Of a stretch of 64,000 bases of DNA, positions 1 through 64,000 are shown one piece after another; the stretch's first letter is position 1; each line of letters starts with the position of its first letter. Source of the stretch: Myxococcota bacterium (GTDB taxonomy: Bacteria > Myxococcota_A > Polyangia > Polyangiales > Houyiibacteriaceae). Both the position numbers and the translations under genes were made by a program. The DNA is taken from positions 1-64,000 of the forward strand of contig JANQQS010000139.1 of the NCBI GenBank assembly GCA_028284955.1. The letters run 5' to 3'. The notes beneath the pieces are model-generated. The model had not been told where the DNA came from, did no database searches, and saw nothing but the letters and a program-made list of their open reading frames with translations.

Positions 1-2210
1 AAATCGACCCCACCGGGGCCGAAACGACCTTCACCTACGACGCCAGCGGCAACGTCCTCACCCGCATCGACCCCCACGAACCGGGCGAAGACCCCACAGG
101 CTTCACCACCTCGTTTACCTACAACCGCTTCAACGAAGTGCTCACCGAAACGCTGCCGGCAGGGGGTACGATTCATAGAAGCTATGACGACTCCGGCAAC
201 GAACTCAACGTCTTGGACGACGACGACAATGTCATCCTCGCCAGAACGTTCAACGCCGACGGTACCGTCGCTACGTCAACAGACCGTTTTGGTACCTACG
301 AATACCAGTACGAGCTCGATAATCCTCAGCCATCTCGAGTCACCGACCCATTTGGAGCGACTAGCCTTCTCGTGTACGACTCGGACGGCAACCTTCTCTC
401 GATTCAGCGACCCCAAGCTACCGTTACCTTCACCTACGACTCACTCAACAGAAGAACGTTTGCGGACTACGGTAACGGAACAACGATAGCGTTCGAATAC
501 GACGATGAATCACGTTGGGTAGCCGTCGAAGGGCCCACTTTCGGCCGCCTTGAACGACGACTCAGCGCAGCAGGCCGTGTACTGGGCGCAACATTCCCGA
601 ACGGCGACACGGTCGAGCAGCGGTACGATCCGTCGGGTCGCCTCGTTGAAAGAACGGACGTCTTCGGAAATACGATTCAGTTCGGGTACGACGAGGTGGG
701 TCGGGTCATTTCGGCGTCAAATGAAGCAACGGGAAACACCGAAGAGTTCACACACGATGCTGCAGGGCGAGTGCTTACCGAGAGCGATTCGACGGGTGCC
801 ACATTCACCAATATTTATAACGGGGCGGGGCGACTTGTGGCCACGCTTGACCCGGATGGGCTTCGGACAGATTTCCAGGATACGGCAACACAAAACACGA
901 CAACCGACGCGCTTGGGCGGGCGACGATCGATCGACTCAATCCGTATGGATTGATACTTGAAACCACCTTCCCTGATTCAACGACACGGAGTCAGGTTCT
1001 CGGCGGTGCGACGTCTCTCGTAGAGGGCACAACGTTTCCTCTTTCGAAACGAGACGAAACCGGTCGCGTTCGTCGATTCAACTACGACGCGAATGGCCGG
1101 CTAAGCAGTGTCACCGGTGTCGGCGGGAATGACCCGTGGACGTTTGCCCATACGCCCACGGTGGGAAGTGAAGTCGAGCGCTCCGAAGAAAGCGAAACGG
1201 CCAGAAGAGTCATCTCACCGGGGGCTCGTGTCACTGGCCGATTCAACTCCGAATCGCGCAACGAATCCCTACGTCTCGTTTCCGACCTTGCATCTTTCGC
1301 TCAGCGCCTAAACTTGATCACCAGCCCGGAGGGAGAGCAAAAGCGCTTCGAATACGAAAGTAATGGCAAAGTGGGGCGCATAAGGTTCGACGATGGTTTT
1401 GAGGAAGTGCGCATGTACGGATCCGACGCTCAACCAGATACGGTGGCTCGCGGGGACGGCACCGTACTCACGTTTGAACATGATGTCGCCGGGCGAATGG
1501 TTTCTCGTGTTGGTTCGGACGGCTCGATGTTGTCGGTTGAGTACGGTGACGGAGACCGCGTTCGAACCGTTGCGAACGAAACAGCTTCCACCACCTTGTC
1601 GTACGACGGTGCTGGTCAACTATCCAACGTAGCCGTTATTGATGGGCCATCTATCGCTTACAGTCGCGATACTCTCGGTCGCGTTACGAGCGTGTTCGCG
1701 CGAGCGGTTCCCGCGGCGGATCCGACAGAGCTCGAGTCCGCTTACGTGTACGACGGGCGGGGAAATATCGTGGAACTCCGAGATCCACGAGGGGGTGTGA
1801 CGACGTTCGAATACGATGATGTCAACCGGCTCGTGGAACACCGATACCCCAACGGCGTCGTGAGTGAGTTTTCGTATGACGCACGCGATCGCGTTTCACG
1901 GATTGTTCATAGCACTGCTGCTCCGAATCGTGTCGGAGCGGTACTTTGACGCAACAGGTTCGCCGGAGGACGAGGTCACCTACACGTACGACGGGGACGG
2001 GAACCGTTCGTCTCGAAGCAGCCCCTTAGGAGTCGACGAGTACTCGTACGAACCTGGTTTCCGCCTCGCAAACGTACTTCGTGATGGATCGGAACAGATA
2101 TCACTTGAATACGATGGAGCAGGTCGCGTAGCCGTCTTGCGACGCGACGGTCGTGATCTGGATCTTCGATACGATGCCGACGACCGCCTCATAGAATGGA
2201 CCGATCGAGG
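1..2210 (+). pseudogene. RHS/YD-repeat protein, 5' truncated by window and decayed at its 3' end
   Basis: The frame starting at base 3 is open from the window edge and encodes many YD repeats (YDSDGN, YDEVGR, YDGAGQ, YDDVNR), which build the beta-barrel shell of RHS toxins. That frame stops at 1949 shortly after a YDARDR repeat. Homology resumes in frame 1 at about 1927 with RIVSERYFDATG and runs to about 2210 (YDADDRLIEWTDRGG). The intact paralogue downstream carries about 40 further residues between the matching points, so this copy has a deletion plus a frame change. It has no RHS core or toxin tip. The N-terminal part lies outside the window, so the full gene cannot be judged. The best reading is a decayed or displaced RHS copy. 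Confidence 0.8.
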
Positions 2211-2602
2211 GGGGCTTCGCTCTGGATCGCGGTGGGCGAACGCACCGAGCTGGCCGCCTACATCGCCGGTCACATTGGGCAGTGCAACAACAAAGCACTC
2301 GATGTGGTGCGATGGTTTTCCCGCGGAAGCACGGATATGCACTCGGGCAGACGCTTCCAAGAGCCACTGAAACGAGAAGGGTACGATCTGTTGGCCCAGG
2401 TGCTCGAACCCGCAATACTGGTCAAGCCATTGCACGAGAGGTTCGGGAAGCCGACCACGAACGACCTTAACCAGCGTATGCATGTCGGCACCGACGCAGA
2501 GTTGGCTCACGCATTCTTGACACTTCATGAATCCATTCTCGGCGAGCATACCGCGGCGACAGATGAAGGGACCAAAGATCAATGAAGTGTACTAGCGTTT
2601 AA
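2211..2602 (+). other. Non-RHS insert between the two RHS copies; unrecognised ORF 2196..2585
   Basis: RHS similarity stops near 2210 and restarts at 2603, directly after a stop codon at 2600-2602. Between them lies an ORF of 129 codons on the plus strand with plausible high-GC third positions (it contains LWIAVGERTELAAYIAGHIG and EPLKREGYDLLAQVLEP). I do not recognise the product. A 200-codon ORF also runs through here on the minus strand, so even the coding strand is uncertain. It could be a remnant of a transposase or of an older RHS C-terminal tip. No inverted repeats or target duplications were noticed at its edges. Confidence 0.35.
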
Positions 2603-2761
2603 CGAATTCCGTCGACGCTGAGCGCCGGCTCCATCACTTCGATCGAAGACATCTTCGGCGCCCAAACGCGCATCGCACGAAGGCTCGGTGGTCGTTTCGA
2701 ATCGATCACCGACGGCCGCGACCAAACCACGACCTTCGCGCAAACGCCCACCACCAGCGCT

Positions 2762-5269
2762 GTGACCGACCCCCTGAGCCGCACCACTACCGACATCACC
2801 AGCGCCTACGGCCTGCCCATCGAAACGCAGTTCGCCGACATGAGCCGAGTCCAGACGAGCTTCCTCGGCACCACCTTGCTGGACGAGGCCGACCGCAGCC
2901 CCGAATCGCAAACCGACGAATCGAATCGATCTCGACAGTCAGGCTACGATGTCACTGGCGGACTCTCCGATATGACAGACTTGGCACAAAATCAATGGAA
3001 TTACGCCTATTCTGTCACACAAGCGGGAGAGGTCGTCTTCGATGTCGAAAATGGCGAAGTCGAAGTCGTCTACGACGCGGGCTTCCCCGACGCCTATCGA
3101 TACCAGCTTACGGACGAAGAGCGAGACGCGGAGCGCATCTCGGAGGTCGACACCTTCGGCCACCGTCTCAGTCAAATCACGAGCCCCGAAGGAGAAGTGC
3201 TTCAGCGGCAGTACACCCCGTTTGGTCGCATCCGGCAAATCAACCTCCCAAATGGCGGCACCGAAACGCGCACCTACGGCGCGGACGGCGAGCCCGATTC
3301 CATCACCCTTGCGCACGGCACCGTCTTAACCCTCGACCACGACCCCGCGGGTCGCCTCCTCACCCGCACGGGCACCGACGGCTCAAGTCTCGCCTTCTCG
3401 TACCTGCCCGGCGATCGACTGGGCACCATGGCCGACGCCACCGGGACCACGACCTTCCTCTACGACGCTGCTGGCCGAAACGCTGGCCTCATGCACCCAA
3501 ACGCTAGCGGCGCCGAACTCGCGCGCGACCCACTCGGGCAAATCACCACCATCATTGCGCATGCCGATCGCACCGTGGATCCGACAGACCAGGTGACGGG
3601 ATACTCCTACGACGCCACCGGCAACGTCACTGTCATTGAAGCATCCACTTCTCCAGGAACACCAAGCGGCGCCGAAGCCACCCTCGACTACGACGCGGTC
3701 AATCGTCTCACCACCCGCACGCTTCCAAACGGTGTCACCACCACATGGGACTACGACGCCCGCGACCGCGTGACCTCCGTCGCGCACGCGCTCCCCAGCG
3801 GCACCGTCATCGCTTCTCGCACCTACGCGCGGTCTCCCAGCGGAGAACCCACCCGCATCACAAACGAAGACGGAAGCTTCGTTGATCTTACCTACGACCC
3901 AGCCCTGCGCATCGAGTCGGAACGCTACTTCGACGCGTCGAGCACCCTCGAAGAAGAAATCACCTACGCCTACGACGCGGACGGAAACCGCACATCGAAA
4001 ACCACCAGCGCAGGAACCGAAACCTACGAATACACAGTCGGCTCCTTGCTCACCCGCATCACCCGCGGCAGCACTGACATCGCAACCTTCAGCTACGACG
4101 GCGCTGGCCGCCTCATCGGCTTCAATCGAAACAGCCAAACCATAGAACTCGACTACGACACAGGCGACCAACTCCTCACCCATCGAAACGTCACGACCGC
4201 AGCCGAAGTACAATACGCACAAGACGGCCAAGGCCGCCTCGTCGGCCGCACCGACACCGCATCCGGAAGCGCCATCTCCTACGTCGTCGCCCCCACCCTC
4301 GACGAATCACTCGAGGCGCCGCATCTCATCACCGACGCCACCGGACAAACCCTCGGCGGCTACCTCTATCAAGGAGAACACGCCTTTGCCCGCCTCGGAG
4401 ACAGCGGCGTGATCGATAGCGAAACCGTCTACTACCTGCGCGACGCCCAAGGCTCGGTCATTGGCCTGGTCAACCAAGACGCCACCGAAACCGCAACCAT
4501 CCACTACGACGGCTTCGGCAACATACGAGCGCAACAAGGCACGCTCACGGCGCTTCCTGTAACCCGCGGCGGCGACTTCCGCTTCCATGGCATGTGGCTC
4601 GACGCTCAAACCAGCCTCTACGACGTACGCGCACGTACCTACGACCCGCAGACCGCAAGATTCGCTACCAGAGACCCTGCTGATGGCGACCGCGCCGAAC
4701 CCGAGACCTTTGTGCCCTACGTCTTCGCCAACAACAATCCGTATGTCTTTCGGGACCCGAGTGGACTGGTCAACCTGCGCGAACTCGGTGCAGGACTCCT
4801 CGCGCGCGCCGCGCTTGCACTCACGGCCATCAACGCGGCAGGATCACGTTTTCTTCGGTTTCTTCAACGAGGCCTGCGTGCTGGGCAAAACTTGTTGCAG
4901 ATTGGAGCTCGGTTTCAAGCTAACCCTACGACTGGTGCATTCCGGCTAGATCGCCTCACCAATGGGATTTTGCTAAGAAACGCTCTGACACGCAAGGAGG
5001 GAAATGTTCTGACGCCGGTGGGCCGTGCGCTAACGAAGCACCCAGAACTGCTCGGTTTTACGAAAGCAAATCTGCGCAACACGCTCAGAACGAGCACCGC
5101 AATCGATGCTGCTGCAGAGGGAGCTCTCGCAGGCATTCTTCGCAGTGGAACAGCTGTCGTTCGTGAGCTAGGCCGTTTCGGGAAGACGATTGAGATTAGG
5201 GCGCCCAGTGGTTTTGGCGCTCGGTTTTCGGCTGCCACGAACGAGTTCATAGGATTCATCGGGCCGTGA
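2762..5269 (+). CDS. Orphan RHS repeat-associated core protein with C-terminal toxin-like domain
   Basis: YD repeats fill roughly residues 1-580. The RHS core follows (YDVRARTYDPQTARF, RDPADG, YVFANNNPYVFRDPSGL) at about 620-665, and a variable tip occupies about 670-835. The tip contains LTPVGRALTKHPE and ends GFGARFSAATNEFIGFIGP. That ending resembles C-terminal nuclease-type toxins seen in other RHS and contact-dependent systems; this is recalled family similarity, not a search result. RHS homology extends upstream in the same frame to 2603, where a stop precedes it, so the piece lacks the signal, plug and N-terminal shell of a full RHS protein. The GTG at 2762 is only a nominal start. The toxin is probably a displaced orphan cassette unless translation is coupled. 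The adjacent small gene fits an immunity protein. Confidence 0.8.
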   Translation: MTDPLSRTTTDITSAYGLPIETQFADMSRVQTSFLGTTLLDEADRSPESQTDESNRSRQSGYDVTGGLSDMTDLAQNQWNYAYSVTQAGEVVFDVENGEVEVVYDAGFPDAYRYQLTDEERDAERISEVDTFGHRLSQITSPEGEVLQRQYTPFGRIRQINLPNGGTETRTYGADGEPDSITLAHGTVLTLDHDPAGRLLTRTGTDGSSLAFSYLPGDRLGTMADATGTTTFLYDAAGRNAGLMHPNASGAELARDPLGQITTIIAHADRTVDPTDQVTGYSYDATGNVTVIEASTSPGTPSGAEATLDYDAVNRLTTRTLPNGVTTTWDYDARDRVTSVAHALPSGTVIASRTYARSPSGEPTRITNEDGSFVDLTYDPALRIESERYFDASSTLEEEITYAYDADGNRTSKTTSAGTETYEYTVGSLLTRITRGSTDIATFSYDGAGRLIGFNRNSQTIELDYDTGDQLLTHRNVTTAAEVQYAQDGQGRLVGRTDTASGSAISYVVAPTLDESLEAPHLITDATGQTLGGYLYQGEHAFARLGDSGVIDSETVYYLRDAQGSVIGLVNQDATETATIHYDGFGNIRAQQGTLTALPVTRGGDFRFHGMWLDAQTSLYDVRARTYDPQTARFATRDPADGDRAEPETFVPYVFANNNPYVFRDPSGLVNLRELGAGLLARAALALTAINAAGSRFLRFLQRGLRAGQNLLQIGARFQANPTTGAFRLDRLTNGILLRNALTRKEGNVLTPVGRALTKHPELLGFTKANLRNTLRTSTAIDAAAEGALAGILRSGTAVVRELGRFGKTIEIRAPSGFGARFSAATNEFIGFIGP

Positions 5270-5288
5270 CGTAGATTGGAGGGAACAT

Positions 5289-5507
5289 ATGTCGTTCAAA
5301 ACCCAGAAGTTTTCACCGATCGACCGAAAGCATTCGATCTACGAGCTGATTGACGAGGACGACAACGTGCTGATCGACATTTCCAGATCCGACGAGGGTG
5401 ACTACGAAATGGCTTTGCATGCGGCGGGCGCAGGAAAAGTGCTTCCATTGGCCGTCGTCGTTGACTTTATCGAGAAAGCGCAGAGCTTCCTGGAGAAGGA
5501 GACGTAG
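5289..5507 (+). CDS. Small acidic protein, probable immunity protein for the RHS tip
   Basis: This 72-residue acidic protein begins MSFKTQKFSPIDRKHSIYEL and has no signal peptide or membrane segment. A strong ribosome site (GGAGGG) lies 7 bases before the ATG, and the gene starts 19 bp after the RHS stop codon. Polymorphic toxin loci normally carry the immunity gene immediately after the toxin tip, and size, charge and position fit that role. The middle part (LIDEDDNVLIDISR, followed by a helix ending FIEKAQSFLEKE) suggests a compact alpha/beta fold. The sequence itself is not recognised, so the function is inferred from context only. Confidence 0.65.
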   Translation: MSFKTQKFSPIDRKHSIYELIDEDDNVLIDISRSDEGDYEMALHAAGAGKVLPLAVVVDFIEKAQSFLEKET

Positions 5508-6389
5508 CGAGTTACTAGAACGTTTGACGCGGTTAGCGCAGGTGAACGAGGTGAACGGTCATGTCGTCTGAGCACACCGACGAGTTCATTGCCCCCCGGA
5601 AGGACTCCATAGCGAACGCAATCGAACCCGTAGAGTTCGCCACTCAGGCTACAGAGTTTGTCATTCGGTTTTCAAATGAGCGTCATCCAACAGGAAGAAT
5701 CATCGTTGAGCTATCCCAGCGCGTGTCGCTCTGTTACGCAGTTGCTCACCAGGGCGATAGAGAGCAGACCAAGCATCGAGCGCCCGAGCGTCGTCGTCGT
5801 GCGGCACGAAGACGCAACGATATCGTTCACCACCCGCGAAAGCATCGAAGATACATTTCAGTCGCCGGTTGTTCTCCACCCTCGAACGCGGTGCGTTTCA
5901 TCGTTCGCGCGGGAATGCGAACGTCGTCTCTTGTACACACGAAATATGCAGTGTTCGGGCAGTTTGTTCAGGGTTACTTCGACCGTCCGGTCCGCCGCAA
6001 GCGGTCGGCAGAATTGAGAAAATCTTGGAGCTGACGCTTTCCCCCGGGGAAGCTTTATCAAGATCTCTCCCTCGACTGAAGGTGCGTCGTCGAAGTGTAC
6101 CTGGAGACGTTCACGCTCCTACAATTGAAACGCGCTTTGGTGTCATGCGTTCACCACGCTCGGTGCAGGCGGCGGTGCGGCGATTGAACCCGCTCGAGGA
6201 TGACTCGACACCTGCACCACGACCGCTTCCCTTTCGAGCCTGCCGAGGTCTCTCGTCCTCCAGGTGCGCAGTTCGGCTTCCCAACTGTCCAGTTATGAGA
6301 TCGTTTAGAACTTTCATAACGCCATAAGATCACGCCTCTTTTTCCTTGCCCGGTCGATTTCACTTCCGCAGCATCCGCCAGATCCAGAC
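5508..6389. other. Poorly coding stretch with frame-split ORF fragments (weak ORF 5561..6034)
   Basis: An ATG at 5561 opens a 157-codon ORF whose first ~55 codons look coding (FATQATEFVIRFSNE, GRIIVELSQ). After that the frame becomes arginine-rich and repetitive (RRRRAARRRND), as a wrong frame does. From about 5700 the neighbouring frame reads more naturally (PSVVVVRHEDATISFTTRESIEDTF). A single gene broken by a frameshift near 5720 is possible, for example a second immunity-like or regulatory gene. From 6035 to 6389 I see no convincing gene, RNA or repeat. Confidence 0.3.
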
Positions 6390-6405
6390 TGGCACGCCTC
6401 GTGCT
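6390..6405 (+). promoter_or_regulatory. Sigma-54-like promoter
   Basis: The sequence TGGCACGCCTCGTGCT matches the -24/-12 consensus TGGCACGnnnnTTGCw at all but one position, with the required GG-N10-GC spacing (GG 6391-6392, GC 6403-6404). It lies about 94 bp upstream of the exported cysteine-rich protein. Transcription would start near 6417. No activator gene or obvious enhancer pair was identified nearby. Confidence 0.5.
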
Positions 6406-6498
6406 TCGCATTACTTGCGGTCGGTAGACGAGTGATCGCGCCCGCGGCGCCCTCGTGCTCGCTTATAATCAGACAAGAACCAACGCAAGAACGTTCCG

Positions 6499-7062
6499 AT
6501 GCAACTCAGAATCAGTCTCGCTGCCGTGTGCAGCTTGCTCTCGACAATCTGTGGTGGGTGCGCCGCCGATATCGCCGATGAAGCGGCCCGGACAACCGAA
6601 AAACAAAACCGACCGACGGGCCGACCCTGGGCTCATATCAACATCGTAGACTGCACAGACAAGACAACGGGTTGCGTATACGTCGCTCATCGAACCTATT
6701 TTTCGGAAGAGGACTTCAATGCAGCCGGCGGGGACGGGGAAGTCTGCGAAAACGTGATTGCGGAGAGCTACCTGCGGACAGACTTTTATTGTCACCAGTG
6801 GAAGTATCCGTTGTTCGGAGACCACGTCTATCACGGTCCGGAAAACGAATGTAAGCGTATCGGGCCGAATCACGGTCGCGTATATTTCTGGCAAGGCAAC
6901 GACCCCGTGGCGAGTCAGCAGTATCTTTCGTTGAAGTTGTGTAAAGACATTCTTCGCGGATGTAGGGCTTGGGCTCGTGAGAGTGAAAATCGCAGCTGCT
7001 ACACAGTCTACGATCCCGGCAACGCGATCCGGTGCAAATCTAATTGCAAACCAGCGGGTTGA
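6499..7062 (+). CDS. Exported cysteine-rich protein of unknown function
   Basis: The 187-residue product opens with a typical export signal (MQLRISLAAVCSLLSTICGG) followed by CAAD. The C at residue 22 could be a lipid-attachment site, but the residues before it (CGG) are a poor lipobox. The mature part holds about eleven cysteines (for example DCTDKTTGC, CKDILRGCRAW, SCYTVY, CKSNC), which suggests a disulfide-stabilised small extracellular or periplasmic domain. No catalytic motif is recognised. A sigma-54-like promoter precedes it. No strong ribosome site is visible, so the start is supported mainly by the signal peptide. Confidence 0.7.
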   Translation: MQLRISLAAVCSLLSTICGGCAADIADEAARTTEKQNRPTGRPWAHINIVDCTDKTTGCVYVAHRTYFSEEDFNAAGGDGEVCENVIAESYLRTDFYCHQWKYPLFGDHVYHGPENECKRIGPNHGRVYFWQGNDPVASQQYLSLKLCKDILRGCRAWARESENRSCYTVYDPGNAIRCKSNCKPAG

Positions 7063-7114
7063 GATTGGACGAGCGCACTTCGTTCGTCATCCTCAAGCCG
7101 ACCCGTGGTTCTGG

Positions 7115-8875
7115 CTATCCAGGTCCTGACAACTTGGAGTTTGGCGATTCAGCATCCGCGTTGTGCTTGAATGAGATGCAGACTTCGAAGCCGGGGTTTC
7201 TATTTGATCCGCGTACGCTGCCTTGCATCAATACGACGAGGTCGCGTACCAGGGATAGGCCGATGCCCGTGCCTTTTTGGGTTCGGGTGAGTTCGTGCTG
7301 TCCGCGGAAGAAGGGTTCGAATATCGAGGGCAACTGGGCTTCGGGAACTCCCGGGCCAAAGTCGCGTACGGTGATATGGAGTTCGTCTCCGCGAACGCGG
7401 CAAGCTACGTGAAGCGCTCGTTGTTCGCCGTCGGATCCGTATTTGATGGCGTTTTCGATTACGTTGTAGAGCACTTGTTTGAGCGCATCGATATCTAGTG
7501 AGACGGCTGGCAGGTCGTCTTCGATATCGAGCGTAACTTCGAACCCTTCTTGATTGAGATGTGGGGTCATGAACCCGATGACTTCGTGGAGCATCGGTCC
7601 GACGTCGGCGCGAACGATGTGTTTTTGGCGTTGTCCACGACGCAGCCGCGCGTGTTCCATGACGTTGTGAATCAAACGGGTGAGTCGCTCGCCTTCGGCG
7701 GTAATCATCGCGTAGTACCGCTGGCGCGTGGCAGGTCCGTCCACCAAGCCGTCTCGCAACATCTCGCCGTACATGCGAATCGCGGTGAGCGGGGTTTTGA
7801 GTTCATGGGTGACCGCAGAGACAAAGTTGTCTTGGCGCTCGGCGAAGCGAAGGCGCACGAGCACCATGCGGTAGAGCGCGAAGAGCCCGGCCAGCATCGC
7901 AGCAATCAGAACCAGCGTGAGAATGAATAGCGCGCTGCTCGCATCTCGGTCGTCGAGACGAGAAAGGCGGAGCGCAACCCGATGCGAATCGAGGGGAGGC
8001 GCCAGTCGATGAGAAAAATGGTAGGCATCAGGTTGTCTCCACCAGGAAACATGCGCGGATTGCGCGCGATCCGCTTTGCCCGATGTGTTTCGAGCGAGTG
8101 GGTTTCGAACGAGTGGGTTTCGAACGGACGTGCCCGGACCGCGTGCACTTCGATCGCGTGCAATCGAGACACGTTCGCTCGAGAGGGACGCTACCGCGTC
8201 GAGCCCTTGAGCGCCGAGCACCCATGTCTGAATGGTGGAAATCATCGACGGCATGTCCACCACGAAGCCTTCGCGCCGCGTTCCGTTTGGTGACTCGCGT
8301 TCGATCACGACGGTGTCGAGATCGGCACCCGCAACGCGGAGCGCTTGGGTTAGCCCACGCTGCCGATGCTCCCGAACTTTGATGCCGCGATTGAGCTGCC
8401 TCAAGATATCCGGGCTGCTGCGGCGCATGTCGCTGCCCGGCGACGGTTGCTGCGGGCGCGACCGTCGAGCGACGCCGCTCGATTCCTGGTCAAAACGCGA
8501 CGCCGCGTGCATCACGGCGCGGCGAATTCGTCCGCGACGTGCCGCGTCGATCGCGTCTTCAGCGACGATGTGAACCGCTGGGTCGCGGCGATAGTACCCG
8601 ATGATGAATGGACCCCATCGGTTTGGGTGCGTGTCCGCGGCGGTCGCGTCGTACGCAGCGGCTCGTCGCTTCGCTTCATGAAGCAGCACGGCGCTTATCT
8701 CGCGCTCCATTTCATCGAATACGCGCTCAGACACCATCCGATGACGAAGGCGGCGTTGTTCGGCGAGCTGCGAAAGCGCGGATTGGGAAAGCACGCCGAT
8801 TGCGATGAGAAGCGCGCCACCGAGCGCGACAAAGGCGATTCGAAGCTTGGCGAACGGCGAGTGGTTCAGCCACAC
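7115..8875 (-). CDS. Membrane sensor histidine kinase of an OmpR-type two-component pair
   Basis: The frame is open back to 9001, but a GTG at 8875 overlaps the stop of the response-regulator gene (GTGTGGCTGA), which is the natural coupled start and gives 586 residues. TM1 lies at about residues 8-28, followed by a periplasmic region of ~290 residues and TM2 at about 317-342. The HisKA H-box HELKTPL is near residue 357. The HATPase shows an N-box (NVIENAIKYG, ~477) and G-boxes (DFGPGVP, GTGIGLSLV). No HAMP domain is evident. It should autophosphorylate on the H-box histidine and pass phosphate to its partner. The signal is unknown. The periplasmic region carries a short degenerate RNPLV/RNPLA tandem repeat. 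Confidence 0.93.
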   Translation of the reverse strand: MWLNHSPFAKLRIAFVALGGALLIAIGVLSQSALSQLAEQRRLRHRMVSERVFDEMEREISAVLLHEAKRRAAAYDATAADTHPNRWGPFIIGYYRRDPAVHIVAEDAIDAARRGRIRRAVMHAASRFDQESSGVARRSRPQQPSPGSDMRRSSPDILRQLNRGIKVREHRQRGLTQALRVAGADLDTVVIERESPNGTRREGFVVDMPSMISTIQTWVLGAQGLDAVASLSSERVSIARDRSARGPGTSVRNPLVRNPLARNTSGKADRAQSAHVSWWRQPDAYHFSHRLAPPLDSHRVALRLSRLDDRDASSALFILTLVLIAAMLAGLFALYRMVLVRLRFAERQDNFVSAVTHELKTPLTAIRMYGEMLRDGLVDGPATRQRYYAMITAEGERLTRLIHNVMEHARLRRGQRQKHIVRADVGPMLHEVIGFMTPHLNQEGFEVTLDIEDDLPAVSLDIDALKQVLYNVIENAIKYGSDGEQRALHVACRVRGDELHITVRDFGPGVPEAQLPSIFEPFFRGQHELTRTQKGTGIGLSLVRDLVVLMQGSVRGSNRNPGFEVCISFKHNADAESPNSKLSGPG

Positions 8876-9576
8876 AAACGGTATCCTTGGCCTCGAACCG
8901 TCTGAATGATCTGTCCATGACGCCCCAGTTTTTTGCGTAGGTTTGCGATATGCATGTCGACGGTTCGCGTTTCGATCCGGTCGACGTTGTTCATGCCCCA
9001 TGCGAGCTGAAGCAATGTGCGGCGGCTGACCACGTGCCCGGGTTCTTGACCCAGAATGCGAAGCATCAACACTTCGCGCGACGTCAGGGCGATGCAGTGA
9101 CTCTCCGCGCCATGCTCTTCTATTCTTGCTTCGCTTTTGGCCGGGTCGATCTCGAATGGCCCGAATGAAAATGTGCTCACGAGCGCGTGAGGCCGCCGCC
9201 GGAGCAGCGCTTCTACGCGCGCAATCAGTTCGCGAACGCCGAACGGCTTGGTGACGTAGTCGTCTGCCCCAACCTCGAAACCTCGAACGATATCGTCTTC
9301 GTCGCCCTTTGCGGTGAGCATCAATACGGGCATGGTTTGTCCCGACGCCCGCAATTGCTCGCAGACCAAGAAGCCGTTCAGTTCAGGGAGCATGATGTCG
9401 AGGATCACGAGGTCCCACCCTCCTTCGATCGCGCGCGCGAGACCTTCGTCTCCGCGTTCGGCGACTCGGATATCGCAACCGCGAAACCGAAGTACGTCGG
9501 CCAGACCCTGGCGAATGCTGGCTTCGTCCTCGACGATCAGCACGCGCCGTCGGTCCGGCGATTCCGGCGCTCCCAT
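8866..9576 (-). CDS. OmpR/PhoB-family response regulator
   Basis: The receiver domain is near residues 10-120 (VLIVEDEASIRQG with the acidic pair, LVILDIMLPELNG with the phospho-acceptor Asp, MLTAKG, and KPFGVREL with the conserved Lys). A C-terminal winged helix follows (LTSREVLMLRIL, GHVVSRRTLL, RTVDMHIANLRKKLG, VRGQGYRLCG). The two parts together mark a DNA-binding transcriptional regulator. It is the first gene of a pair with the overlapping sensor kinase. Starts at 9576 or 9582 are both possible and neither has a clear Shine-Dalgarno. A TATACT hexamer lies just before them, so the transcript may be nearly leaderless. Confidence 0.94.
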   Translation of the reverse strand: MGAPESPDRRRVLIVEDEASIRQGLADVLRFRGCDIRVAERGDEGLARAIEGGWDLVILDIMLPELNGFLVCEQLRASGQTMPVLMLTAKGDEDDIVRGFEVGADDYVTKPFGVRELIARVEALLRRRPHALVSTFSFGPFEIDPAKSEARIEEHGAESHCIALTSREVLMLRILGQEPGHVVSRRTLLQLAWGMNNVDRIETRTVDMHIANLRKKLGRHGQIIQTVRGQGYRLCG

Positions 9577-9737
9577 CGACATACAGTATAGAGGGTGATC
9601 GGAGATGGGTCGCCCGCGCAACGTAAAGCCAGCGTAAAAAAAGCGCCGCGCGTTTTACGAGGCCTTTGCAGTTTTGCCCTGCGAAAACGGCAGACTCCAA
9701 AGAGGGTTTGCGACGTGCCCGAAATGGAGATGGTGTG

Positions 9738-10526
9738 ATGCACAATACGACAGAGTCATCGCTCGTGGTCAACTTGACCGATTTGATGCAAATGGAACAG
9801 CAACGGGTTGCCGAAGAAGAGGCCGCGCTGCGGCGAGCGAGGGAAGAAGCCGAGCAGCAAGCGCGGAAGGAAGCGGCCCGAGCCGCGGAAGCCGAACGAC
9901 AGCGCCGCGCAGAGCAACAGGAAGAACGCTCACGAAAAGCTCGCGCGCAACACGCCGAATCTCGTCGACGGGCGCTGGAACACGAGGCGTCTATGCTTCG
10001 CGCGCGACTTCACGCCGAAGCCGCGATCGACGCGCGAAAGCAGGCTTCCGAAGATGCGCACACGCGCGCGCTCCATCGCATTGCACTCGACCGTCGATGG
10101 GACCGGCGCGTCGGCTGGCTCGCTGCGCTTTTGCTTCTCTCTTGGATGACCGCCGCAGGTCTCTATACCTTCGCGTTGCATCCAACGATGCAGCAAGCGG
10201 ACGAACGAATTGCAACGTTGGTTCGCGACGTCGAGCGTGCAACTCAAGAAACGCGGCGCCTGAAGGCTCGCCTGAACCAAATCCCATCCGCGCCCGTTCC
10301 CACCGCAGAAGAGATCGCACGACCGGTGGCGGAGCATCCCGCCCAAGTGAAACCCCGCGCGCGACCCGGGCGTCGACGAGGGAAGACCACGAACCGCGCC
10401 GCGCACGGCAATGTTGGCTCTGGAAGCGTCGATCTCGAAGGAGTCAATCTAGAATCTAGCGATCCCCTCGAAGGCATCGACGCCCCGTTTCGGACGCGGC
10501 AAAAGAGCCGAAAGCCCGATCGCTGA
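9738..10526 (+). CDS. Coiled-coil membrane protein of unknown function
   Basis: The ATG at 9738 has GGAG upstream and gives 262 residues. Residues ~15-115 form a highly charged Ala/Glu/Arg helix (EEEAALRRAREEAEQQARKE), certainly a long coiled coil. One membrane segment (WLAALLLLSWMTAAGLY) lies near 128-144. A second short coiled coil and a basic, proline-rich tail follow. The long cytosolic coiled coil ahead of the membrane span suggests a scaffold or anchoring protein. The gene is divergent from the two-component pair, with a 161-bp shared intergenic region, so regulation by that pair is possible. No enzyme motif is visible. Confidence 0.75.
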   Translation: MHNTTESSLVVNLTDLMQMEQQRVAEEEAALRRAREEAEQQARKEAARAAEAERQRRAEQQEERSRKARAQHAESRRRALEHEASMLRARLHAEAAIDARKQASEDAHTRALHRIALDRRWDRRVGWLAALLLLSWMTAAGLYTFALHPTMQQADERIATLVRDVERATQETRRLKARLNQIPSAPVPTAEEIARPVAEHPAQVKPRARPGRRRGKTTNRAAHGNVGSGSVDLEGVNLESSDPLEGIDAPFRTRQKSRKPDR

Positions 10527-10579
10527 TGGCTCGCAGAGCGCCTCCAAGTGTTGCCATGCAAGTTGGCGAAGCGAGCAAT

Positions 10580-12577
10580 CTACGGACAGCCATCGCTTGA
10601 CACTTCGAACGATACGAGGCGCGGGGTATCCGAAGCGATTGCGCCCAGTTGGTTCACGAGCAACGTGGCTTCGATTTCAAGAAACGGTGCATCATCCGCG
10701 CCAGCTTCTGACAACGCATCACTGAGCGACACCGGTGGCGCGTCGGGGGGGGTCGACGCCAAGCCGATGAACCTCGCTGCGCCCAATGCATCGCGCGACG
10801 CCGCGGTTCGGATACGAAACCGAATGGATGTTCGGTCGGGCGTTTCCGCAACCCAGCGAAAATCTCCCCAGCGCCCCTCGGTGCATCGTTCGACCACCTG
10901 CTGATACGTGCCGCGGGGCCGAGTCACCAGTCGTTGTTGAACGCCAGTCATATCCGAGTACGTGTACGCGCCAACGATGGTGTTTGCGACATTGGTTTCC
11001 ACCGTCGCGTCATTCAAACCAGCGCCAGGGGTGATGACCAATGCGCTGTCTTGAGCGATCGACCACACATTGCCGGTTCCATCGATGGCGATGCCTTTGT
11101 TTCCAAACCCGGGCGTTCCCCCTACGGTCGCGAACTGAGCCGGGTTGTCGGCGTTGATGCGGACGACGCCCCGAGCTATCTGCGCGCCCCAAATCCACCC
11201 TTGGGCGTCGGCCGCGATGCCGTGCACAGAGATTCCGACCCCGCCGGGACCAGACCCGCTGAGATATCCCTGCGACCAGCGGGAAGCTGGTGGAAGCGAT
11301 GGATCGTAGCGAAGCGCATTTTGGCCTCCAATCCATACCCGCTGTTTGAAATCGACGGTGATCCCGTAAGGCGTAATGGGCGCCGCGATACGCTGCTTGA
11401 TGCACGAATCGTCCGTGCACGCGGCACCACTGCACGAACCTTCGTCGACGCAACGCATGGTGTCCACCCGCCCGATCTCCTGAGACGCACGCGTCGAAAT
11501 CCACAAGTTTCCCGAGCCATCAAATGCGAAGCCATACGGGCGCACGGGTGATTCGGTGACGAACAGGACCTCGCCGGTCACCCCATCAAGCTTGGCGATG
11601 AGATTGCTGTCGTATCCCCCAACCCATACGAACTGTTGAAGGTCGCCGGTCGGGCCCTCAATATCCTGCGCCGCGATCGAGCGAATCCGGGTCAACCCGA
11701 ATGGCTGTAAATCCGTGAACCACAGCACGCAATCGTCTTGCCCCCAAGGCAAGTATCGGCCGTCTGTGGACGTCGTGATCGTTCCATCTCCGTTGGTGTC
11801 GGGGCAACGCGCGCCGCGACTCGAGATGCGCACCACGCTTCCCATCGTTGGACTAGGCGCCCGCGATCGTCGGCTCCCATCTTCCGCATACGCGATCCAC
11901 TCGCGGTTGCCGACGTACACATCGCCAAGCAGATTGACCGACGTACGGCTCGGGTCCATCGTCAGCCTGGGTCGCGCGGCAGGGAGCGGGCCGGCGGGGT
12001 CATTGCTGTCGCCCACCAAAAAACGACCGGTTTCTTGATGTGGCGCATCGGTGCGGAAGCGGGAAACGGTGCCCTCGGCGGAGTTCGCAATCCAGATCAC
12101 GCCCTCGCTTCCCGTGCGCTGGCCGAGCGTCACTGCGCCGCGGTCGTCCTGGGCTACGTCGATCGCGTGGTCCCCGTCGACTGAAAATGGACGTTCGGTC
12201 CCCACGCCGAAGCGAACACTGGTGCAGTTTCGCTGACAAGAAGCGCACGATGTAGACGTTCCGTTGTCCACCACGCCGTCGCAGTCATTGTCGCGACCGT
12301 CGCAGACTTCTTTCCCCGTCTGAACCGGATCGCCGTCGTCGCAATCGGGCCCTTGCGCACATCCCTCGCCAAAACCGTCGCCGTCGCTGTCTACCGCGCA
12401 ACCGGCGTGAGGTGCATCACATGGTTCGCTCGCACAACCCGGCGCACTGGGACAATCGTCCCCAACGCAGTCGCGGTTCGCCGAACCCATCGCGCCCTCA
12501 CCATTGCAGGACGCCAGTGCGACCGTGGTCACTCCCAAAAACACGCACCAACCCAGCTTCTGAAGCGACCACATCAT
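10580..12577 (-). CDS. Lipoprotein with MopE-like metal motif and NHL/Vgb-like beta-propeller
   Basis: The lipoprotein signal ends ALASC (residue ~24). Residues 35-115 are Cys/Asp-rich with DSDGDGFGEGC and DNDCDGVVDN, the acidic repeat type common in myxobacterial surface proteins. The rest (~130-560) carries propeller-like blades with WIANSAEGTVSRF, DVYVGNREW, FVWVGGYDSNLIAKLDG, GFAFDGSGNLWIST and GITVDFKQRVWIGG, resembling virginiamycin-B-lyase/NHL repeats. DTNGDGTITTS looks like a dockerin or EF-hand calcium loop. A ~100-residue C-terminal domain follows. It is paralogous to the lipoprotein at 24746-26512. The start has GGGAGTAGAG upstream. It is probably on the cell surface; ligand or substrate unknown. 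Confidence 0.82.
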   Translation of the reverse strand: MMWSLQKLGWCVFLGVTTVALASCNGEGAMGSANRDCVGDDCPSAPGCASEPCDAPHAGCAVDSDGDGFGEGCAQGPDCDDGDPVQTGKEVCDGRDNDCDGVVDNGTSTSCASCQRNCTSVRFGVGTERPFSVDGDHAIDVAQDDRGAVTLGQRTGSEGVIWIANSAEGTVSRFRTDAPHQETGRFLVGDSNDPAGPLPAARPRLTMDPSRTSVNLLGDVYVGNREWIAYAEDGSRRSRAPSPTMGSVVRISSRGARCPDTNGDGTITTSTDGRYLPWGQDDCVLWFTDLQPFGLTRIRSIAAQDIEGPTGDLQQFVWVGGYDSNLIAKLDGVTGEVLFVTESPVRPYGFAFDGSGNLWISTRASQEIGRVDTMRCVDEGSCSGAACTDDSCIKQRIAAPITPYGITVDFKQRVWIGGQNALRYDPSLPPASRWSQGYLSGSGPGGVGISVHGIAADAQGWIWGAQIARGVVRINADNPAQFATVGGTPGFGNKGIAIDGTGNVWSIAQDSALVITPGAGLNDATVETNVANTIVGAYTYSDMTGVQQRLVTRPRGTYQQVVERCTEGRWGDFRWVAETPDRTSIRFRIRTAASRDALGAARFIGLASTPPDAPPVSLSDALSEAGADDAPFLEIEATLLVNQLGAIASDTPRLVSFEVSSDGCP

Positions 12578-13055
12578 CTCTACTCCCGAGGTCTACGAAC
12601 CATCGCTAGGCGAGCCAAGCGCTGGTTAACTCACGTCACATGCAAAGAGCGTTCTCAGAGCGCTGCTGCTCATCTAGCCAACGACGCAATCGATACTCGC
12701 GTAACGTGCATCTCCTTCTCATTTCCTTTGGAAATCAGTGACCCTCAAACCACGCGCCGACTTCGCGTCCCATCGAGTTCACCGACGCCCTTTGTGGGGC
12801 CTGTCGTGTTCACCCGGAATACAATGCGCTCCGCGAAACTTCACGCGGGCCGATGTATCGGCCTGCGCGCTCCCAAACTTAGTCAAACATTACAGATGCT
12901 TAGATTCGCGCATCGAGGATTCGATCCGCATAGATACCGTCACATCGATGCGGAACACATCTTGCTTATCGGACGCTTGACCTGAGGTTCAACCGCTGCG
13001 GAGTCGTGCCGGTACGACGCAGGTGCGGTGACGTAGATGTTTTCGGGAGGACAGA
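12578..13055. other. Intergenic region, no gene recognised
   Basis: This 478-bp gap separates two divergent lipoprotein genes and must hold both promoters. The 210-codon open frame crossing part of it runs out of the antisense of the propeller gene and has no coding look. I see no RNA gene or repeat. The right end carries the ribosome site GGGAGGACAG of the next gene. Confidence 0.5.
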
Positions 13056-13811
13056 ATGCTTGGAACGTATCGTGTGTCGCTCGTGATGTTGGCCGGTGCA
13101 GCCTGCGTCACCGCATTCGGGTGCACCGCCGCAACGGACGCTGACGCAGAATCCACCGAGCCCAAATCCGTTTTGGGTAGCCAGCAAGACAACTGGATAG
13201 AGCTTCGGCCCACGGCATGCCGTGCGTTCTCGGGAAACCGTCTAGAAACACAGAAACGCCAACTCGTCTACCACGACGAGGAGAACGCATCCATCGTGCG
13301 AGTGCCGGTCGTTTCACGCAGGCTGAGTTTTTCATGCAACTTCGATAAAGCCCCTGCGTCCCAGCCCAAAGAGTCATCGCTAAACTACGGCGTCCATCTG
13401 TTCTGCGGTGTCTCCTCCAGCACGACAGCCTGCCGGCTCATTCCCGAATTGACAGGAGCGACAGCAAGCTTCTTTCACGATTTGGTTCCGTGCAACCTGC
13501 GCGAAGAACGAGGGCTCCTCGCCTGCGATCCGGAAACCGAAAACCCTGAGGACGAATACCGGCTGAGGTTGGACCTCGGACAGAACTCGGAGAAATCGAC
13601 GCCGCTCCAACTCGTCATGCATCCCTATGACGCATTCACGCTGAACACCAACGATTTTGCCTCCTTCTTTCGACCTGAGAACGAACAAACCGTCAGCGAG
13701 CAAGTGGAAAGCACCGAGTTCATAGGTGACCAAACTCAATGGACCAAAGAGAAATTTTTCTCCACGGTACACACCCCGCTACGCGTCTTCGTCGCCCGTG
13801 GCGGTCAATAA
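13056..13811 (+). CDS. Lipoprotein of unknown function
   Basis: The ATG follows GGGAGGACAGA. The signal peptide (MLGTYRVSLVMLAGAACVTA) ends in lipobox AFGC, giving a mature lipoprotein of about 228 residues. The body is soluble and mildly acidic with several cysteines spaced along it (PTACRAF, SFSCNF, HLFCGV, TACRLI, VPCNLR, LACDPE), suggesting three or so disulfides. No known domain is recognised. It is one of several orphan lipoproteins in this stretch and appears monocistronic. Confidence 0.75.
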   Translation: MLGTYRVSLVMLAGAACVTAFGCTAATDADAESTEPKSVLGSQQDNWIELRPTACRAFSGNRLETQKRQLVYHDEENASIVRVPVVSRRLSFSCNFDKAPASQPKESSLNYGVHLFCGVSSSTTACRLIPELTGATASFFHDLVPCNLREERGLLACDPETENPEDEYRLRLDLGQNSEKSTPLQLVMHPYDAFTLNTNDFASFFRPENEQTVSEQVESTEFIGDQTQWTKEKFFSTVHTPLRVFVARGGQ

Positions 13812-14124
13812 AATGCGCGGGTGCCCAAATCCAACTCGCGGCAACGGACATCGCGCCCGCGACAAGCCCAACGGATCGATCAGCGACAAGAAAACTGGTA
13901 GCGGTTTGAATGCGGCGCCGCTCAGATAGCCAAACAAACGCCAAGGCCTCCAACACGTAAGCGAGCGCATACTACACAGACCAACGCTATACTACCCAAG
14001 CCCGCCACCCTTCAAAGCAACCAAAGTATGTGCATGAGCCGTCGGCCCGTTGAGGTCACGTAGGTCGCGTACGCAACGCCTAGCGGGTTGAGGGTGCGAG
14101 CCGGCTACACACCCTCGGACCCAA
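13812..14124. other. Gene-free stretch, possibly with hydrophobic ORF remnants on the minus strand
   Basis: Short minus-strand frames at 13779-13970 and 13720-13956 each encode hydrophobic pieces (VFLSLIDPLGL, VAGAMSVAASWIWAP) that could be remnants of a membrane protein broken by frameshifts. Neither has a ribosome site. Local GC drops around 13960-14000. Nothing else is recognisable. Confidence 0.25.
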
Positions 14125-14463
14125 TCATCCAGAATCTCCACTATGGTCGGTACTGCACGTGTAGTAGTCGTCGATCGCATGATCACAGTCGGAATCGAGG
14201 TCTAGGCAGCCGTGAAAAAGCTCGCATTTACAGATGTAGACGCGCCTCTTCGTGCTCCAGTGACAGTTGATAGGAACAGGCGATGTATTCGCGATGTTCC
14301 CTGAACCGCCGGTGTGATTTCCCGTATTGAATGCGTCAGGGTTTATCGTGTGCGGGCTGGCGTAGATAAGATGTTCACTGTGGCCATCAATCGGCTCTGC
14401 TGTGTCCATCGCACATGCGCCCAACACCGAGGCGAACAGTGCGAACATAGTGATGCGTTTCAT
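14125..14463 (-). CDS. Small cysteine-rich lipoprotein
   Basis: The 112-residue product has a strong ribosome site (AAGGAGG) 6 bases before the ATG and a lipoprotein signal (MKRITMFALFASVLGAC, lipobox LGAC). The mature part ends in a Cys/Asp-rich tail (CHWST, CKCELFHGCLDLDSDCDHA, YYTCSTDHSGDSG), which suggests disulfides or metal binding. No homologous family is recognised. It stands alone between gene-poor stretches. Confidence 0.72.
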   Translation of the reverse strand: MKRITMFALFASVLGACAMDTAEPIDGHSEHLIYASPHTINPDAFNTGNHTGGSGNIANTSPVPINCHWSTKRRVYICKCELFHGCLDLDSDCDHAIDDYYTCSTDHSGDSG

Positions 14464-14595
14464 GTTTCCTCCTTCGTTTCCATCGCGTTGCTGGCCCTCG
14501 AACTACCGAGGTTTGTCGACGGGACATAGGAGGTTTTCGAGGCTTCGAAGGAGAGTCTGACAACATCCCGCATCCAACTCGCAGAAACGCGAGCG

Positions 14596-14925
14596 TCAGC
14601 CGCGCGACAGATAATCTTCTCGAACGGGATGAAATACGTCGATCACGCGACAGTCGGTCAGCGCGATTCCGGAGTGCGTCACGTTCGGAGGAATGACGGC
14701 GGTGCTTCCTCCTTCAAGAATACGTGTGTCATCGCCGATGGTGAGTTGGTACCTTCCGGATAGAATGCTCGCTATCTGCTCGTGCGGATGATCGTGCGCA
14801 GGGATCGACGCTCCGGATGCGATGGACCAGTAGGCCACCGTCATCGTGCTCCCATGCACGAAGCGCACGCGATGGCCCGGGAGAATCTCTTCTTCAGGAA
14901 TGTCGCAAAGTTTGACGGCCGGCAT
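14596..14925 (-). CDS. Single-domain cupin protein
   Basis: The 109-residue product has cupin motif 1 (IPAHDHPHEQIASILSGRY, giving the H-x-H and E metal ligands) and motif 2 (PPNVTHSGIAL, with the last His). The whole protein is one small beta-barrel that would bind a divalent metal. Such proteins are often isomerases, dioxygenases or sensors; nothing here decides. The frame is open further upstream, but MPAVKLCDIPEEE at 14925 matches the usual beginning of the fold, although no clear ribosome site precedes it. Confidence 0.85.
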   Translation of the reverse strand: MPAVKLCDIPEEEILPGHRVRFVHGSTMTVAYWSIASGASIPAHDHPHEQIASILSGRYQLTIGDDTRILEGGSTAVIPPNVTHSGIALTDCRVIDVFHPVREDYLSRG

Positions 14926-14997
14926 GGTGATGCATTGACTTACCACGCGCGGTCGGCGGCGCACGGCGAGAGAGCTTGTGCGTTCACCCGCCGCGGT

Positions 14998-16038
14998 TTA
15001 GCTCGGGTTCAGTGATGCCGTCGCGGTCGCTACCGTCGCCCGGACGACCCGAACCGCGAACGGAAGATTCAAGCTTGCGACGTCGTCGACGCGGCCGTCG
15101 ACGCAGTGATAGTTGGGGTTTCGGAAGTTGGCGGAGTCTGAAATCACCACCGCAGGATAGTTGTGAAGCCAGAAACTCGCGTGATCGGAGCGAATAAGGT
15201 CAATAAAGAATACAGGTTGGAGCGTTAGATAGAGGGATACCGAGCGAAGGGATAGTTCGTTTGCAGCGCGCGAAAACGCGTCGAGCGTATCTTTGGTCGG
15301 AGTATTGCCCAGAATCGAGATGAAGTCGGCTCTGTTCTGATTGTCGACGACCTGCTTGGCTTGCTCAGGAAAGAGGATATCGAGCCCTGGCGGGATCTCC
15401 TGAGACCCGACCTCCTCGCTCATGAATCCGATCATTTCCAATACGTAGACCGCCGCGATTTCCTCCCCGCGCTTGTGCGCTCGCTCAGCGTACTCCCAAG
15501 AACCGATAAGCGGACGATGACGCAGAAACTCCTCTTCATCCCAGCACGCGACCTTCAATGTCCGCTGGTGATTCTGCGATGACAATGCGCGCGCGGCTTC
15601 TAGGACGCCCGCCACGCCGCTCGCGTTGTCGTCGGCTCCCGGACAGTTCTCAACACTGTCGTAGTGCGCAGAAATGATGACCGATTCGTCGGGTCGAACG
15701 GTGCCCATCTTCGTACCGATGACATTCACCCCGGTGCCATAGCCCTGTCGTTCCACCGCGAAACCCGAATCTTCAAACACCGCCGCGCATTTGTCTTGAA
15801 CGCGCTTCCAATGCGCGCTTCCCGGCGGCCTTGGCTCGGCCACAAACTGCAAATCAGCCGCGTATCGCTCGAAGCGCACCGAGTCGCTCGATTGCTTGGT
15901 GCCGCTTGGTGCCGACTCTTCCGGAGTCTGTGCGGTACACCCGAAACCCGCGGCCAAAAACCACCCGAGGAATATCCCGAAAGTCCGCTCAAAACCGCGA
16001 GCTTCCAAAACAAACGTTTTATTTCGGATATCAACCAT
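14998..16038 (-). CDS. Secreted M28-family metallopeptidase (lipoprotein)
   Basis: A signal region ends AAGFGC (residue ~34), predicting a lipoprotein. The M28 zinc ligands are in place: SAHYDSV (His-x-Asp), GADDNASGV (bridging Asp), WDEEE (catalytic Glu and ligand Glu), EMIGFM and RSDHASFW (last His). The fold is that of bacterial aminopeptidases and glutaminyl-peptide cyclase relatives, which trim peptides outside the cytoplasm. At 346 residues it fits one catalytic domain. The gene follows a membrane-protein gene by 11 bp and is probably co-transcribed with it. Confidence 0.88.
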   Translation of the reverse strand: MVDIRNKTFVLEARGFERTFGIFLGWFLAAGFGCTAQTPEESAPSGTKQSSDSVRFERYAADLQFVAEPRPPGSAHWKRVQDKCAAVFEDSGFAVERQGYGTGVNVIGTKMGTVRPDESVIISAHYDSVENCPGADDNASGVAGVLEAARALSSQNHQRTLKVACWDEEEFLRHRPLIGSWEYAERAHKRGEEIAAVYVLEMIGFMSEEVGSQEIPPGLDILFPEQAKQVVDNQNRADFISILGNTPTKDTLDAFSRAANELSLRSVSLYLTLQPVFFIDLIRSDHASFWLHNYPAVVISDSANFRNPNYHCVDGRVDDVASLNLPFAVRVVRATVATATASLNPS

Positions 16039-16049
16039 GAAAGAAGACT

Positions 16050-16850
16050 CTATTGAAGGCGGGTAAGTTCTCGCACGCGCCGTAGCGCACGATCGGCGCG
16101 CTGTGGGTCCACGCGAATCAACCGCACGGCTCCCTTAGGGAGAAACCTCAGCTCAAAAGCGACTTGCCCGCGACGTCCGGGAACGACGACCGAGAGCACG
16201 AGGTCGAGCAACGCTCCGCTACACACGACGCCCGCTCCCGCGAGCAAGAGCACTGTGTCGCCGGTGCGCACTCCATCGAAAAGCCACGTTCCCCCAAGGA
16301 GGATACCCACCGAGAGAGAAATGGCTCCCGCGAGCAAATGAAGGCCTGGATACCGAACCGAACGGCCAGCATAGGCAAGCGCGCGCACGAAGTATACGTC
16401 GTGCCGTACGCGCACTTTGCGGCCGAGCCACCTCGAGATCACGCGCACTTGGATGGTGGCTTCTTCCACCGTCAGGGTCGCGCTTTGCCGAACTCCGAGC
16501 AAAAACAACAAAGCCCGCGCCGCCCAAGCGAGGACGGCCCAGCCCGTGACAAGCCGGATCACTCCCAGAACTCCGTGCGGAGGCACCCTTCCCGCCACGC
16601 CCACAAGTGTCGGCGCCACCCGCACGGCAGACTCCGAATCGACCGATTCTTGGGGGGCCGATTCTTGCGGTGGCGCAGACTCTTGCGGGGCTGATTCTAA
16701 CTGCGGAGGTGGCGCGGGAACCGTGTCCGGGGCGGAGTCTGCCGTTGGTACCGAAACCGCTTCATCGTCCTCGCCTGATTTGGAGTTCGGGCCAGCTTCC
16801 GAAGACTCTGATTCTGGAAGTTCCCTCTGAGGCGCCTGGGTAGTACTCAC
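16050..16850 (-). CDS. Membrane protein with low-complexity acidic N-terminus
   Basis: Residues 1-85 are Ser/Pro/Glu-rich and repetitive (QESAPPQESAPQES), followed by four hydrophobic segments in two pairs (VIRLVTGWAVLAWAARALLF, LHLLAGAISLSVGILLGGTW, VLLLAGAGVVCSGALLDLVL). Between the pairs is a conserved-looking soluble loop (TIQVRVISRWLGRKVRVRHD). The C-terminus is basic and cytosolic. No transport or enzyme motif is recognised. It lies directly upstream of the peptidase gene. Confidence 0.7.
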   Translation of the reverse strand: MSTTQAPQRELPESESSEAGPNSKSGEDDEAVSVPTADSAPDTVPAPPPQLESAPQESAPPQESAPQESVDSESAVRVAPTLVGVAGRVPPHGVLGVIRLVTGWAVLAWAARALLFLLGVRQSATLTVEEATIQVRVISRWLGRKVRVRHDVYFVRALAYAGRSVRYPGLHLLAGAISLSVGILLGGTWLFDGVRTGDTVLLLAGAGVVCSGALLDLVLSVVVPGRRGQVAFELRFLPKGAVRLIRVDPQRADRALRRVRELTRLQ

Positions 16851-16913
16851 AATCTATCCCTCGCCAGCCTTTATAGCGCGGGTATCCCTCGGTGGCCGAT
16901 CCGATTAACCGGC

Positions 16914-19301
16914 TTATTCGCCGGGTTGGGCTGCGCTCCCTGAGGAGGCAGCTTCCACCGGGGGTGGCGCTTCGGCCTCGGAAAGCTCGTTTTTCTTTTG
17001 ATCTTCCAATAGCCCGAGGCCAATCGCCATCGCTTTACGCGCTCGATCGAGCAGTTGCTGGTCGCTTGCGATTTTGCCTAGTGCCGCGGTGAGGCGAGCT
17101 TCAAGCTGGTTCGCCGTGGCTTCAAGCGCGGAAACTCTCGCCGTTTCCGTCGAAAGCTGCGTTTCGAGCTCCTCAGCACGGGCTGCCGCCGCCTTGTGTT
17201 GCGCAAACAAAGAATCGCGCTCTTCGGTTCGCGCGGCGAGGTCCGCCTGCAGCTGAGTGGTAAGTTCCTCGGTTTGCGCAAGCTTGGCCTGCGCGCGGTC
17301 CATGCCGCCCTCGGCATCTGCCAACTTCCGGCCGAGCAAGGCGAGCTCCCGCGAGTGCTCGTCGCTCTGCTGTTTGATCGCAGCCGCTTTTTCTTCTGTA
17401 AGCTCCTGCTCGCGCTTTTTCAGCGCGGCTTGATGCTCGCTGCGGGCGCTCTCCAAGTCTGCGTCTCGCTTCGCTGCTGCCTCCGCCGCACGCTGCGCGA
17501 GCTGCCCTTCCAAGTCTTCTCGGATCGCCGCGATCGCCGCGGACTGTGTTGCCGACGCCTCTTCGCGCAGTTGGTCCACCGCGGCTTTGTGCTCCGACGC
17601 CTGCTTTGACACAGCGTGCTCGTGTTCATCTTTGAGCCGCGCAATCGTCTCCTGATGTTGCGCTTCGCTTTCTGCTTTGGCGCGAACGTGCTCTTCTCGG
17701 GCTGCTTCGAGCTCCGCCTTGCGCGCGGTTCGCTCTGCTTCAAGCGCACTTTCTTGCTCGGAGCGCATCAGCGCGACGGCTTGCTCATGCTGCGAACGAA
17801 GCTCGGTCAGTGCGTCTTCCTTGGCTTGCTCGAGCTTGGCTTTTTCAGCCGCGTTCAGGCCCTTGAGCGAATCGACTTCCTCTTCGAGCCCTTTGGCTTT
17901 TCCTTCGGCTCGTTCTAAACGCGCCTTGAGATCGCTCGCCCGTTTTGCAGCCCCTTCCCGATCTTGTTCGAGAGCCTCCAGTTTCTCTTTGTCGGCCGCG
18001 GCTTGACGCTCCAGCGTGATCTGTTTGTCCTGAAGCTCGGCTGTCGCACGATCCTGAGAAAGGTTTTTGTCACGCAGTTCGATAAGCTGTTTGTCTCGAC
18101 CGCTGAGCTGGTCCCGGAGATCCAGAATCTCCTTGTCCTTGGTGTTCAATGCCTCGCGAAGGTCGAGAAACTCTCGACTCGATGCGCCGGCCGAAATGCT
18201 GGGTCGCGCGCGAAGCTCTTCAAGCTCCTTCTTGAGCTGATCTGCCTTGGAGGACCTTGCCCGCTCTTCGGCAAGCGCTCGTTCGAGCTCCTCAACCCGC
18301 GCAAGCGCGGCGCCAGCCGGCTCTGCCGGAGGAGCCGGTGTCGGCGGCGCGGCCGGTTGGGCGGCGTCTGGCGCAGCGATGCTCGAAACGACGGAATCTT
18401 CTTGCAAAGGCGACGGCTCGGGAGTGCTTTCGGCAAAAGAACTGGTCACGCTCGAGTCCTCCGCGCCGGTGGCCAACGTTCCAGAATCCAACGTTCCAGA
18501 ATCCAACGTTCCAGAATCCAACGCCGCGCTCGAATCTGCCGACTCGGACGCGGCGGGCTCCTCCATGCTCACATCGAAATCAGGTTCGATTTCCTCGATT
18601 TCAATATCGTCAAGCGACATGCTCTCCACGTCGTCTTCGGACACGTCGTCTTCGGACGCGCTCAGCTCGGACGCGCCGGCTTCACCCAGCGCTCCCCCGC
18701 CCGCGATCACATCGCCGGGCACGACGCCGCTTGTCTCTTCGTCCGCCGAACCGTTCGCCAAAGGACTGCTCGTTGCCTCCAAGGCGTCCCCCATCATCAA
18801 CGAGTCAAATGCACTTTCAGCAAACGCGTCGATCTCGGCGTCTACATCATCCCCAAGCGCGTCCTGTGATGGCACCGCGACATCGTCATCGAGGTCTACC
18901 GCGATCTCAGTAGAGACCGCCAACCCTTCGGGAAGGAAGGGTTGAACCCGCGTCATCAGATCGTCAAACGTCACCGGTTTGCGCACATACTCATCCGCAC
19001 GGGTACGGAGCTTCTTGTGTTGTTCGAAAATCTCCTCAGCGTTGCTGTCGCTCGACATGATGACCAGCGGGACGTTCTTAAGATCAGCGTTTTTCTTGAT
19101 CTTTTTGCATACAAGAAAGCCGTTCATGGTCGGCAGTTCGATCGATAGCAGAATCAAATCGGGCTTTTGGTCGGCCGCACGCTCCAGACCGTCGCCGCCG
19201 TCGGCCACCACATCCACTTCAAGTCCAAGCCCTCCAAAACCAGTTTGGAGTTCGCGAGCAAAGCCGGAGTCGGTCTCGAAGACGAGAATCCTCTGCGTCA
19301 T
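16914..19301 (-). CDS. FrzS-like pseudo-receiver plus long coiled-coil protein
   Basis: Residues 1-125 form a CheY-like fold (RILVFETDSGF, LPTMNGFLVCKKIKKNADLK, VPLVIMSSDSN, DEYVRKPVTF). The phospho-acceptor position is Ser53 (LILLSIELP instead of the usual LLD), so this is a pseudo-receiver, as in Myxococcus FrzS. Residues ~130-340 are an acidic Ser/Ala/Pro linker with a triple LDSGT tandem repeat. Residues ~340-780 are an unbroken coiled coil (ELRDKNLSQDRATAELQDK, LERAEGKAKGLEEEVDSLKG). FrzS acts in type IV pilus-dependent polarity and motility; a similar scaffold role is inferred. At 795 residues it is longer than FrzS, mainly through the linker and coil. Confidence 0.85.
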   Translation of the reverse strand: MTQRILVFETDSGFARELQTGFGGLGLEVDVVADGGDGLERAADQKPDLILLSIELPTMNGFLVCKKIKKNADLKNVPLVIMSSDSNAEEIFEQHKKLRTRADEYVRKPVTFDDLMTRVQPFLPEGLAVSTEIAVDLDDDVAVPSQDALGDDVDAEIDAFAESAFDSLMMGDALEATSSPLANGSADEETSGVVPGDVIAGGGALGEAGASELSASEDDVSEDDVESMSLDDIEIEEIEPDFDVSMEEPAASESADSSAALDSGTLDSGTLDSGTLATGAEDSSVTSSFAESTPEPSPLQEDSVVSSIAAPDAAQPAAPPTPAPPAEPAGAALARVEELERALAEERARSSKADQLKKELEELRARPSISAGASSREFLDLREALNTKDKEILDLRDQLSGRDKQLIELRDKNLSQDRATAELQDKQITLERQAAADKEKLEALEQDREGAAKRASDLKARLERAEGKAKGLEEEVDSLKGLNAAEKAKLEQAKEDALTELRSQHEQAVALMRSEQESALEAERTARKAELEAAREEHVRAKAESEAQHQETIARLKDEHEHAVSKQASEHKAAVDQLREEASATQSAAIAAIREDLEGQLAQRAAEAAAKRDADLESARSEHQAALKKREQELTEEKAAAIKQQSDEHSRELALLGRKLADAEGGMDRAQAKLAQTEELTTQLQADLAARTEERDSLFAQHKAAAARAEELETQLSTETARVSALEATANQLEARLTAALGKIASDQQLLDRARKAMAIGLGLLEDQKKNELSEAEAPPPVEAASSGSAAQPGE

Positions 19302-19474
19302 AGTGCTCCTTGAAAAGCGCCCACAAAGATTCAGCGGGTTCTCAATAGTAGTGGTGTACGGGCAACCGTGTCAACGGACTGAAGCGTCTCTGCCGCTCCC
19401 GTTTTCGGAAGGATCTGGAGATCTTACCCGGGCGAGGCCGACATCGAACGGCGCACGCGAACGGACCGTGCGAG

Positions 19475-20590
19475 TTACTGTTGCACCCGCGCAGATGCTG
19501 CAAGTCTGAGCAGTGAATCGGAGTCTAAATCGCCCGCGAAAGCATAGTTCAGCCCCGCATGACGACGAACCGGCACGGTATGGCCTCGCACATTCCAGTA
19601 ATCGACCTCCCGCGCGGCCACGTTTCTACGATACGCGCTTCGCGGCAGGTTAGGCGACTCGAATACAACCACCGTCATTCTCCGGCCATTGACGTGATAA
19701 TAGAGCGCGGCCGCGCGCCGCTCGCGCACGTTCGACAGTCGAGCCCCCACGAGCCGAACGTCCCCTTGGTCAAACACCGCAGGACGAACTGGAAACGCCA
19801 CTTTATCTCGAAAAAAAGAGGCGACTTGGTTCGGCCGCTCCGCCGACACATCTGCCGGCAGCTCACTGGAATGAAGACTGACGACGTCTTCAAAAATCGG
19901 CCGTGCGTTCATCATATGCGCGGCGCTTTGCGGCATGCGCGCGGCGGCTTCGACCTGCCTCGAAACACCCTGCCTCGAAACACCCTGCGCCGAAACGTTC
20001 CGAGCCAAATCATTGTTCGACAGGCTGCGTGCGGACACATTGCGTGGCGTGGTGACCGTCCACCGCGACGCATTCGGCGTGCGCTGAGCTAAGCCGCGAC
20101 GCCCTGGGTTTTCTTGCCCAACGCCCTGCAGCCCTGCGGAACCCTGATGCCCTGCGGAACCCTGATGCCCTGCGGAACCCTGATGCCCTGGAGAACCCTG
20201 TCCCGAAGAACCTTGGTGCAAAGATCCCTGCTGCGCAGGCCCGCGCTCCATGGAATCGCCAAACACAAACAACAGCAGCGCCGCGGCTGCCGCCGGCGTG
20301 ACATAACGCACGGGCATCGGAACGAATCGAACAAGCGGGGGACGCCCAGGCGCCCGCGCCAGCGCTTCACGTACACTTCGCTGCAGCTCTTCCGGTGCGC
20401 GAATATCACCCAGCGCGTCCCGAACTTGAGATCGAAACGCGCGCTCAAATCGAATCACCTCATCGCATTCCGCACAGGTGACTAGATGCCCCTCGAACTC
20501 GACCTGCGTTCCCGTATCGAGCTCGCCGTCCACAAAAGTTCCCGCGTGCCGACGAATCCACGCGCATTTGCAGCTGCTCGCCATCCCCAT
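19475..20590 (-). CDS. Anti-sigma factor with N-terminal zinc finger (zf-HC2)
   Basis: The N-terminus carries a ZAS-type zinc site (RHAGTFVDGELDTGT... GHLVTCAECDE, the H-x3-C-x2-C pattern), which binds ECF sigma factors. A membrane segment (YVTPAAAAALLLFVFGD) near residue 105-120 anchors it. The extracytoplasmic part includes a Gly/Gln tandem repeat (GHQGSA three times) and a possible sensor domain at about 225-370. The ATG at 20590 shares a base with the sigma-factor stop (TGATG), so the two are coupled. The role is to hold the upstream sigma factor inactive until a signal arrives. Confidence 0.9.
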   Translation of the reverse strand: MGMASSCKCAWIRRHAGTFVDGELDTGTQVEFEGHLVTCAECDEVIRFERAFRSQVRDALGDIRAPEELQRSVREALARAPGRPPLVRFVPMPVRYVTPAAAAALLLFVFGDSMERGPAQQGSLHQGSSGQGSPGHQGSAGHQGSAGHQGSAGLQGVGQENPGRRGLAQRTPNASRWTVTTPRNVSARSLSNNDLARNVSAQGVSRQGVSRQVEAAARMPQSAAHMMNARPIFEDVVSLHSSELPADVSAERPNQVASFFRDKVAFPVRPAVFDQGDVRLVGARLSNVRERRAAALYYHVNGRRMTVVVFESPNLPRSAYRRNVAAREVDYWNVRGHTVPVRRHAGLNYAFAGDLDSDSLLRLAASARVQQ

Positions 20591-21282
20591 CACATCGCCT
20601 CTTTGCGTCGGCGGTACTCGCTGAGCGATACCGGTTCGCCAGGAGCTTCTTCCTTCGCTGGCTCAGCTGGCGACTCCACAATCCCGAGCGACACCGCCTG
20701 CTCAATGAGCCTAGCTTTCATATCTCGGCGCGCACGGTGAAGCCGAGACATCACGGTGCCGATGGGGCAGCCCACAACATCGGCAATCTCTCGATACGAA
20801 AGCTCCTCCACATCGGCAAGCACCACCATCAGCCGTTGGTCCTCGGGCAACGCATCGAGCGCCTGCTGAATCTCTTGGGACAGCAGCCGTCGGTCGGCGT
20901 CGCCAATCGGATCACTGAGCCGTCGCATGGCTGCACGACTCATCACGCCTTCACCCACAGCCGCCCCCTGAGTGCCCTCCAGTGCCGCTCGCTCGCGCAC
21001 GCTTCGGCGGTAGCGGTTGATGAACATGTTGGTCTCGATACGAAGCAGCCACGCTTTCATGTTGGTGCCCGCTTCAAACCGGTCGTAGTAACGATAGGCG
21101 CGCAGCAGCGTATCTTGCACGAGGTCTTGAGCGTCGCTGGGTGAGCGCGTCAAACGAAGCGCGGTCGCGTACATGGAGTCGAGGTGGGGCAAGGCTTCGG
21201 CTTCAAACTCTTTTCGGAGATTCGAAGCGCGTCGGCCAGAAGCCGAGGTCTCGCGGTCCGCGCGTGTGGAAAACCATCCCAT
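20590..21282 (-). CDS. RNA polymerase ECF-family sigma factor
   Basis: Region 2 is at about residues 27-95 (LDSMYATALRLTRSPSDAQDLVQDTLLRAYRYYDRFEAG, NMKAWLLRIETNMFINRYRR). Region 4 is at about 140-195 (LPEDQRLMVVLADVEELSYREIADVVGCPIGTVMSRLHRARRDM) with a clear helix-turn-helix. A ~35-residue acidic/basic C-terminal tail extends past the usual end. Translational overlap with a zinc-finger anti-sigma factor fits the standard ECF module. It lies 42 bp downstream of the PhaR-like gene and may be transcribed with it. Confidence 0.94.
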   Translation of the reverse strand: MGWFSTRADRETSASGRRASNLRKEFEAEALPHLDSMYATALRLTRSPSDAQDLVQDTLLRAYRYYDRFEAGTNMKAWLLRIETNMFINRYRRSVRERAALEGTQGAAVGEGVMSRAAMRRLSDPIGDADRRLLSQEIQQALDALPEDQRLMVVLADVEELSYREIADVVGCPIGTVMSRLHRARRDMKARLIEQAVSLGIVESPAEPAKEEAPGEPVSLSEYRRRKEAM

Positions 21283-21324
21283 ATTGCCTGCTCGTATGCC
21301 CGTTCAACAATCCCGCCATCCGGC

Positions 21325-21987
21325 TTATTTCCGCTCGTCCGATTTTTTTTCCGGTGGATCTTTCTTTCCCAGCCCATCGGACGCACCGCCGTCTGATTTC
21401 TTGGCGCGTCGAGTAAGATTCACGAGATTGCTTTCCAGCTCTTCGATGCGGTCTTGCAGCCGCCGGACTTCCGACTGGAGCTGCTGAATATGCCCCGAGG
21501 CACTCGAAATTAGTGCCCGAACCCGGTCGTCCGCGAGGCGTTGGAGCTCGTCCCAGGCCTCTCGAGGCGCAGTGACCATCGCCCGAATTCCATCATTTCC
21601 AGATTTCGGCGCGCTGGCATCGTCTGAGTCGTCCGGATCCAGCTTTTCATCCCGTTTTGGCACGAGCTTGGCAATCGGTCCGCCGCGAAGCGTCGCGAGC
21701 AATCGTTCGCGGCTCTCGTAAATGAACTCCCGCACGCCCATCACCGAGCGCGCGCCGTTGCCGCCGTTTTTCTCTTGCTCATAGATAATTTGAGCGAGCG
21801 TGACGTTGGTCAGGTCTTCCTTGGACTCGTTGTCGATGATTTGAACGTCTTCGCCATCGCGGACAAAACCCGCGATTTTCTGCAGCGTCACGTAGCGGCT
21901 TGCCCTCGTGTCATAAAGCTTACGATTCGCGTAGCGCTTGATGATCCGCGGTTCTTGGCTGTCGCCGTTCTGAGAAGCGATATTCAC
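21325..21987 (-). CDS. PhaR-like polyhydroxyalkanoate regulator-type protein
   Basis: Residues 14-75 match the PHB/PHA accumulation regulator DNA-binding domain ([40 protein letters not shown]). A helical accumulation domain and a predicted coiled coil follow ([20 protein letters not shown]), ending in a Lys/Asp-rich tail. PhaR proteins bind PHA granules and phasin promoters. No phaC or phasin gene is within the window, so the target here is unproven. It heads a probable unit with the ECF sigma and anti-sigma genes. Confidence 0.88.
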
Positions 21988-22108
21988 TGGCGTCCTAGTG
22001 CAGTGTACCTGCGTCGTTAGCTCGGCTCAACGCGCTGCGTCAAGGAACGGCTCACGTCAGGCGTTTTACGAAGTGGAACTTCTGTTCAGAATCGGGAACG
22101 ATACAAAC

Positions 22109-22846
22109 GTGGCATCCGTATCCCAGCAAGCAGCGGCATTGGCGATTCGGCTCAACGCGTGCGCGGACGTCCGCATTCGAATCCAGTACCTCCGAAACGA
22201 AATTCGTTCTTTGGAAGCCGACGCGCTCGCTGACATGGTCACCGTGGTCGCTGGCAGCGCCGAAGCCGGCGAGCCGCACCACGCGAATTTGTTGCTCGCG
22301 GTGGCGGTCGCACTCGCCGACCCTTCCCTGACATCGCTACGACGCGCGGCCGCCGACCTAGCGCGAACTCGGGGACAGGATGATGCAGCCCGCTTGCTCG
22401 ATGTCCCAAGCGAAGATCCACACGCGCTTCGTCCTCGTCGCACCAAGACAGAAACCGGTCGACCGCTCACCCTCGGCGAACGAAAGTCGCTCGCGCGTCG
22501 TCGGGAACGAAACCTTCTGGCACGAGCGATTCGCGATCCCCATCCCGACGTCATCCGAATTCTGCTCACCAACCCGGCGTTGACCGAAGACGACGTAGTT
22601 CGGCTGTGCGCCGGTGCGCACACCCCGCCTTCGGTGCTCCGGGAAGTATTTCGAAACCCAACCTGGGTCGTCTGCTATCGGGTTCGGCGAACCATCGTCA
22701 AAAACCCGCAATGCCCGGCGGATATCGCGCTGCAGCTGGCGACCCTCCTCACCGCCCCCGACGCTCAGGAAATCGCGCAAACGCTCCGCTTGCCGCTCGA
22801 GCTACGGCAAGCCTGCGCACGCCGCTCCCGAGGTGTGATTCACTGA
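22109..22846 (+). CDS. Helical-repeat protein of unknown function
   Basis: The frame is open from an ATG at 21998, but that is only 10 bp from the start of the divergent PhaR-like gene. The GTG at 22109, with GGGA 12 bp upstream, leaves room for promoters and starts at VASVSQQAAALAIRLNACAD. The start is uncertain; 22073 is another candidate. The C-terminal half has short helical repeats of the kind LLARAIRDPHPDVIRILLTNP, VLREVFRNPTWVV, IVKNPQCP, resembling leucine-rich-variant or HEAT-like repeats with NP turns. A protein-binding scaffold is likely; no enzyme motif is seen. Confidence 0.65.
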   Translation: MASVSQQAAALAIRLNACADVRIRIQYLRNEIRSLEADALADMVTVVAGSAEAGEPHHANLLLAVAVALADPSLTSLRRAAADLARTRGQDDAARLLDVPSEDPHALRPRRTKTETGRPLTLGERKSLARRRERNLLARAIRDPHPDVIRILLTNPALTEDDVVRLCAGAHTPPSVLREVFRNPTWVVCYRVRRTIVKNPQCPADIALQLATLLTAPDAQEIAQTLRLPLELRQACARRSRGVIH

Positions 22847-22903
22847 TCGAACCCCGAAGCCCATGGTCCTGAAGCCCACGGATCGCGCATACGAGACGCC
22901 GCG

Positions 22904-23137
22904 CTAGTTCTTGTTGACGACCTCAGCATCCTCGACCACCGATTTGGCGGACGAAGATTTGGCGACCTGCTTGTCGGCCGGAGTCACATCGATATCGTCA
23001 TCGGTGTTGAGGCCGCGCTTCAGGTTTCGAATGGCTTTTCCCAAACCTTCGCCGATTTGGGGAAGCCGGCTCGCACCAAAAACGAGCATGACAATAACCA
23101 AAACGACGAGTAACTCGCCCATTCCTAACGTAGGCAT
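22904..23137 (-). CDS. tatA: Twin-arginine translocase subunit TatA
   Basis: This 77-residue protein has one short N-terminal membrane segment ([20 protein letters not shown]), the FG hinge, then an amphipathic helix ([15 protein letters not shown]) and a polar acidic tail. This is the TatA/E pattern. TatA oligomers form the pore for export of folded proteins. tatB and tatC are not adjacent, which is common outside enterics. ActB, whose N-terminus has a twin-arginine-like signal, is a plausible cargo in this window. Confidence 0.95.
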
Positions 23138-23355
23138 TCGATTCTCTCCTGCACGCGACGTTGCCGCACCCTACACGGTAAAATGCCGTCCGGAAAGCCG
23201 CAACCTGGACACAACTTCGTTGCGATTATGCGCCATTGATGATTTGGCGACGTCCCAGAAAGATCAGCCCCGAAAGACCACGCTCTTTTTCCATATATGC
23301 CGAAAATGCATAGCTCATGATAAAAATGAGCCCTTCATGTGCAAAAGGTTCTCAA

Positions 23356-24162
23356 ATGTGCGCCACCGATCGTTCCCCTACCCCTTTTTCCGGACTTCCC
23401 CAGACCGAGCTGCATCGAGTTCAGTACGTCGTATTCGACGTAGACGATACGGTCACATCGAACGGACGACTCGAACGCGTGGCGTTTGACGCGATGCATC
23501 GTCTTCACGAAGCAGGTGTCTCCCTCGTCGCGGTGACCGGGCGACCCTTAGGCTGGGCCGATGTGTTCGCGTTGCAATGGCCCGTTCTGCTCGCGGTAGG
23601 AGAAAACGGCGCGGGATGGAGTTTTCGCAAACGAGGGCGCCTGCACGCTGGATACTTTGATGCCGAGAACGTCCGAGCTACGCATCAGCGCACGCTGACC
23701 ATAATTCGCGAGCGCGCCCACCGCGACGTTCCCGAGGTTCCGCTCTCCGAAGACCAGCCCGCCCGACGCTGCGACCTGGCATTCGACATCGGCGAACATC
23801 ACCATGCCTCGCCGGATCAACTCGCGCGCCTATCGTCGATTATTCATTCAGAAGGAGCACGGGTGTCGGTGTCCAGCGTGCATCTCCACGCCGTAGCCGG
23901 CGCGTGGGACAAGGCTCAAGGCGTGGTCCGCGCGGCTCGCACGGCGCTGAACATCGATTTGGATCAGACTCGAGAACGCGCTGTCTTTATCGGAGACAGC
24001 GGAAACGACGCCGCCGCGTTTGGCTTCTTCCCCTATTCGGTCGGGGTCGCGAATGTGCGCGCGCACATTCATTCGCTTGAGCATTTGCCCAAGTACGTCA
24101 CAACACAGGAACGGGGAGCAGGGTTTGCGGAGGTTGCAGACCGAATACTCGGCGCTCGATAG
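23356..24162 (+). CDS. HAD-superfamily hydrolase, Cof/mannosyl-phosphoglycerate phosphatase-like
   Basis: HAD motif I is VFDVDDTVTSNG (nucleophile Asp), motif II is VAVTGRP, the conserved Lys is WDKAQGV and motif IV is FIGDSGNDAAAF. A type IIB cap lies between motifs II and III. The family dephosphorylates sugar phosphates or similar small molecules in the cytosol. The ATG at 23356 has AAGG upstream and is preferred to 23317. The C-terminus (YSVGVANVRAHI, ERGAGFAEVADRIL) matches this subfamily's ending. The actual substrate cannot be read from the sequence. Confidence 0.88.
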   Translation: MCATDRSPTPFSGLPQTELHRVQYVVFDVDDTVTSNGRLERVAFDAMHRLHEAGVSLVAVTGRPLGWADVFALQWPVLLAVGENGAGWSFRKRGRLHAGYFDAENVRATHQRTLTIIRERAHRDVPEVPLSEDQPARRCDLAFDIGEHHHASPDQLARLSSIIHSEGARVSVSSVHLHAVAGAWDKAQGVVRAARTALNIDLDQTRERAVFIGDSGNDAAAFGFFPYSVGVANVRAHIHSLEHLPKYVTTQERGAGFAEVADRILGAR

Positions 24163-24178
24163 ATTCTGCGAAGTCGGT

Positions 24179-24715
24179 ATGAACAGACCAAGTGCTATTC
24201 GAGTTCCCACGACGTTCGTGCTTGCAGCCTCGAGCGCGATGATCTGCGTGGGCGTTGTCGGAGCGATCCCTTCGCTCCAAACGTGGGTTTGGTCTCCGGC
24301 GACCGAATCCGAGGGCGCACCACCAGCCCAGCCGAACGCGCGAACTCCCGAGCAAGCCGCAGAGCTATTTTTGGACGCGTGGAGAAAACGGGACCACGCG
24401 CGGGCACGCACGCTGAGTACGGGAACGGCCGCCGAGCAAGTTGAAGCTCGTCAGGCGCGCGACGAACGAATCCCCCCCGAACAACGACGCACCTCTCAAG
24501 CACTGTGGAATCGCCTCGCGAAAGAGAAGCTCTCCTTGAGAATTCGCGAAAGCCAAGACCTACCGGGCGGAAAAATCGCGCTGCGCGGCGCCGCTGTCGG
24601 TCGATTTGCAGGACAGCCCTACCGAAGACAGGTCGAGTTTCTCCTCCGTCCCTACGAGTCCACGTGGCGCGTAGAAGATGTAGATTTCGGCACCATTCTC
24701 AGCGATTTCGACTGA
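24179..24715 (+). CDS. Membrane-anchored or exported protein of unknown function
   Basis: The 178-residue product starts 16 bp after the HAD gene, so the two probably share a transcript. It has a hydrophobic N-terminal segment (VLAASSAMICVGVVGAI) and then a soluble domain that begins with a helix (EQAAELFLDAWRKRDHARA) and ends in strands (YRRQVEFLLRPYESTWRVED). This outline resembles small NTF2-like or DUF4878-type extracytoplasmic domains, but no diagnostic motif is present. No lipobox is visible. Confidence 0.68.
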   Translation: MNRPSAIRVPTTFVLAASSAMICVGVVGAIPSLQTWVWSPATESEGAPPAQPNARTPEQAAELFLDAWRKRDHARARTLSTGTAAEQVEARQARDERIPPEQRRTSQALWNRLAKEKLSLRIRESQDLPGGKIALRGAAVGRFAGQPYRRQVEFLLRPYESTWRVEDVDFGTILSDFD

Positions 24716-24745
24716 GGATGGCGCCGGTGTTTCAAGGGACTCGAT

Positions 24746-26512
24746 CTATTGGAGAGCTTTCGAACACGCGTAGGACACAGAAAGTGAATTCAGTCTCGGA
24801 CTAACCGTCGATGGGTCACCTCCACGCCTGCTCTGTAGCGCGGCGTCGATTTCCAGGTATGGAGCGTGATCCGCTTGCATGGCCCTGAGCGCGTCTCGGA
24901 TCGACGCAGGTGCTGCATCAGGCGGCACTGATGCGAGGGGCAGCCATTCCGCCGAGGCGAGCTCCGCATCCGAATCAGCGACGCGGAAACGAAATGAAAT
25001 CGAGGTTCCTTCCGGAACGTCGGCGTCCCATTCAAGTTGCCGCCATTCGGTCTCTTCTCCTTGGTCGTCCTTGCACCCGCGAAACGTACGTCGATAGTTG
25101 CCTATCGGCACCACGGTGGTGCGTGCGCCGGTCGCGAGAAGGAGCTGGAGGCCGGTCATGTCCGAGTAGGTATAGGGCAGGGTGAGAGACGTCGCGACAT
25201 CGGGGTTAACCGCGACATCGTTCAAACCGGCTCCTGGCGTCAACACCAGCGCACGGCTCTCGAGCAACGCGATCGACCAAACCTTGCCGTCGGTGTCGAC
25301 GGCGACGCCTTTGTTCGAGTAGCCACTGGTGCCAGGGACCACCGCGGCTTCGTCGGGGTTGTCCGCGTTGACGCGAAGCACTCCCGTTGTAAGCGCGGCT
25401 CCCCATATCCAGCCCGCGCCATCCGCCGCGATGCCGTGCACGATTGCGAACGTGGTTCCCGCTATCGTGGTGGGTCGTTTCTGAATGATTTCGCCAGTGC
25501 TCGGGTCGTATCGCTTAATCGTTGGGCCGCCCGTCCATACGCGTTGTTTCGCATCAACGGTAATCCCGTAGGTCGTGTCGGGAAGCGACACAAGGTCGGT
25601 GGGACAATTGCTAGCCGAGCAGGTGTTGGTGTCGACGCTCCCGATCTGGTTTGCACCACTGGACGCGATCCAAAGTCGTCCGCTGCCATCAAGCGCAAAA
25701 CCGTAGGGGCTGAGCGGAACTTTCGCGTGCAAAAGCACCTCACCGGTAAGTCCATCGAGCTTGAAGATCCGCGAATCCGTATGCGCCCCCACCCACACGT
25801 ACTGCTTGATCGTGCCGTCCGGCTGTTCGACGTCTTGAGCCGCTACGGCGCGTATCTTTCGGCCGGGCGCACCAGGATAACGAGCAAGGTCGGTGTTCCA
25901 CGCAACGCAATCGTCTTGACCCCACGCGAGCACCTGTTCGCGACCATCCGATGTCGTGACCGATCCGTCGCCATTGGCGTCTTCGCAAAGCCCACCCAAC
26001 GCCGAGATTCGAGTGACGGTGCCGCCATCACGGTTGCCTACGTATACGTCGCCCAACGTGTTGACGGAAGTTCGGGAGGGGTCGTTGCCGCGACCGGATG
26101 GTCCGGTCATGTATCGTCCGAGTTCTTCAAACGTCCGGGTATCAAACTTTGAAATGCTTCCTTCGCTCGTGTTCGCGATCCAGATCAGGTGAGAAGCGAT
26201 CGAGCGAGCGATCAGCACGATGGCGCCGTCTTCGACCGTCACGCCACTCGATCCGGACGAATCGGGATCAAACGCGTTCGGAGTCGCGGCACCTACGCTC
26301 ACGCGGCATACGGGAGTGCCATCCTCATCCTCGGAGCATACCTCTTCGTTTTCACCTGCTTGGCTCGCCCCCCCGCCCGGGTCATGCTCGTCAGCAACCC
26401 TAGAGCCGGGCAAGACATCTTTTGCGCATCCAGATGCCAGCAGAAGCACCAACGCAAGCGAGTCCAGTGTTGAGATAGAAAACGAACGGAGAAGGGGGTT
26501 TTTGGTACGCAT
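24746..26512 (-). CDS. Beta-propeller lipoprotein, paralogue of the one at 10580-12577
   Basis: The frame opens at 26680, but the ATG at 26512 starts a lipoprotein signal ending LLLASGC; this gives 588 residues. Blades repeat WIANTSEGSISKF, DVYVGNRDGG, YVWVGAHTDSRIFKLDG, GFALDGSGRLWIAS and GITVDAKQRVWTGG, near-identical in order to its paralogue. Both share the segment VLAWGQDDCVAWNTDL and a calcium-type loop (DANGDGSVTTSDGR). This copy lacks the DNDCDG domain near the N-terminus. A similar ~100-residue C-terminal domain closes it. It is probably surface-exposed, with no known ligand. Convergent with the preceding gene, 30 bp apart. Confidence 0.82.
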   Translation of the reverse strand: MRTKNPLLRSFSISTLDSLALVLLLASGCAKDVLPGSRVADEHDPGGGASQAGENEEVCSEDEDGTPVCRVSVGAATPNAFDPDSSGSSGVTVEDGAIVLIARSIASHLIWIANTSEGSISKFDTRTFEELGRYMTGPSGRGNDPSRTSVNTLGDVYVGNRDGGTVTRISALGGLCEDANGDGSVTTSDGREQVLAWGQDDCVAWNTDLARYPGAPGRKIRAVAAQDVEQPDGTIKQYVWVGAHTDSRIFKLDGLTGEVLLHAKVPLSPYGFALDGSGRLWIASSGANQIGSVDTNTCSASNCPTDLVSLPDTTYGITVDAKQRVWTGGPTIKRYDPSTGEIIQKRPTTIAGTTFAIVHGIAADGAGWIWGAALTTGVLRVNADNPDEAAVVPGTSGYSNKGVAVDTDGKVWSIALLESRALVLTPGAGLNDVAVNPDVATSLTLPYTYSDMTGLQLLLATGARTTVVPIGNYRRTFRGCKDDQGEETEWRQLEWDADVPEGTSISFRFRVADSDAELASAEWLPLASVPPDAAPASIRDALRAMQADHAPYLEIDAALQSRRGGDPSTVSPRLNSLSVSYACSKALQ

Positions 26513-26642
26513 CGCTGCGGAAGCAGTGCACGACGCATGCCACGAAAAACCCATAGATTTCTCGCTGAGCGAATCGTGAACCAAGGAGCATCGACCCCAC
26601 TCGCAGGTCAAAAGCCCCAACCACGTGACGCGTGTCCATCGG

Positions 26643-26690
26643 AAAAATAAACGCCTGCGCCCGCCGTGGCGGAATGCCACGACGGGTTCA
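26643..26690 (-). terminator. Intrinsic terminator of the RNase P RNA gene
   Basis: Read on the minus strand, the 3' end of the RNase P RNA is followed by a GC-rich hairpin (CCCGTCGTGGC, short loop, CGCCACGGCGGG) and then GCAGGCGTTTATTTTT. This is a standard rho-independent terminator. Confidence 0.75.
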
Positions 26691-26692
26691 AG

Positions 26693-27073
26693 CGGAGAGA
26701 GGATTCATAAGCCGAGTTCTGTTTTCGAAGCCGTCACCGGCGTTCGAACGGCGATCATTCATCTGGGACACGCGTCACCACATGCCTCATGCGACTTTAC
26801 CCGAGAGCATCGGGCGGGCCGCCCTCAAACGCTCCCCTATTTGTCTTGCTCCAGGTGGGGTTTACCTTGCGACCAGCGTTGCCGCGGGCCCGGTGAGCTC
26901 TTACCTCACCCTTTCACCCTTACCATGCGACCGAAGTGGCATGGCGGTTTGCTTTCTGTGGCACTCTCCTCGGGGTTGCCCCCACCAGGCGTTACCTGGC
27001 ACCTCGCCCTGTGGAGCTCGGACTTTCCTCCCGCATGCCAACCGGCCTGCGCGCGACCGCCCGAATCGCTCCC
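26693..27073 (-). ncRNA. rnpB: RNase P RNA, bacterial type A
   Basis: The minus strand carries the universal core elements in order: GAGGAAAGTCCGAGCTCCAC (CR-I), GTGCCAGGTAACGCCTGG, ACAGAAAGCAAACCGCC, GGTAAGGGTGAAAGGGTG, GGTAAACCCCACC, AGCAAGACAAATAGG, and GATGAATGATCGCCG near the 3' end. P1 can be formed by GGGAG-C-GATTC at the 5' end with GAATCCTCTC at the 3' end, and P2 by GGCGGTC with GATCGCC; these pairings define the ends used here. A hairpin with a GTGA tetraloop between P2 and P1 corresponds to P19. It is the catalytic RNA that matures tRNA 5' ends. No protein ORF in this span is real. Confidence 0.96.
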
Positions 27074-27180
27074 ACCGACGAACGCTAGCGTGAATACCGC
27101 CAACCCGGTAGTCGAAGCCAGTGACCCGCGGTAGGCTAATCGTACGACGACCATGTCAACGCGATAAGCACGAGGGTGCG

Positions 27181-27663
27181 ATGAACGACAGCAAACCCAA
27201 ACAAGATCCCGAGCCGGCCAGCGATTCCGAACCCACTCGTGATTCCGAGCCCACGGCAACCGAAGAGCTCGTCAAAGCAGCGGGCCACCTTCGCAAAGCA
27301 GCCTCGGCGTTTATCGACCGTGTCGCGCGCGATTCCCGAGTGCAGCACGCGACCGCCAAGGCCGACCAGGTCGCAGGTAAAATCGACCCGGCGGTCCGCG
27401 CGGCGACGCGAGAAGCCGAACGCATGGTGCAGAAACTTCGCGACGCTGCGAATCCGATTGCCCGCCACGCGGTCGACGAGCTCGCCGATCTCACCCGAGA
27501 CGCAGAGCGAACACTCGAACAGCTCAAAGACACCGCAAGCCCTGTGGCTCGACAGCTTTCGCAGGACCTGGTGAAGTTGAAGGACAAATTAGGTGCCGCA
27601 TTGCGCGACGCGGAACCGAGCCCCGCCGAAAAGCCAGAACCGAGTTCCGACGACGCACCCTGA
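27181..27663 (+). CDS. Small helical protein of unknown function
   Basis: The ATG follows GAGG by 6 bp and gives 160 residues. The N-terminus is acidic and repetitive (SDSEPTRDSEPTATEE). The centre is a chain of amphipathic helices with proline breaks repeating every ~35 residues (KIDPAVRAATREAERMVQKL, ANPIARHAVDELADL, ASPVARQLSQDLVKL). No signal peptide or membrane span is seen. It looks like an apolipoprotein- or phasin-like helical surface protein, which is only a suggestion, though a PhaR-like gene lies nearby. A hairpin at 27686-27706 may terminate it. Confidence 0.65.
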   Translation: MNDSKPKQDPEPASDSEPTRDSEPTATEELVKAAGHLRKAASAFIDRVARDSRVQHATAKADQVAGKIDPAVRAATREAERMVQKLRDAANPIARHAVDELADLTRDAERTLEQLKDTASPVARQLSQDLVKLKDKLGAALRDAEPSPAEKPEPSSDDAP

Positions 27664-27685
27664 GCTGCAGGCATTCATCGAAGGG

Positions 27686-27706
27686 GAGGGTTTGCACCAA
27701 ACCCTC
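27686..27706 (+). terminator. Hairpin after the small helical-protein gene
   Basis: GAGGGTTTG-CAC-CAAACCCTC is a perfect 9-bp stem with a 3-base loop, 22 bp past the stop codon. It has no U-tract. The loop and the GAGGGT start are shared with the family A hairpins, with compensating changes in the stem, so it may be a derivative of that repeat. Confidence 0.45.
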
Positions 27707-27733
27707 TCAACAACACAGCCACCCAAGCTGGAT

Positions 27734-27768
27734 GCCAGACCCTCAGGCAAACTGACCAGTGCTCTACA
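27734..27768 (+). repeat. 35-bp direct repeat, copy 1
   Basis: A 35-base stretch starting GCCAGACCCTCAGGCAAACT and ending GTGCTCTACA recurs exactly at 27906-27940. The two copies bracket 137 bp. The second overlaps the end of the family A hairpin element, so the direct repeat may mark an insertion or duplication edge of that element. Confidence 0.8.
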
Positions 27769-27834
27769 GCAGTGGTCAGTATGGCTGATCGAAATCTCGC
27801 AGTATGAAGACGTCCCGCGAACTCAGTAGCAACC

Positions 27835-27922
27835 ATGTCACCTGCCTCCTGGCGGGGGAGCTTGGGTGAATCGGCGGGGTCGTACCCCGACGAGAGGGTC
27901 TGGGTGCCAGACCCTCAGGCAA
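27835..27922 (-). repeat. Family A hairpin element, single-unit copy
   Basis: Read on the minus strand, the element starts GTTTGCCTGAGGGTCTGGCA, continues with a first hairpin (GAGGGTCTGG, loop, CCAGACCCTC) and a second (CGTCGGGGT-ACG-ACCCCGCCG, one mismatch), and ends GATTCACCC...CTCCCCCGCCAGGAGG. Both ends match those of the four-unit array at 33.06-33.35 kb, which lies in the opposite orientation. It sits between two convergent genes. Confidence 0.8.
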
Positions 27923-27945
27923 ACTGACCAGTGCTCTACACTTCA

Positions 27946-28488
27946 TCAAGCGACGTAGTCGCGGAGCTTCTCCATATCTTCCATCATATCGAGCTTGGAC
28001 AATCCGGCGGTTTCCACTTGGCGCACGCGCTCTCGCGTCAGATTCATGATTTCGCCAACTTCTTCAAGCGTGATGCCACCTCGCTCCGCCACGTCGAGCG
28101 CGCAGGTCTCGGTCATCTCCCACACTTCAACATCGGGGAAATTGAGCTTGATGGATCCGCGAACTGGATGAACGTCGATATAGAGATGGTATTTGCACGA
28201 AACAAACGGACATGGCCGTTCCATATCCTTGCACTCGGAGCGCCGCGTCGGCTTCCAGTAGTCAATTTCAGGATAGAGCGCTCGCCCCCGATTGAGCTCC
28301 GTCTTGCTGAGCCGACGAATTGAAATCGTTCGCGCCCGGGTACGGGAACGCTTTTTTCGACGGACGGGAGCCGTATCGCCGGTCTCGGACGGCGAGCCGA
28401 TCGAGCTTAGCGCGTCGGCCAGCGATTCGTGTTCGTTGTCTTCCGATTCTGAAACTACCTCTGCCGCTGCACCGCGATGTTCACTCAT
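27946..28488 (-). CDS. Sigma-region-4-like helix-turn-helix regulator
   Basis: The 180-residue protein has a good ribosome site (GGGAGGGACCG-ATG). The N-terminal third is acidic and disordered, then basic ([17 protein letters not shown]). The middle carries a Cys cluster ([20 protein letters not shown]). The C-terminus ([23 protein letters not shown]) is the helix-turn-helix of sigma-70 region 4, which reads the -35 element in true sigma factors. No region 2 is present, so it is a regulator rather than a sigma factor. The four cysteines might bind a metal. It lies 69 bp after the MerR-like gene in the same direction, probably as an operon. Confidence 0.8.
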
Positions 28489-28557
28489 CGGTCCCTCCCG
28501 ATTTCACTTCGCGCGCGCTCCATCCAATGCCCACGCGCCGTTGCTCGTTTCTCGTGT

Positions 28558-29070
28558 TCACACCACCGCCCGATCCATCCGCGCACGCAGCGTCAGACGT
28601 CGCTCGATGGCGTTGAGTCGGTTTAGAAGCTGCTGCCCCATGTCTTTCGCGTCGGACAACTCCGCCGCACCATTCGAATCCCCACTGCGACGATCGCGGT
28701 CCGCAAACGCTCGGTCGAACGCCTGGTAGACGCGCTCGAGCCGACGTTCGAGCGCATCGATGTCGCCCCGCACGAAGAGGAAATCCCTTTGGATCTCGTC
28801 CATCGTGCAGCCCTGGTCCATGAGCCGGCGAATATGCTGAAGCTGACGAATCGCGCTCACTGGGTAGAGCCCGAGCGAGCCTCGTCGTTTTCCTTTGCGC
28901 GCCACGCGAACGCTTCGAGGAAGCAGACCCAGCTGCACATATTTGCGAAACGTCGCTTCGGTGAGACGAACCCCGCGCCGCGAACAGGTGTCGACGATTT
29001 CCTGAACAGTCATCCCGTCGGGATGGAGTTGCTCCACTTCGCTGAGCTCGTTCTCGGTCCATTCGCTCAT
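28558..29070 (-). CDS. MerR-like transcriptional regulator
   Basis: The N-terminal ~75 residues form a winged-helix module (MTVQEIVDTCSRRGVRLTEATF, YVQLGLLPRS, GSLGLYPVSAIRQLQHIRRL) of the MerR type. A long helix or coiled coil follows (IDALERRLERVYQAFDRA) with no effector-binding Cys cluster. The start at 29070 (MSEWTENELSE) is preferred over 29094, though both have weak ribosome sites. Two perfect palindromes in the AT-rich region upstream are candidate operators. It probably forms a unit with the sigma-region-4-like gene. Confidence 0.82.
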   Translation of the reverse strand: MSEWTENELSEVEQLHPDGMTVQEIVDTCSRRGVRLTEATFRKYVQLGLLPRSVRVARKGKRRGSLGLYPVSAIRQLQHIRRLMDQGCTMDEIQRDFLFVRGDIDALERRLERVYQAFDRAFADRDRRSGDSNGAAELSDAKDMGQQLLNRLNAIERRLTLRARMDRAVV

Positions 29071-29141
29071 CCGCGAACTCGGAACGCAAAGCATGCGAAT
29101 CGAGGGTTAGTGGATAAAAAGTTTCGACTCATTGATATCTG

Positions 29142-29208
29142 TTGAAAATAATCTTTTCAAACGAATCGTGTCAACCAAATATTTTTTGCCGAATCAAAAT
29201 AGTGATTC
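29142..29208. promoter_or_regulatory. Two palindromes in an AT-rich divergent promoter region
   Basis: TTGAAAA-taatc-TTTTCAA (29142-29160) and GAATCA-aaatag-TGATTC (29191-29208) are perfect inverted repeats. They lie in the ~310-bp gap between the divergent MerR-like gene and the ABC transporter operon. This gap is far richer in A+T than the rest of the window. Operator function is inferred. Confidence 0.5.
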
Positions 29209-29406
29209 AACTGGCTTCGTTTGGGCTATCGCCATGTGCCCTATGCAACAAAACCCAGATGATCGTCAAAAAAACTTCAAAATTTTTCAGCAAACATCGA
29301 TCTGACGGTAGCGAGTCGCAGATCTGATGCAGATTTGCGCGATCGCGATTAGTCGTGTCTCCAGGCCGTTGACGCGCGCCGCCCGTTGCGTGTACGCCCT
29401 GGTTTC

Positions 29407-30261
29407 ATGGACGGTCGTGCGTGGCGCCGTTTTCGCAAGAACAAGGGCGCATTATGGGGGGGGATGCTGGTTCTGAGCGTGACGCTGGTGGCCGCGCTCG
29501 GCCCACTTCTCGCGCCACATGATCCAGACCAGCAACATCGCGAGACCCTGCTCAGCGGCGACGGCTCCCCAGTCGCGCCATGGTCGGTTCCCGGGCACCC
29601 GCTCGGCGCCGACAGTCTCGGACGCGATGAACTATCGCGTCTGCTTCACGGAGGCGCAGTCTCGATGCAGGTGGCGTTTTTCGCGACCGCCCTCGCCGTA
29701 TTGCTTGGTGTCGTGGTCGGCGCGCTGTCGGGCTACTTTTTGGGAGCGTTCGATTTTCTGAGTATGAGGCTGGTCGACGTATTGCTTTCGACGCCGTTTT
29801 TGTTGATTGCGATCGCGATTCAGCGGGTGTGGGACGACCCGGCGCTGTGGACGCTGTTCGTGCTGTTGGGATTGCTTTCGTGGACCACGCTGGCGCGAGT
29901 CACACGAGCGAAAACCATGCAGGTTCGCGCGCTCGACTATATCCAGGCCGCGCGCGCGCTCGGTGCGGGACGAATGCGCATCTTGTTGCGCCACGTGCTG
30001 CCCAACGTACTAGGCCCAGTGATTGTACTCGGCACGACACTCGTCGCGCAGATGATCATCGTCGAATCCGCGATGTCGTTTTTGGGTTTGGGGGTGCAGC
30101 CGCCGCAAGCGAGCTGGGGCTCGATGCTCCGCGAGGGACAGGAACTTATGGACGACGCGCCACGCCTGATGCTTTTTCCCGCAGCGTTCATCGTAATGAC
30201 GGTTTTCGGTTTCAATCTATTGGGCGAAGGCTTGCGGGATGCGTTTGATCCAAAAGACTAA
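29407..30261 (+). CDS. Oligopeptide/dipeptide-type ABC transporter permease (DppC/OppC-like)
   Basis: The ~285-residue protein has a cytosolic N-terminus (AWRRFRKNKGALWGGMLVLS), then the OppC signature (HPLGADSLGRDELSRLLHG) and six membrane segments. The EAA loop is YIQAARALGAGRMRILLRHVLPN, where the ATPase docks. The family forms half of the membrane channel for peptides, nickel or similar solutes. The frame is open from a TTG at 29386; the ATG at 29407 is used here, and neither has a good ribosome site. Its gene overlaps the solute-binding protein gene by 23 bp. Confidence 0.92.
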   Translation: MDGRAWRRFRKNKGALWGGMLVLSVTLVAALGPLLAPHDPDQQHRETLLSGDGSPVAPWSVPGHPLGADSLGRDELSRLLHGGAVSMQVAFFATALAVLLGVVVGALSGYFLGAFDFLSMRLVDVLLSTPFLLIAIAIQRVWDDPALWTLFVLLGLLSWTTLARVTRAKTMQVRALDYIQAARALGAGRMRILLRHVLPNVLGPVIVLGTTLVAQMIIVESAMSFLGLGVQPPQASWGSMLREGQELMDDAPRLMLFPAAFIVMTVFGFNLLGEGLRDAFDPKD

Positions 30262-32059
30262 CGCGCGAGCGCTACCCGCTTGGCTTTGTGTCTCTCTGCT
30301 GATGGGCCTCGCGGGCTGCGACAAACGGCCGCGAGGCCCCCGCTATGAAGGCGCTGGAAATCCGAAGCCGCGCGACGGAGGGACGTTTGTGTTTCACCAC
30401 GAATCAAACGTGCGCACCCTCGATCCGCATCTCGCCTACGACGAGCTTTCGAATATGGCCATCCGTCTCCTCTACGACGGCCTTCTCGATTACGACGAGC
30501 AATCGAACCTTATTCCGAGTCTTGCGGAAACGATGCCCACCGTGTCCGAAGATGGGAAAACGTTTCGCTTTCGGTTGCGACGCGGAGTTCGATTTCATCC
30601 CATGCCAGGTCTCCCGAAAGGCCGCGAACTGATCGCGGAAGATATCCGCTGGTCTTTGGAGCACTTGCTGTCGGGGGATGTCGCATCTCCCGGCTTCCCG
30701 TTTTTTCGTTCGATTAAAGGAGCCGAAGCGTTCCATTCCGGGAACGAAAAGCACATCCGCGGCATTCGCGTGCTCGATCGGTACACCATCGAGTTCACGC
30801 TGAGCGAGGCCGATCAGACGTTCCTCAATTCGATGGCCATGACGTTTGCGTACCCCGTTCCGAAAGAAAACTACGCGCGACGCGGCGACCAGGTCGGACA
30901 ATACCCGGTGGGCACCGGCCCGTATATGTTTCAGCGCTGGGAACGCGGCGTGCAAATCGAGTTTGTGCGCAACCCGCGCTACTTTGCCGCGCGCCCGGGA
31001 CCTAACCGCATGGTGTACCTCGAAAACGTGCAACGATACGTGGCCTCGCTGCGTTTTCAAAACGGCGGCCTCGACGCGATTCATCGCTATACGCCGGCCC
31101 ATCGACGCCTCTACAAAACGGCTCGGCGGTGGAAACCTCACCGCAAAGAGTTCGCCGAGGCCGTGATCTACGGGCTGGTCATGAACTGCGAACTACCGCC
31201 GTTTGACAATGTGCACGTACGGCGCGCGGTAGCTTTCGCGCTGGATCGGAAAGGATGGGCCAAGGCTCGGGGCGATGCGTTCTTGCCGACTGGTCAGTTT
31301 CTCCCGCCATCGATCGCGGGCCACGTGCCCAGGCTCGAGAATCGACAGCGGTTTGACCTCGCGCGAGCAAAACGAGAAATGCGCGAGGCGGGGTTCGCGA
31401 GAGGGCTTCGTAAGGAAATCGTGCTGTGGGTCGGCGAAGGCGATTCGGGACGGTTCTACGGCGAACTGGTTCAAAACGATCTTGCCAAAATCGGCATTCG
31501 CGTGCGCGTGCGCCAAGTGAGCTTCGCGGTGTATCTGGAGGAAACGGCAAAGCCAAAAACGGTGCAGGCGTTCATGTCGGGATGGGCCAAAGATTTTCCC
31601 GATGCGGCGAGCTTTTTCGACCCGGTGTTCCATAGCCGCTCGATCCGTTCGAGAAACTCCCAAAACCGTTCTTTCTACCGAAACAGCCAACTGGATGCGC
31701 TACTCGACGCGGCGCGGATCGAGCAATCGCCGTCGCGTCGAGCCAAGCTTTATCAGCAAGCAAGCCGCATCGTGACGGGCGACGCGCCGTGGGCGTTCGT
31801 CTACAATCCGCTGTCCATGCACGTCTGGCAACCTTACGTTCGCGGCTATGGACCTCACCCTGTATGGGACAAGGATTATCGCAGCGCTTGGCTGGACCTA
31901 CCGCGACGGCGGGTCGCCCACATGCTCACGGGACGTCGATTCGCTAAATCGATGGCGTCACTCTTTCCTTTTGGCCCTTTGATGAGCAAACGCTTCGCAG
32001 AAGGACGATTCACACAAAGACGACGGCCTGCTCGTGAGGGCACGATGAGGCTTCGATGA
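30239..32059 (+). CDS. Extracellular solute-binding lipoprotein, family 5 (peptide-type)
   Basis: A lipoprotein signal ends LMGLAGC, and the mature ~580 residues match the SBP_bac_5 pattern (GGTFVFHHESNVRTLDPHLA, LYDGLLDYDEQSNLIPSLAE, FRLRRGVRFHPM, YPVGTGPYMFQRWERG, AFALDRKGWAK, VRVRQVSFAVYLEE). These proteins deliver peptides or other solutes to the OppB/OppC-type channel. It is encoded between the two permeases with overlaps on both sides (23 bp and ATGA), so all three are co-translated. No ATP-binding subunit is nearby. Confidence 0.93.
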   Translation: MRLIQKTNARALPAWLCVSLLMGLAGCDKRPRGPRYEGAGNPKPRDGGTFVFHHESNVRTLDPHLAYDELSNMAIRLLYDGLLDYDEQSNLIPSLAETMPTVSEDGKTFRFRLRRGVRFHPMPGLPKGRELIAEDIRWSLEHLLSGDVASPGFPFFRSIKGAEAFHSGNEKHIRGIRVLDRYTIEFTLSEADQTFLNSMAMTFAYPVPKENYARRGDQVGQYPVGTGPYMFQRWERGVQIEFVRNPRYFAARPGPNRMVYLENVQRYVASLRFQNGGLDAIHRYTPAHRRLYKTARRWKPHRKEFAEAVIYGLVMNCELPPFDNVHVRRAVAFALDRKGWAKARGDAFLPTGQFLPPSIAGHVPRLENRQRFDLARAKREMREAGFARGLRKEIVLWVGEGDSGRFYGELVQNDLAKIGIRVRVRQVSFAVYLEETAKPKTVQAFMSGWAKDFPDAASFFDPVFHSRSIRSRNSQNRSFYRNSQLDALLDAARIEQSPSRRAKLYQQASRIVTGDAPWAFVYNPLSMHVWQPYVRGYGPHPVWDKDYRSAWLDLPRRRVAHMLTGRRFAKSMASLFPFGPLMSKRFAEGRFTQRRRPAREGTMRLR

Positions 32060-33057
32060 TCGCATACATCGCGCGGCGCGCTCTCTTCGCGCTATTTGTG
32101 GTCGCCGCGGTGGTCACGGGAGTATTCGCGCTCATGAACGCGGTCGGAGACCCTGCAGCAGCCACGTTGGGGCCGAGCGCGGGGCCCGAGCAGCTTGCCG
32201 ATTTCAACAAAAAGCATGGTCTCGACCAACCACTGGCCCAACAGTTCTTGGCCTACTTGGGTGTCGTGCGCTGCGTTCGACCCTCTTCTCCCAGATGGCA
32301 CACAGACCCGGGTCAACGCGGTTACTGCGGGCTCCTTCAGGGAGACCTCGGAGAATCGTTTGGTCATCAGGAACCGGTCGGCAATGTGATCCTAACCCGA
32401 TTGCCGCGCACCCTTCTGCTCGGAGTCCTCGCGCTCGGCTTCGAACTGCTGTTGGGCATCACCTTCGGCGTGTTGGCGGCACGTTTTCGAAATACATGGC
32501 TCGATACGACCATCATGGGCACTGCGTTCTTGGGCATCAGTTTGCCGACCTACGTCACCGGACCGATTTTTTTGCTCGTACTCGCATTTTGGTACGGCTG
32601 GTTTCCGGTCGGCGGTTACGGCGTCGACCCTCTCGATCACGTGTACCACGCGCTTTTGCCGGCGTTTACGCTCGCTATTTTTGGCGCTGCAACGTACGCC
32701 CGCGTGATGCGAAGCGAGATGATCGAAACTCTGCGTAGCGACTACATCCGCACCGCGCGCGCCAAAGGATTGAGCACACGCACGGTCACCTGGCAGCACG
32801 CCGCGCGCAACGCACTCCTACCGATCGTGACCCTCATGGGTCTGAGCATGACCATTTTGGTGGCGGGAGCGATCATTACGGAAACGATTTTCGCGTGGCC
32901 CGGTATGGGAAGCCTCGCCATTCAATCAATCTACAACCTTGACGCGCCCACGGTGATGGGCGTGGTGCTCGTGTTCTCCGTCACCGTCCAAGCCGGCAAC
33001 CTACTTGCCGACATCGCCGTCGCCGCGCTCGACCCCCGAGTGCGCCTCGGCAGCTAG
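32056..33057 (+). CDS. Oligopeptide/dipeptide-type ABC transporter permease (DppB/OppB-like)
   Basis: The 333-residue protein has the OppB N-terminus (MIAYIARRALFALFVVAAVV), a periplasmic loop with KHGLDQPLAQQFLAYLG, and the EAA loop (YIRTARAKGLSTRTVTWQHAARNALLPI). It has six predicted membrane segments. The periplasmic loop carries an extra cysteine-containing piece (VRCVRPSSPRW ... RGYCGLLQGDLG) not usual in OppB. It starts within the ATGA overlap of the binding-protein gene. The repeat array begins directly after its stop codon. Confidence 0.93.
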   Translation: MIAYIARRALFALFVVAAVVTGVFALMNAVGDPAAATLGPSAGPEQLADFNKKHGLDQPLAQQFLAYLGVVRCVRPSSPRWHTDPGQRGYCGLLQGDLGESFGHQEPVGNVILTRLPRTLLLGVLALGFELLLGITFGVLAARFRNTWLDTTIMGTAFLGISLPTYVTGPIFLLVLAFWYGWFPVGGYGVDPLDHVYHALLPAFTLAIFGAATYARVMRSEMIETLRSDYIRTARAKGLSTRTVTWQHAARNALLPIVTLMGLSMTILVAGAIITETIFAWPGMGSLAIQSIYNLDAPTVMGVVLVFSVTVQAGNLLADIAVAALDPRVRLGS

Positions 33058-33350
33058 TTTGCCTGAGGGTCTGGCACCCAGACCCTCTCGTCGGGGTACG
33101 ACCCCGCCGATTCACCCAGCTGTTTAATTTGAGGGTCTGGCACCCAGACCCTCTCGTTCGGGATACGATCCCGAACGATTCACCCAACTGTTTAGTTTGA
33201 GGGTCTGGCACCCAGACCCTCTCGTTCGGGATACGATCCCGAACGACTCACCCAGCTGTTTAATTTGAGGGTCTGGCACCCAGACCCTCTCGTTCGGGAT
33301 ACGATCCCGAACGATTCACCCAAACTCCCCCGCCAGGAGGCTCGTGACAT
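33058..33350 (+). repeat. Family A hairpin element, four tandem units
   Basis: Units of 66-68 bp start at 33064, 33130, 33198 and 33266. Each holds hairpin 1 (GAGGGTCTGG-CAC-CCAGACCCTC, perfect 10-bp stem) and hairpin 2 (CGTTCGGGAT-ACG-ATCCCGAACG in units 2-4; CGTCGGGGT-ACG-ACCCCGCCG in unit 1). A linker GATTCACCCAGCTGTTTAAT joins them. The outer ends match the single-unit copy near 27.9 kb. It lies between convergent genes, so it may also end transcription from both sides. Confidence 0.9.
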
Positions 33351-33417
33351 GGTTGACGGGGAGGTCGCGGAAAATCTTCCTACTGAGAGATTTCGGTCAG
33401 CCATACTAGGCACTGCT

Positions 33418-34323
33418 CTAGTTTTTTGTGGGCTTCTTTCGGAGCGGGTATATCCATCGCTCGCCTTCTCGCCGCGGCTCGAGAACGTCAAGAAAATCCA
33501 GGCGGATCGCTTTGCGACGCGCATTCGGGAGCTTTATGGTCAGCGCACCTTCGCCGGTTACTCGGTCGATTCGACACACTCCGAATTGTTTGTGGTCGAC
33601 CCAATCCCCGCGTTTCAATGTCGGATTTTTTTTTGGAGTCGGCTGCCCGCTGCGCACTTGTTTGCTCGGAGTTGGCGCCTTGCTCTGGCCCAATGATGGT
33701 TGACCCAGTGATGGTTGAGCCATTGATGGTCGGCTGGGCTGCACTCGGTTGAGTCCCGTGTCGCGCGCCGCGGCGAAGTGCTGAATCCGGGGAAGCTCCG
33801 CCGTCGACGGGCCTTCGGGATGGTCCGCGGCGACCGCGCTGGCTTGAGCGACGTCGGCCCAGGAAACCGCCACGGCATGTTCTGGCTGCCCGTCGTCTTC
33901 TGGCAATGGCGATTCTTTGCTCTGCGAGTCGACCGTGACGTGAAAACTCTCGACCACGAACTCCAGCTGCTGGGACCGTCCATCGATCAAACGTCCCGCC
34001 ACCAGGCCTGCTGCCGCGGCACGCCCACTTGAATAGTCAGCCGTTGCGCCGACCAGCTGCATGTGCACTGTCGGAGCGCCGTCTTGCAGCGAGATGCTAC
34101 CGTTGAGTGCGCTTACGTAGATGATCGAATTGACGTGCGTGACAGTCGTCTCGGGTTCGCCCCCGTTCTCTATCTGCGCCATCTCCAGCGTGCCAAACGC
34201 CCGGATCCAACCGTCCGAGATGGAATGTCGTCTCGCGAGGTCGAGGAACCCCTCGGCAATCGACTCGCCAGGTTCGAGCCGACCCATGAAACGCTCTACG
34301 TCATCGCTCTGCCGGCAAATCAC
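33418..34323 (-). CDS. PPC/DUF296-domain protein with CarD/Tudor-like C-terminal domain
   Basis: The frame is open from 34434, but a GTG at 34323 overlaps the stop of the phosphatase gene as GTGA, with GAGAGG upstream, giving 301 residues. Residues ~1-125 match the PPC (DUF296) fold (RLEPGESIAEGFLDLARRHS, GWIRAFGTLEMAQI, LNGSISLQDGAPTVHMQLVG). A linker holds a tandem PSLGQ repeat. Residues ~250-295 form a small beta-domain (LKRGDWVDHKQFGVCRIDRV, IRLDFLDVLEP) resembling CarD- or Tudor-like modules that contact RNA polymerase or nucleic acid. A DNA-linked regulatory role is inferred. Confidence 0.78.
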   Translation of the reverse strand: MICRQSDDVERFMGRLEPGESIAEGFLDLARRHSISDGWIRAFGTLEMAQIENGGEPETTVTHVNSIIYVSALNGSISLQDGAPTVHMQLVGATADYSSGRAAAAGLVAGRLIDGRSQQLEFVVESFHVTVDSQSKESPLPEDDGQPEHAVAVSWADVAQASAVAADHPEGPSTAELPRIQHFAAARDTGLNRVQPSRPSMAQPSLGQPSLGQSKAPTPSKQVRSGQPTPKKNPTLKRGDWVDHKQFGVCRIDRVTGEGALTIKLPNARRKAIRLDFLDVLEPRREGERWIYPLRKKPTKN

Positions 34324-35438
34324 TGCGCCCGCCTCTCTTGCTGCGTCCGCAGCGAATGCACCACCGTTCCGTCCTCCGCGCGCAACTCGAGCGCCATCCC
34401 GATAGAACGATCCTTGTTCGGATCTCGAGGCCACGTAATCTCAATCCAGCCAAAGTTCGGTTTCGGGTAAAGCGGGCTTACTTGCGGAGGTTTGACCGGT
34501 GGCGGCTCGGATGGCGATTCTTGATTCAACGCACTCGATGTCAGTTCGATGATCGGTCGCGATAGGCTCGAGTGCTCGTAGCGATACAATCCACCCATGT
34601 GTCGGTCTCCCGAGAGAACGACCGCCTGCGGCGAAGGAGACGACGCAATAAGCCGCACCAATCGGTCGCGCTCCTTCGGTAGGTTGCCCCACCGCTCATA
34701 GCCGTGATCTTCGGCGAATACCTGAATGCTGGAAACGAGGAATCGTACGTCGGCGGGCTGGCGAATCGCGTTCTCGAGCCAGGACCACTGCGCGGCTCCA
34801 AGCATGGTTCGATCCGGCCCCGAGTACGGAATGTACCGCTCCTTGCCGGGCGCACCCGGGTCATCGGTGGGCTGAAACGTCGACCGAAAGGAGCGAAGGT
34901 CAAGCATGATGACCTGAACCCTCCGCCCTTCGGGGCCAAAGGTTCTTGCGAAATAGAGGCCTTCCCGCGTGGAGCGAACGTCCGACGGTCCAATGCCCCA
35001 GAATTCGCGAAAGAGCGCCTCGCTCTCACGGCGCAGAGGAAAGTCTCCAGCGCCGTCGTTGACCCCGTAATCGTGGTCGTCCCAAATTGCCATCATGGGA
35101 ACCTCGCGGCGAAGACGAGAGAACCCTTCGTGGCCGGCAAACGTTGCGTACGCCGCGGACAGCGTCTTGAGCGTGTTGCGCTCCTCGTCTGCATCGCCAT
35201 AGATGTTATCCCCGAGCAGGAGAATCAGATCTGGACGATGGCTCCGAATGACGTCCCACACCGGCTGAGGGTGGTCCTGATGGGCGCACGATCCGAACGC
35301 GATGCGGGAGATCGCGTTGTGTTCGACTGGGCGGGACGCAGAGGGTTTTCGCGACGCGCGACTGCCGCCACAAGCCATCGCCAAAGAAAAGAGCAAGCAC
35401 GTCGCAAGCGATCCAAAAATCGACGACGCAAGCTTCAC
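34320..35438 (-). CDS. PhoD-like metallophosphatase, lipoprotein or exported
   Basis: The open frame reaches 36158, but that part is antisense-like to pgsA. The GTG at 35438 overlaps the pgsA stop (GTGA) and opens a signal sequence (VKLASSIFGSLATCLLFSLA followed by MACGG, possible lipobox). PhoD-type motifs follow: RIAFGSCAHQ, LILLLGDNIYGD, AIWDDHDYGVND, FREFWG, VLSGDRHMGGLY. The family hydrolyses phosphodiesters or monoesters with Fe/Ca in the periplasm. It has 372 residues. Between pgsA and a PPC-domain gene, both linked by 4-bp overlaps. Confidence 0.87.
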   Translation of the reverse strand: MKLASSIFGSLATCLLFSLAMACGGSRASRKPSASRPVEHNAISRIAFGSCAHQDHPQPVWDVIRSHRPDLILLLGDNIYGDADEERNTLKTLSAAYATFAGHEGFSRLRREVPMMAIWDDHDYGVNDGAGDFPLRRESEALFREFWGIGPSDVRSTREGLYFARTFGPEGRRVQVIMLDLRSFRSTFQPTDDPGAPGKERYIPYSGPDRTMLGAAQWSWLENAIRQPADVRFLVSSIQVFAEDHGYERWGNLPKERDRLVRLIASSPSPQAVVLSGDRHMGGLYRYEHSSLSRPIIELTSSALNQESPSEPPPVKPPQVSPLYPKPNFGWIEITWPRDPNKDRSIGMALELRAEDGTVVHSLRTQQERRAQ

Positions 35439-36133
35439 GGTTTGAGTTCCACTGATGATTCTGCTCGGGATGATCCGGGTACATCTTCGGCGAGCCGACG
35501 CTCCTTCGCATCCACCGCTTCCACGAATAGCCCCACGTACTCGCCTGCGCTCGTCAGCGCAAATACCAGGCTGATGTAGAGGAGCGTGAGGCCGACTTGA
35601 CCCATATCGACATCGAGCTTGACGAAGAAAAAATTCACTTCGTAGGGGTGATGGAGAATCAACAGCAATATCGCCACCATCTGCAGCGCGGTTTTGTCTT
35701 TTCCTCCTTGGGCCGCCGCCATCACTACCCCTTCGCTCATGGCGATGGTACGAAGCGCGGTCACCGCCAGCTCGCGGCCGAGCATGACGATGACCACCAC
35801 CACCCCCACGAGGGGCAGACGACCGAGATAAGCGACAAAAATAAGCGTCGCCATGACGAGTAGCTTGTCGGCGAGGGGGTCCAAAAACTTTCCCAAGATG
35901 CTGATGAGCCCCCAGCGGCGCGCGAGCCACCCATCCAGAAAGTCGGTGATGGCGGTGACGATGTACACCATGGCGGCCCAGAAGTTCGCCCGCGGTGTCC
36001 CGTCCACCAAGAACCACAGCACCACCGGAATCAGCACCACACGAAGTAGCGTCAGTAAGTTCGGAAGATTGATCGCGTCTTCTCGAATTCCTTTCGGCCG
36101 CTTTGTGGGCTCGGGGTTGGCCGATTGAAGCAT
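35435..36133 (-). CDS. pgsA: CDP-diacylglycerol-glycerol-3-phosphate 3-phosphatidyltransferase
   Basis: The CDP-alcohol phosphotransferase motif is complete (DFLDGWLARRWGLISILGKF followed by LDPLADK, i.e. D-G-x2-A-R-x8-G-x3-D-x3-D). The 232 residues contain about five membrane segments and the N-terminus NLPNLLTLLRVVLIPVVLWF typical of PgsA. It commits CDP-diacylglycerol to phosphatidylglycerol synthesis. It heads an operon with phoD-like and PPC-domain genes. The 5' end lies 58 bp after the stop of the TPR-AIM24 gene, which is in the same direction. Confidence 0.93.
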   Translation of the reverse strand: MLQSANPEPTKRPKGIREDAINLPNLLTLLRVVLIPVVLWFLVDGTPRANFWAAMVYIVTAITDFLDGWLARRWGLISILGKFLDPLADKLLVMATLIFVAYLGRLPLVGVVVVIVMLGRELAVTALRTIAMSEGVVMAAAQGGKDKTALQMVAILLLILHHPYEVNFFFVKLDVDMGQVGLTLLYISLVFALTSAGEYVGLFVEAVDAKERRLAEDVPGSSRAESSVELKP

Positions 36134-36191
36134 CGCGGCGCATGATATCCTGACGCACCCAGCGCCGCGAGGTACCGCGCGATTAATGTCG

Positions 36192-37592
36192 CTACCGAAT
36201 CAGGACGACACCGTCACCCTGAAACGAAAGAGGCGGCGCGGCGGCGGAGTACGGCGCGGTTCCGTCGAGCAGATTGGGGAAAAGACGCCCCGTCCATCCG
36301 ATCAGGTGATCCGGGTCGACGCGCACCTCTGCTTGCTCGCGAACAGGGACCGCTTTCGGCGGTTCAGTCACGGACAACACAACCGCGCCGCTGCCGTGAA
36401 GCTGTGTAAGACTGACCGGTTCGCCGCCCAGGGGAAAACTAGCGCTCTCGAACTCAAGCACGCCTTCAAAAGCGACCAGATTCGTTTCTCTGATGTAGAG
36501 CACGTCGTCCATAAGTTTGAGCACCCGAAACCGCTCTCCAGCGGCGGGTCGGATCACTGCGCACGCGCCGGGATGCCACCGCATTAGGGGCTTATCCCCA
36601 CCGAGCAAATCTTCGAGCTCCTGGCCCCGGCGCTGCCGGAGAACCGGCTGTGTATCAAACCTGCCCTGCACCGCGACCAATCCATCCACCCGCGCGACCA
36701 CTTCCGGAGGTGTTTGGACGAAGAGGTCGCCGCCAGATCCGACCCCAAAGGGCACGCCTTCGGGCAGCTCGACCGTCCAACGAGAAAGCTCGGTTCGTAG
36801 CGAATCCGGCGGGTCGATCGGCGCTCTCGAATGGGCTCGCGGTGGGTTCCATTCCGCACCGAGCTCGACCGGTCGCCAAGGCGCCGCGCGCTTTTCGCCA
36901 TGGCGCGTCGGCGCCTCCACGGAAAGCACCGAATCGTCTTGCTCGAGCCGATTCATCGCGTGTTCCGCCGCCGCGCGCACTGCTTCACCCGCCGGAGGAT
37001 GAGCAAATGTGTCGGCGCCGAAGTTCGCGGAGGACATCCCGGGCGAGCCATCGAGCTCGTCTTCCATACGTCGCGCCATGACGATCCGACCCGCGCGCAG
37101 GAAGTCATCCTTGGCCGCATCGAGGCGCCCCGAGCGCCAGTGGATCAACCCGCGATATCCCCACGCGCGTTCATTGCCTGGCTCGATGCGCAGAGCCTCG
37201 TCGAGTTGGGAAAGCGCTTGCTCGGCGTGCCCTTCCTTGAACAACGCGAGCGCGAGATTCACCCTGAGGGTAGCATTGTCACGGTAGGCTACCGCGAGCC
37301 GCTGCCAAATTTCGAGCGCTTCGGCATAGGAGCCGAGCCGGAAATATACCCCGGCGAGAAGATCCTGACCTCGTGCGTCCTGAGGTTGCATCGAGAGTGC
37401 GAGCTCAAGCGATTCTCTCGCCTCTTCGACTCGGTCTTCGGCGAGAAGCGTGCTGCCGCGATGCAGATGAACGAGGAAATCGTCCGACGCTCCTCCATCC
37501 ACGGCTTGTGGGCTCCCCTCGTTTCCCGCCACGTTCACCCCTTCGTTTGCGTCGCGAGGGCGTAGAGTAAGAACCTGCCTCTTCGACGTCAA
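36192..37592 (-). CDS. TPR protein with C-terminal AIM24-family domain
   Basis: Three or more TPR units occupy about residues 40-170 (GSTLLAEDRVEEARESLELA, GVYFRLGSYAEALEIWQRLA, ALFKEGHAEQALSQLDEALR, IHWRSGRLDAAKDDFLRAG). After a ~80-residue linker, residues ~265-460 match the AIM24 (DUF124) beta-barrel (LYIRETNLVAFEGVLEFES, LHGSGAVVLSV, VRVDPDHLIGWTGRL, LSFQGDGVVLI). AIM24 proteins exist in bacteria and mitochondria with poorly known roles. The start is TTG at 37592 with TGAGAA upstream; no better start is seen, so the exact beginning is uncertain. Confidence 0.82.
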   Translation of the reverse strand: MTSKRQVLTLRPRDANEGVNVAGNEGSPQAVDGGASDDFLVHLHRGSTLLAEDRVEEARESLELALSMQPQDARGQDLLAGVYFRLGSYAEALEIWQRLAVAYRDNATLRVNLALALFKEGHAEQALSQLDEALRIEPGNERAWGYRGLIHWRSGRLDAAKDDFLRAGRIVMARRMEDELDGSPGMSSANFGADTFAHPPAGEAVRAAAEHAMNRLEQDDSVLSVEAPTRHGEKRAAPWRPVELGAEWNPPRAHSRAPIDPPDSLRTELSRWTVELPEGVPFGVGSGGDLFVQTPPEVVARVDGLVAVQGRFDTQPVLRQRRGQELEDLLGGDKPLMRWHPGACAVIRPAAGERFRVLKLMDDVLYIRETNLVAFEGVLEFESASFPLGGEPVSLTQLHGSGAVVLSVTEPPKAVPVREQAEVRVDPDHLIGWTGRLFPNLLDGTAPYSAAAPPLSFQGDGVVLIR

Positions 37593-37666
37593 TTCTCAGG
37601 CAAGTGTATCAGAACTTGGCCCTGGAGAATGGCCTGGCGCCCACATGGTGTGGCATTCTCGAGAAG

Positions 37667-37825
37667 ATGAGCGGATTGTTCCCGGTGCCTCCACTGGTAC
37701 TCGTGGTCGTGGCCGCCGCGGTTTATGTCTGGTGCGCCGCCGCTTTGGTCATCCACATCGCGCGCGACCGACACCGCACAAAACGAAAAAAGCGAGTTAT
37801 CCCGCAAGGGAACGATTCGTCGTAG
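37667..37825 (+). CDS. Small single-span membrane protein
   Basis: A 52-residue product from the ATG at 37667 has one membrane segment (LVLVVVAAAVYVWCAAALVI) and a very basic tail (HIARDRHRTKRKKRVIPQ). The basic tail would stay in the cytoplasm. An upstream ATG at 37604 extends it by 21 polar residues but has no ribosome site. It is divergent from the TPR gene and in the same direction as the PAP2 gene, 55 bp upstream of it. Function unknown. Confidence 0.55.
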   Translation: MSGLFPVPPLVLVVVAAAVYVWCAAALVIHIARDRHRTKRKKRVIPQGNDSS

Positions 37826-37880
37826 TCAACCGCTCGCTTGCGCGGACTAGGGTTATCGTTCAGCTTTTTGTTTCTCAGAG

Positions 37881-38900
37881 ATGTCGTACGTACCCACCAC
37901 GCCGGAACGCCCGGTGCGGCGAGCACTCAGCTTCGTGGGCCTCGCTGCGAACAATGCGTCGACGGTCGACTACCTGGCGTTTGCGTTCCACCTCTTCATG
38001 TGGTTGCGGGTCATGGTCGCGCCGGACAGCCCGGACGCCACGATGGCGCGTCGCTTCGCGCTGATGCTGTGCACCGTGACGACGTGCGTGATTTTGCTCA
38101 CTCGAGGTGAATTGCTTCGCCGGGGGCCGATCCGAGCCCTTGTGCATCGACTGGGTTTGTTTCTTCCGTTCCTTCTTTCGTATTTCGAGCTTCGGTTCTT
38201 GCTTCCCGCGCTTCAACCAGTGCTCATCGACGAGCAACTGCATGCTATCGACAAGATGCTGGTCGGAACCACTCCTGCGGTTTGGATGGCGAACTTCAAC
38301 ATTCCCGCAGTGGCGCAGGTCTTTTCGTTTTTCTACTACAGCTATTTCTTCTTGATGGCGTTCATGCTGATTCCGCCGCTTCTGCTGGAATCTGGCCGGC
38401 GGCTGGACGAATTGCTCGCGGGGGCAGCGTTTATTTGCGCGGTTGGGCACATCACATACACCTTCGTTCCCGGCGCAGGGCCGCACGCCACGCTTGTCTG
38501 GGATGAACCCATTCACGGTGGATTTTTCTGGGAGCAGGTGCTCCAAACCATCCATGTGGCGGGGGCGAATCTCGATATTTTTCCCTCACTCCACACCGCA
38601 TACCCGACGTTTTTTGCGTTGCACGCGGTCGCGCATCGACAGCATGGAATGCTTCGATATACGTGGCCCGTTGTGATTGTGTTCGCAGTGCCCATGGTCA
38701 TCGCGACGATGTTTCTCCGCTGGCATTGGTTTGTGGATGTGGCGGCGGGTCTGGCCCTCGCCTGGATCGCCTACCGGTTCGCGGTGGCCACGGCTCATCG
38801 CGAAGCTCGACGAGGCAGCGTCGAAGGAAGCGGGCGTCCTGGTGGTCGCCAGCCAGCGTGGGAGACGCCGTGGCCCGACCCGTTTCGTTCCCCGCGCTAG
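37881..38900 (+). CDS. PAP2-superfamily membrane phosphatase/phosphotransferase
   Basis: The 339-residue protein has about six membrane segments and the PAP2 catalytic signature in its inositol-phosphotransferase (Aur1/Ipt1-like) form: FVPGAGPHA, DIFPSLHTAYPTFFALH (catalytic His) and MFLRWHWFVDVAAGLALAW (second His and Asp). Such enzymes act on lipid phosphates or transfer head groups in the membrane. The C-terminal ~45 residues are Arg/Gly/Pro-rich and probably disordered. Its TAG stop lies inside the inverted repeat at 38899-38955. Confidence 0.87.
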   Translation: MSYVPTTPERPVRRALSFVGLAANNASTVDYLAFAFHLFMWLRVMVAPDSPDATMARRFALMLCTVTTCVILLTRGELLRRGPIRALVHRLGLFLPFLLSYFELRFLLPALQPVLIDEQLHAIDKMLVGTTPAVWMANFNIPAVAQVFSFFYYSYFFLMAFMLIPPLLLESGRRLDELLAGAAFICAVGHITYTFVPGAGPHATLVWDEPIHGGFFWEQVLQTIHVAGANLDIFPSLHTAYPTFFALHAVAHRQHGMLRYTWPVVIVFAVPMVIATMFLRWHWFVDVAAGLALAWIAYRFAVATAHREARRGSVEGSGRPGGRQPAWETPWPDPFRSPR

Positions 38901-38955
38901 GAGACTGGTGTCAAACGCTGCGCGATCCTCGGTCCGCGTTTGACACCAGCCTCCT
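38899..38955. repeat. Family B inverted repeat, short copy
   Basis: AGGAGACTGGTGTCAAACGC and its partner GCGTTTGACACCAGCCTCCT form a 20-bp stem with one mismatch around a 17-bp centre. The element sits in the 58-bp gap between convergent genes, and its left end supplies the stop codon of the PAP2 gene. Its right part matches the right part of the longer copy at 60454-60618. Confidence 0.88.
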
Positions 38956-38958
38956 AGA

Positions 38959-39822
38959 CTATGGGGTATGAACAGGATCAGGTCGCGTGCGCATCGGAAA
39001 CCGAGGCGGCGCAGGTGATTTGAGCAAGCGATGCGGTCGCAAACCGGCGAGGTCGCCGACGATATTTCCTTGGTCGTCCGCAAACACCGATTCACGCCCA
39101 AACACAGTGTAGACGCGGACGTTTCCTAGATCGGATTGAGTTCGATCGGCGTCGCGTCGCAGGGCCACCGTTTCCACCCGCTCGACCATGCGACGAAAAT
39201 CGAGCACGGGACCGCGGGTGGTTTGGCCGGGCTCGAGCGGCGACCCAGAAAGCGCCTGAGCTCGGATCCAAGCTCCGACCAATCCGCGACCCGGGCCGAT
39301 CACGGCGACAGGGCGAGGGGCGCGAAATCGAAAATGCTCTAGCCCTTTGGAAGACCGTCGAGTCATCGTGGGCGGATCGGTACGCAACTCGTAGCGCCGA
39401 ATATCGACCGTGGTCGCCTGGTTGCGAGACATCTGCCTCTTGGTCGGCCTGTTCTCCGTGGGCAAGGTCATCCGTTTCCACGCTCGGAGCGGCCGAAAAC
39501 GATCGTCGTAGACGACTTCCACGTCCGCAACGCCAAGCGGCCATTCTTGGCGCACCGTCACGACATAGAGGCAATCTCGGCGGCGGAACTCAAAAAACTC
39601 CACCACACGTTTGTCGCGCATGGTGGGACCGGACCGCAGGTGCCCCTTCCAAAGCACCTCGCCTGGAGGAAGCGAACCCGCGCCGCAGTTTGGATATTCG
39701 AGCTCCGAAACTGATTCCTCAGGCACTCGCTTAAGGCAGCTGGAACATGCGCTGAGGGACACGAGCATCATCGCCGGTCCAGTTGGGCGGGGCCTACTCA
39801 GGCGAGCCCGGTTCTGCGGCAT
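38959..39822 (-). CDS. Lipoprotein of unknown function at the end of the oxidase cluster
   Basis: The frame opens at 39939 inside coxP, but MPQNRARLSRPRPTG at 39822 gives an arginine-rich n-region followed by a short hydrophobic stretch and lipobox SLSAC, so 287 residues is the likely form. It overlaps coxP by 29 bp. The body contains beta-rich segments (CLYVVTVRQEWPLGVADVEV, VYTVFGRESVFAD) and paired Arg/Thr stretches. No family is recognised. Position suggests a role in the surface or assembly of the respiratory complex, which is inference. Confidence 0.6.
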   Translation of the reverse strand: MPQNRARLSRPRPTGPAMMLVSLSACSSCLKRVPEESVSELEYPNCGAGSLPPGEVLWKGHLRSGPTMRDKRVVEFFEFRRRDCLYVVTVRQEWPLGVADVEVVYDDRFRPLRAWKRMTLPTENRPTKRQMSRNQATTVDIRRYELRTDPPTMTRRSSKGLEHFRFRAPRPVAVIGPGRGLVGAWIRAQALSGSPLEPGQTTRGPVLDFRRMVERVETVALRRDADRTQSDLGNVRVYTVFGRESVFADDQGNIVGDLAGLRPHRLLKSPAPPRFPMRTRPDPVHTP

Positions 39823-40252
39823 CGGACGATTCTTTCGCTTCGAGGGAAAGCTCTTCGCTGCCTTGTTCCGCCAACACTGGCGCCGTGCCGTGCGTATAGC
39901 CCCCTGTCTTGGGATCGATCCGTCCGCCCGAAAACTCATTTACTCGGGTGCGTTCGCTGGTGTCGTTCATGGTGTACGCGAAGAATACGCCCACGAAGAT
40001 CAGCGAGCCTACGAAAAACGCAGTGTTGAAGGCCTTCTCGTATTTAAGGTGCATAAACCACGTACACACCAAGCTGGCTTTGAGGGTCGCGATCAGCACC
40101 GCGACGAGCAGATTGTAGTCGCCGAGACGCACGTTGTAGGCAAGCACGGTGAGGCCAGTCAACGCCAGCAAGGCTGCGAATACCAAGATATACGTGCGCA
40201 CTGAGGTGACGTGCGCATGCACGTCGTATTCTTCGCCGGATGAGTGATCCAT
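39794..40252 (-). CDS. coxP: caa3-type cytochrome oxidase subunit IV
   Basis: The protein of about 152 residues has three membrane segments (YILVFAALLALTGLTVLAYN, LLVAVLIATLKASLVCTWFM, FNTAFFVGSLIFVGVFFAYT) with the subunit-IV signature HLKYE after segment 2. The start at ATG 40252 is preferred to the TTG at 40273, which would overlap coxO. A ~45-residue polar C-terminal tail is longer than in most homologues. It stabilises the oxidase core. Confidence 0.88.
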   Translation of the reverse strand: MDHSSGEEYDVHAHVTSVRTYILVFAALLALTGLTVLAYNVRLGDYNLLVAVLIATLKASLVCTWFMHLKYEKAFNTAFFVGSLIFVGVFFAYTMNDTSERTRVNEFSGGRIDPKTGGYTHGTAPVLAEQGSEELSLEAKESSDAAEPGSPE

Positions 40253-40265
40253 TGTGGCTCTCGCG

Positions 40266-41015
40266 TCAGTCAATCAAATACAACAGGGGAAACAAGTAAA
40301 TCCAAATGAGGTCGACCAAGTGCCAGTACAGGGCCGAGATATCGACGGCCGTGAAATGCTCTCTGGTGAACTCGCCGCGCATATTTCGCTTCAAGATCCA
40401 GATGAACACGCCGATGCCAACCAAGACGTGAATGCCGTGTAGCCCGGTCATCACGAAGTAGATGCCGAAGAAGGTGCGAATGTGGTAGGGCAAGCCCTCG
40501 CCGACGTAGGACGTCGCTGCCGCTGCTTTGACTTCCTCGAGCCCTTCCGCGGTGGGGTTCCAGAGGCTTCCCGGAAGAATGCCCACGTGAATCTTGTGGC
40601 TGTACTCGAAGTACTTGACCACCATGAACGCAAACGCGCAGACGATGGTGATGATCAAGTAGGTGCTGGTTTGCTTTTGGTTGCCCTGCTGAGACGAGCG
40701 GACCGCCATGGCTGCCGTGAAGCTCGATAGCAGCAGCACGACCGTATTGAGCGCGCCCATCCGCCAGTCGAGCAAATGCGAACCAACCGAGAACGCGGCG
40801 GGGTACCAGTTTCGGAACACCGCGTAGGCGACAAAAAGCCCGCTAAAGAACAGCACTTCCTGGGCGAGAAACAACCACATCCCGAGCTTCGCGGCATCGA
40901 ACTGCTGGACCGGCGTGTCGAAGTGGTGGGCGAGGAACTCTGGCCCGTGATGGCCAGAATCATGGTGATGATCGCCCCCCGGGGGCGCGCTCGAGGCTAC
41001 CGCTTCCGTTGTCAT
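40266..41015 (-). CDS. coxO: caa3-type cytochrome oxidase subunit III
   Basis: The ATG at 41015 follows GGGAGG, so the upstream open frame is ignored. The ~249-residue protein has five or so membrane segments, with FDAAKLGMWLFLAQEVLFFS, FRNWYPAAF, TYLIITIVCAFAFMVVKYFEY (with the conserved Glu) and FFGIYFVMTGLHGIHVLVG. The last segments end YWHLVDLIWIYLFPLLYL, the standard subunit-III ending. An N-terminal His-rich stretch (GGDHHHDSGHHG) could bind copper or simply be disordered. Confidence 0.95.
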   Translation of the reverse strand: MTTEAVASSAPPGGDHHHDSGHHGPEFLAHHFDTPVQQFDAAKLGMWLFLAQEVLFFSGLFVAYAVFRNWYPAAFSVGSHLLDWRMGALNTVVLLLSSFTAAMAVRSSQQGNQKQTSTYLIITIVCAFAFMVVKYFEYSHKIHVGILPGSLWNPTAEGLEEVKAAAATSYVGEGLPYHIRTFFGIYFVMTGLHGIHVLVGIGVFIWILKRNMRGEFTREHFTAVDISALYWHLVDLIWIYLFPLLYLID

Positions 41016-41043
41016 CGTGCCTCCCGCGGTGCGGTCGTCATGG

Positions 41044-42699
41044 TCATGCCGCATGCTCCGCGGCGGGCTCTTCGGGAGCTCGCAATCCATCAAAGAGCTC
41101 TTCGTCGGTGCAAAGATGATAGTCGTAGGGCCCGCGCGTCATCTCTGGATCCACAGCGAAGTTGTGAGGATGAGGCGGGGAGGTCGTTTGCCATTCGTAG
41201 CCCGCCGACGCCCAGGGGTTGGCCGGCGCCTGCGCACCGCTGCGCAGCGACTGGATGAACATGACCGTCATCACAAGAAAGCCCACACCGAGAATGTACG
41301 CGCCGCCGGACGATGTCATGTGCAGCGGCTGAAACTGGTCGAGGTAGTCATAGTACCGGCGTGGCATTCCCTGGCTTCCCATGACGAACTGGCTGAAAAA
41401 CGTGACGTTGAAGCCGGTGAATACCAGCGCAAACGCCCACCGGGCGGTGGTTTCGTTGTACATGCGCCCCGTCATCTTGGGCCACCAGTAGTGGATGCCT
41501 CCCAAAAAACCGAACACCGTCCCGCCCACCATGACGTAGTGGAAGTGCGCGACCACGAAGTACGTGTCGTGGAGATGAATATCAACCGATAGCGTGCCGA
41601 GGAACAGACCGGTAAGCCCGCCAATGGTGAAGAGCGCGATAAAGCCGAGGGCGTACAACATCGGAGACGCGAGGGAGATGCTGCCTTGGTACAGCGTGGC
41701 GACCCAGTTGAAGACCTTTACGCCGGAAGGAATCGCCACCAAAAATGTAAGCGCCGAAAAGACCATGGTGGCGTATTCGCTCATCCCCGACGTGAACATG
41801 TGGTGGCCCCAGACGAGAAACCCGAGCAACGCGAGTGCGACGGAGCTCATCGCCACGAACATGTAGCCGAAGATCTTTCGCTGGCTGAACGTCGCGATCA
41901 GCTCGTTGACCACCGCCATTCCGGGAAGAATCATGATGTAGACGGCAGGGTGCGAGTAAAACCAGAAAAAGTGCTGGAAGAGAACCGGGTCGCCGCCGAG
42001 CTGAGGGTCGAAAATCCCGATGGTGAGCACTTTCTCCATCGCGAGGAGAAATAGCGTGATGGCGAGCACTGGCGTCGCGAGAACCTGGATGACTGCCGTT
42101 GCGTAGATTCCCCAGATGAATAGAGGCAGTCGCGTCCACACCAGCCCCGGCGCGCGCATCTTGTGCACCGTGGCGACGAAGTTCACGCCGGTGAGTATTG
42201 AAGAAAACCCGAGAATGAACACACCCATGGTCATCCACACCACGGAGCTGTCGGCCCGAGCGCTGTAGGGCGTATAGAACGTCCAGCCCGTGTCGACGTG
42301 GCCAACCAAAATGGCCACGATCGTGAAAATCGTGCCGAGGACGTAGATGTAGTAGCTCGCGAGGTTCAGCTTCGGAAACGCGACGTCTTTCGCTCCCAGC
42401 ATGATGGGCAGGAAGAAGTTCCCAAGCGCAGCCGGAACCGAAGGAATGATAAACAAAAACACCATGATCGCGCCGTGCAGCGTGAACACCTGGTTGTAGG
42501 TGTCCGCCTCCATCATGGTTTCGCCCTTGAACGCGAGCTCGGTGCGCACCAGGAGCGCCATCACGCCGCCGAGCGCGAACGCAATCATCACCGACACCAG
42601 GTACATGATGCCGATCCGCTTGTGGTCCAACGTAAGCAGCCACGACTTGATGCCGCGCTCGTGGTTCAAGTAGTTGAGATCAGTGTGTTCACCCGCCAT
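41044..42699 (-). CDS. coxN: caa3-type cytochrome oxidase subunit I (haem-copper catalytic subunit)
   Basis: All haem and CuB ligands appear present: TLHGAIMVF for low-spin haem, [14 protein letters not shown] (CuB His crosslinked to Tyr), [10 protein letters not shown] (His-His) and [16 protein letters not shown] (haem a3 and low-spin ligands). The FYSHPAVY sequence replaces the GHPEVY of A1 oxidases, which marks the A2 type with the YS motif. The K-channel Lys is in PSGVKVFNW. Twelve membrane segments fit 551 residues. It reduces O2 to water and pumps protons. Confidence 0.97.
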
Positions 42700-42707
42700 G
42701 ATTCTGC

Positions 42708-43733
42708 CTATTTGTCGGGGGCCGAGGTTCCATTGAGGGAACGCATGTACGCGATGATCGCATCGATTTGTTTATCGGAAAGCCGGTAGGGTGGCATGTT
42801 GACGTTCGCGTAGCCGCTCACAATCTGCGATTGCGGCTCGCGAATGGACGTCGCGATGTAGTTCTCGTCCGCGGTTTGGCTTTTGCCGTCGACGAACTTT
42901 CGGGTCGCGCCGAACAACCCTTTCCAGTTCGGCCCGGGAGCGTTCGTGACGCCATCGACGGCGTGACAACTTTGGCAACCAGCGCTCACCCGCAGTTTCT
43001 CTCCCCAGCACGCCGCTGGATTCGGGTTCCCGTCGCACTCGGCGGGCATCGGCGGCCCCTCCTCCAAGAACTTCATGTACGCCTTCCGGGTCACGACGTT
43101 CAGCGACGCAAGCATGGTGGAATGGTTGGTGTTGGGCAGCGCGCTGTTGTCGATGCCCAAGGGGGCTCCGCAGTATTCCGTGCAGAAAATGGTAAGCGGC
43201 TTTTCCTTTGAGGTCAGCGACGTCGCCTCAAACCACATTGAGGTATACATCCCCGGAACCACATCGCGCTTGATGCGCAGCGAGGGAACAAAGAAGCTGT
43301 GGAGCACATCGCTTGACGACATCACCAACTTGATCGGCTCGTGTACCGGTACTTGTAGTGTGTTGAGCTCGATGATGCCCGGCGGATGCTCGAACTCCCA
43401 GTTCCATTGCATGCCGCGCACTCGAATCTCGATCGCTTCGTCGGGGGCGACCGCGCCGAAAACGTAGCCTTTGAACCCCTCGTGAAAGAGGTAGCCGAGA
43501 AGCAGGAGCGGCAAAAACGTCCACGCGATTTCAAGCGGAGTGTTGTGCCCGGTAGGTTGCGGTTTGACCCCCGACCGACGCCGATAGCGAATCGTGTACC
43601 AGACCATGACCCCCACGATGGCCACGAAGAACACCACGCTGACCCAGAAGATCACGTAGTAGAGAAAATCGACCTGCGGCGCGAGCGTCGACATCTGGGG
43701 AGGGAGTTGAAGTGTTCCTTCGGGTTTTGTCAT
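42708..43733 (-). CDS. coxM: caa3-type cytochrome oxidase subunit II with fused cytochrome c
   Basis: The ATG at 43733 overlaps the sco stop (ATGA). Two N-terminal membrane segments ([39 protein letters not shown]) precede the cupredoxin domain. CuA ligands are [23 protein letters not shown] and NHSTM, with an insertion of about 13 residues between the Cys pair and the last His/Met. A class I cytochrome c domain follows (CQSCH, about residue 250) with Met ligand MPPYRLSD. The protein takes electrons from the quinol oxidoreductase or soluble cytochrome c and passes them to CuA. Confidence 0.95.
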
Positions 43734-44617
43734 GACGACACCTGGGCTCCGGTTTTTGGAGCAGAGCGCTCGCGAGACCAAAAATACATCAAAAAAGCTG
43801 CGATGACGGCAGCGCTAAGCCCGCCGCCGACCTGCATGATGCGGGTGGCCATCAATGAATAGCCGTTCTGATCCGGGTCGTACGCGTAGCAGTAAAGAAT
43901 GAAGGCGTCCTTGGAGGACAACGTGCGCCCTTCAGAAGCTTCGAGCAGCGCGAGCCGAACGTCCGAAGCCGCAAACTGCAAACCGTAGAGGTATCGCGCA
44001 ATACTTCCTGAAGGCGACAGGAACATCATCGCGGCGGGATGCGCGTACTGTTCCTGCGCGGCGTGGTAGAAATACCGATACCCAGCCGCTTCGGTCGCCG
44101 CGCGAATGTTTTCTTCGCTGCCCACCAGAAAGTGCCAGCCCTTCGGGCTCCATTTCTTGCCCGCACGCCCTTTCGCGTATTCCTTGAGCAAGCTCGCCTT
44201 TTTCTTGGATGCGCGCTGAGGCGTATCGCGGGGATCGATGCTGATGGTGATCATGTCGAACTCGTCGCCGATGGACCAATCAAGCTCCGAAACACCCTGC
44301 AACGTGGCATTTAGAACCATACTGCAGAGCGTCGGACAGGTGTGATAGGCGAACGTGAGAAGGATTGGCTTCTTTCCCTGAAAAAAATCGGCCAGACGAA
44401 CATGCTTGCCATGTTCGTCGACAAACTCCGCATCCCCGGGGAGCCGGCGACCAAGCTTCTCATCGATGCCGATGCGATCAAGTCCAGGTACTTCTCGACT
44501 CGGACGACTCCCTTCGGACGGGAACCCGCGTTGGGCGCGCGCCCGCGGCGCCCCCCACCACGCGCCCAGCATGCCAAGGGCCACCGCCATCATCGTGGTG
44601 TCGCGCATCACGGTCAT
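43730..44617 (-). CDS. SCO1/SenC-family copper chaperone
   Basis: The thioredoxin-like fold carries the copper site CPTLC (residues ~94-98, in YHTCPTLCSMV) and the third ligand His in YAHPAAMMF. A signal sequence with a twin-arginine-free n-region starts the protein, and a C-terminal membrane segment (GGGLSAAVIAAFLMYFW) anchors it, unlike the N-terminal anchor of most Sco proteins. It loads CuA of subunit II, encoded immediately downstream with an ATGA overlap. It also overlaps the upstream gene by 4 bp. Confidence 0.93.
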   Translation of the reverse strand: MTVMRDTTMMAVALGMLGAWWGAPRARAQRGFPSEGSRPSREVPGLDRIGIDEKLGRRLPGDAEFVDEHGKHVRLADFFQGKKPILLTFAYHTCPTLCSMVLNATLQGVSELDWSIGDEFDMITISIDPRDTPQRASKKKASLLKEYAKGRAGKKWSPKGWHFLVGSEENIRAATEAAGYRYFYHAAQEQYAHPAAMMFLSPSGSIARYLYGLQFAASDVRLALLEASEGRTLSSKDAFILYCYAYDPDQNGYSLMATRIMQVGGGLSAAVIAAFLMYFWSRERSAPKTGAQVSS

Positions 44618-45288
44618 TCGGTAGCGCTTCCTGGGTCAGGAGTTCCGCGGCCGGGCGCAGTACGGCCAGGGGCGGTGTCGTCAGCCGGTGCGCTCGGCGC
44701 TTTCGTAGGAGGCTGCGCTGCGGGGGACGGCGTCGCGGGTGAGACCGGCTGAGCGCGCGTCGGCGTAGGCCTCGCGGCCGGACGCGGTCGTGCGGGCGCG
44801 ACTGTTGCGGCTGGTTGCGATTCTGAGGGAAGCGATTCTGCCGGCAGTGACGCTGCCGCACCATCCACGCCAGCGTCGAGCTCAGCCATCGCCTGCATGG
44901 CGCGTCGCGCGCGCGCGACGGCGCGCTCGTTCTTGGTGAGCTGCCATCCTTCGAGTGCGCCCAAGTCTTCCGAGTCATGAGGCGCAATGGCCGCAGCCGC
45001 CCTGCCCTCACGTGCCACTTTCTTCATCGCTTGAGTCACCGAAAGTGCTTGATCGCGCTGATGAACCTCGAGCTCGGAGAGACAAAATCCGTTTTCGCAA
45101 GGTCTCCCTCGAGGACAGGGCGCGGAGGCGCTGCAGGGCCGCGGCGCGCGATTCAACGACGTCTGTCCTTCGATGACGCTGTTGAAGTAGCTTTGGAACA
45201 TCGGACTGAGTGCCGCAAGGGTTGCCACGGAGAGCACGGCAAAGAGAATGATGAGTCGGTTTTGCGGTGGTGATTTGTCGTGTGCCAT
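44614..45288 (-). CDS. Anchored protein with Cys motif and proline-rich tail, respiratory cluster
   Basis: The 224-residue protein has one N-terminal membrane segment (RLIILFAVLSVATLAALSPM), a short segment with four cysteines (RPCSASAPCPRGRPCENGFC), a helical middle and a long Pro/Ala/Thr tail (ARPRPAARPTPTRAQ). It is not a known oxidase or act subunit. Its gene overlaps sco by ATGA, so it is translated with the cluster. The four cysteines look like a metal or disulfide site; a role in copper delivery or assembly is only inferred. Confidence 0.72.
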   Translation of the reverse strand: MAHDKSPPQNRLIILFAVLSVATLAALSPMFQSYFNSVIEGQTSLNRAPRPCSASAPCPRGRPCENGFCLSELEVHQRDQALSVTQAMKKVAREGRAAAAIAPHDSEDLGALEGWQLTKNERAVARARRAMQAMAELDAGVDGAAASLPAESLPSESQPAATVAPARPRPAARPTPTRAQPVSPATPSPAAQPPTKAPSAPADDTAPGRTAPGRGTPDPGSATE

Positions 45289-45400
45289 TCGAAGAACGCC
45301 CTGGATTCAGGTTCTCAAAGCAGGCGGCCTAGCGCCGTGATGATAAGGCCATTGTCCCCAAAAAGTTACTGTTCTTTTGTTCACTGCCAAACCCTCTACG

Positions 45401-46798
45401 CTAATGGACCTGATGAAAGCCCAAGCTGCGTTGGAGGCGAGGGTCACCGATCGGAACCAAGGGTTGGCGGCGAAGCATCAGACAGACAAACGTAAAAAAT
45501 ATCCCGCCAACAAAGAGCAAACTGCTGACGTCCATGTAGTTGAGGTCCAACCGCGCGTCATGGCCCGCTTGCGGCAGCACCAACCAGTACACGTCGGCCA
45601 TGTGCATCACCAACACCCACGTCGCGCCCCATCGCAACGAGTCGAGATTTCGTTTCACGACGCGCGAGATCAAAAAATAGAACGGCACGGCGAAGTGACC
45701 GATCATCAGCAGCAGGCTCCAAAACTGCCAGCCGTGGGCCCACCGGCGATGGTACCAGGTCGCCTCTTCCGGAATTCCGGCGTACCAAATCAGCATCCAC
45801 TGAGAGAAGCTCACGTACGCCCAGAAGCATACGAAACCGAAGAGCAGTTTTCCGAGGTCGTGAAAGTGTTCGACGTTTACCGCATGGCCCAGCAGACCAT
45901 GCTTGTAGAGGCTCAAACAAATCAGAATGGTCAGCGCGAAGATTCCTACCGCGCTACCCGCGAACACCACGACGCCGAATATGGTCGAGTACCAGGCCGG
46001 CTCGAGCGACATCAGCCAATCAAACGCCGCAAACGTAAGACTCAATCCGAAGGCGATCAGCGCGAGCGGAGCCAAACGAGCCATGCTGACCGATAGTCGA
46101 GGGTCGCGACTCTGATCCTGCCGGGTCGACGTGCGAAAATAGAACAATCCGATCGCAATCCATATCGCAAAATACACGAGGGCACGCCACAGCCAGCCCG
46201 ATGTGTTCAAGTAACTCGATTTGTGTTCGAGCACTGCGTGGTGAAGCTGCTCCTCCTGCGGCGTGTGCCCCGAATGCACTTCTTCGGAAGCGGCGGCGTC
46301 GCCGTGCCCCTGTGCTTTCGCCACGCCTTCTCCGAGCAACCCTTCAGAGTCGGACTCTTGGGAGGAGCCTTCGCCGTGCTCGGCATGCGCACCGGGCGCG
46401 CCGTGGTGCGCGACCGACATCCATTCGTCGTAGAGCGAAAACGTTCCCGTACCGACACCGATGGCCAGCGGCAGAAACAACACCGCCATCAACGGAGCAG
46501 CCGAACCAATCACCTCGACGACGCGGCGCGAAGACACTCCCCACGACGCCGACATCAGATGCTGAACCACCGCCAAAAACATTCCACCAAGCACCAGCGT
46601 CAGCACCGCAAAAAACGAAAATAGATACGAAAACGCAAATCGATCTGGGTTCGTGGCGTACCCCACAATCGACCCGACAAGGCCGAGCCCGGCGAGCGCC
46701 GCGGGCACGTGCCACATCTTGTCCCACGCGCTCCCGACTCCGATGGTGTAACTCGGATGAGCCGCGGGGTTAGGCGAGGAGCTCGGGTGCGCGTTCAT
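45401..46798 (-). CDS. actF: Alternative complex III subunit ActF (NrfD/PsrC-like membrane protein)
   Basis: The ATG at 46798 overlaps the actE stop (ATGA), giving 465 residues. Ten or so membrane segments are predicted, arranged as in ActF. A His/Glu-rich insertion (SVAHHGAPGAHAEHGEG) sits in the loop after segment 4 and is longer than usual. WLMSLEPAWYSTIFGVVVFA and HGWQFWSLLLMIGHFAVPF are recognisable ActF segments. ActF and ActC together form the membrane part of the quinol:electron acceptor oxidoreductase. Confidence 0.93.
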   Translation of the reverse strand: MNAHPSSSPNPAAHPSYTIGVGSAWDKMWHVPAALAGLGLVGSIVGYATNPDRFAFSYLFSFFAVLTLVLGGMFLAVVQHLMSASWGVSSRRVVEVIGSAAPLMAVLFLPLAIGVGTGTFSLYDEWMSVAHHGAPGAHAEHGEGSSQESDSEGLLGEGVAKAQGHGDAAASEEVHSGHTPQEEQLHHAVLEHKSSYLNTSGWLWRALVYFAIWIAIGLFYFRTSTRQDQSRDPRLSVSMARLAPLALIAFGLSLTFAAFDWLMSLEPAWYSTIFGVVVFAGSAVGIFALTILICLSLYKHGLLGHAVNVEHFHDLGKLLFGFVCFWAYVSFSQWMLIWYAGIPEEATWYHRRWAHGWQFWSLLLMIGHFAVPFYFLISRVVKRNLDSLRWGATWVLVMHMADVYWLVLPQAGHDARLDLNYMDVSSLLFVGGIFFTFVCLMLRRQPLVPIGDPRLQRSLGFHQVH

Positions 46799-47490
46799 GG
46801 TGTGGACTCCTGAAGCGAAGCAACTGCCGGCGTGGAATCGGACGGTCGCGCGACCGCCTGGCCCGGAGCTCGTGCGAGTTGAAGCGCCCGAACATAGCGA
46901 ACGATTGCCCATCGGTCCGCAACCGAAATGCTGTGTGCGTACGGCGGCATGTTGCGAATGCCGTTGGAAATGGTCGCGAACAACTGGCCATCCGGGATAT
47001 GGCGCAGTCGTTCATCCCGGAAGTCTGGCGGGGCGAGCGTTCCGTAGCCGAGCTCGGACGCGCGCTGAGCAACCATGCCTTTCCCGTTTCCTGAGCTGCC
47101 ATGGCAGGGCGTACACGAGATTTCGTATCGCTCTTGGCCACGCTTCAGGAAGGCTTCGGCCCCACCCGCACGCTGTTCATACTCTTCGGGAACGGCCGGC
47201 AGCCACGCCGTATTGTCTGCGGTTCGCCCAGTCGCGGTGGGGATGCTGGCCTCCATCTCCCGCGCCACGGTGCCGGCGACCAAAGGCCGCATGGTCCGCT
47301 GGTCGCGAAAGAAGCGGCTTCGCTGCTGGGGATCGTAGCGAGGTTGGTCGTACATGTTGCGGATAGGCACCACGGGTGCGGCATCTGAGGGCTCGCCGCG
47401 GCACCCCGCGAGGCCTCCAAACGCCGCGCCGCCAAACGCCGCCATCGAAGCGCTCCACATCACCGCCTGCAAGAGTCGTTGGTTCTTCAT
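46795..47490 (-). CDS. actE: Alternative complex III subunit ActE (lipoprotein mono-haem cytochrome c)
   Basis: A lipoprotein signal ends GGLAGC (residue ~30). A single haem-binding motif CTPCH occurs near residue 127, with the distal Met in NMPPYAH. The N-terminal part (RNMYDQPRYDPQQRS) is typical of ActE, which sits on the outer face and hands electrons to the oxidase. The gene overlaps actD by ATGA. Confidence 0.95.
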   Translation of the reverse strand: MKNQRLLQAVMWSASMAAFGGAAFGGLAGCRGEPSDAAPVVPIRNMYDQPRYDPQQRSRFFRDQRTMRPLVAGTVAREMEASIPTATGRTADNTAWLPAVPEEYEQRAGGAEAFLKRGQERYEISCTPCHGSSGNGKGMVAQRASELGYGTLAPPDFRDERLRHIPDGQLFATISNGIRNMPPYAHSISVADRWAIVRYVRALQLARAPGQAVARPSDSTPAVASLQESTP

Positions 47491-48275
47491 GCCGGCACCT
47501 CCACCAGCTCGAGGTGGGAGGGCCCCAAACCGGAGAGCAAGTCTCGGGTTTTGTGCAGGTCGAACAGGCTATCGGTCGCTTCCACAGAGATAAAAAACTT
47601 GTCGTCCGTCGCCGCGGCGAATTGTTCGGATTCAAAGATGGGATGGTGATGTCGAGGTAGCTGCGCCAGATGAAGCAAGCCAAACAACGTGCCAAAACCG
47701 GTGAGCAAAATGGTGAGCTCGAACATGATGGGGACCATGGGCGGAAACGCTCCGGGGGGCTTGCCGCCTACGATGATCGGGTAGTCCCAGTTGTTCATGA
47801 ACTGAATCATCAATACAGCGGTGACCAGCCCCACCATCCCCGCGCAAAATGCTATCCAGCCTATTTTCGTTGGGCGAAGCCCCATCGCTTCGTCGAGCCC
47901 ATGGACGGGATACGGGGTATGACAATCCCATTTTCGATATCCGGCGTCTCGAAGGCTCGCTGCGGCGTGGGCAAGCGCATCTGGAGTGTCGAATTGAGCA
48001 AGGTAGAGCGCGGGTATCGGCTGGTGAGTCTCCGAATCTTCTTCGTACGTACCGGCAGCTGGCTCGTCGACCTCGGGGGAAGTTTCGCTTGGTTCGGGCG
48101 CGGGCTGAGACGAAAAACCTGCCGCGGCGGCGAACGCGGGGAGTCGGCCCTCTCGAATCGCTTCCGGCAAATCCGAAACGAGCGTGTCGTCATCCGAGTC
48201 GTCCATCCCGTAATGATCCCCCGCTAGAGCGTCAGGCTCTGCTTCGTTGTCATTCGGTTGGTTTCCGTCACTCAT
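47487..48275 (-). CDS. actD: Alternative complex III subunit ActD (DUF3341)
   Basis: The 262-residue protein has the DUF3341 layout: a soluble domain with ALYLAQFDTPDALAHAAASL, then the signature DCHTPYPVHGLDEAMGL, two membrane segments (WIAFCAGMVGLVTAVLMIQF, PIMFELTILLTGFGTLFGLL) and a short C-terminal end. The N-terminal ~85 residues are acidic and low-complexity, which is an extension over the usual ActD length. Its function inside the complex is structural. Confidence 0.92.
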   Translation of the reverse strand: MSDGNQPNDNEAEPDALAGDHYGMDDSDDDTLVSDLPEAIREGRLPAFAAAAGFSSQPAPEPSETSPEVDEPAAGTYEEDSETHQPIPALYLAQFDTPDALAHAAASLRDAGYRKWDCHTPYPVHGLDEAMGLRPTKIGWIAFCAGMVGLVTAVLMIQFMNNWDYPIIVGGKPPGAFPPMVPIMFELTILLTGFGTLFGLLHLAQLPRHHHPIFESEQFAAATDDKFFISVEATDSLFDLHKTRDLLSGLGPSHLELVEVPA

Positions 48276-48320
48276 CAGTTTGCTCCGCTGAATCCGATTC
48301 CAGCATTTCTATTCCCCCGA

Positions 48321-49805
48321 CTACTCCGCGGGGAGAGGAACGTGCGCTCCGTGCCCAGGAACGCCGTGCCCAGGTCCCTGCTGAGATGATGGGTCGTGGT
48401 GGTGCGCTGCCGCATGTGGGTGCGCGCTCGGTAGTGTGCCCTTCACTTCGGCGATGGCAATCATGGGAATCCATCGGATGAACAAGAGGAAAAGGGTCAT
48501 AAACAACCCAAACGTTCCTAGGTAGAGACCGATGTCGATCCACGTCGGGTGGAAATCGCCCCAAGAGCTAGGAAGAAAGTCGCGATACAGCGACGTAACG
48601 ATGATCACGAATCGCTCAAACCACATGCCGATATTGATCAAGATCGTGGCCACGAACATGATCGGGATACTCGTGCGGCAGTACTTGAACCAGAAAATCT
48701 GCGGAACCAGAACGTTGCAGCTCACCATGGCCCAATAAGACCACCAGAGCGGTCCCCAGTTTCCTTCGCTATCCAGCTCTCCGAAGCCGAGCCGATTGTG
48801 AAGAAAAACCCAACTCTCGTAGGGATTTCCGGAGTACCACGCGATGAAAAACTCCATCGCATAGGCGTACCCAACAAGAAGACCCGTCCCGAGCATGAAC
48901 TTGTTCATCAAGTCGAGGTGCTTAATGGTCACCAAGTGATGCATCTGGAAGACGCTTCGAGTGATCAACATCAGGGTCATCACCAATGCGAACCCTGAAA
49001 ACACCGCGCCTGCGACGAAGTACGGCGGAAAAATCGTGGTGTGCCACCCCGGGGCGATCGATGTCGCGAAGTCGAACGACACCACCGAGTGAACCGAAAG
49101 CACCAGCGGAGTCGAAATCGCAGCGAAAATCAGATACGCGCGCTCGTAGTGTTGCCAATGACGATGCGATCCGCGCCATCCAAGCGCGAGAAACCCGTAA
49201 ATGCGCTTTCGCAAGAGATTGCTCGAGCGGTCGCGAAGCGTGGCCAGGTCCGGGATGAGACCGACGTACCAGAAGATCACCGAGATGGTGAGGTACGTGT
49301 TGACCGCGAACACGTCCCACATCAGTGGAGACTTGAAGTTCGGCCACAGGTTCATCTGATTCGGGATTGGAAACAGATAGTAGTCAAACCACGGACGACC
49401 GGTATGCAGCGCGGGAAACATCGCCGCGCAAAGCACCGCGAATACCGTCATCGCTTCCGCGAAGCGATTGATGCTGGTGCGCCATTTCTGACGGAACAAA
49501 AACAGAATGGCGGAGATCAGCGTGCCCGCATGGCCAATGCCGATCCACCACACAAAGTTGGTAATGTCCCAGGCCCAATACACGGGCGCGTTGTTGCCCC
49601 AAACCCCGATGCCCATCGCGAGCAAATAGACGATGCAGGCGACCATGACGCCAAGCAGCATCACCGACGGGACAAAGAGCACCCACCAACCTCGCGGTGC
49701 TTTGTTCTCCGTAACGCCAGCCACCGCTTCGGTGATGTCGTGAAACGTCGTTCCTTCAGGAAGGAGATGAGACTCTCCAAGCTCGGCAATCGGAGCGTCA
49801 CTCAT
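48321..49805 (-). CDS. actC: Alternative complex III subunit ActC (NrfD/PsrC-like membrane protein)
   Basis: The 494-residue protein has about ten membrane segments with NrfD-type landmarks ([68 protein letters not shown]). The quinol-binding site of the complex lies in this subunit. The C-terminus is His/Pro-rich. The start overlaps the actB stop (ATGA). A 46-bp gap separates it from actD. Confidence 0.95.
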
Positions 49806-52800
49806 CGGTGCGACCCCTTGACCTGTTGTTTTGTGGCAGCGGTTTCGGTTTTCGCAGCGACCTTAGGCTGCTGCATAGAACCTTGAGTGGCATGCGGGGT
49901 TTTTGCCTTCGCGCCCGAGGTGCCGGGAAGCGTGGGACTCGGGTTGCGGATCTTCGCGAGGTACGTGGTTCTCGGTTGGGTCCCCACCTCCGCGAGCAGC
50001 TTATAGCGTCGATCCGTTCGTGCGAGTCGCGCGACCCGACTTTTTGGGTTGTTGAGGTCGCCGAACACGATGGAGCCGGTGGAGCACGCCTGCTGGCAAG
50101 CGGTTACGATTTCGTTATCGCCAATCGCGCGCTGCTCCCGCTTGGCCGCGTAGCGAGCCTCTTCGATCCGCTGTACGCAATACGAGCATTTCTCCATCAC
50201 GCCTCGCGAACGCACCGTGACGTTGGGATTGAACTGCATCTTCCGCGTCTCGGAAAACTTTCCGTGCATCGCAAACGGATCTTCGAGCTTCGAGTGCCAG
50301 TCGAGATAGTTGAAGCGTCGCACTTTGTAGGGACAGTTGTTGGCGCAATAGCGCGTTCCAATGCAGCGGTTGTACGCCATGTCGTTGAGCCCTTCCGGGC
50401 TGTGCGCGGTCGCGTTGACCGGGCACACGTTTTCGCACGGTGCCTCTTCGCAGTGTTGACATGCCACCGGCTGCAGCGACACGGCCGGCGAATCTTCGTC
50501 GTCTCCGACAAAATAGCGATCGATGCGCAGCCACGACATTTCGCGGCCTCGTTTGACCTCCCGTTTGCCCACCACCGGGATATTGTTTTCCGATTGGCAC
50601 GCCACGACGCAAGCGTTGCAGCCGGTGCATGACGTCAGATCGATAGTCATGCCCCATTTGTGTCCGTCGTTGTAGTCGACTTCTTCCCATAGCGGGGGCG
50701 TGTTCACGAACTCAACGGTGCGAAACGACGCGAAATCGGGCTCCTTACGATACTCCGCGAGGGTTGCGTCGATCGCGATGGGACGCCCTTCCATGCTCGC
50801 GTGGGTCTGGGTCTGGACCAAATCGTACTGCTTCGGGAGTGGGTCCAGCGAGTAACCATCGCTGAAATCCAGACTCTTCCGCGCGCGGAGCGGGTATACG
50901 TTGAAACCGCCGGTTTCGGTATTGGGCTCAGGGACCACCGAACGACGAACTTGCTTGGTCCCGTAGCGGCCCGAATCTCGTCGCCCCCACCCTATGTGGA
51001 GGGTTACGCTGTAGTCCGCGTGCCCCGGCAGGGCCATCACCGGAATTTCGACGGCCCGGCCCGAGGCGTCAGACAGACGCACGATTTGACCGTCGCGGAG
51101 CCCCAGCGCGTCGCGGGTCTTCTTTGAAACGATCGCCGCGTTGTCCCAGACCATCTTCGTCATCGGATCGGGCAACTCGAGCAGCCACGGGTTGTTCGCG
51201 TAGCGGCCATCGAAAAGCGCAGCGCTCGGAACGAACTGGACCTCTAGATTTCGCGCTCCGAGTGCGCCCTGAGACGGCGTTCTGCCCTGAATCGAGTTCG
51301 AAATCGCGTCGTCGCGCGTAGCCATCGGGGCCACCCGTGCGCTCGGGTCTTGGCCCACCACGCCCGCGTGCAAGGCCGACCGCCAGCGTTGTTCGAAGTC
51401 GAGACCGGAAAAAAATGACTCCCGCATCGTCTGACGAACGATTTTGTGTCCCCGCGTGGAGCTCTCCCCAGCAAACGTGGCAAGAATTTCGATCGCGCTT
51501 CGGCCGCCCCAGAGCGGCGCAATCAACGGCTGCTGCACGGCAACGGTTCCATCGAAGCATCGGCTATCGCCCCACGCTTCAAAAGGATGCGCTTCCGGCA
51601 CATGCCACTCGCAAAGCTTCGAAGTTTCGTTGCGATGCGTCGCAAGGTGAATGGACGTTAGCCCATCTCGTTTGAGCGCCGACGGAAGCCCGAGATCGGC
51701 CGGGGCATCGAATGCCGGGTTGCCACCCAAGATGACCAACGAGCTTGCGCTGCGGAGCGCAGGAATCAGCGTTTTCAGGTCCCCGTCGCGATTTCGTTCC
51801 GCGTCTGCCGGAGCGTACAGCCGCATGCAACCGCTGTGGTTGCCGAGGGCTACATTAAGCGCGTGAGCCAAAGCATGCACGTACGGGGGCTGCCGCGGCC
51901 CTACCACGATCGGCGCAAGCCCACGATGCGCCAGCAAATCCTTGACTGCCGCATCGACCCACGCGCTGTCGACCTCACTCGTGTTTTGTTTTTGAATCGA
52001 CGAGGCGAGGCCCGGCATTTCGAGCTTACCCGACTCCACGAGCCGCTTGGCCAATGCCAGCAGAACTGTTCCCACGTCGCGCGCAGGGGTTCGCAAACGA
52101 TGGTCCGCCATGGCTCCGGTCACGGAGAACGTGCCTTCGACGACGTAGAGACGGCTCATGTTGTCGCGCGACGATCCCAGACGCCGGCCCTGGCCGAACC
52201 CTTGACCGTTGCGCACCGAAGCGACGCCCGAGCTGAGAAAATCCGCATCGAAGGATACGATGACCCGAGCCTGCGCGTATTCGACGAAGGCAATCGCGTC
52301 CTGACCAAACGCGATCTTTGCTCCTTCTCTTGCGTTGTCGTCGTGCACCGCCGCGTGCGTGAAAAAGCGCGCTTTGGGAAGCACTGCGCGAATCGACGAC
52401 CGCAACCTGATGAAGCTCGGGCTGCTCGTGGGCTCGGAGAGAAAACAAAGCCCCGCGCCTTGGTCGCCGCGGTGCTTGCGAACCATCGCCTCGAGCGCCG
52501 CGTCGAACTTTTGGTACGTCGATTCGGAAAGAGAACCTTCACTCTTTTTTCTGGCCGGCCGATGCGAGCGGTCGGGATCGTAAAGATCCCAAACCGATGC
52601 CTGCGCGTATGCATCAGTGCGGCCCAGGCTTGCCGGGTGGTCGGGATTGCCCTCGACTTTGGTAGGACGCCCCTCGTGGCACGTCACCAAAACGCCAAGC
52701 GCATCTCCCGACGGGTGGGGGAGAGAGGTCGCAAAGTGAAGTGGACGGCCAGGGACGACGTACTCGGGCTGCTTCGCGTAAGGCAGAATCTTCTCTTCGG

Positions 52801-53110
52801 GACGTCGAATACACCCCTCGACCGCGAGCGCGGCTGCGGTGAGCGTCCCGGCTTCGAGAAACCCCCGACGGGTCATCCCCGAAACGCCAGGCCCGCTGAC
52901 ATCAGGCGAAGCCATCGAATCCGGCGCCGCCGGCTTGGCGAGGGAGTCCGCCGAGACGAAATCCGAAGCTTGCAAGAATCCGCCCGGGTGTTCTGCCTCC
53001 GCGCGCTCTCGTCGCTCGTCTTCCGACAACTCTTTCTCCTGCAGGCTCCGCCACATCGAAGGGAGTGCGCCTTTCGGATCTGAGAACGTATATCGTTTTC
53101 GTCGACTCAT
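49802..53110 (-). CDS. actB: Alternative complex III subunit ActB (molybdopterin-type fold fused to Fe-S protein)
   Basis: The ATG at 53110 overlaps the actA stop (ATGA) and gives 1102 residues. Near residue 77 is [12 protein letters not shown], a twin-arginine-like motif placed after a soluble lead. The large domain (~90-800) has the molybdopterin oxidoreductase fold but, as in all ActB proteins, no cofactor is expected. The Fe-S domain (~820-1040) has four Cys groups: [41 protein letters not shown] and the CSYCVQ/CQQAC pair. It carries electrons towards the haems of ActA and ActE. Confidence 0.96.
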
Positions 53111-53745
53111 CGATGGCACCCCGAGCAGTGCTCCGGCGGATGGACTGCGGCAACGCGTTCATCCAGCTGGGCCATCCAGTGTTCGTCGGGCTCCCACGTC
53201 ATGTTTGTCACCTCGTCAACCGGCCGTAAGTTCGGGCCCGGGTTTCGGTGACACTCGAGACACCACCCCATGCCGATGGGTTCTTCCACGGCCACGACCT
53301 CCGCTTGGTCCATACGGCCGTGGCAACTGACGCAGCCCACGCCCGCAGCAACGTGCACGCTGTGGTTGAAGTATGCGTGGTCCGGAACTTTGTGAACTCG
53401 AACCCAAGGAACCGACTTCCCACTGGCCCAGCTTTCCCGCACGGGGGCCAGGCGAGCGGATTCGGGGTGCACGATGGCGTGACAGCCCATGCACGTCTGA
53501 GTTGGCGGCACATTGGCTTCGTGGGACTGCTCCACGCTCGAGTGGCAGTAGCGGCAGTCCATCCCGAGCTCGCCGACATGCAGACGATGGCTGTAGGGGA
53601 CGGGTTGTTTGGGTGCGTAGCCGACCTGCAAGTTCTTCGGGGAGAAGTAGTACCAGATCCCGAAGGTCGCTACGCCGCCGGCCACAAAGACCACTGCGCC
53701 AAGCACCAGCGGCAATAAGTTAAGCTCGCGAGGAAAGATTTGCAT
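53107..53745 (-). CDS. actA: Alternative complex III subunit ActA (penta-haem cytochrome c)
   Basis: The 212-residue protein has one N-terminal membrane segment (LLPLVLGAVVFVAGGVATFG) and five haem motifs (CRYCH, CMGCH, CVSCH, CLECH, CSGCH), matching the penta-haem ActA. It is the first gene of the island. The only large intergenic gap for a promoter is upstream of it. It receives electrons from ActB and passes them to ActE or the oxidase. Confidence 0.96.
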   Translation of the reverse strand: MQIFPRELNLLPLVLGAVVFVAGGVATFGIWYYFSPKNLQVGYAPKQPVPYSHRLHVGELGMDCRYCHSSVEQSHEANVPPTQTCMGCHAIVHPESARLAPVRESWASGKSVPWVRVHKVPDHAYFNHSVHVAAGVGCVSCHGRMDQAEVVAVEEPIGMGWCLECHRNPGPNLRPVDEVTNMTWEPDEHWMAQLDERVAAVHPPEHCSGCHR

Positions 53746-54069
53746 GGTGTTCGAGGGGAGCCCCTGCCGCCGCCCTTGTAGAGGAATGCACCTCGATGCA
53801 CAAGTAGTCAGCTGGGTGAACCCGCACGTTATATCATCGCTCGTGCGACAGCGGAGCCTGACCAGCGATTAGTTTCTGATGAAGGCTGCGTCAAGGTTTT
53901 GTGCGCGATAGCCGAGACGATCTCCGTGAACAGTTTCCCTACACCAGAGGACATCGGTAGAGCCAAAATTGATACCCAGACTTTCGCGCAGATTCAGTGA
54001 TACCGTCATCTGCGGAACGTCATCACGACGTGTTCGCGTTATCCGGTCGAAAAAAGTTAGAATCGTTTT
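53746..54069. other. Divergent intergenic region of actA and the Ser/Thr kinase
   Basis: About 324 bp with lower GC than its flanks. It must hold the promoter of the whole act-cox island and that of the kinase. I see no unambiguous -35/-10 pair, sigma-54 site or known operator. A 147-codon minus-strand frame crossing it is the antisense of the kinase gene. Confidence 0.45.
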
Positions 54070-56094
54070 GTGCAGAGTCTGCCGCCGCCCGCGCCTCCTC
54101 CTCCGCAACCCAATACGCAGTTTGACCGCTTCACGCTGATCGACCGCATCGCGGTGGGGGGAATGGCCGAGGTCTTTCGGGCGTCCGAGCCGCGCGGAGC
54201 GGGCGAACCTCGGGTGGTGGTGATCAAGCGAATGCTTCCCTACATCGCCGCGGAAGCTGGTGCCTCCGATATGTTTGAGGCCGAAGCGCGCCTCGGCGCC
54301 CTGGTTCAACACGAGAACGTCGTTCAGGTGTTCGGCTTAGGCACGGTCGATGGCCAGCCGTATCTCACGTTGGAGTACGTGCAGGGATGCGACCTGTGGA
54401 GACTCACGCGATGGCTCACTCGCGAAGGACAGAAACTGCGCACGGAGCTGTCGGTTCACCTGGTCCGTCAGCTTCTGTCGGGACTCGACGCGGTTCATCG
54501 CGCGAGCGCCAACGGCCGCGAAGTCGGCCTCGTGCATCGAGACGTAAGCCCCTCGAATGTGCTCCTTTCGGTATACGGCGAAGTCAAACTCGGCGATTTC
54601 GGAATCGCGCGCGCACGCTTGCAAGAACATTTCCCGAAACAACCACTCGGGGAACGCGCCAAGGGCAAACTCGGATACCTGGCGCCAGAAACGGTCACAG
54701 GCCTTGAACCGGACCAGCATACCGACGTGTTTTCGGCGGGCGTGATCATGGCTGAGTTGCTCATGGGTCGACCGCTCTTCGCTGGGGGCAGCGAGCTCGC
54801 TGTTTTGCTGGCTATCCGCGATGCGAAAATCGGCGCGTTCAAGGAGATCATGGGAGGGCTTCCGGAGGGCCTTGGCGATGCGGTGGTCGATGCTCTGGCG
54901 AAAGACCGGTCTGACCGCGTCTCATCCGCCGCCGAGCTCAGACAACGACTCGCCGTCTATGAAACCACTCCCTCCGAGGCACTCAAACGAGAGCTCGGCG
55001 AACTCGTCACTCGAGCGATGGGGTTTGGCGCGGAAACATCGTCTCAAGCCACGCCGCTCCATGCTGGGCTGCCACCGGGTGCGGACGGACCGGCGCCCAC
55101 CCCGCTCGTGTCGCAGCAACTCGAGACCACCCCCATCACCACGGAGTTGCCAGTCGTGGAGTACCGCGTGCGAACCGGCAACGGCGCCGACGTTCAAGGA
55201 CGGTCGTTCGCTCAGGTGATCGAAATGATCGCGACCGGACGCATCGGGCTCGAGGACCAAGTGAGCATTGGCGGCGGAGGTTTTCGCAAGATGTCGGAGA
55301 TCACCGAACTGCGACGGCATCTCCCCTCATCGAGCCTTACTCCCATTACCCGCGAAGCGCCTCAGCCCGACGACGCGCATGAGCAGTACGACCTCGAGGA
55401 TGGAGGCTTTGTACGCGCGCTGGCCCAGTCGGTTGTGCATCGACAAACGGGACTGTGGCTGTGTGAGCAGGGCGAGATCCGAAAGGAAGTGTACGTCAAG
55501 AACGGGACCCCGGAGTTCGTGACGAGCAATCTCGCCGGCGAGCTGCTCGGCGAGTACTTGGTCCGGCAACAAGTCATTTCGCGCGCCGAACTTGATATGG
55601 CGCTGGCGGTAATGCCTCGTTTCGAAGGACGGCTCGGGGACACCTTCGTCGCGCTAGGGCTTGTGGAGCCCGTCCATCTCTTCCGGCATATCGCCAACCA
55701 AGTGCGGGACAAGCTCATCGACCTTTTTTTGTGGAAGCGAGGCCTCGCCGCGTTCTATCCGGGCGTTCCCGCTCCACCGAGCGGATTTCCTCTCGGACTT
55801 CGGCCTTGGCAAATCCTCGATGAAGGAATTCGACAGCGATTTGAAGCAGGTCTCGAAGACGAACGCTTTCGTGCTCGCATGACCGATGGTTTGGTTCGTG
55901 CACCCTTCCCGCCGCATCTTCTCGAGAGTTCTGGTTTGCCATATCCCGCGCGGCAGCTCATAGAGTCGCTGTCTACGCCGAGGCCGCTTTTGGACATCAT
56001 TGAGGAGTTTGAAAAACCGGGCGATGCGAACCGCGGATACCGGCTGATTCTGCTGCTCTTGCATCTCGGCGCGGTCCGCTGGGAAGCTCGTTAG
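54070..56094 (+). CDS. Ser/Thr protein kinase with GYF_2-like and DUF4388-type domains
   Basis: The GTG start opens a Pro-rich lead, then a kinase domain (~18-295): Gly loop IAVGGMAEVFRA, Lys in VVIKRML, catalytic loop HRDVSPSNVLL (the Lys usual two residues after Asp is Ser), DFGIAR, YLAPE. Residues ~360-415 look like a GYF_2-type module (VEYRVRTGNGADVQGRSFAQ). The ~445-560 region matches DUF4388 (GFVRALAQSVVHRQTGLWLC, GELLGEYLVRQQVISRAELD), common in myxobacterial signalling. The kinase is cytosolic with no membrane span. The HRDxSPxN loop is usual in myxobacterial kinases. Confidence 0.9.
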   Translation: MQSLPPPAPPPPQPNTQFDRFTLIDRIAVGGMAEVFRASEPRGAGEPRVVVIKRMLPYIAAEAGASDMFEAEARLGALVQHENVVQVFGLGTVDGQPYLTLEYVQGCDLWRLTRWLTREGQKLRTELSVHLVRQLLSGLDAVHRASANGREVGLVHRDVSPSNVLLSVYGEVKLGDFGIARARLQEHFPKQPLGERAKGKLGYLAPETVTGLEPDQHTDVFSAGVIMAELLMGRPLFAGGSELAVLLAIRDAKIGAFKEIMGGLPEGLGDAVVDALAKDRSDRVSSAAELRQRLAVYETTPSEALKRELGELVTRAMGFGAETSSQATPLHAGLPPGADGPAPTPLVSQQLETTPITTELPVVEYRVRTGNGADVQGRSFAQVIEMIATGRIGLEDQVSIGGGGFRKMSEITELRRHLPSSSLTPITREAPQPDDAHEQYDLEDGGFVRALAQSVVHRQTGLWLCEQGEIRKEVYVKNGTPEFVTSNLAGELLGEYLVRQQVISRAELDMALAVMPRFEGRLGDTFVALGLVEPVHLFRHIANQVRDKLIDLFLWKRGLAAFYPGVPAPPSGFPLGLRPWQILDEGIRQRFEAGLEDERFRARMTDGLVRAPFPPHLLESSGLPYPARQLIESLSTPRPLLDIIEEFEKPGDANRGYRLILLLLHLGAVRWEAR

Positions 56095-56116
56095 AGTCGC
56101 CTTGACGTACCCCTCT

Positions 56117-56133
56117 GCGGACTGCTAGTCCGC
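56117..56133 (+). terminator. Short hairpin between the kinase gene and serA
   Basis: GCGGACT-GCT-AGTCCGC is a perfect 7-bp stem with a 3-base loop, 22 bp past the kinase stop. No U-tract follows, so termination is uncertain. A second stem (TTGGGC/GCCCAA) lies just before the serA ribosome site. Confidence 0.4.
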
Positions 56134-56194
56134 CGCCGATCGCGTTCGTTCCTTCCTCTACGCCTTGGGCGCTTGAGAGCCCAAAGGAGGCGGC

Positions 56195-57787
56195 ATGTCG
56201 AAAAATAAGGTACTTGTCTCGGACAAGCTGAGCGAATCCGGGTTGAAGGTGTTGCAGGACGCGCCCAACGTGGAGTGCGACTACCGGCCGGGGCTCAGCG
56301 AAGACGAGCTCTGCAACATCATCGGCGAGTATTCGGGGCTGATTATCCGCAGCGCGACCAAAGTCACGGCGCGCGTGATCGAGCACGCAAACTCTCTGAA
56401 GGTGGTCGGTCGCGCCGGCATCGGCGTAGACAATGTGGATATTCCCGCGGCGAGCCGACGCGGTATCGTCGTCATGAACACCCCCACCGGCAACGCCGTC
56501 ACGACGGCGGAACACGCACTCTCGCTTCTCTGTTCGCTCGCGCGAAACATTCCTCAGGCGGTCGCGTCGACCCGCGGAGGAAAATGGGAGAAGAGTAAGT
56601 TCCAAGGACGGGAACTCGCGAACAAGACGCTCGGCATCATAGGGCTAGGAAACATCGGACGCATCGTCGCCGACCGAGCCCAAGGTCTGAAGATGAAAGT
56701 GATCGCGTCGGACCCAGTCGTCGCCAAAGAAAAAGCTGCGCAGCTTGGCGTCGAACTCGTAGACTTGGAGACCTTGTTCGGTCGCGCAGACTTTATTTCT
56801 GTGCACACGCCGCTCACGCCGGAGACCAAGCACCTGATCAACGACGGCGCCTTCGAGCGGATGAAGAACGATGTGCTGCTGGTCAACGCAGCCCGCGGTG
56901 GCGTGGTCGACGAAGAGGCCCTCGCGCGAGCGGTGGAGGCCGGCAAAATCGGCGGGGCCGCGCTCGACGTGTATGAGAAAGAGCCGGTGCAGCCTGAAAA
57001 CCCGGTTTTGAAATCAAGCCGCATCCTGTGCACGCCGCACCTTGGTGCGTCGACAAAAGAAGCGCAGGAACGAGTCGCGGTCGAGATCGCCCAACAAGCG
57101 ATTCAATACCTCGCAGATGGAACGATCACCAACGCAGTCAACGTTCCGTCTCTGGCCGCAGACCTCGCAGAACAACTTCAGCCCTTTCAACAGGTCGCAT
57201 CGAGACTCGGCGCGCTACTCAGCCAACTCGAGTCGGTCGAAGTGCGCGAGTTTCGCGTAACCTGTACCGGCACCGCAGCTGAACTCGGGGTCACCCCGAT
57301 CGCGCGCGCGGCGCTCGCTGGCTACCTCGAGCGACACGTCGATCAACCGATCAATCCGATCAGCGCACCCTTCGAGGCCGAAGCCCGCGGGATTCGTCTG
57401 GCGGAAGTCAAAGAATCGCCGATCCGGGGCTACGTGAGCTCCGTGCGGGTGACCATCACGGGAGACAAAGGCATCCACACGGCGACCGGCGCGGTTGGAC
57501 AGAAAGGCGAACCACGGCTGGTGGGCCTCGATGGCTACGAAGTCGAGGCTGTGATGGAAGGCACAGTGCTTGTGGTTCGCAACGAAGACCGACCCGGAGT
57601 CATCGGAGCAGTGGGAAGCGAACTCGGCAAACGAGGAATCAACGTCTCCTACATGCAAGTTGGCCTCGACGAAGGGAGCGGTCAGGCGGTTGCCCTGTGG
57701 AACGTGGACACCGAAGTGCCCACGGACACCCTCGACGTGCTGCGCAAACTTGAGAACCTGAGCTCGGTACGCTGCGTCGTACTCTGA
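56195..57787 (+). CDS. serA: D-3-phosphoglycerate dehydrogenase (long form with ACT domain)
   Basis: An AAAGGAGG ribosome site lies 5 bp before the ATG. The 530 residues show the substrate domain (KVLVSDKLSESGLKVLQ), the Rossmann motif (GIIGLGNIGRIVADRAQG), the catalytic set (VNAARGGVVDEEAL, HLGASTKEAQERVA) and ALDVYEKEP. An intervening domain (~320-450) and a C-terminal ACT domain (NEDRPGVIGAVGSELGKRGI) complete the long form, which is usually inhibited by L-serine. It begins serine synthesis from 3-phosphoglycerate. Confidence 0.97.
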   Translation: MSKNKVLVSDKLSESGLKVLQDAPNVECDYRPGLSEDELCNIIGEYSGLIIRSATKVTARVIEHANSLKVVGRAGIGVDNVDIPAASRRGIVVMNTPTGNAVTTAEHALSLLCSLARNIPQAVASTRGGKWEKSKFQGRELANKTLGIIGLGNIGRIVADRAQGLKMKVIASDPVVAKEKAAQLGVELVDLETLFGRADFISVHTPLTPETKHLINDGAFERMKNDVLLVNAARGGVVDEEALARAVEAGKIGGAALDVYEKEPVQPENPVLKSSRILCTPHLGASTKEAQERVAVEIAQQAIQYLADGTITNAVNVPSLAADLAEQLQPFQQVASRLGALLSQLESVEVREFRVTCTGTAAELGVTPIARAALAGYLERHVDQPINPISAPFEAEARGIRLAEVKESPIRGYVSSVRVTITGDKGIHTATGAVGQKGEPRLVGLDGYEVEAVMEGTVLVVRNEDRPGVIGAVGSELGKRGINVSYMQVGLDEGSGQAVALWNVDTEVPTDTLDVLRKLENLSSVRCVVL

Positions 57788-57810
57788 ACACTCCCGACGC
57801 GTGGTAACCG

Positions 57811-59166
57811 ATGAGTGTGCCCCCCACTCCGCGTGCGCTGAGTCCCTCGAGGGACCGCGCACATGCCGCTCGACTGCCGCTCTCCCCGCCGCACGGGATG
57901 AGGGATATCCTCCCCGTCGACGCAGCGGCGAGAAATCATCTTACCGCGCGCCTCGTCGAATGCTTTGGACGCTACGGCTACGACCTCGTGACCACGCCAC
58001 CCTTCGAGCACGCCGATATTCTCGAACGAGGTATGGAGACCGTGGACCGGCGTGACGTGGTGCGCTTTGTCGAACCCGGGAGCGGCGAGGTTGCGTTGCT
58101 GCGCCCAGACATCACGCCGCAGATCGCGCGCATGGTCGCGACCAGACTGAGAGAGCACCCTCTCCCCTGTCGCCTTGCGTATTGTGGGACAGTCATTCGC
58201 AGGCGTAGAGGTCGAGCGCGTCGACGTCACCAAGCTACCCACGCCGGCATTGAGTGCATCGGTCTCGCTGGCGTCCAAGGAGACACCGAGGTCATCGAAC
58301 TGGCCGGAACGGTCTGCCGAGCGGTAGGCCTTCGTGACTTCCGTATCGAGTTGCGCCACGCGCGCATCAGCCAGCGCGCGCTCAAAGTACTGCCCGAACG
58401 AATTCGCTCGACGGTCGCCGACCTCGTGAGAGAGAAAGACGAGGCAGGGATCCACGCCATTCTTGCAAACGCGCGCGTCGCCGCCGCAGACCGAAAAGCC
58501 GTATTGAGCTTGGTCAACCTCTACGGAGGGGCAAAAAAAACACTATCCAAGGCCCGCCGGTTGCTTCGAGGAGCGCACGCCAAGGCGGAACTCGACCACT
58601 TGTCCGACGTCATCGACGCGCTTTCCGCCGCGGGATTCGAATCTCACCTCGACCTCGACCTCGCGGAAACCCGCGGCCAGGCCTACTACACCGGAATAAG
58701 CTTTGCGGTGCTCTCAACCGGCCCCGGCGAGCCGGTCGCAACCGGGGGTCGATATGACGACCTGCTGGCCCGCTATGACCGCGCCGCGCCGGCCACTGGT
58801 TTTTCCTTGGACGTGGACAATCTCGACTGGGCGCTCGAGTCCGCCAATGTCCCGATGGAGGCCAATTTGCCTTTGCGGGTGGTCTTGATGGGCCCTCGGG
58901 GCGACGCCGATTGCGGCGATCTCGCGCAAGAGCTTCGCGCCCACGCGACCCAGGTCGCTCGATGGGAAGGAACGTCCCGAGCCGCCGCCCTGGCGTACGC
59001 ATCGGCCTGGGCGTACGATGCGGTTCTGTCTCGCGGAAAAGCCGGCGTTCGGGCGACCCGCGTACGTGACGAACAAACTCGATCATTTGATCTACAACGC
59101 ACAGACGGACTCGACGCGCTGTCCGCATGGGCGAAACCGAATACGCGCGCCAGCGGGAGAACTTGA
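57811..59166 (+). CDS. hisZ: ATP phosphoribosyltransferase regulatory subunit (HisRS paralogue)
   Basis: The 451-residue protein has the class II synthetase core: HGMRDILP, motif 2 region LLRPDITPQIARMVATRL and RLAYCGTVIR, and motif 3-like TGGRYDDLLARYD. It lacks the HisRS signature residues and the anticodon-binding end, which fits HisZ. HisZ activates the short-form HisG in histidine synthesis; no hisG is in the window. The neighbouring purA follows the known hisZ-purA linkage. An 8-A run (AAAAAAAA) in codons ~239-242 is a possible slippage site. Confidence 0.9.
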   Translation: MSVPPTPRALSPSRDRAHAARLPLSPPHGMRDILPVDAAARNHLTARLVECFGRYGYDLVTTPPFEHADILERGMETVDRRDVVRFVEPGSGEVALLRPDITPQIARMVATRLREHPLPCRLAYCGTVIRRRRGRARRRHQATHAGIECIGLAGVQGDTEVIELAGTVCRAVGLRDFRIELRHARISQRALKVLPERIRSTVADLVREKDEAGIHAILANARVAAADRKAVLSLVNLYGGAKKTLSKARRLLRGAHAKAELDHLSDVIDALSAAGFESHLDLDLAETRGQAYYTGISFAVLSTGPGEPVATGGRYDDLLARYDRAAPATGFSLDVDNLDWALESANVPMEANLPLRVVLMGPRGDADCGDLAQELRAHATQVARWEGTSRAAALAYASAWAYDAVLSRGKAGVRATRVRDEQTRSFDLQRTDGLDALSAWAKPNTRASGRT

Positions 59167-60455
59167 TGCCTGCCGTCGTCGTCGTTGGCGCTCAATGGGG
59201 CGATGAAGGAAAAGGTAAGGTGGTCGACCTGTATGCGCGACACGCCGATGCAGTCGTGCGCTACGCGGGAGGCGCCAACGCCGGACATACGCTGGTCGTC
59301 GGTGGCGAGCAGGTCATTCTTCATCTCGTTCCGTCGGGAATCCTAAACGAGGAAACCGAATGCGTGGTGGCCCAGGGCACGGTGCTCGATCCCGACGTCC
59401 TGCTCGAGGAAATCGCGACTCTGGAAGCGAGAGGCATATCGGTCGCGTCAAGGCTTCATTTTTCGGAGCGAGCGCATGTTGTATTGCCGCACCACAAACT
59501 CATCGACTCGCTCCGGGAAAACAAGGCGGGCGCGATTGGGACCACCAAACGGGGCATTGGGCCGTGCTACGAAGACAAGGTTGCGCGCAGAGGCATTCGC
59601 TTGGGCGATCTGTTGCAGCCCAAAGAGCTGCGCTCACGCCTTGCGCGAAACATCGAAGCATGGCGCCCGGTGGCGGACGCGCTCGGCGGCACGCTCCCTG
59701 CGCCTGACGAAGTGGCCACCGCGTATGCAGCGCTGGGGCAGCGCCTGCGGCCATTTGTGTGCGACACCGCTCGGCTACTCTCCACGCTTCTTTCTCAAAA
59801 CAAGAATGTCATGCTCGAGGGAGCACAAGGCACGCTGCTGGACATCGATCACGGAACCTATCCTTTTGTCACGAGTTCGACGGCAGTGGCCGGCGGCGCC
59901 TGCAGCGGCGCGGGCATCGGTCCTACCGACATCGATGGTGTGGTGGGCATTGCCAAGGCCTACGCCACGAGGGTGGGCCATGGCCCCTTCCCCACCGAAC
60001 TCGAAAACGCGCTCGGGGAACGCTTGCGACAGGCCGGGTCCGAGTTCGGCGCAACGACCGGCCGTCCGCGACGCTGCGGCTGGTTCGATGCGCCAGCGCT
60101 GCGGCTGGCGGTTCGCGTCAACGGAATGACTCGCCTCGCGCTAACCAAGCTCGATGTACTTACCGGCATCGACCCAATCCAAATCTGCACTCACTATGAC
60201 GCGGACGGCCAACCGCTCTCCGAACCCTCATTCGACTCGATGCGCAGCGTGACGCCCGTCTACGAGAGCATGCCTGGATGGAGCCAAAGTCTTCGCGATT
60301 GCGCGACGATCGACGACCTGCCGGAACCCGCACGGGCCTACGTGCATCGCCTGGAGGAACTCGTCGGCTGTCCAATCTCTCTAGTCAGCGTCGGACCGGG
60401 TCGCGAACACTCGCTGGGCGAGGTCAACCCGTTCACGGAGCTCGGTCAACTCTAG
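59166..60455 (+). CDS. purA: Adenylosuccinate synthetase
   Basis: The ATG at 59166 overlaps the hisZ stop by one base (TGATG), so earlier in-frame ATGs are not needed. Signatures include VVGAQWGDEGKGKVVDLYA (P-loop and catalytic Asp), GGANAGHTLVV (catalytic His), GTTKRGIGPCYEDK and GRPRRCGWFD. The 429 residues fit the family. It converts IMP and aspartate, using GTP, to adenylosuccinate. Its TAG stop lies at the left end of a family B repeat. Confidence 0.97.
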   Translation: MPAVVVVGAQWGDEGKGKVVDLYARHADAVVRYAGGANAGHTLVVGGEQVILHLVPSGILNEETECVVAQGTVLDPDVLLEEIATLEARGISVASRLHFSERAHVVLPHHKLIDSLRENKAGAIGTTKRGIGPCYEDKVARRGIRLGDLLQPKELRSRLARNIEAWRPVADALGGTLPAPDEVATAYAALGQRLRPFVCDTARLLSTLLSQNKNVMLEGAQGTLLDIDHGTYPFVTSSTAVAGGACSGAGIGPTDIDGVVGIAKAYATRVGHGPFPTELENALGERLRQAGSEFGATTGRPRRCGWFDAPALRLAVRVNGMTRLALTKLDVLTGIDPIQICTHYDADGQPLSEPSFDSMRSVTPVYESMPGWSQSLRDCATIDDLPEPARAYVHRLEELVGCPISLVSVGPGREHSLGEVNPFTELGQL

Positions 60456-60618
60456 GAGGCTGGTGTCAAACGCTCCCGTCGGCTCGCTTGCGGCGGCAGG
60501 CCAGTCGCCGCCATCCCCTCACGCTCGAAAATGCTTCGGCATTTCCTCGGTTCGCGGACGCGACGACTGGCCTACCGGCGCTGCGCGTTCCTCGGTCCGC
60601 GTTTGACACCAGCCTCCT
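60454..60618. repeat. Family B inverted repeat, long copy with nested hairpins
   Basis: The ends AGGAGGCTGGTGTCAAACGC and GCGTTTGACACCAGCCTCCT are perfect 20-bp inverted repeats. Inside, AGGCCAGTCG pairs with CGACTGGCCT, and at the tip AAATGC-TTCG-GCATTT forms a stem with a UUCG loop. The whole 165 bp can fold into one long hairpin. It fills the gap between convergent purA and ridA and supplies stop codons to both. Confidence 0.9.
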
Positions 60619-61003
60619 AAACCGCTGCGATGAGATCGATCTCCACAAGTGCGCCGCGAGGCAGCTTGGCGACCTCGATGCATGCCCGCGCCGGCGGCGG
60701 CGCGCTTTCGAAAAACTCTCCGTAAACCTCGTTCACTGCTCCGAAATCGTCGAGGTTCATCAAATAGATCGTGGCTCTGACAGCGTTTCCGAAATCGGCG
60801 CCGGCTGCTTTCAGAACAGCTCTCAGATTCGTCATCACCTGACGTGTTTGACCCGCAACATCCTCCTTGTGCACGAGTTCTCCGGTCTCCGGGTCAAGAG
60901 GGATTTGGCCCGAACAAAACACCAGGTTTCCTGCCCGCACCGCCTGGGAGTAGGGGCCGATGGCGCGTGGCGCACGATCCGTGTGGATAGCTTTTCGATC
61001 CAT
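60617..61003 (-). CDS. ridA: RidA-family (YjgF/YER057c) enamine/imine deaminase
   Basis: The 128-residue protein has RidA motifs ([45 protein letters not shown], and catalytic Arg in [20 protein letters not shown]). It hydrolyses reactive enamines formed by PLP enzymes. The start at 61003 (MDRKAIHTD) is chosen; the open frame runs a further 9 codons. It is divergent from xthA, 44 bp apart. Confidence 0.93.
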
Positions 61004-61047
61004 AGCGGCCTGGTATACCACACCAAACATCCACTCCGAGGACTACC

Positions 61048-61830
61048 ATGATCATATCCTCCTGGAACCTAAACTCGGTGCGCGCGCGCCATAATCGACT
61101 CCTGAGCTGGCTTGAACGCAACGAGCCCGATGTGCTTTGTCTCCAAGAGCTGAAAGCAACAACAGAAAACTTCCCTGCCCTCGAGGTACGCCAGCGGGGG
61201 TACTACGCCGTCGTTCACGGCCAACGAACGTACAATGGTGTTGCGATCTTGAGTCGAACCGAACCCCAGGACGTGATCGTCGGCATGCCTGGAAGGGACG
61301 ACGACCAAGCTCGGCTTATCGGCGCAAAGATCAGCGGTATCCACGTCATCTGCGCTTATTTTCCCAACGGCGGGAATATGAAATCGGACAAATACCATTA
61401 CAAACTCGATTGGATGAAGCGCCTGCGCGCTCACCTCGAAGCTCATTTCGATCCGAGCCACGACAACGTCGTGCTGTGTGGCGACTACAACGTGGCGCCC
61501 TTTGATGACGATGTCGCCAGGCCCGACGAATGGGGAAACACCGTCCTTGCCCATCACACGGTTCGAACCGCGCTCGATGAGATTGCTGACTTCGGCCTAG
61601 ATGACGTGGTGCGCCCCTTTTTCCCGCGCGGCGGAATGCATACCTGGTGGGACTACCGAGGTATGGGGTTCGAACGCGGCAACGGGTTGCGGATCGATCA
61701 TATTTTCGCCACGCGCGACCTTGCCAAAACGACGGTCGGCGCGCGTGTAGACCGGACGGAACGCGAAGGAAAAGGCGCCTCGGATCACGCCCCTGTGCTT
61801 GCGGAATTCGATACGCCTTTCTCGTCGTAA
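61048..61830 (+). CDS. xthA: Exodeoxyribonuclease III
   Basis: The 260-residue protein has the endonuclease/exonuclease/phosphatase fold with ISSWNLNSVRARHNRLLSWL, LCLQELKATT (metal-binding Glu), GDYNVAPFDDDVARP (catalytic Asp/Asn) and GASDHAPVLAEF (Asp-His). It is an AP endonuclease and 3'-exonuclease of base excision repair. Its 3' end overlaps that of the convergent dehydrogenase gene by 46 bp. Confidence 0.95.
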   Translation: MIISSWNLNSVRARHNRLLSWLERNEPDVLCLQELKATTENFPALEVRQRGYYAVVHGQRTYNGVAILSRTEPQDVIVGMPGRDDDQARLIGAKISGIHVICAYFPNGGNMKSDKYHYKLDWMKRLRAHLEAHFDPSHDNVVLCGDYNVAPFDDDVARPDEWGNTVLAHHTVRTALDEIADFGLDDVVRPFFPRGGMHTWWDYRGMGFERGNGLRIDHIFATRDLAKTTVGARVDRTEREGKGASDHAPVLAEFDTPFSS

Positions 61831-62675
61831 AGGTAGAAACCTCGCCGCGATTTTCTTCCTAGCCACCCCGCGGCGACGTAGTTCCGCAGTATGGCGGGTG
61901 GTCGATACTTGTCTTCACCGAACTCGCGATGAAGTACCTCGGCGATTGACAAAACAGTGTCCAGCCCGATCAGATCAGACAGCTCAAACGGGCCCATAGG
62001 ATGGTTGAGCCCGAGACGTGTCGCGGCATCGATATCCTCTACCGTTCCGAGGCCTTCCTGAAGAGCGAAACACGCCTCATTGAGAAACGGGATCAACATC
62101 CGATTGACGATAAATCCCGGCATATCCTTGGTGCATACGACCGTTTTTCCAAGTTGCTCCGCGAACTGTTTGGTCCGCGCAAAGGTCTCGTCGCTTGTCT
62201 GCAGCGCACGGATCACTTCCACGAGCTTCATCCGCGGCACAGGGTTCATAAAATGCATGCCCACCACGCGCTCCGGGTGTTGCGTGGCGGCGGCAAGTTT
62301 GGTGAGCGAGATTGACGACGTATTGCTAGCGAGCACCGCTCGGTCGTTCATGGCTTTGTCCGCCTTCTCAAAAATGGCCTTTTTGACCTCAAGACGCTCC
62401 GAAGCCGCCTCCACCACGAACTCTGCGTCGGCCAACTCCGAGTAGGATGCGGTAGGTCGAATTCGCTCCAGCAATGCGCGAGCATCGGGCTCGCGAATCT
62501 TTCCTCGCTCGACCTGACGACTTACATTTTTTTCAATACGTTCGCGACCTTGCGCGGCAAGTGCGGGAGATGCATCGAGCAAGCACACGCGAAACCCGCA
62601 GCTCGCGGCGACTTGTGCGATTCCGCGCCCCATCTGGCCCGCTCCGATCACACCGAACGCATTCTGTTCGCTCAT
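61785..62675 (-). CDS. 3-hydroxyacyl-CoA (3-hydroxybutyryl-CoA) dehydrogenase
   Basis: The ATG at 62675 follows GGAGGAAATAAGGG and gives 296 residues. The NAD site is GVIGAGQMGRGIAQVAASCG. Catalytic residues are Ser in ASNTSSISLT, His in VGMHFMNPVPRMKLVEVI, and Asn in FIVNRMLIPFLNEA. The C-terminal dimer domain has DLIGLDTVLSIAEVL. It oxidises 3-hydroxybutyryl-CoA in fatty acid or butyrate/PHA metabolism. The start and length match the FadB2/PaaH family. Confidence 0.94.
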   Translation of the reverse strand: MSEQNAFGVIGAGQMGRGIAQVAASCGFRVCLLDASPALAAQGRERIEKNVSRQVERGKIREPDARALLERIRPTASYSELADAEFVVEAASERLEVKKAIFEKADKAMNDRAVLASNTSSISLTKLAAATQHPERVVGMHFMNPVPRMKLVEVIRALQTSDETFARTKQFAEQLGKTVVCTKDMPGFIVNRMLIPFLNEACFALQEGLGTVEDIDAATRLGLNHPMGPFELSDLIGLDTVLSIAEVLHREFGEDKYRPPAILRNYVAAGWLGRKSRRGFYLYDEKGVSNSASTGA

Positions 62676-62849
62676 TCCCTTATTTCCTCCGTTCGGCGCC
62701 CCTGCCTCTGGTCGATTGGTTAACCCAGCCCACGGAGATTGACCAGGCCTGCCGTCGCCCAAGGCATCGCCGCAACCTCGGGGATGGGGCGCGAAAGGCC
62801 AGCGCCACATCACGAAAAAAAGCCGCTACCTTCACGCTACCTACTTGCA

Positions 62850-62954
62850 ATGAAACCGAAATACGACAAAGCTGGGAGGCGCTTGAGGGGGCCTGATGGC
62901 CTGGCGCATGCGGTTTCACCCCCGACCCAGCCCGAGACCCAAGAGGACGCATAG
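62850..62954 (+). CDS. Possible small leader ORF
   Basis: A 34-codon ORF (MKPKYDKAGRRLRGPDGLAH...) ends with TAG immediately before the TTG start of the agmatine-deiminase-like gene, so translation of the two could be coupled. Codon positions look plausible, but there is no clear ribosome site and the protein is not recognised. The remaining ~170 bp to the dehydrogenase gene hold no other gene. Confidence 0.3.
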   Translation: MKPKYDKAGRRLRGPDGLAHAVSPPTQPETQEDA

Positions 62955-62955
62955 G

Positions 62956-64000
62956 TTGAAGTTTCGACGCACCACGTACGCGATTGCGTGCATCACCGCG
63001 GCGGCGGTCGGTGGCTCATGGATGGCGGGATGTGGGGGCCGCATTCACCACGAGTCCGCGTGGGTCGAAGAGCGAGAAGCTCTCGACTTAGGTGCGGTGC
63101 GTCTGCCAGGCGAATTCGAGCCAGTGGAGTCGATGATGGTTGCATGGCCGATCGGCGAGCCACGGCTCGAACCAGCGCTCGGAAAGATGGTGACCGAAGC
63201 CTCGCATCACGTTCGCATCGTAGTGGTGGTTCAGGACGTGCTGGAAGAAGTCTCAGCGCAGCAATGGCTCGAAAACGCCGGGGCCAATCTGGAAGCGATC
63301 ACGTTCTTTCGCATCCCTTTCGATACAATCTGGATTCGCGACTACGGCCCCGTCGCGACGCTGACGCGAAGCGGCGCTATGCACGTCGTGGATCTCCGCT
63401 ACTACGACCACCGTCGACTGGACGATTCGGTTCCCCAATCGTTTGCCGGACTGCGAGGCGTTCGCTACAGCCGCTTTCCTCTCCGCATGGAAGGTGGGCA
63501 CCTTCTCTCCGATGGTCGAGGCCGGTGTCTCACCACGGATGATGTTCTCGCGCGCAACAAGTCGCTCGGGTACGACCGCGACCGAGTAGGAGACTTTTTC
63601 CGCCGTTATTTCGGATGCCGAAATACGTCGTTCTTGCCGGCGTTGGCGGGCGAGAAAACGGGCCACGTCGACATCTTCGCGTACGTCACTGGGCCCGCTC
63701 GAGCAATCGTCGGATCGTACTCACCCTACGCAGATGCCGACAATGCCGAGCGCCTAGACCGCGCCGCGGCGATCCTGCGGCGCGACGGATTCCGGGTGAC
63801 ACGGATTCCCATGGCCTCGAGTGACGGCCGTAAAGTATTTCGTTCTTATACCAACGCGGTCGTGGTCAATGACGCGGTGTTCGTACCCGTATTCGCCAAA
63901 GACCGGCAATACGAATCTGACGCACTTTCGGTATTTCAGCGAGAGTTTCCGAGCCGCGTCATTCATCCCATCGAAGCCGACGCGCTTATGGCGAGACACG
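62956..64000 (+). CDS. Agmatine deiminase/peptidylarginine deiminase-family lipoprotein, 3' truncated by window
   Basis: A TTG at 62956 opens a signal peptide (LKFRRTTYAIACITAAAVGG) with lipobox MAGC. The mature part has the guanidino-modifying-enzyme family motifs FEPVESMMVAWPIGEP, IWIRDYGPVAT, MEGGHLLSDG (Glu), and TGHVDIFAYV (His-x-Asp). The catalytic Cys near the C-terminus lies beyond the window edge. The family hydrolyses agmatine, or Arg residues in secreted relatives; a lipoprotein form suggests action at the envelope. Without the end, activity cannot be confirmed. Confidence 0.85.
   Translation, partial: MKFRRTTYAIACITAAAVGGSWMAGCGGRIHHESAWVEEREALDLGAVRLPGEFEPVESMMVAWPIGEPRLEPALGKMVTEASHHVRIVVVVQDVLEEVSAQQWLENAGANLEAITFFRIPFDTIWIRDYGPVATLTRSGAMHVVDLRYYDHRRLDDSVPQSFAGLRGVRYSRFPLRMEGGHLLSDGRGRCLTTDDVLARNKSLGYDRDRVGDFFRRYFGCRNTSFLPALAGEKTGHVDIFAYVTGPARAIVGSYSPYADADNAERLDRAAAILRRDGFRVTRIPMASSDGRKVFRSYTNAVVVNDAVFVPVFAKDRQYESDALSVFQREFPSRVIHPIEADALMARH

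Follow-up and report, generated by a model that had tools for sequence, protein, structure and literature searches.

On sequence and phylogenetic grounds, the 795-residue protein presented above is an orthologue of FrzS and a new member of a published family. Its receiver carries serine in place of the phospho-acceptor aspartate; the loss of this aspartate in FrzS/AglZ is already published and mostly known. A role as a phosphorylation-independent polar scaffold appears fairly probable by analogy with Myxococcus xanthus, and such a scaffold would most likely serve type IV pili. Taken alone, the protein is one more orthologue, and the parts deserving a second look are the conservation of its gene neighbourhood and the loss of the receiver in the sister genus g2. 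Coordinates of all features are collected in Table 1 and refer to the window, i.e., the whole stretch of 64,000 nucleotides that was analysed.

Table 1. Features at and around frzS, with positions in the window and the basis of each assignment.
Feature	Position	Strand	Basis
frzS orthologue, 795 aa, ATG start	16914..19301	-	ORF reading; FrzS matches in relatives
Pseudo-receiver, aa 1-123	18933..19301	-	Pfam Response_reg, FrzS PDB match, AlphaFold2 model, 2i6f fold
Ser53 codon TCG, phospho-acceptor position	19143..19145	-	codon read directly; Asp in 0/140 distinct receivers carrying both His95 and Tyr105
His95 to Tyr105, aligned with the essential pair His92/Tyr102 of M. xanthus FrzS	18987..19019	-	sequence reading, PDB alignment, PMC1974792 (accessible part)
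Linker motif EIDAFAESAFDSL, aa 156-168	18798..18836	-	strict pattern; present also in receiver-less relatives
15-bp tandem repeat x3.4 (LDSGT x3), linker	18473..18523	-	repeat search
Long helical stretch, presumed coiled coil, ~aa 350-765	17007..18254	-	composition and hydrophobic periodicity
C-terminal motif LLDRARKAMAIGLGLLEDQ, aa 750-768	16998..17054	-	column conservation, 84 rows
Promoter-like site TTGACA-N18-TACTAT, upstream of frzS, between anti-sigma gene and frzS	19345..19374	-	motif search
zf-HC2 anti-sigma factor with hydrophobic stretch	19475..20593	-	Pfam; 173 bp before frzS
ECF sigma factor, 4-bp overlap with anti-sigma gene	20590..21282	-	Pfam; ortholog search
PHB_acc_N regulator, often beside sigma gene	21325..21987	-	Pfam; neighbourhood survey
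Protein without a Pfam match, by eye a membrane protein, 63 bp downstream of frzS	16050..16850	-	gene reading
M28 peptidase, 11 bp further downstream	14998..16038	-	Pfam; gene reading

The Pfam Response_reg domain was matched at residues 5-120 (E 2.7e-16), and nothing besides the receiver was found in the whole 795-aa product at E <= 0.05. The best sequence matches of the receiver in the PDB were FrzS receiver entries and fusions carrying the FrzS receiver (2gkg, E 2.7e-25), the first non-FrzS match following at E 2e-14. An AlphaFold2 model of the receiver (pLDDT 94.3) matched 2i6f at 40% identity, with TM scores of 0.85 (model) and 0.89 (target); one M. xanthus row was part of the AlphaFold2 alignment, so the agreement in fold is not an entirely independent result. 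Against a profile from which it had been omitted, M. xanthus FrzS scored 114.6 bits, and Asp53 receivers reached at most 91.6 bits against a nearly identical profile that included it.

In an unrooted tree of 88 receivers, labelled by residues 53 and 105, one branch (support 97/90) separated 61 FrzS-like from 27 ordinary receivers. The same branch was recovered in 96% of 200 bootstrap trees and required one state change, while many inner forks on the FrzS side were weak. For this tree, only every fourth row above 145 bits was retained, and rows below 45 bits or shorter than 100 residues were dropped. The sequence-only reading had named FrzS as the closest known design and proposed a receiver phylogeny with it; the best PDB match by both sequence and fold agrees with this, as does the placement of the FrzS-like rows, M. 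xanthus FrzS included, on one side of the branch. The distribution is consistent with a single old loss of the acceptor aspartate in the family. A FrzS match at E <= 1e-15 was present in 28 of the 37 genomes searched, including the window's own, in which a single FrzS-like receiver was found. As for virus-borne relatives, 23 stretches fitted a pattern and none encoded a relative.

Direct reading of the receiver gave E9, T10, D11, S53, E55, S83, F92, H95, Y105, and K108. The serine noticed earlier at position 53 was confirmed by codon TCG (19145-19143). Glu9/Asp11 and Lys108 had likewise been described as kept; this was correct for Lys108, but it is Thr10, and not Asp11, that occupies the position of the second metal-binding acid. 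The acceptor aspartate and the intact acidic metal-binding pair of a canonical receiver are both missing here (Ser53, Thr10).

The residue survey covered 163 distinct receiver rows, 107 of which scored above 145.5 bits and are referred to as near rows. In these, residue 53 was Ser in 67, Ala in 25, Thr in 15, and Asp in none. Asp53 was also absent from all 140 distinct rows carrying both His95 and Tyr105. These two sets provide the non-circular statements, as the 34 distant rows had been selected as non-Asp at position 53. His95 was found in 107/107 near and 33/34 distant rows and Tyr105 in 141/141, while four more rows between 74 and 145.5 bits carried Asp53, none of them with His95. In the Thr10 column, which corresponds to CheY Asp13, Asp was present in 19 of 22 Asp53 receivers, in 0/107 near rows, and in one of the 34 distant FrzS-like rows.

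According to the accessible part of PMC1974792, M. xanthus FrzS has Ala53, carries Ser10 at the CheY Asp13 position, and binds neither Mg nor Mg-BeF3; its His92 and Tyr102 are needed, whereas Asp55 is dispensable. Because M. xanthus FrzS has Ala53 and no Asp53 occurs among the 140 receivers with the His/Tyr signature, Ser53 is a family trait. The sequence-only reading had allowed for a sequencing error at codon 53 of an otherwise ordinary receiver. This was rejected as practically impossible: nothing was found in its favour, Asp53 is missing from all near rows across many assemblies, TCG differs from the Asp codons GAC and GAT at 3/3 bases, the second active-site acid is lost as well, and the tree places the protein with FrzS. 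Phosphorylation of Ser53 by a Ser/Thr kinase in place of Asp phosphorylation is very improbable. Although Ser or Thr occupies the position in 82/107 near rows, Ala is found there in the other 25, and Ala, Cys, Arg, Gly, or Asn in 25/34 distant rows; M. xanthus itself has Ala53, and its Asp55Ala variant showed no motility phenotype (PMC1974792, accessible part). Ser53 would rather be a structural filler than a phosphorylation site.

Several unusual receivers were noted during the survey. Three loci of family f36 (L200, L203, L205) encode FrzS-like receivers with Gly53 and Met55 that keep His95 and Tyr105, in frames of 794-876 aa. In genome G253, one protein (L175:12005-12841, +) contains two pseudo-receivers, each with Ser53, His95, and Tyr105, about 4 kb from a FrzS gene. 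An Asp53 receiver fused to DUF4388, which we take to be the PATAN domain, adjoins frzS in a Polyangiaceae-type locus (L114:3276-4787, +), and similar rows adjoin frzS in two more loci of this type (L058, L116). PATAN proteins have been reported to co-occur with SgmX (PMC11580455, accessible part).

The receiver is followed by an acidic linker from residue 124 to about 340, in which motif EIDAFAESAFDSL was detected by a strict pattern in 30 of the 114 rows that reach 280 aa or more. The tandem repeat described earlier in the linker is present yet small; besides the 15-bp unit of Table 1, another 15-bp unit (x2.1) lies at 18627-18657. The subsequent helical stretch is Pro-poor, with a hydrophobic power of 8.2 at a period of 3.5 residues; in 1000 shuffles the mean was 4.0 and the maximum 7.2, none reaching the observed value. 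Since the power at 3.6 residues was as high (8.3), a long amphipathic helix is demonstrated, while a coiled coil is not proven by periodicity alone. Motif LLDRARKAMAIGLGLLEDQ was recovered by a loose pattern in 70/84 near and 12/32 distant rows and missed in the remaining 14 and 20, respectively, against a background of 84 of 1329 genes in the same loci, in which the FrzS genes are still included. A short tail ends the protein after the helical region. The earlier statement that this copy is longer than FrzS holds against M. xanthus, where the coiled coil comprises 235 residues (PMC4546325, accessible part), but not among relatives, whose median length of about 741 aa (over 120 rows, which include truncated sequences and a few that are not FrzS) makes it of ordinary length.

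Upstream of frzS, the window carries an ECF sigma/anti-sigma pair, and a sigma orthologue in the same position and on the same strand was found in 20 of 28 genomes that carry FrzS, the window genome included. These 20 comprise the window's own genome, 13 of the 14 family loci that have 1.8 kb or more of upstream sequence, and six order loci, the latter corresponding to 6/16 when five further order genomes are counted. Of the remaining eight genomes, two (G009, G028) have upstream sequence that is too short. Two loci from the five further order genomes (L207, L209) have the sigma/anti-sigma pair near frzS, though on the other strand. At class level, 6 of 11 loci with at least 1.8 kb upstream showed the sigma link, and the anti-sigma gene was found by tblastn in 0/11; at phylum level the link was seen in 1/17 loci. 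The Pfam-less protein and the M28 peptidase downstream of frzS gave no tblastn match at 1e-8 in other frzS loci. Gene calls for neighbourhoods were rough and served solely for reading the gene surroundings, and the locus set holds some genomes twice.

The promoter-like site was not significant in the window alone, with one found in 6.2 kb and 0.8 expected. Across loci, however, a site with the same 18-base spacer and at least 8/12 matches was present in 25 of the 27 with upstream sequence. Initially 22 loci were used, 21 of which fitted as best site (200 shuffles, mean 1.2, maximum 4); of the six left out, one was without upstream sequence, four of the other five fitted, and L052 did not. As with the synteny counts, these numbers include related genomes, with relatedness not removed. 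This conserved site before the gene suggests that frzS probably has its own promoter.

A functional tie of FrzS to the sigma/anti-sigma pair, e.g., as a cytoplasmic partner of the anti-sigma factor or as a target of the sigma factor, would accord with the 20/28 same-strand linkages and with the sigma link in 6/11 class-level loci. It is considered unlikely, as the site just before frzS is of sigma-70 type in those 25/27 loci, and the link is missing in most Polyangiaceae-type loci, where frzS persists, and in 16/17 phylum-level loci. In M. xanthus, the ECF sigma gene rpoE1 is linked to motility. The single paper found to cover both rpoE1 and frz contained, in its accessible part, no statement on their proximity, and no mention of a sigma/anti-sigma link or of the promoter-like site at frzS was found in the accessible portions of the FrzS literature searched, which was mostly open-access. 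The repeated link raises the question of coupling between polar motility control and envelope sensing in the order.

Further genes were observed around the cluster. Two large proteins, alike by eye and with weak beta-propeller matches, flank it in the window (10580-12577 and 24746-26680, both -). A Pfam-less protein (21998-22846, +) and a HAD phosphatase (23317-24162, +) are found repeatedly beside the cluster, for the most part in divergent orientation, in 24 and 16, respectively, of the 147 loci where frzS was matched, some genomes being counted twice among the 147.

In genus g2 of the same family, a FrzS-like receiver at E <= 1e-15 was found in 2/10 genomes and absent from 8/10. Four of these eight (G017, G019, G021, G022; loci L245, L247, L248, L253, L254) contain a receiver-less frzS, where frames of 569-571 codons match the 559-residue G021 protein over its full length. 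Identity to the G021 protein was 86% in G017, 70% in G019, 76% in G022, and 100 in G021, the query itself. For the receiver-bearing sisters G001 and G011, identity over residues 2-559 was 66% and 64%. Three loci were retrieved together with flanking sequence (L245, L247, L248); in each, the frame is situated downstream of the sigma gene, and the receiver profile detected no receiver at the frame, the best score of 5.1 bits falling elsewhere. The proteins of G021 and G017 start with MSEDN, aligned with an internal MSDEN of the receiver-bearing sisters, and G019 and G022 have MSDD at the same start position.

The receiver-less genes retain the linker motif, the helical region, and the C-terminal motif, and TTGACA-N18-TATTCT precedes them in 4/4 cases. 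Their dN/dS values for three pairs were 0.12, 0.15, and 0.18, one pair having a dS of 1.4, near saturation. No match was obtained in the remaining four g2 genomes, and the contig of one of them (G018) ends just past the anti-sigma gene. Loss of pili as the cause of receiver loss was rejected, given that PilT and PilM matches above the cut-off are present in all eight receiver-negative g2 genomes.

M. xanthus loses S-motility when the FrzS receiver is deleted, and FrzS is then found at the lagging pole (PMC1974792, accessible part), so the receiver-less g2 genomes are natural counter-examples. Since the frzS gene of these genomes keeps promoter, motifs, and helix and has cleanly shed the receiver, the coiled coil and two short motifs would make up the core of FrzS. 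That the pseudo-receiver may be a detachable adaptor, a partner-binding add-on to this core that certain lineages do without, is a proposal to which we give even chances from sequence comparison. The natural deletion makes the function of the pseudo-receiver testable. No mention of a receiver-less FrzS was found in the accessible portions of the FrzS literature searched, mostly open-access.

In the proposed role as a polar scaffold, the coiled coil would oligomerise and set the protein at the pole, while SgmX, a TPR partner exposed by MglA-GTP, would be bound by the alpha3-beta4-alpha4 face of the pseudo-receiver, with type IV pili active at one pole as the presumed outcome. All three steps are modelled on M. 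xanthus. There, the coiled coil is enough to bring FrzS to the pole and SgmX is a binding partner of the pseudo-receiver (PMC11580455, accessible part), and SgmX binds the alpha3-beta4-alpha4 face after MglA-GTP binds SgmX (review PMC12632262, accessible part). Compared with 22 mixed Asp53 receivers, conservation was higher in helix 3 (near 3.78 and distant 3.03 vs 2.86 bits) and helix 4 (3.48 and 2.27 vs 1.93 bits), though only slightly so for the distant rows; in strand 4 (3.56 and 2.45 vs 3.29 bits) the near rows hardly differed and the order was reversed for distant rows; near-row conservation partly reflects the relatedness of the rows.

The window genome holds adjoining candidate mglB and mglA genes, whose products match solved MglB (E 6.9e-67) and MglA (E 5.1e-105), respectively, presumably the M. 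xanthus proteins. It also contains four PilT matches, one PilM match, pilN, pilO, and secretin genes after pilM as read by eye, and three chemoreceptor matches. Pilus-cluster synteny, used to look for SgmX, led to TPR proteins near pilM in two other genomes (G007, G021), none of them recognisable as SgmX. A second, longer MglA-like GTPase of 375 aa is encoded in the window genome about 1 kb from mglB/mglA on the opposite strand (L232:7158-8285, +).

In one FrzS-bearing, 98% complete genome (G024, locus L052), where frzS adjoins sigma/anti-sigma genes, no PilT match at E <= 1e-60 was found and PilM matched only below the cut-off; FrzS need not, therefore, always serve pili. This genome favours a family member serving gliding or another polar process, like AglZ, instead of type IV pili, as does the view of Guzzo 2015 that the single copy of non-Cystobacterineae lies near the ancestor of FrzS and AglZ (PMC4546325, accessible part). 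Such a role is nevertheless doubtful here, with PilT and PilM present in the window genome and such single copies described as more similar to FrzS in the same study. A scaffold for type IV pili is retained as the most likely function.

In comparison with known systems, the protein shares with M. xanthus FrzS (2gkg, 2i6f) the Asp-less pseudo-receiver, the buried His, the switch Tyr, the coiled-coil region, and the fold (TM 0.85). It differs in Ser53 vs Ala53, Thr10 vs Ser10, and Glu55 vs Asp55, and in a longer helical region; Ser83 is present, whereas M. xanthus FrzS is without the CheY Thr87 side chain at that position (PMC1974792, accessible part). The window frzS adjoins an ECF sigma/anti-sigma pair. 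Paralogous architecture and the lack of a functional phosphorylation site are shared with M. xanthus AglZ, which, in contrast, is a duplicate from the ancestor of Cystobacterineae with a 1076-residue coiled coil (PMC4546325, accessible part). One FrzS-like receiver was found in the window genome, with FrzS as its best match among solved structures, and the protein may be closer to FrzS than to AglZ. Other characterised pseudo-receivers often carry DNA-binding outputs, whereas in the window protein a coiled-coil region follows the pseudo-receiver. With pseudo-receivers in general, it shares the PF00072 fold without phosphotransfer residues (PMC12632262, accessible part).
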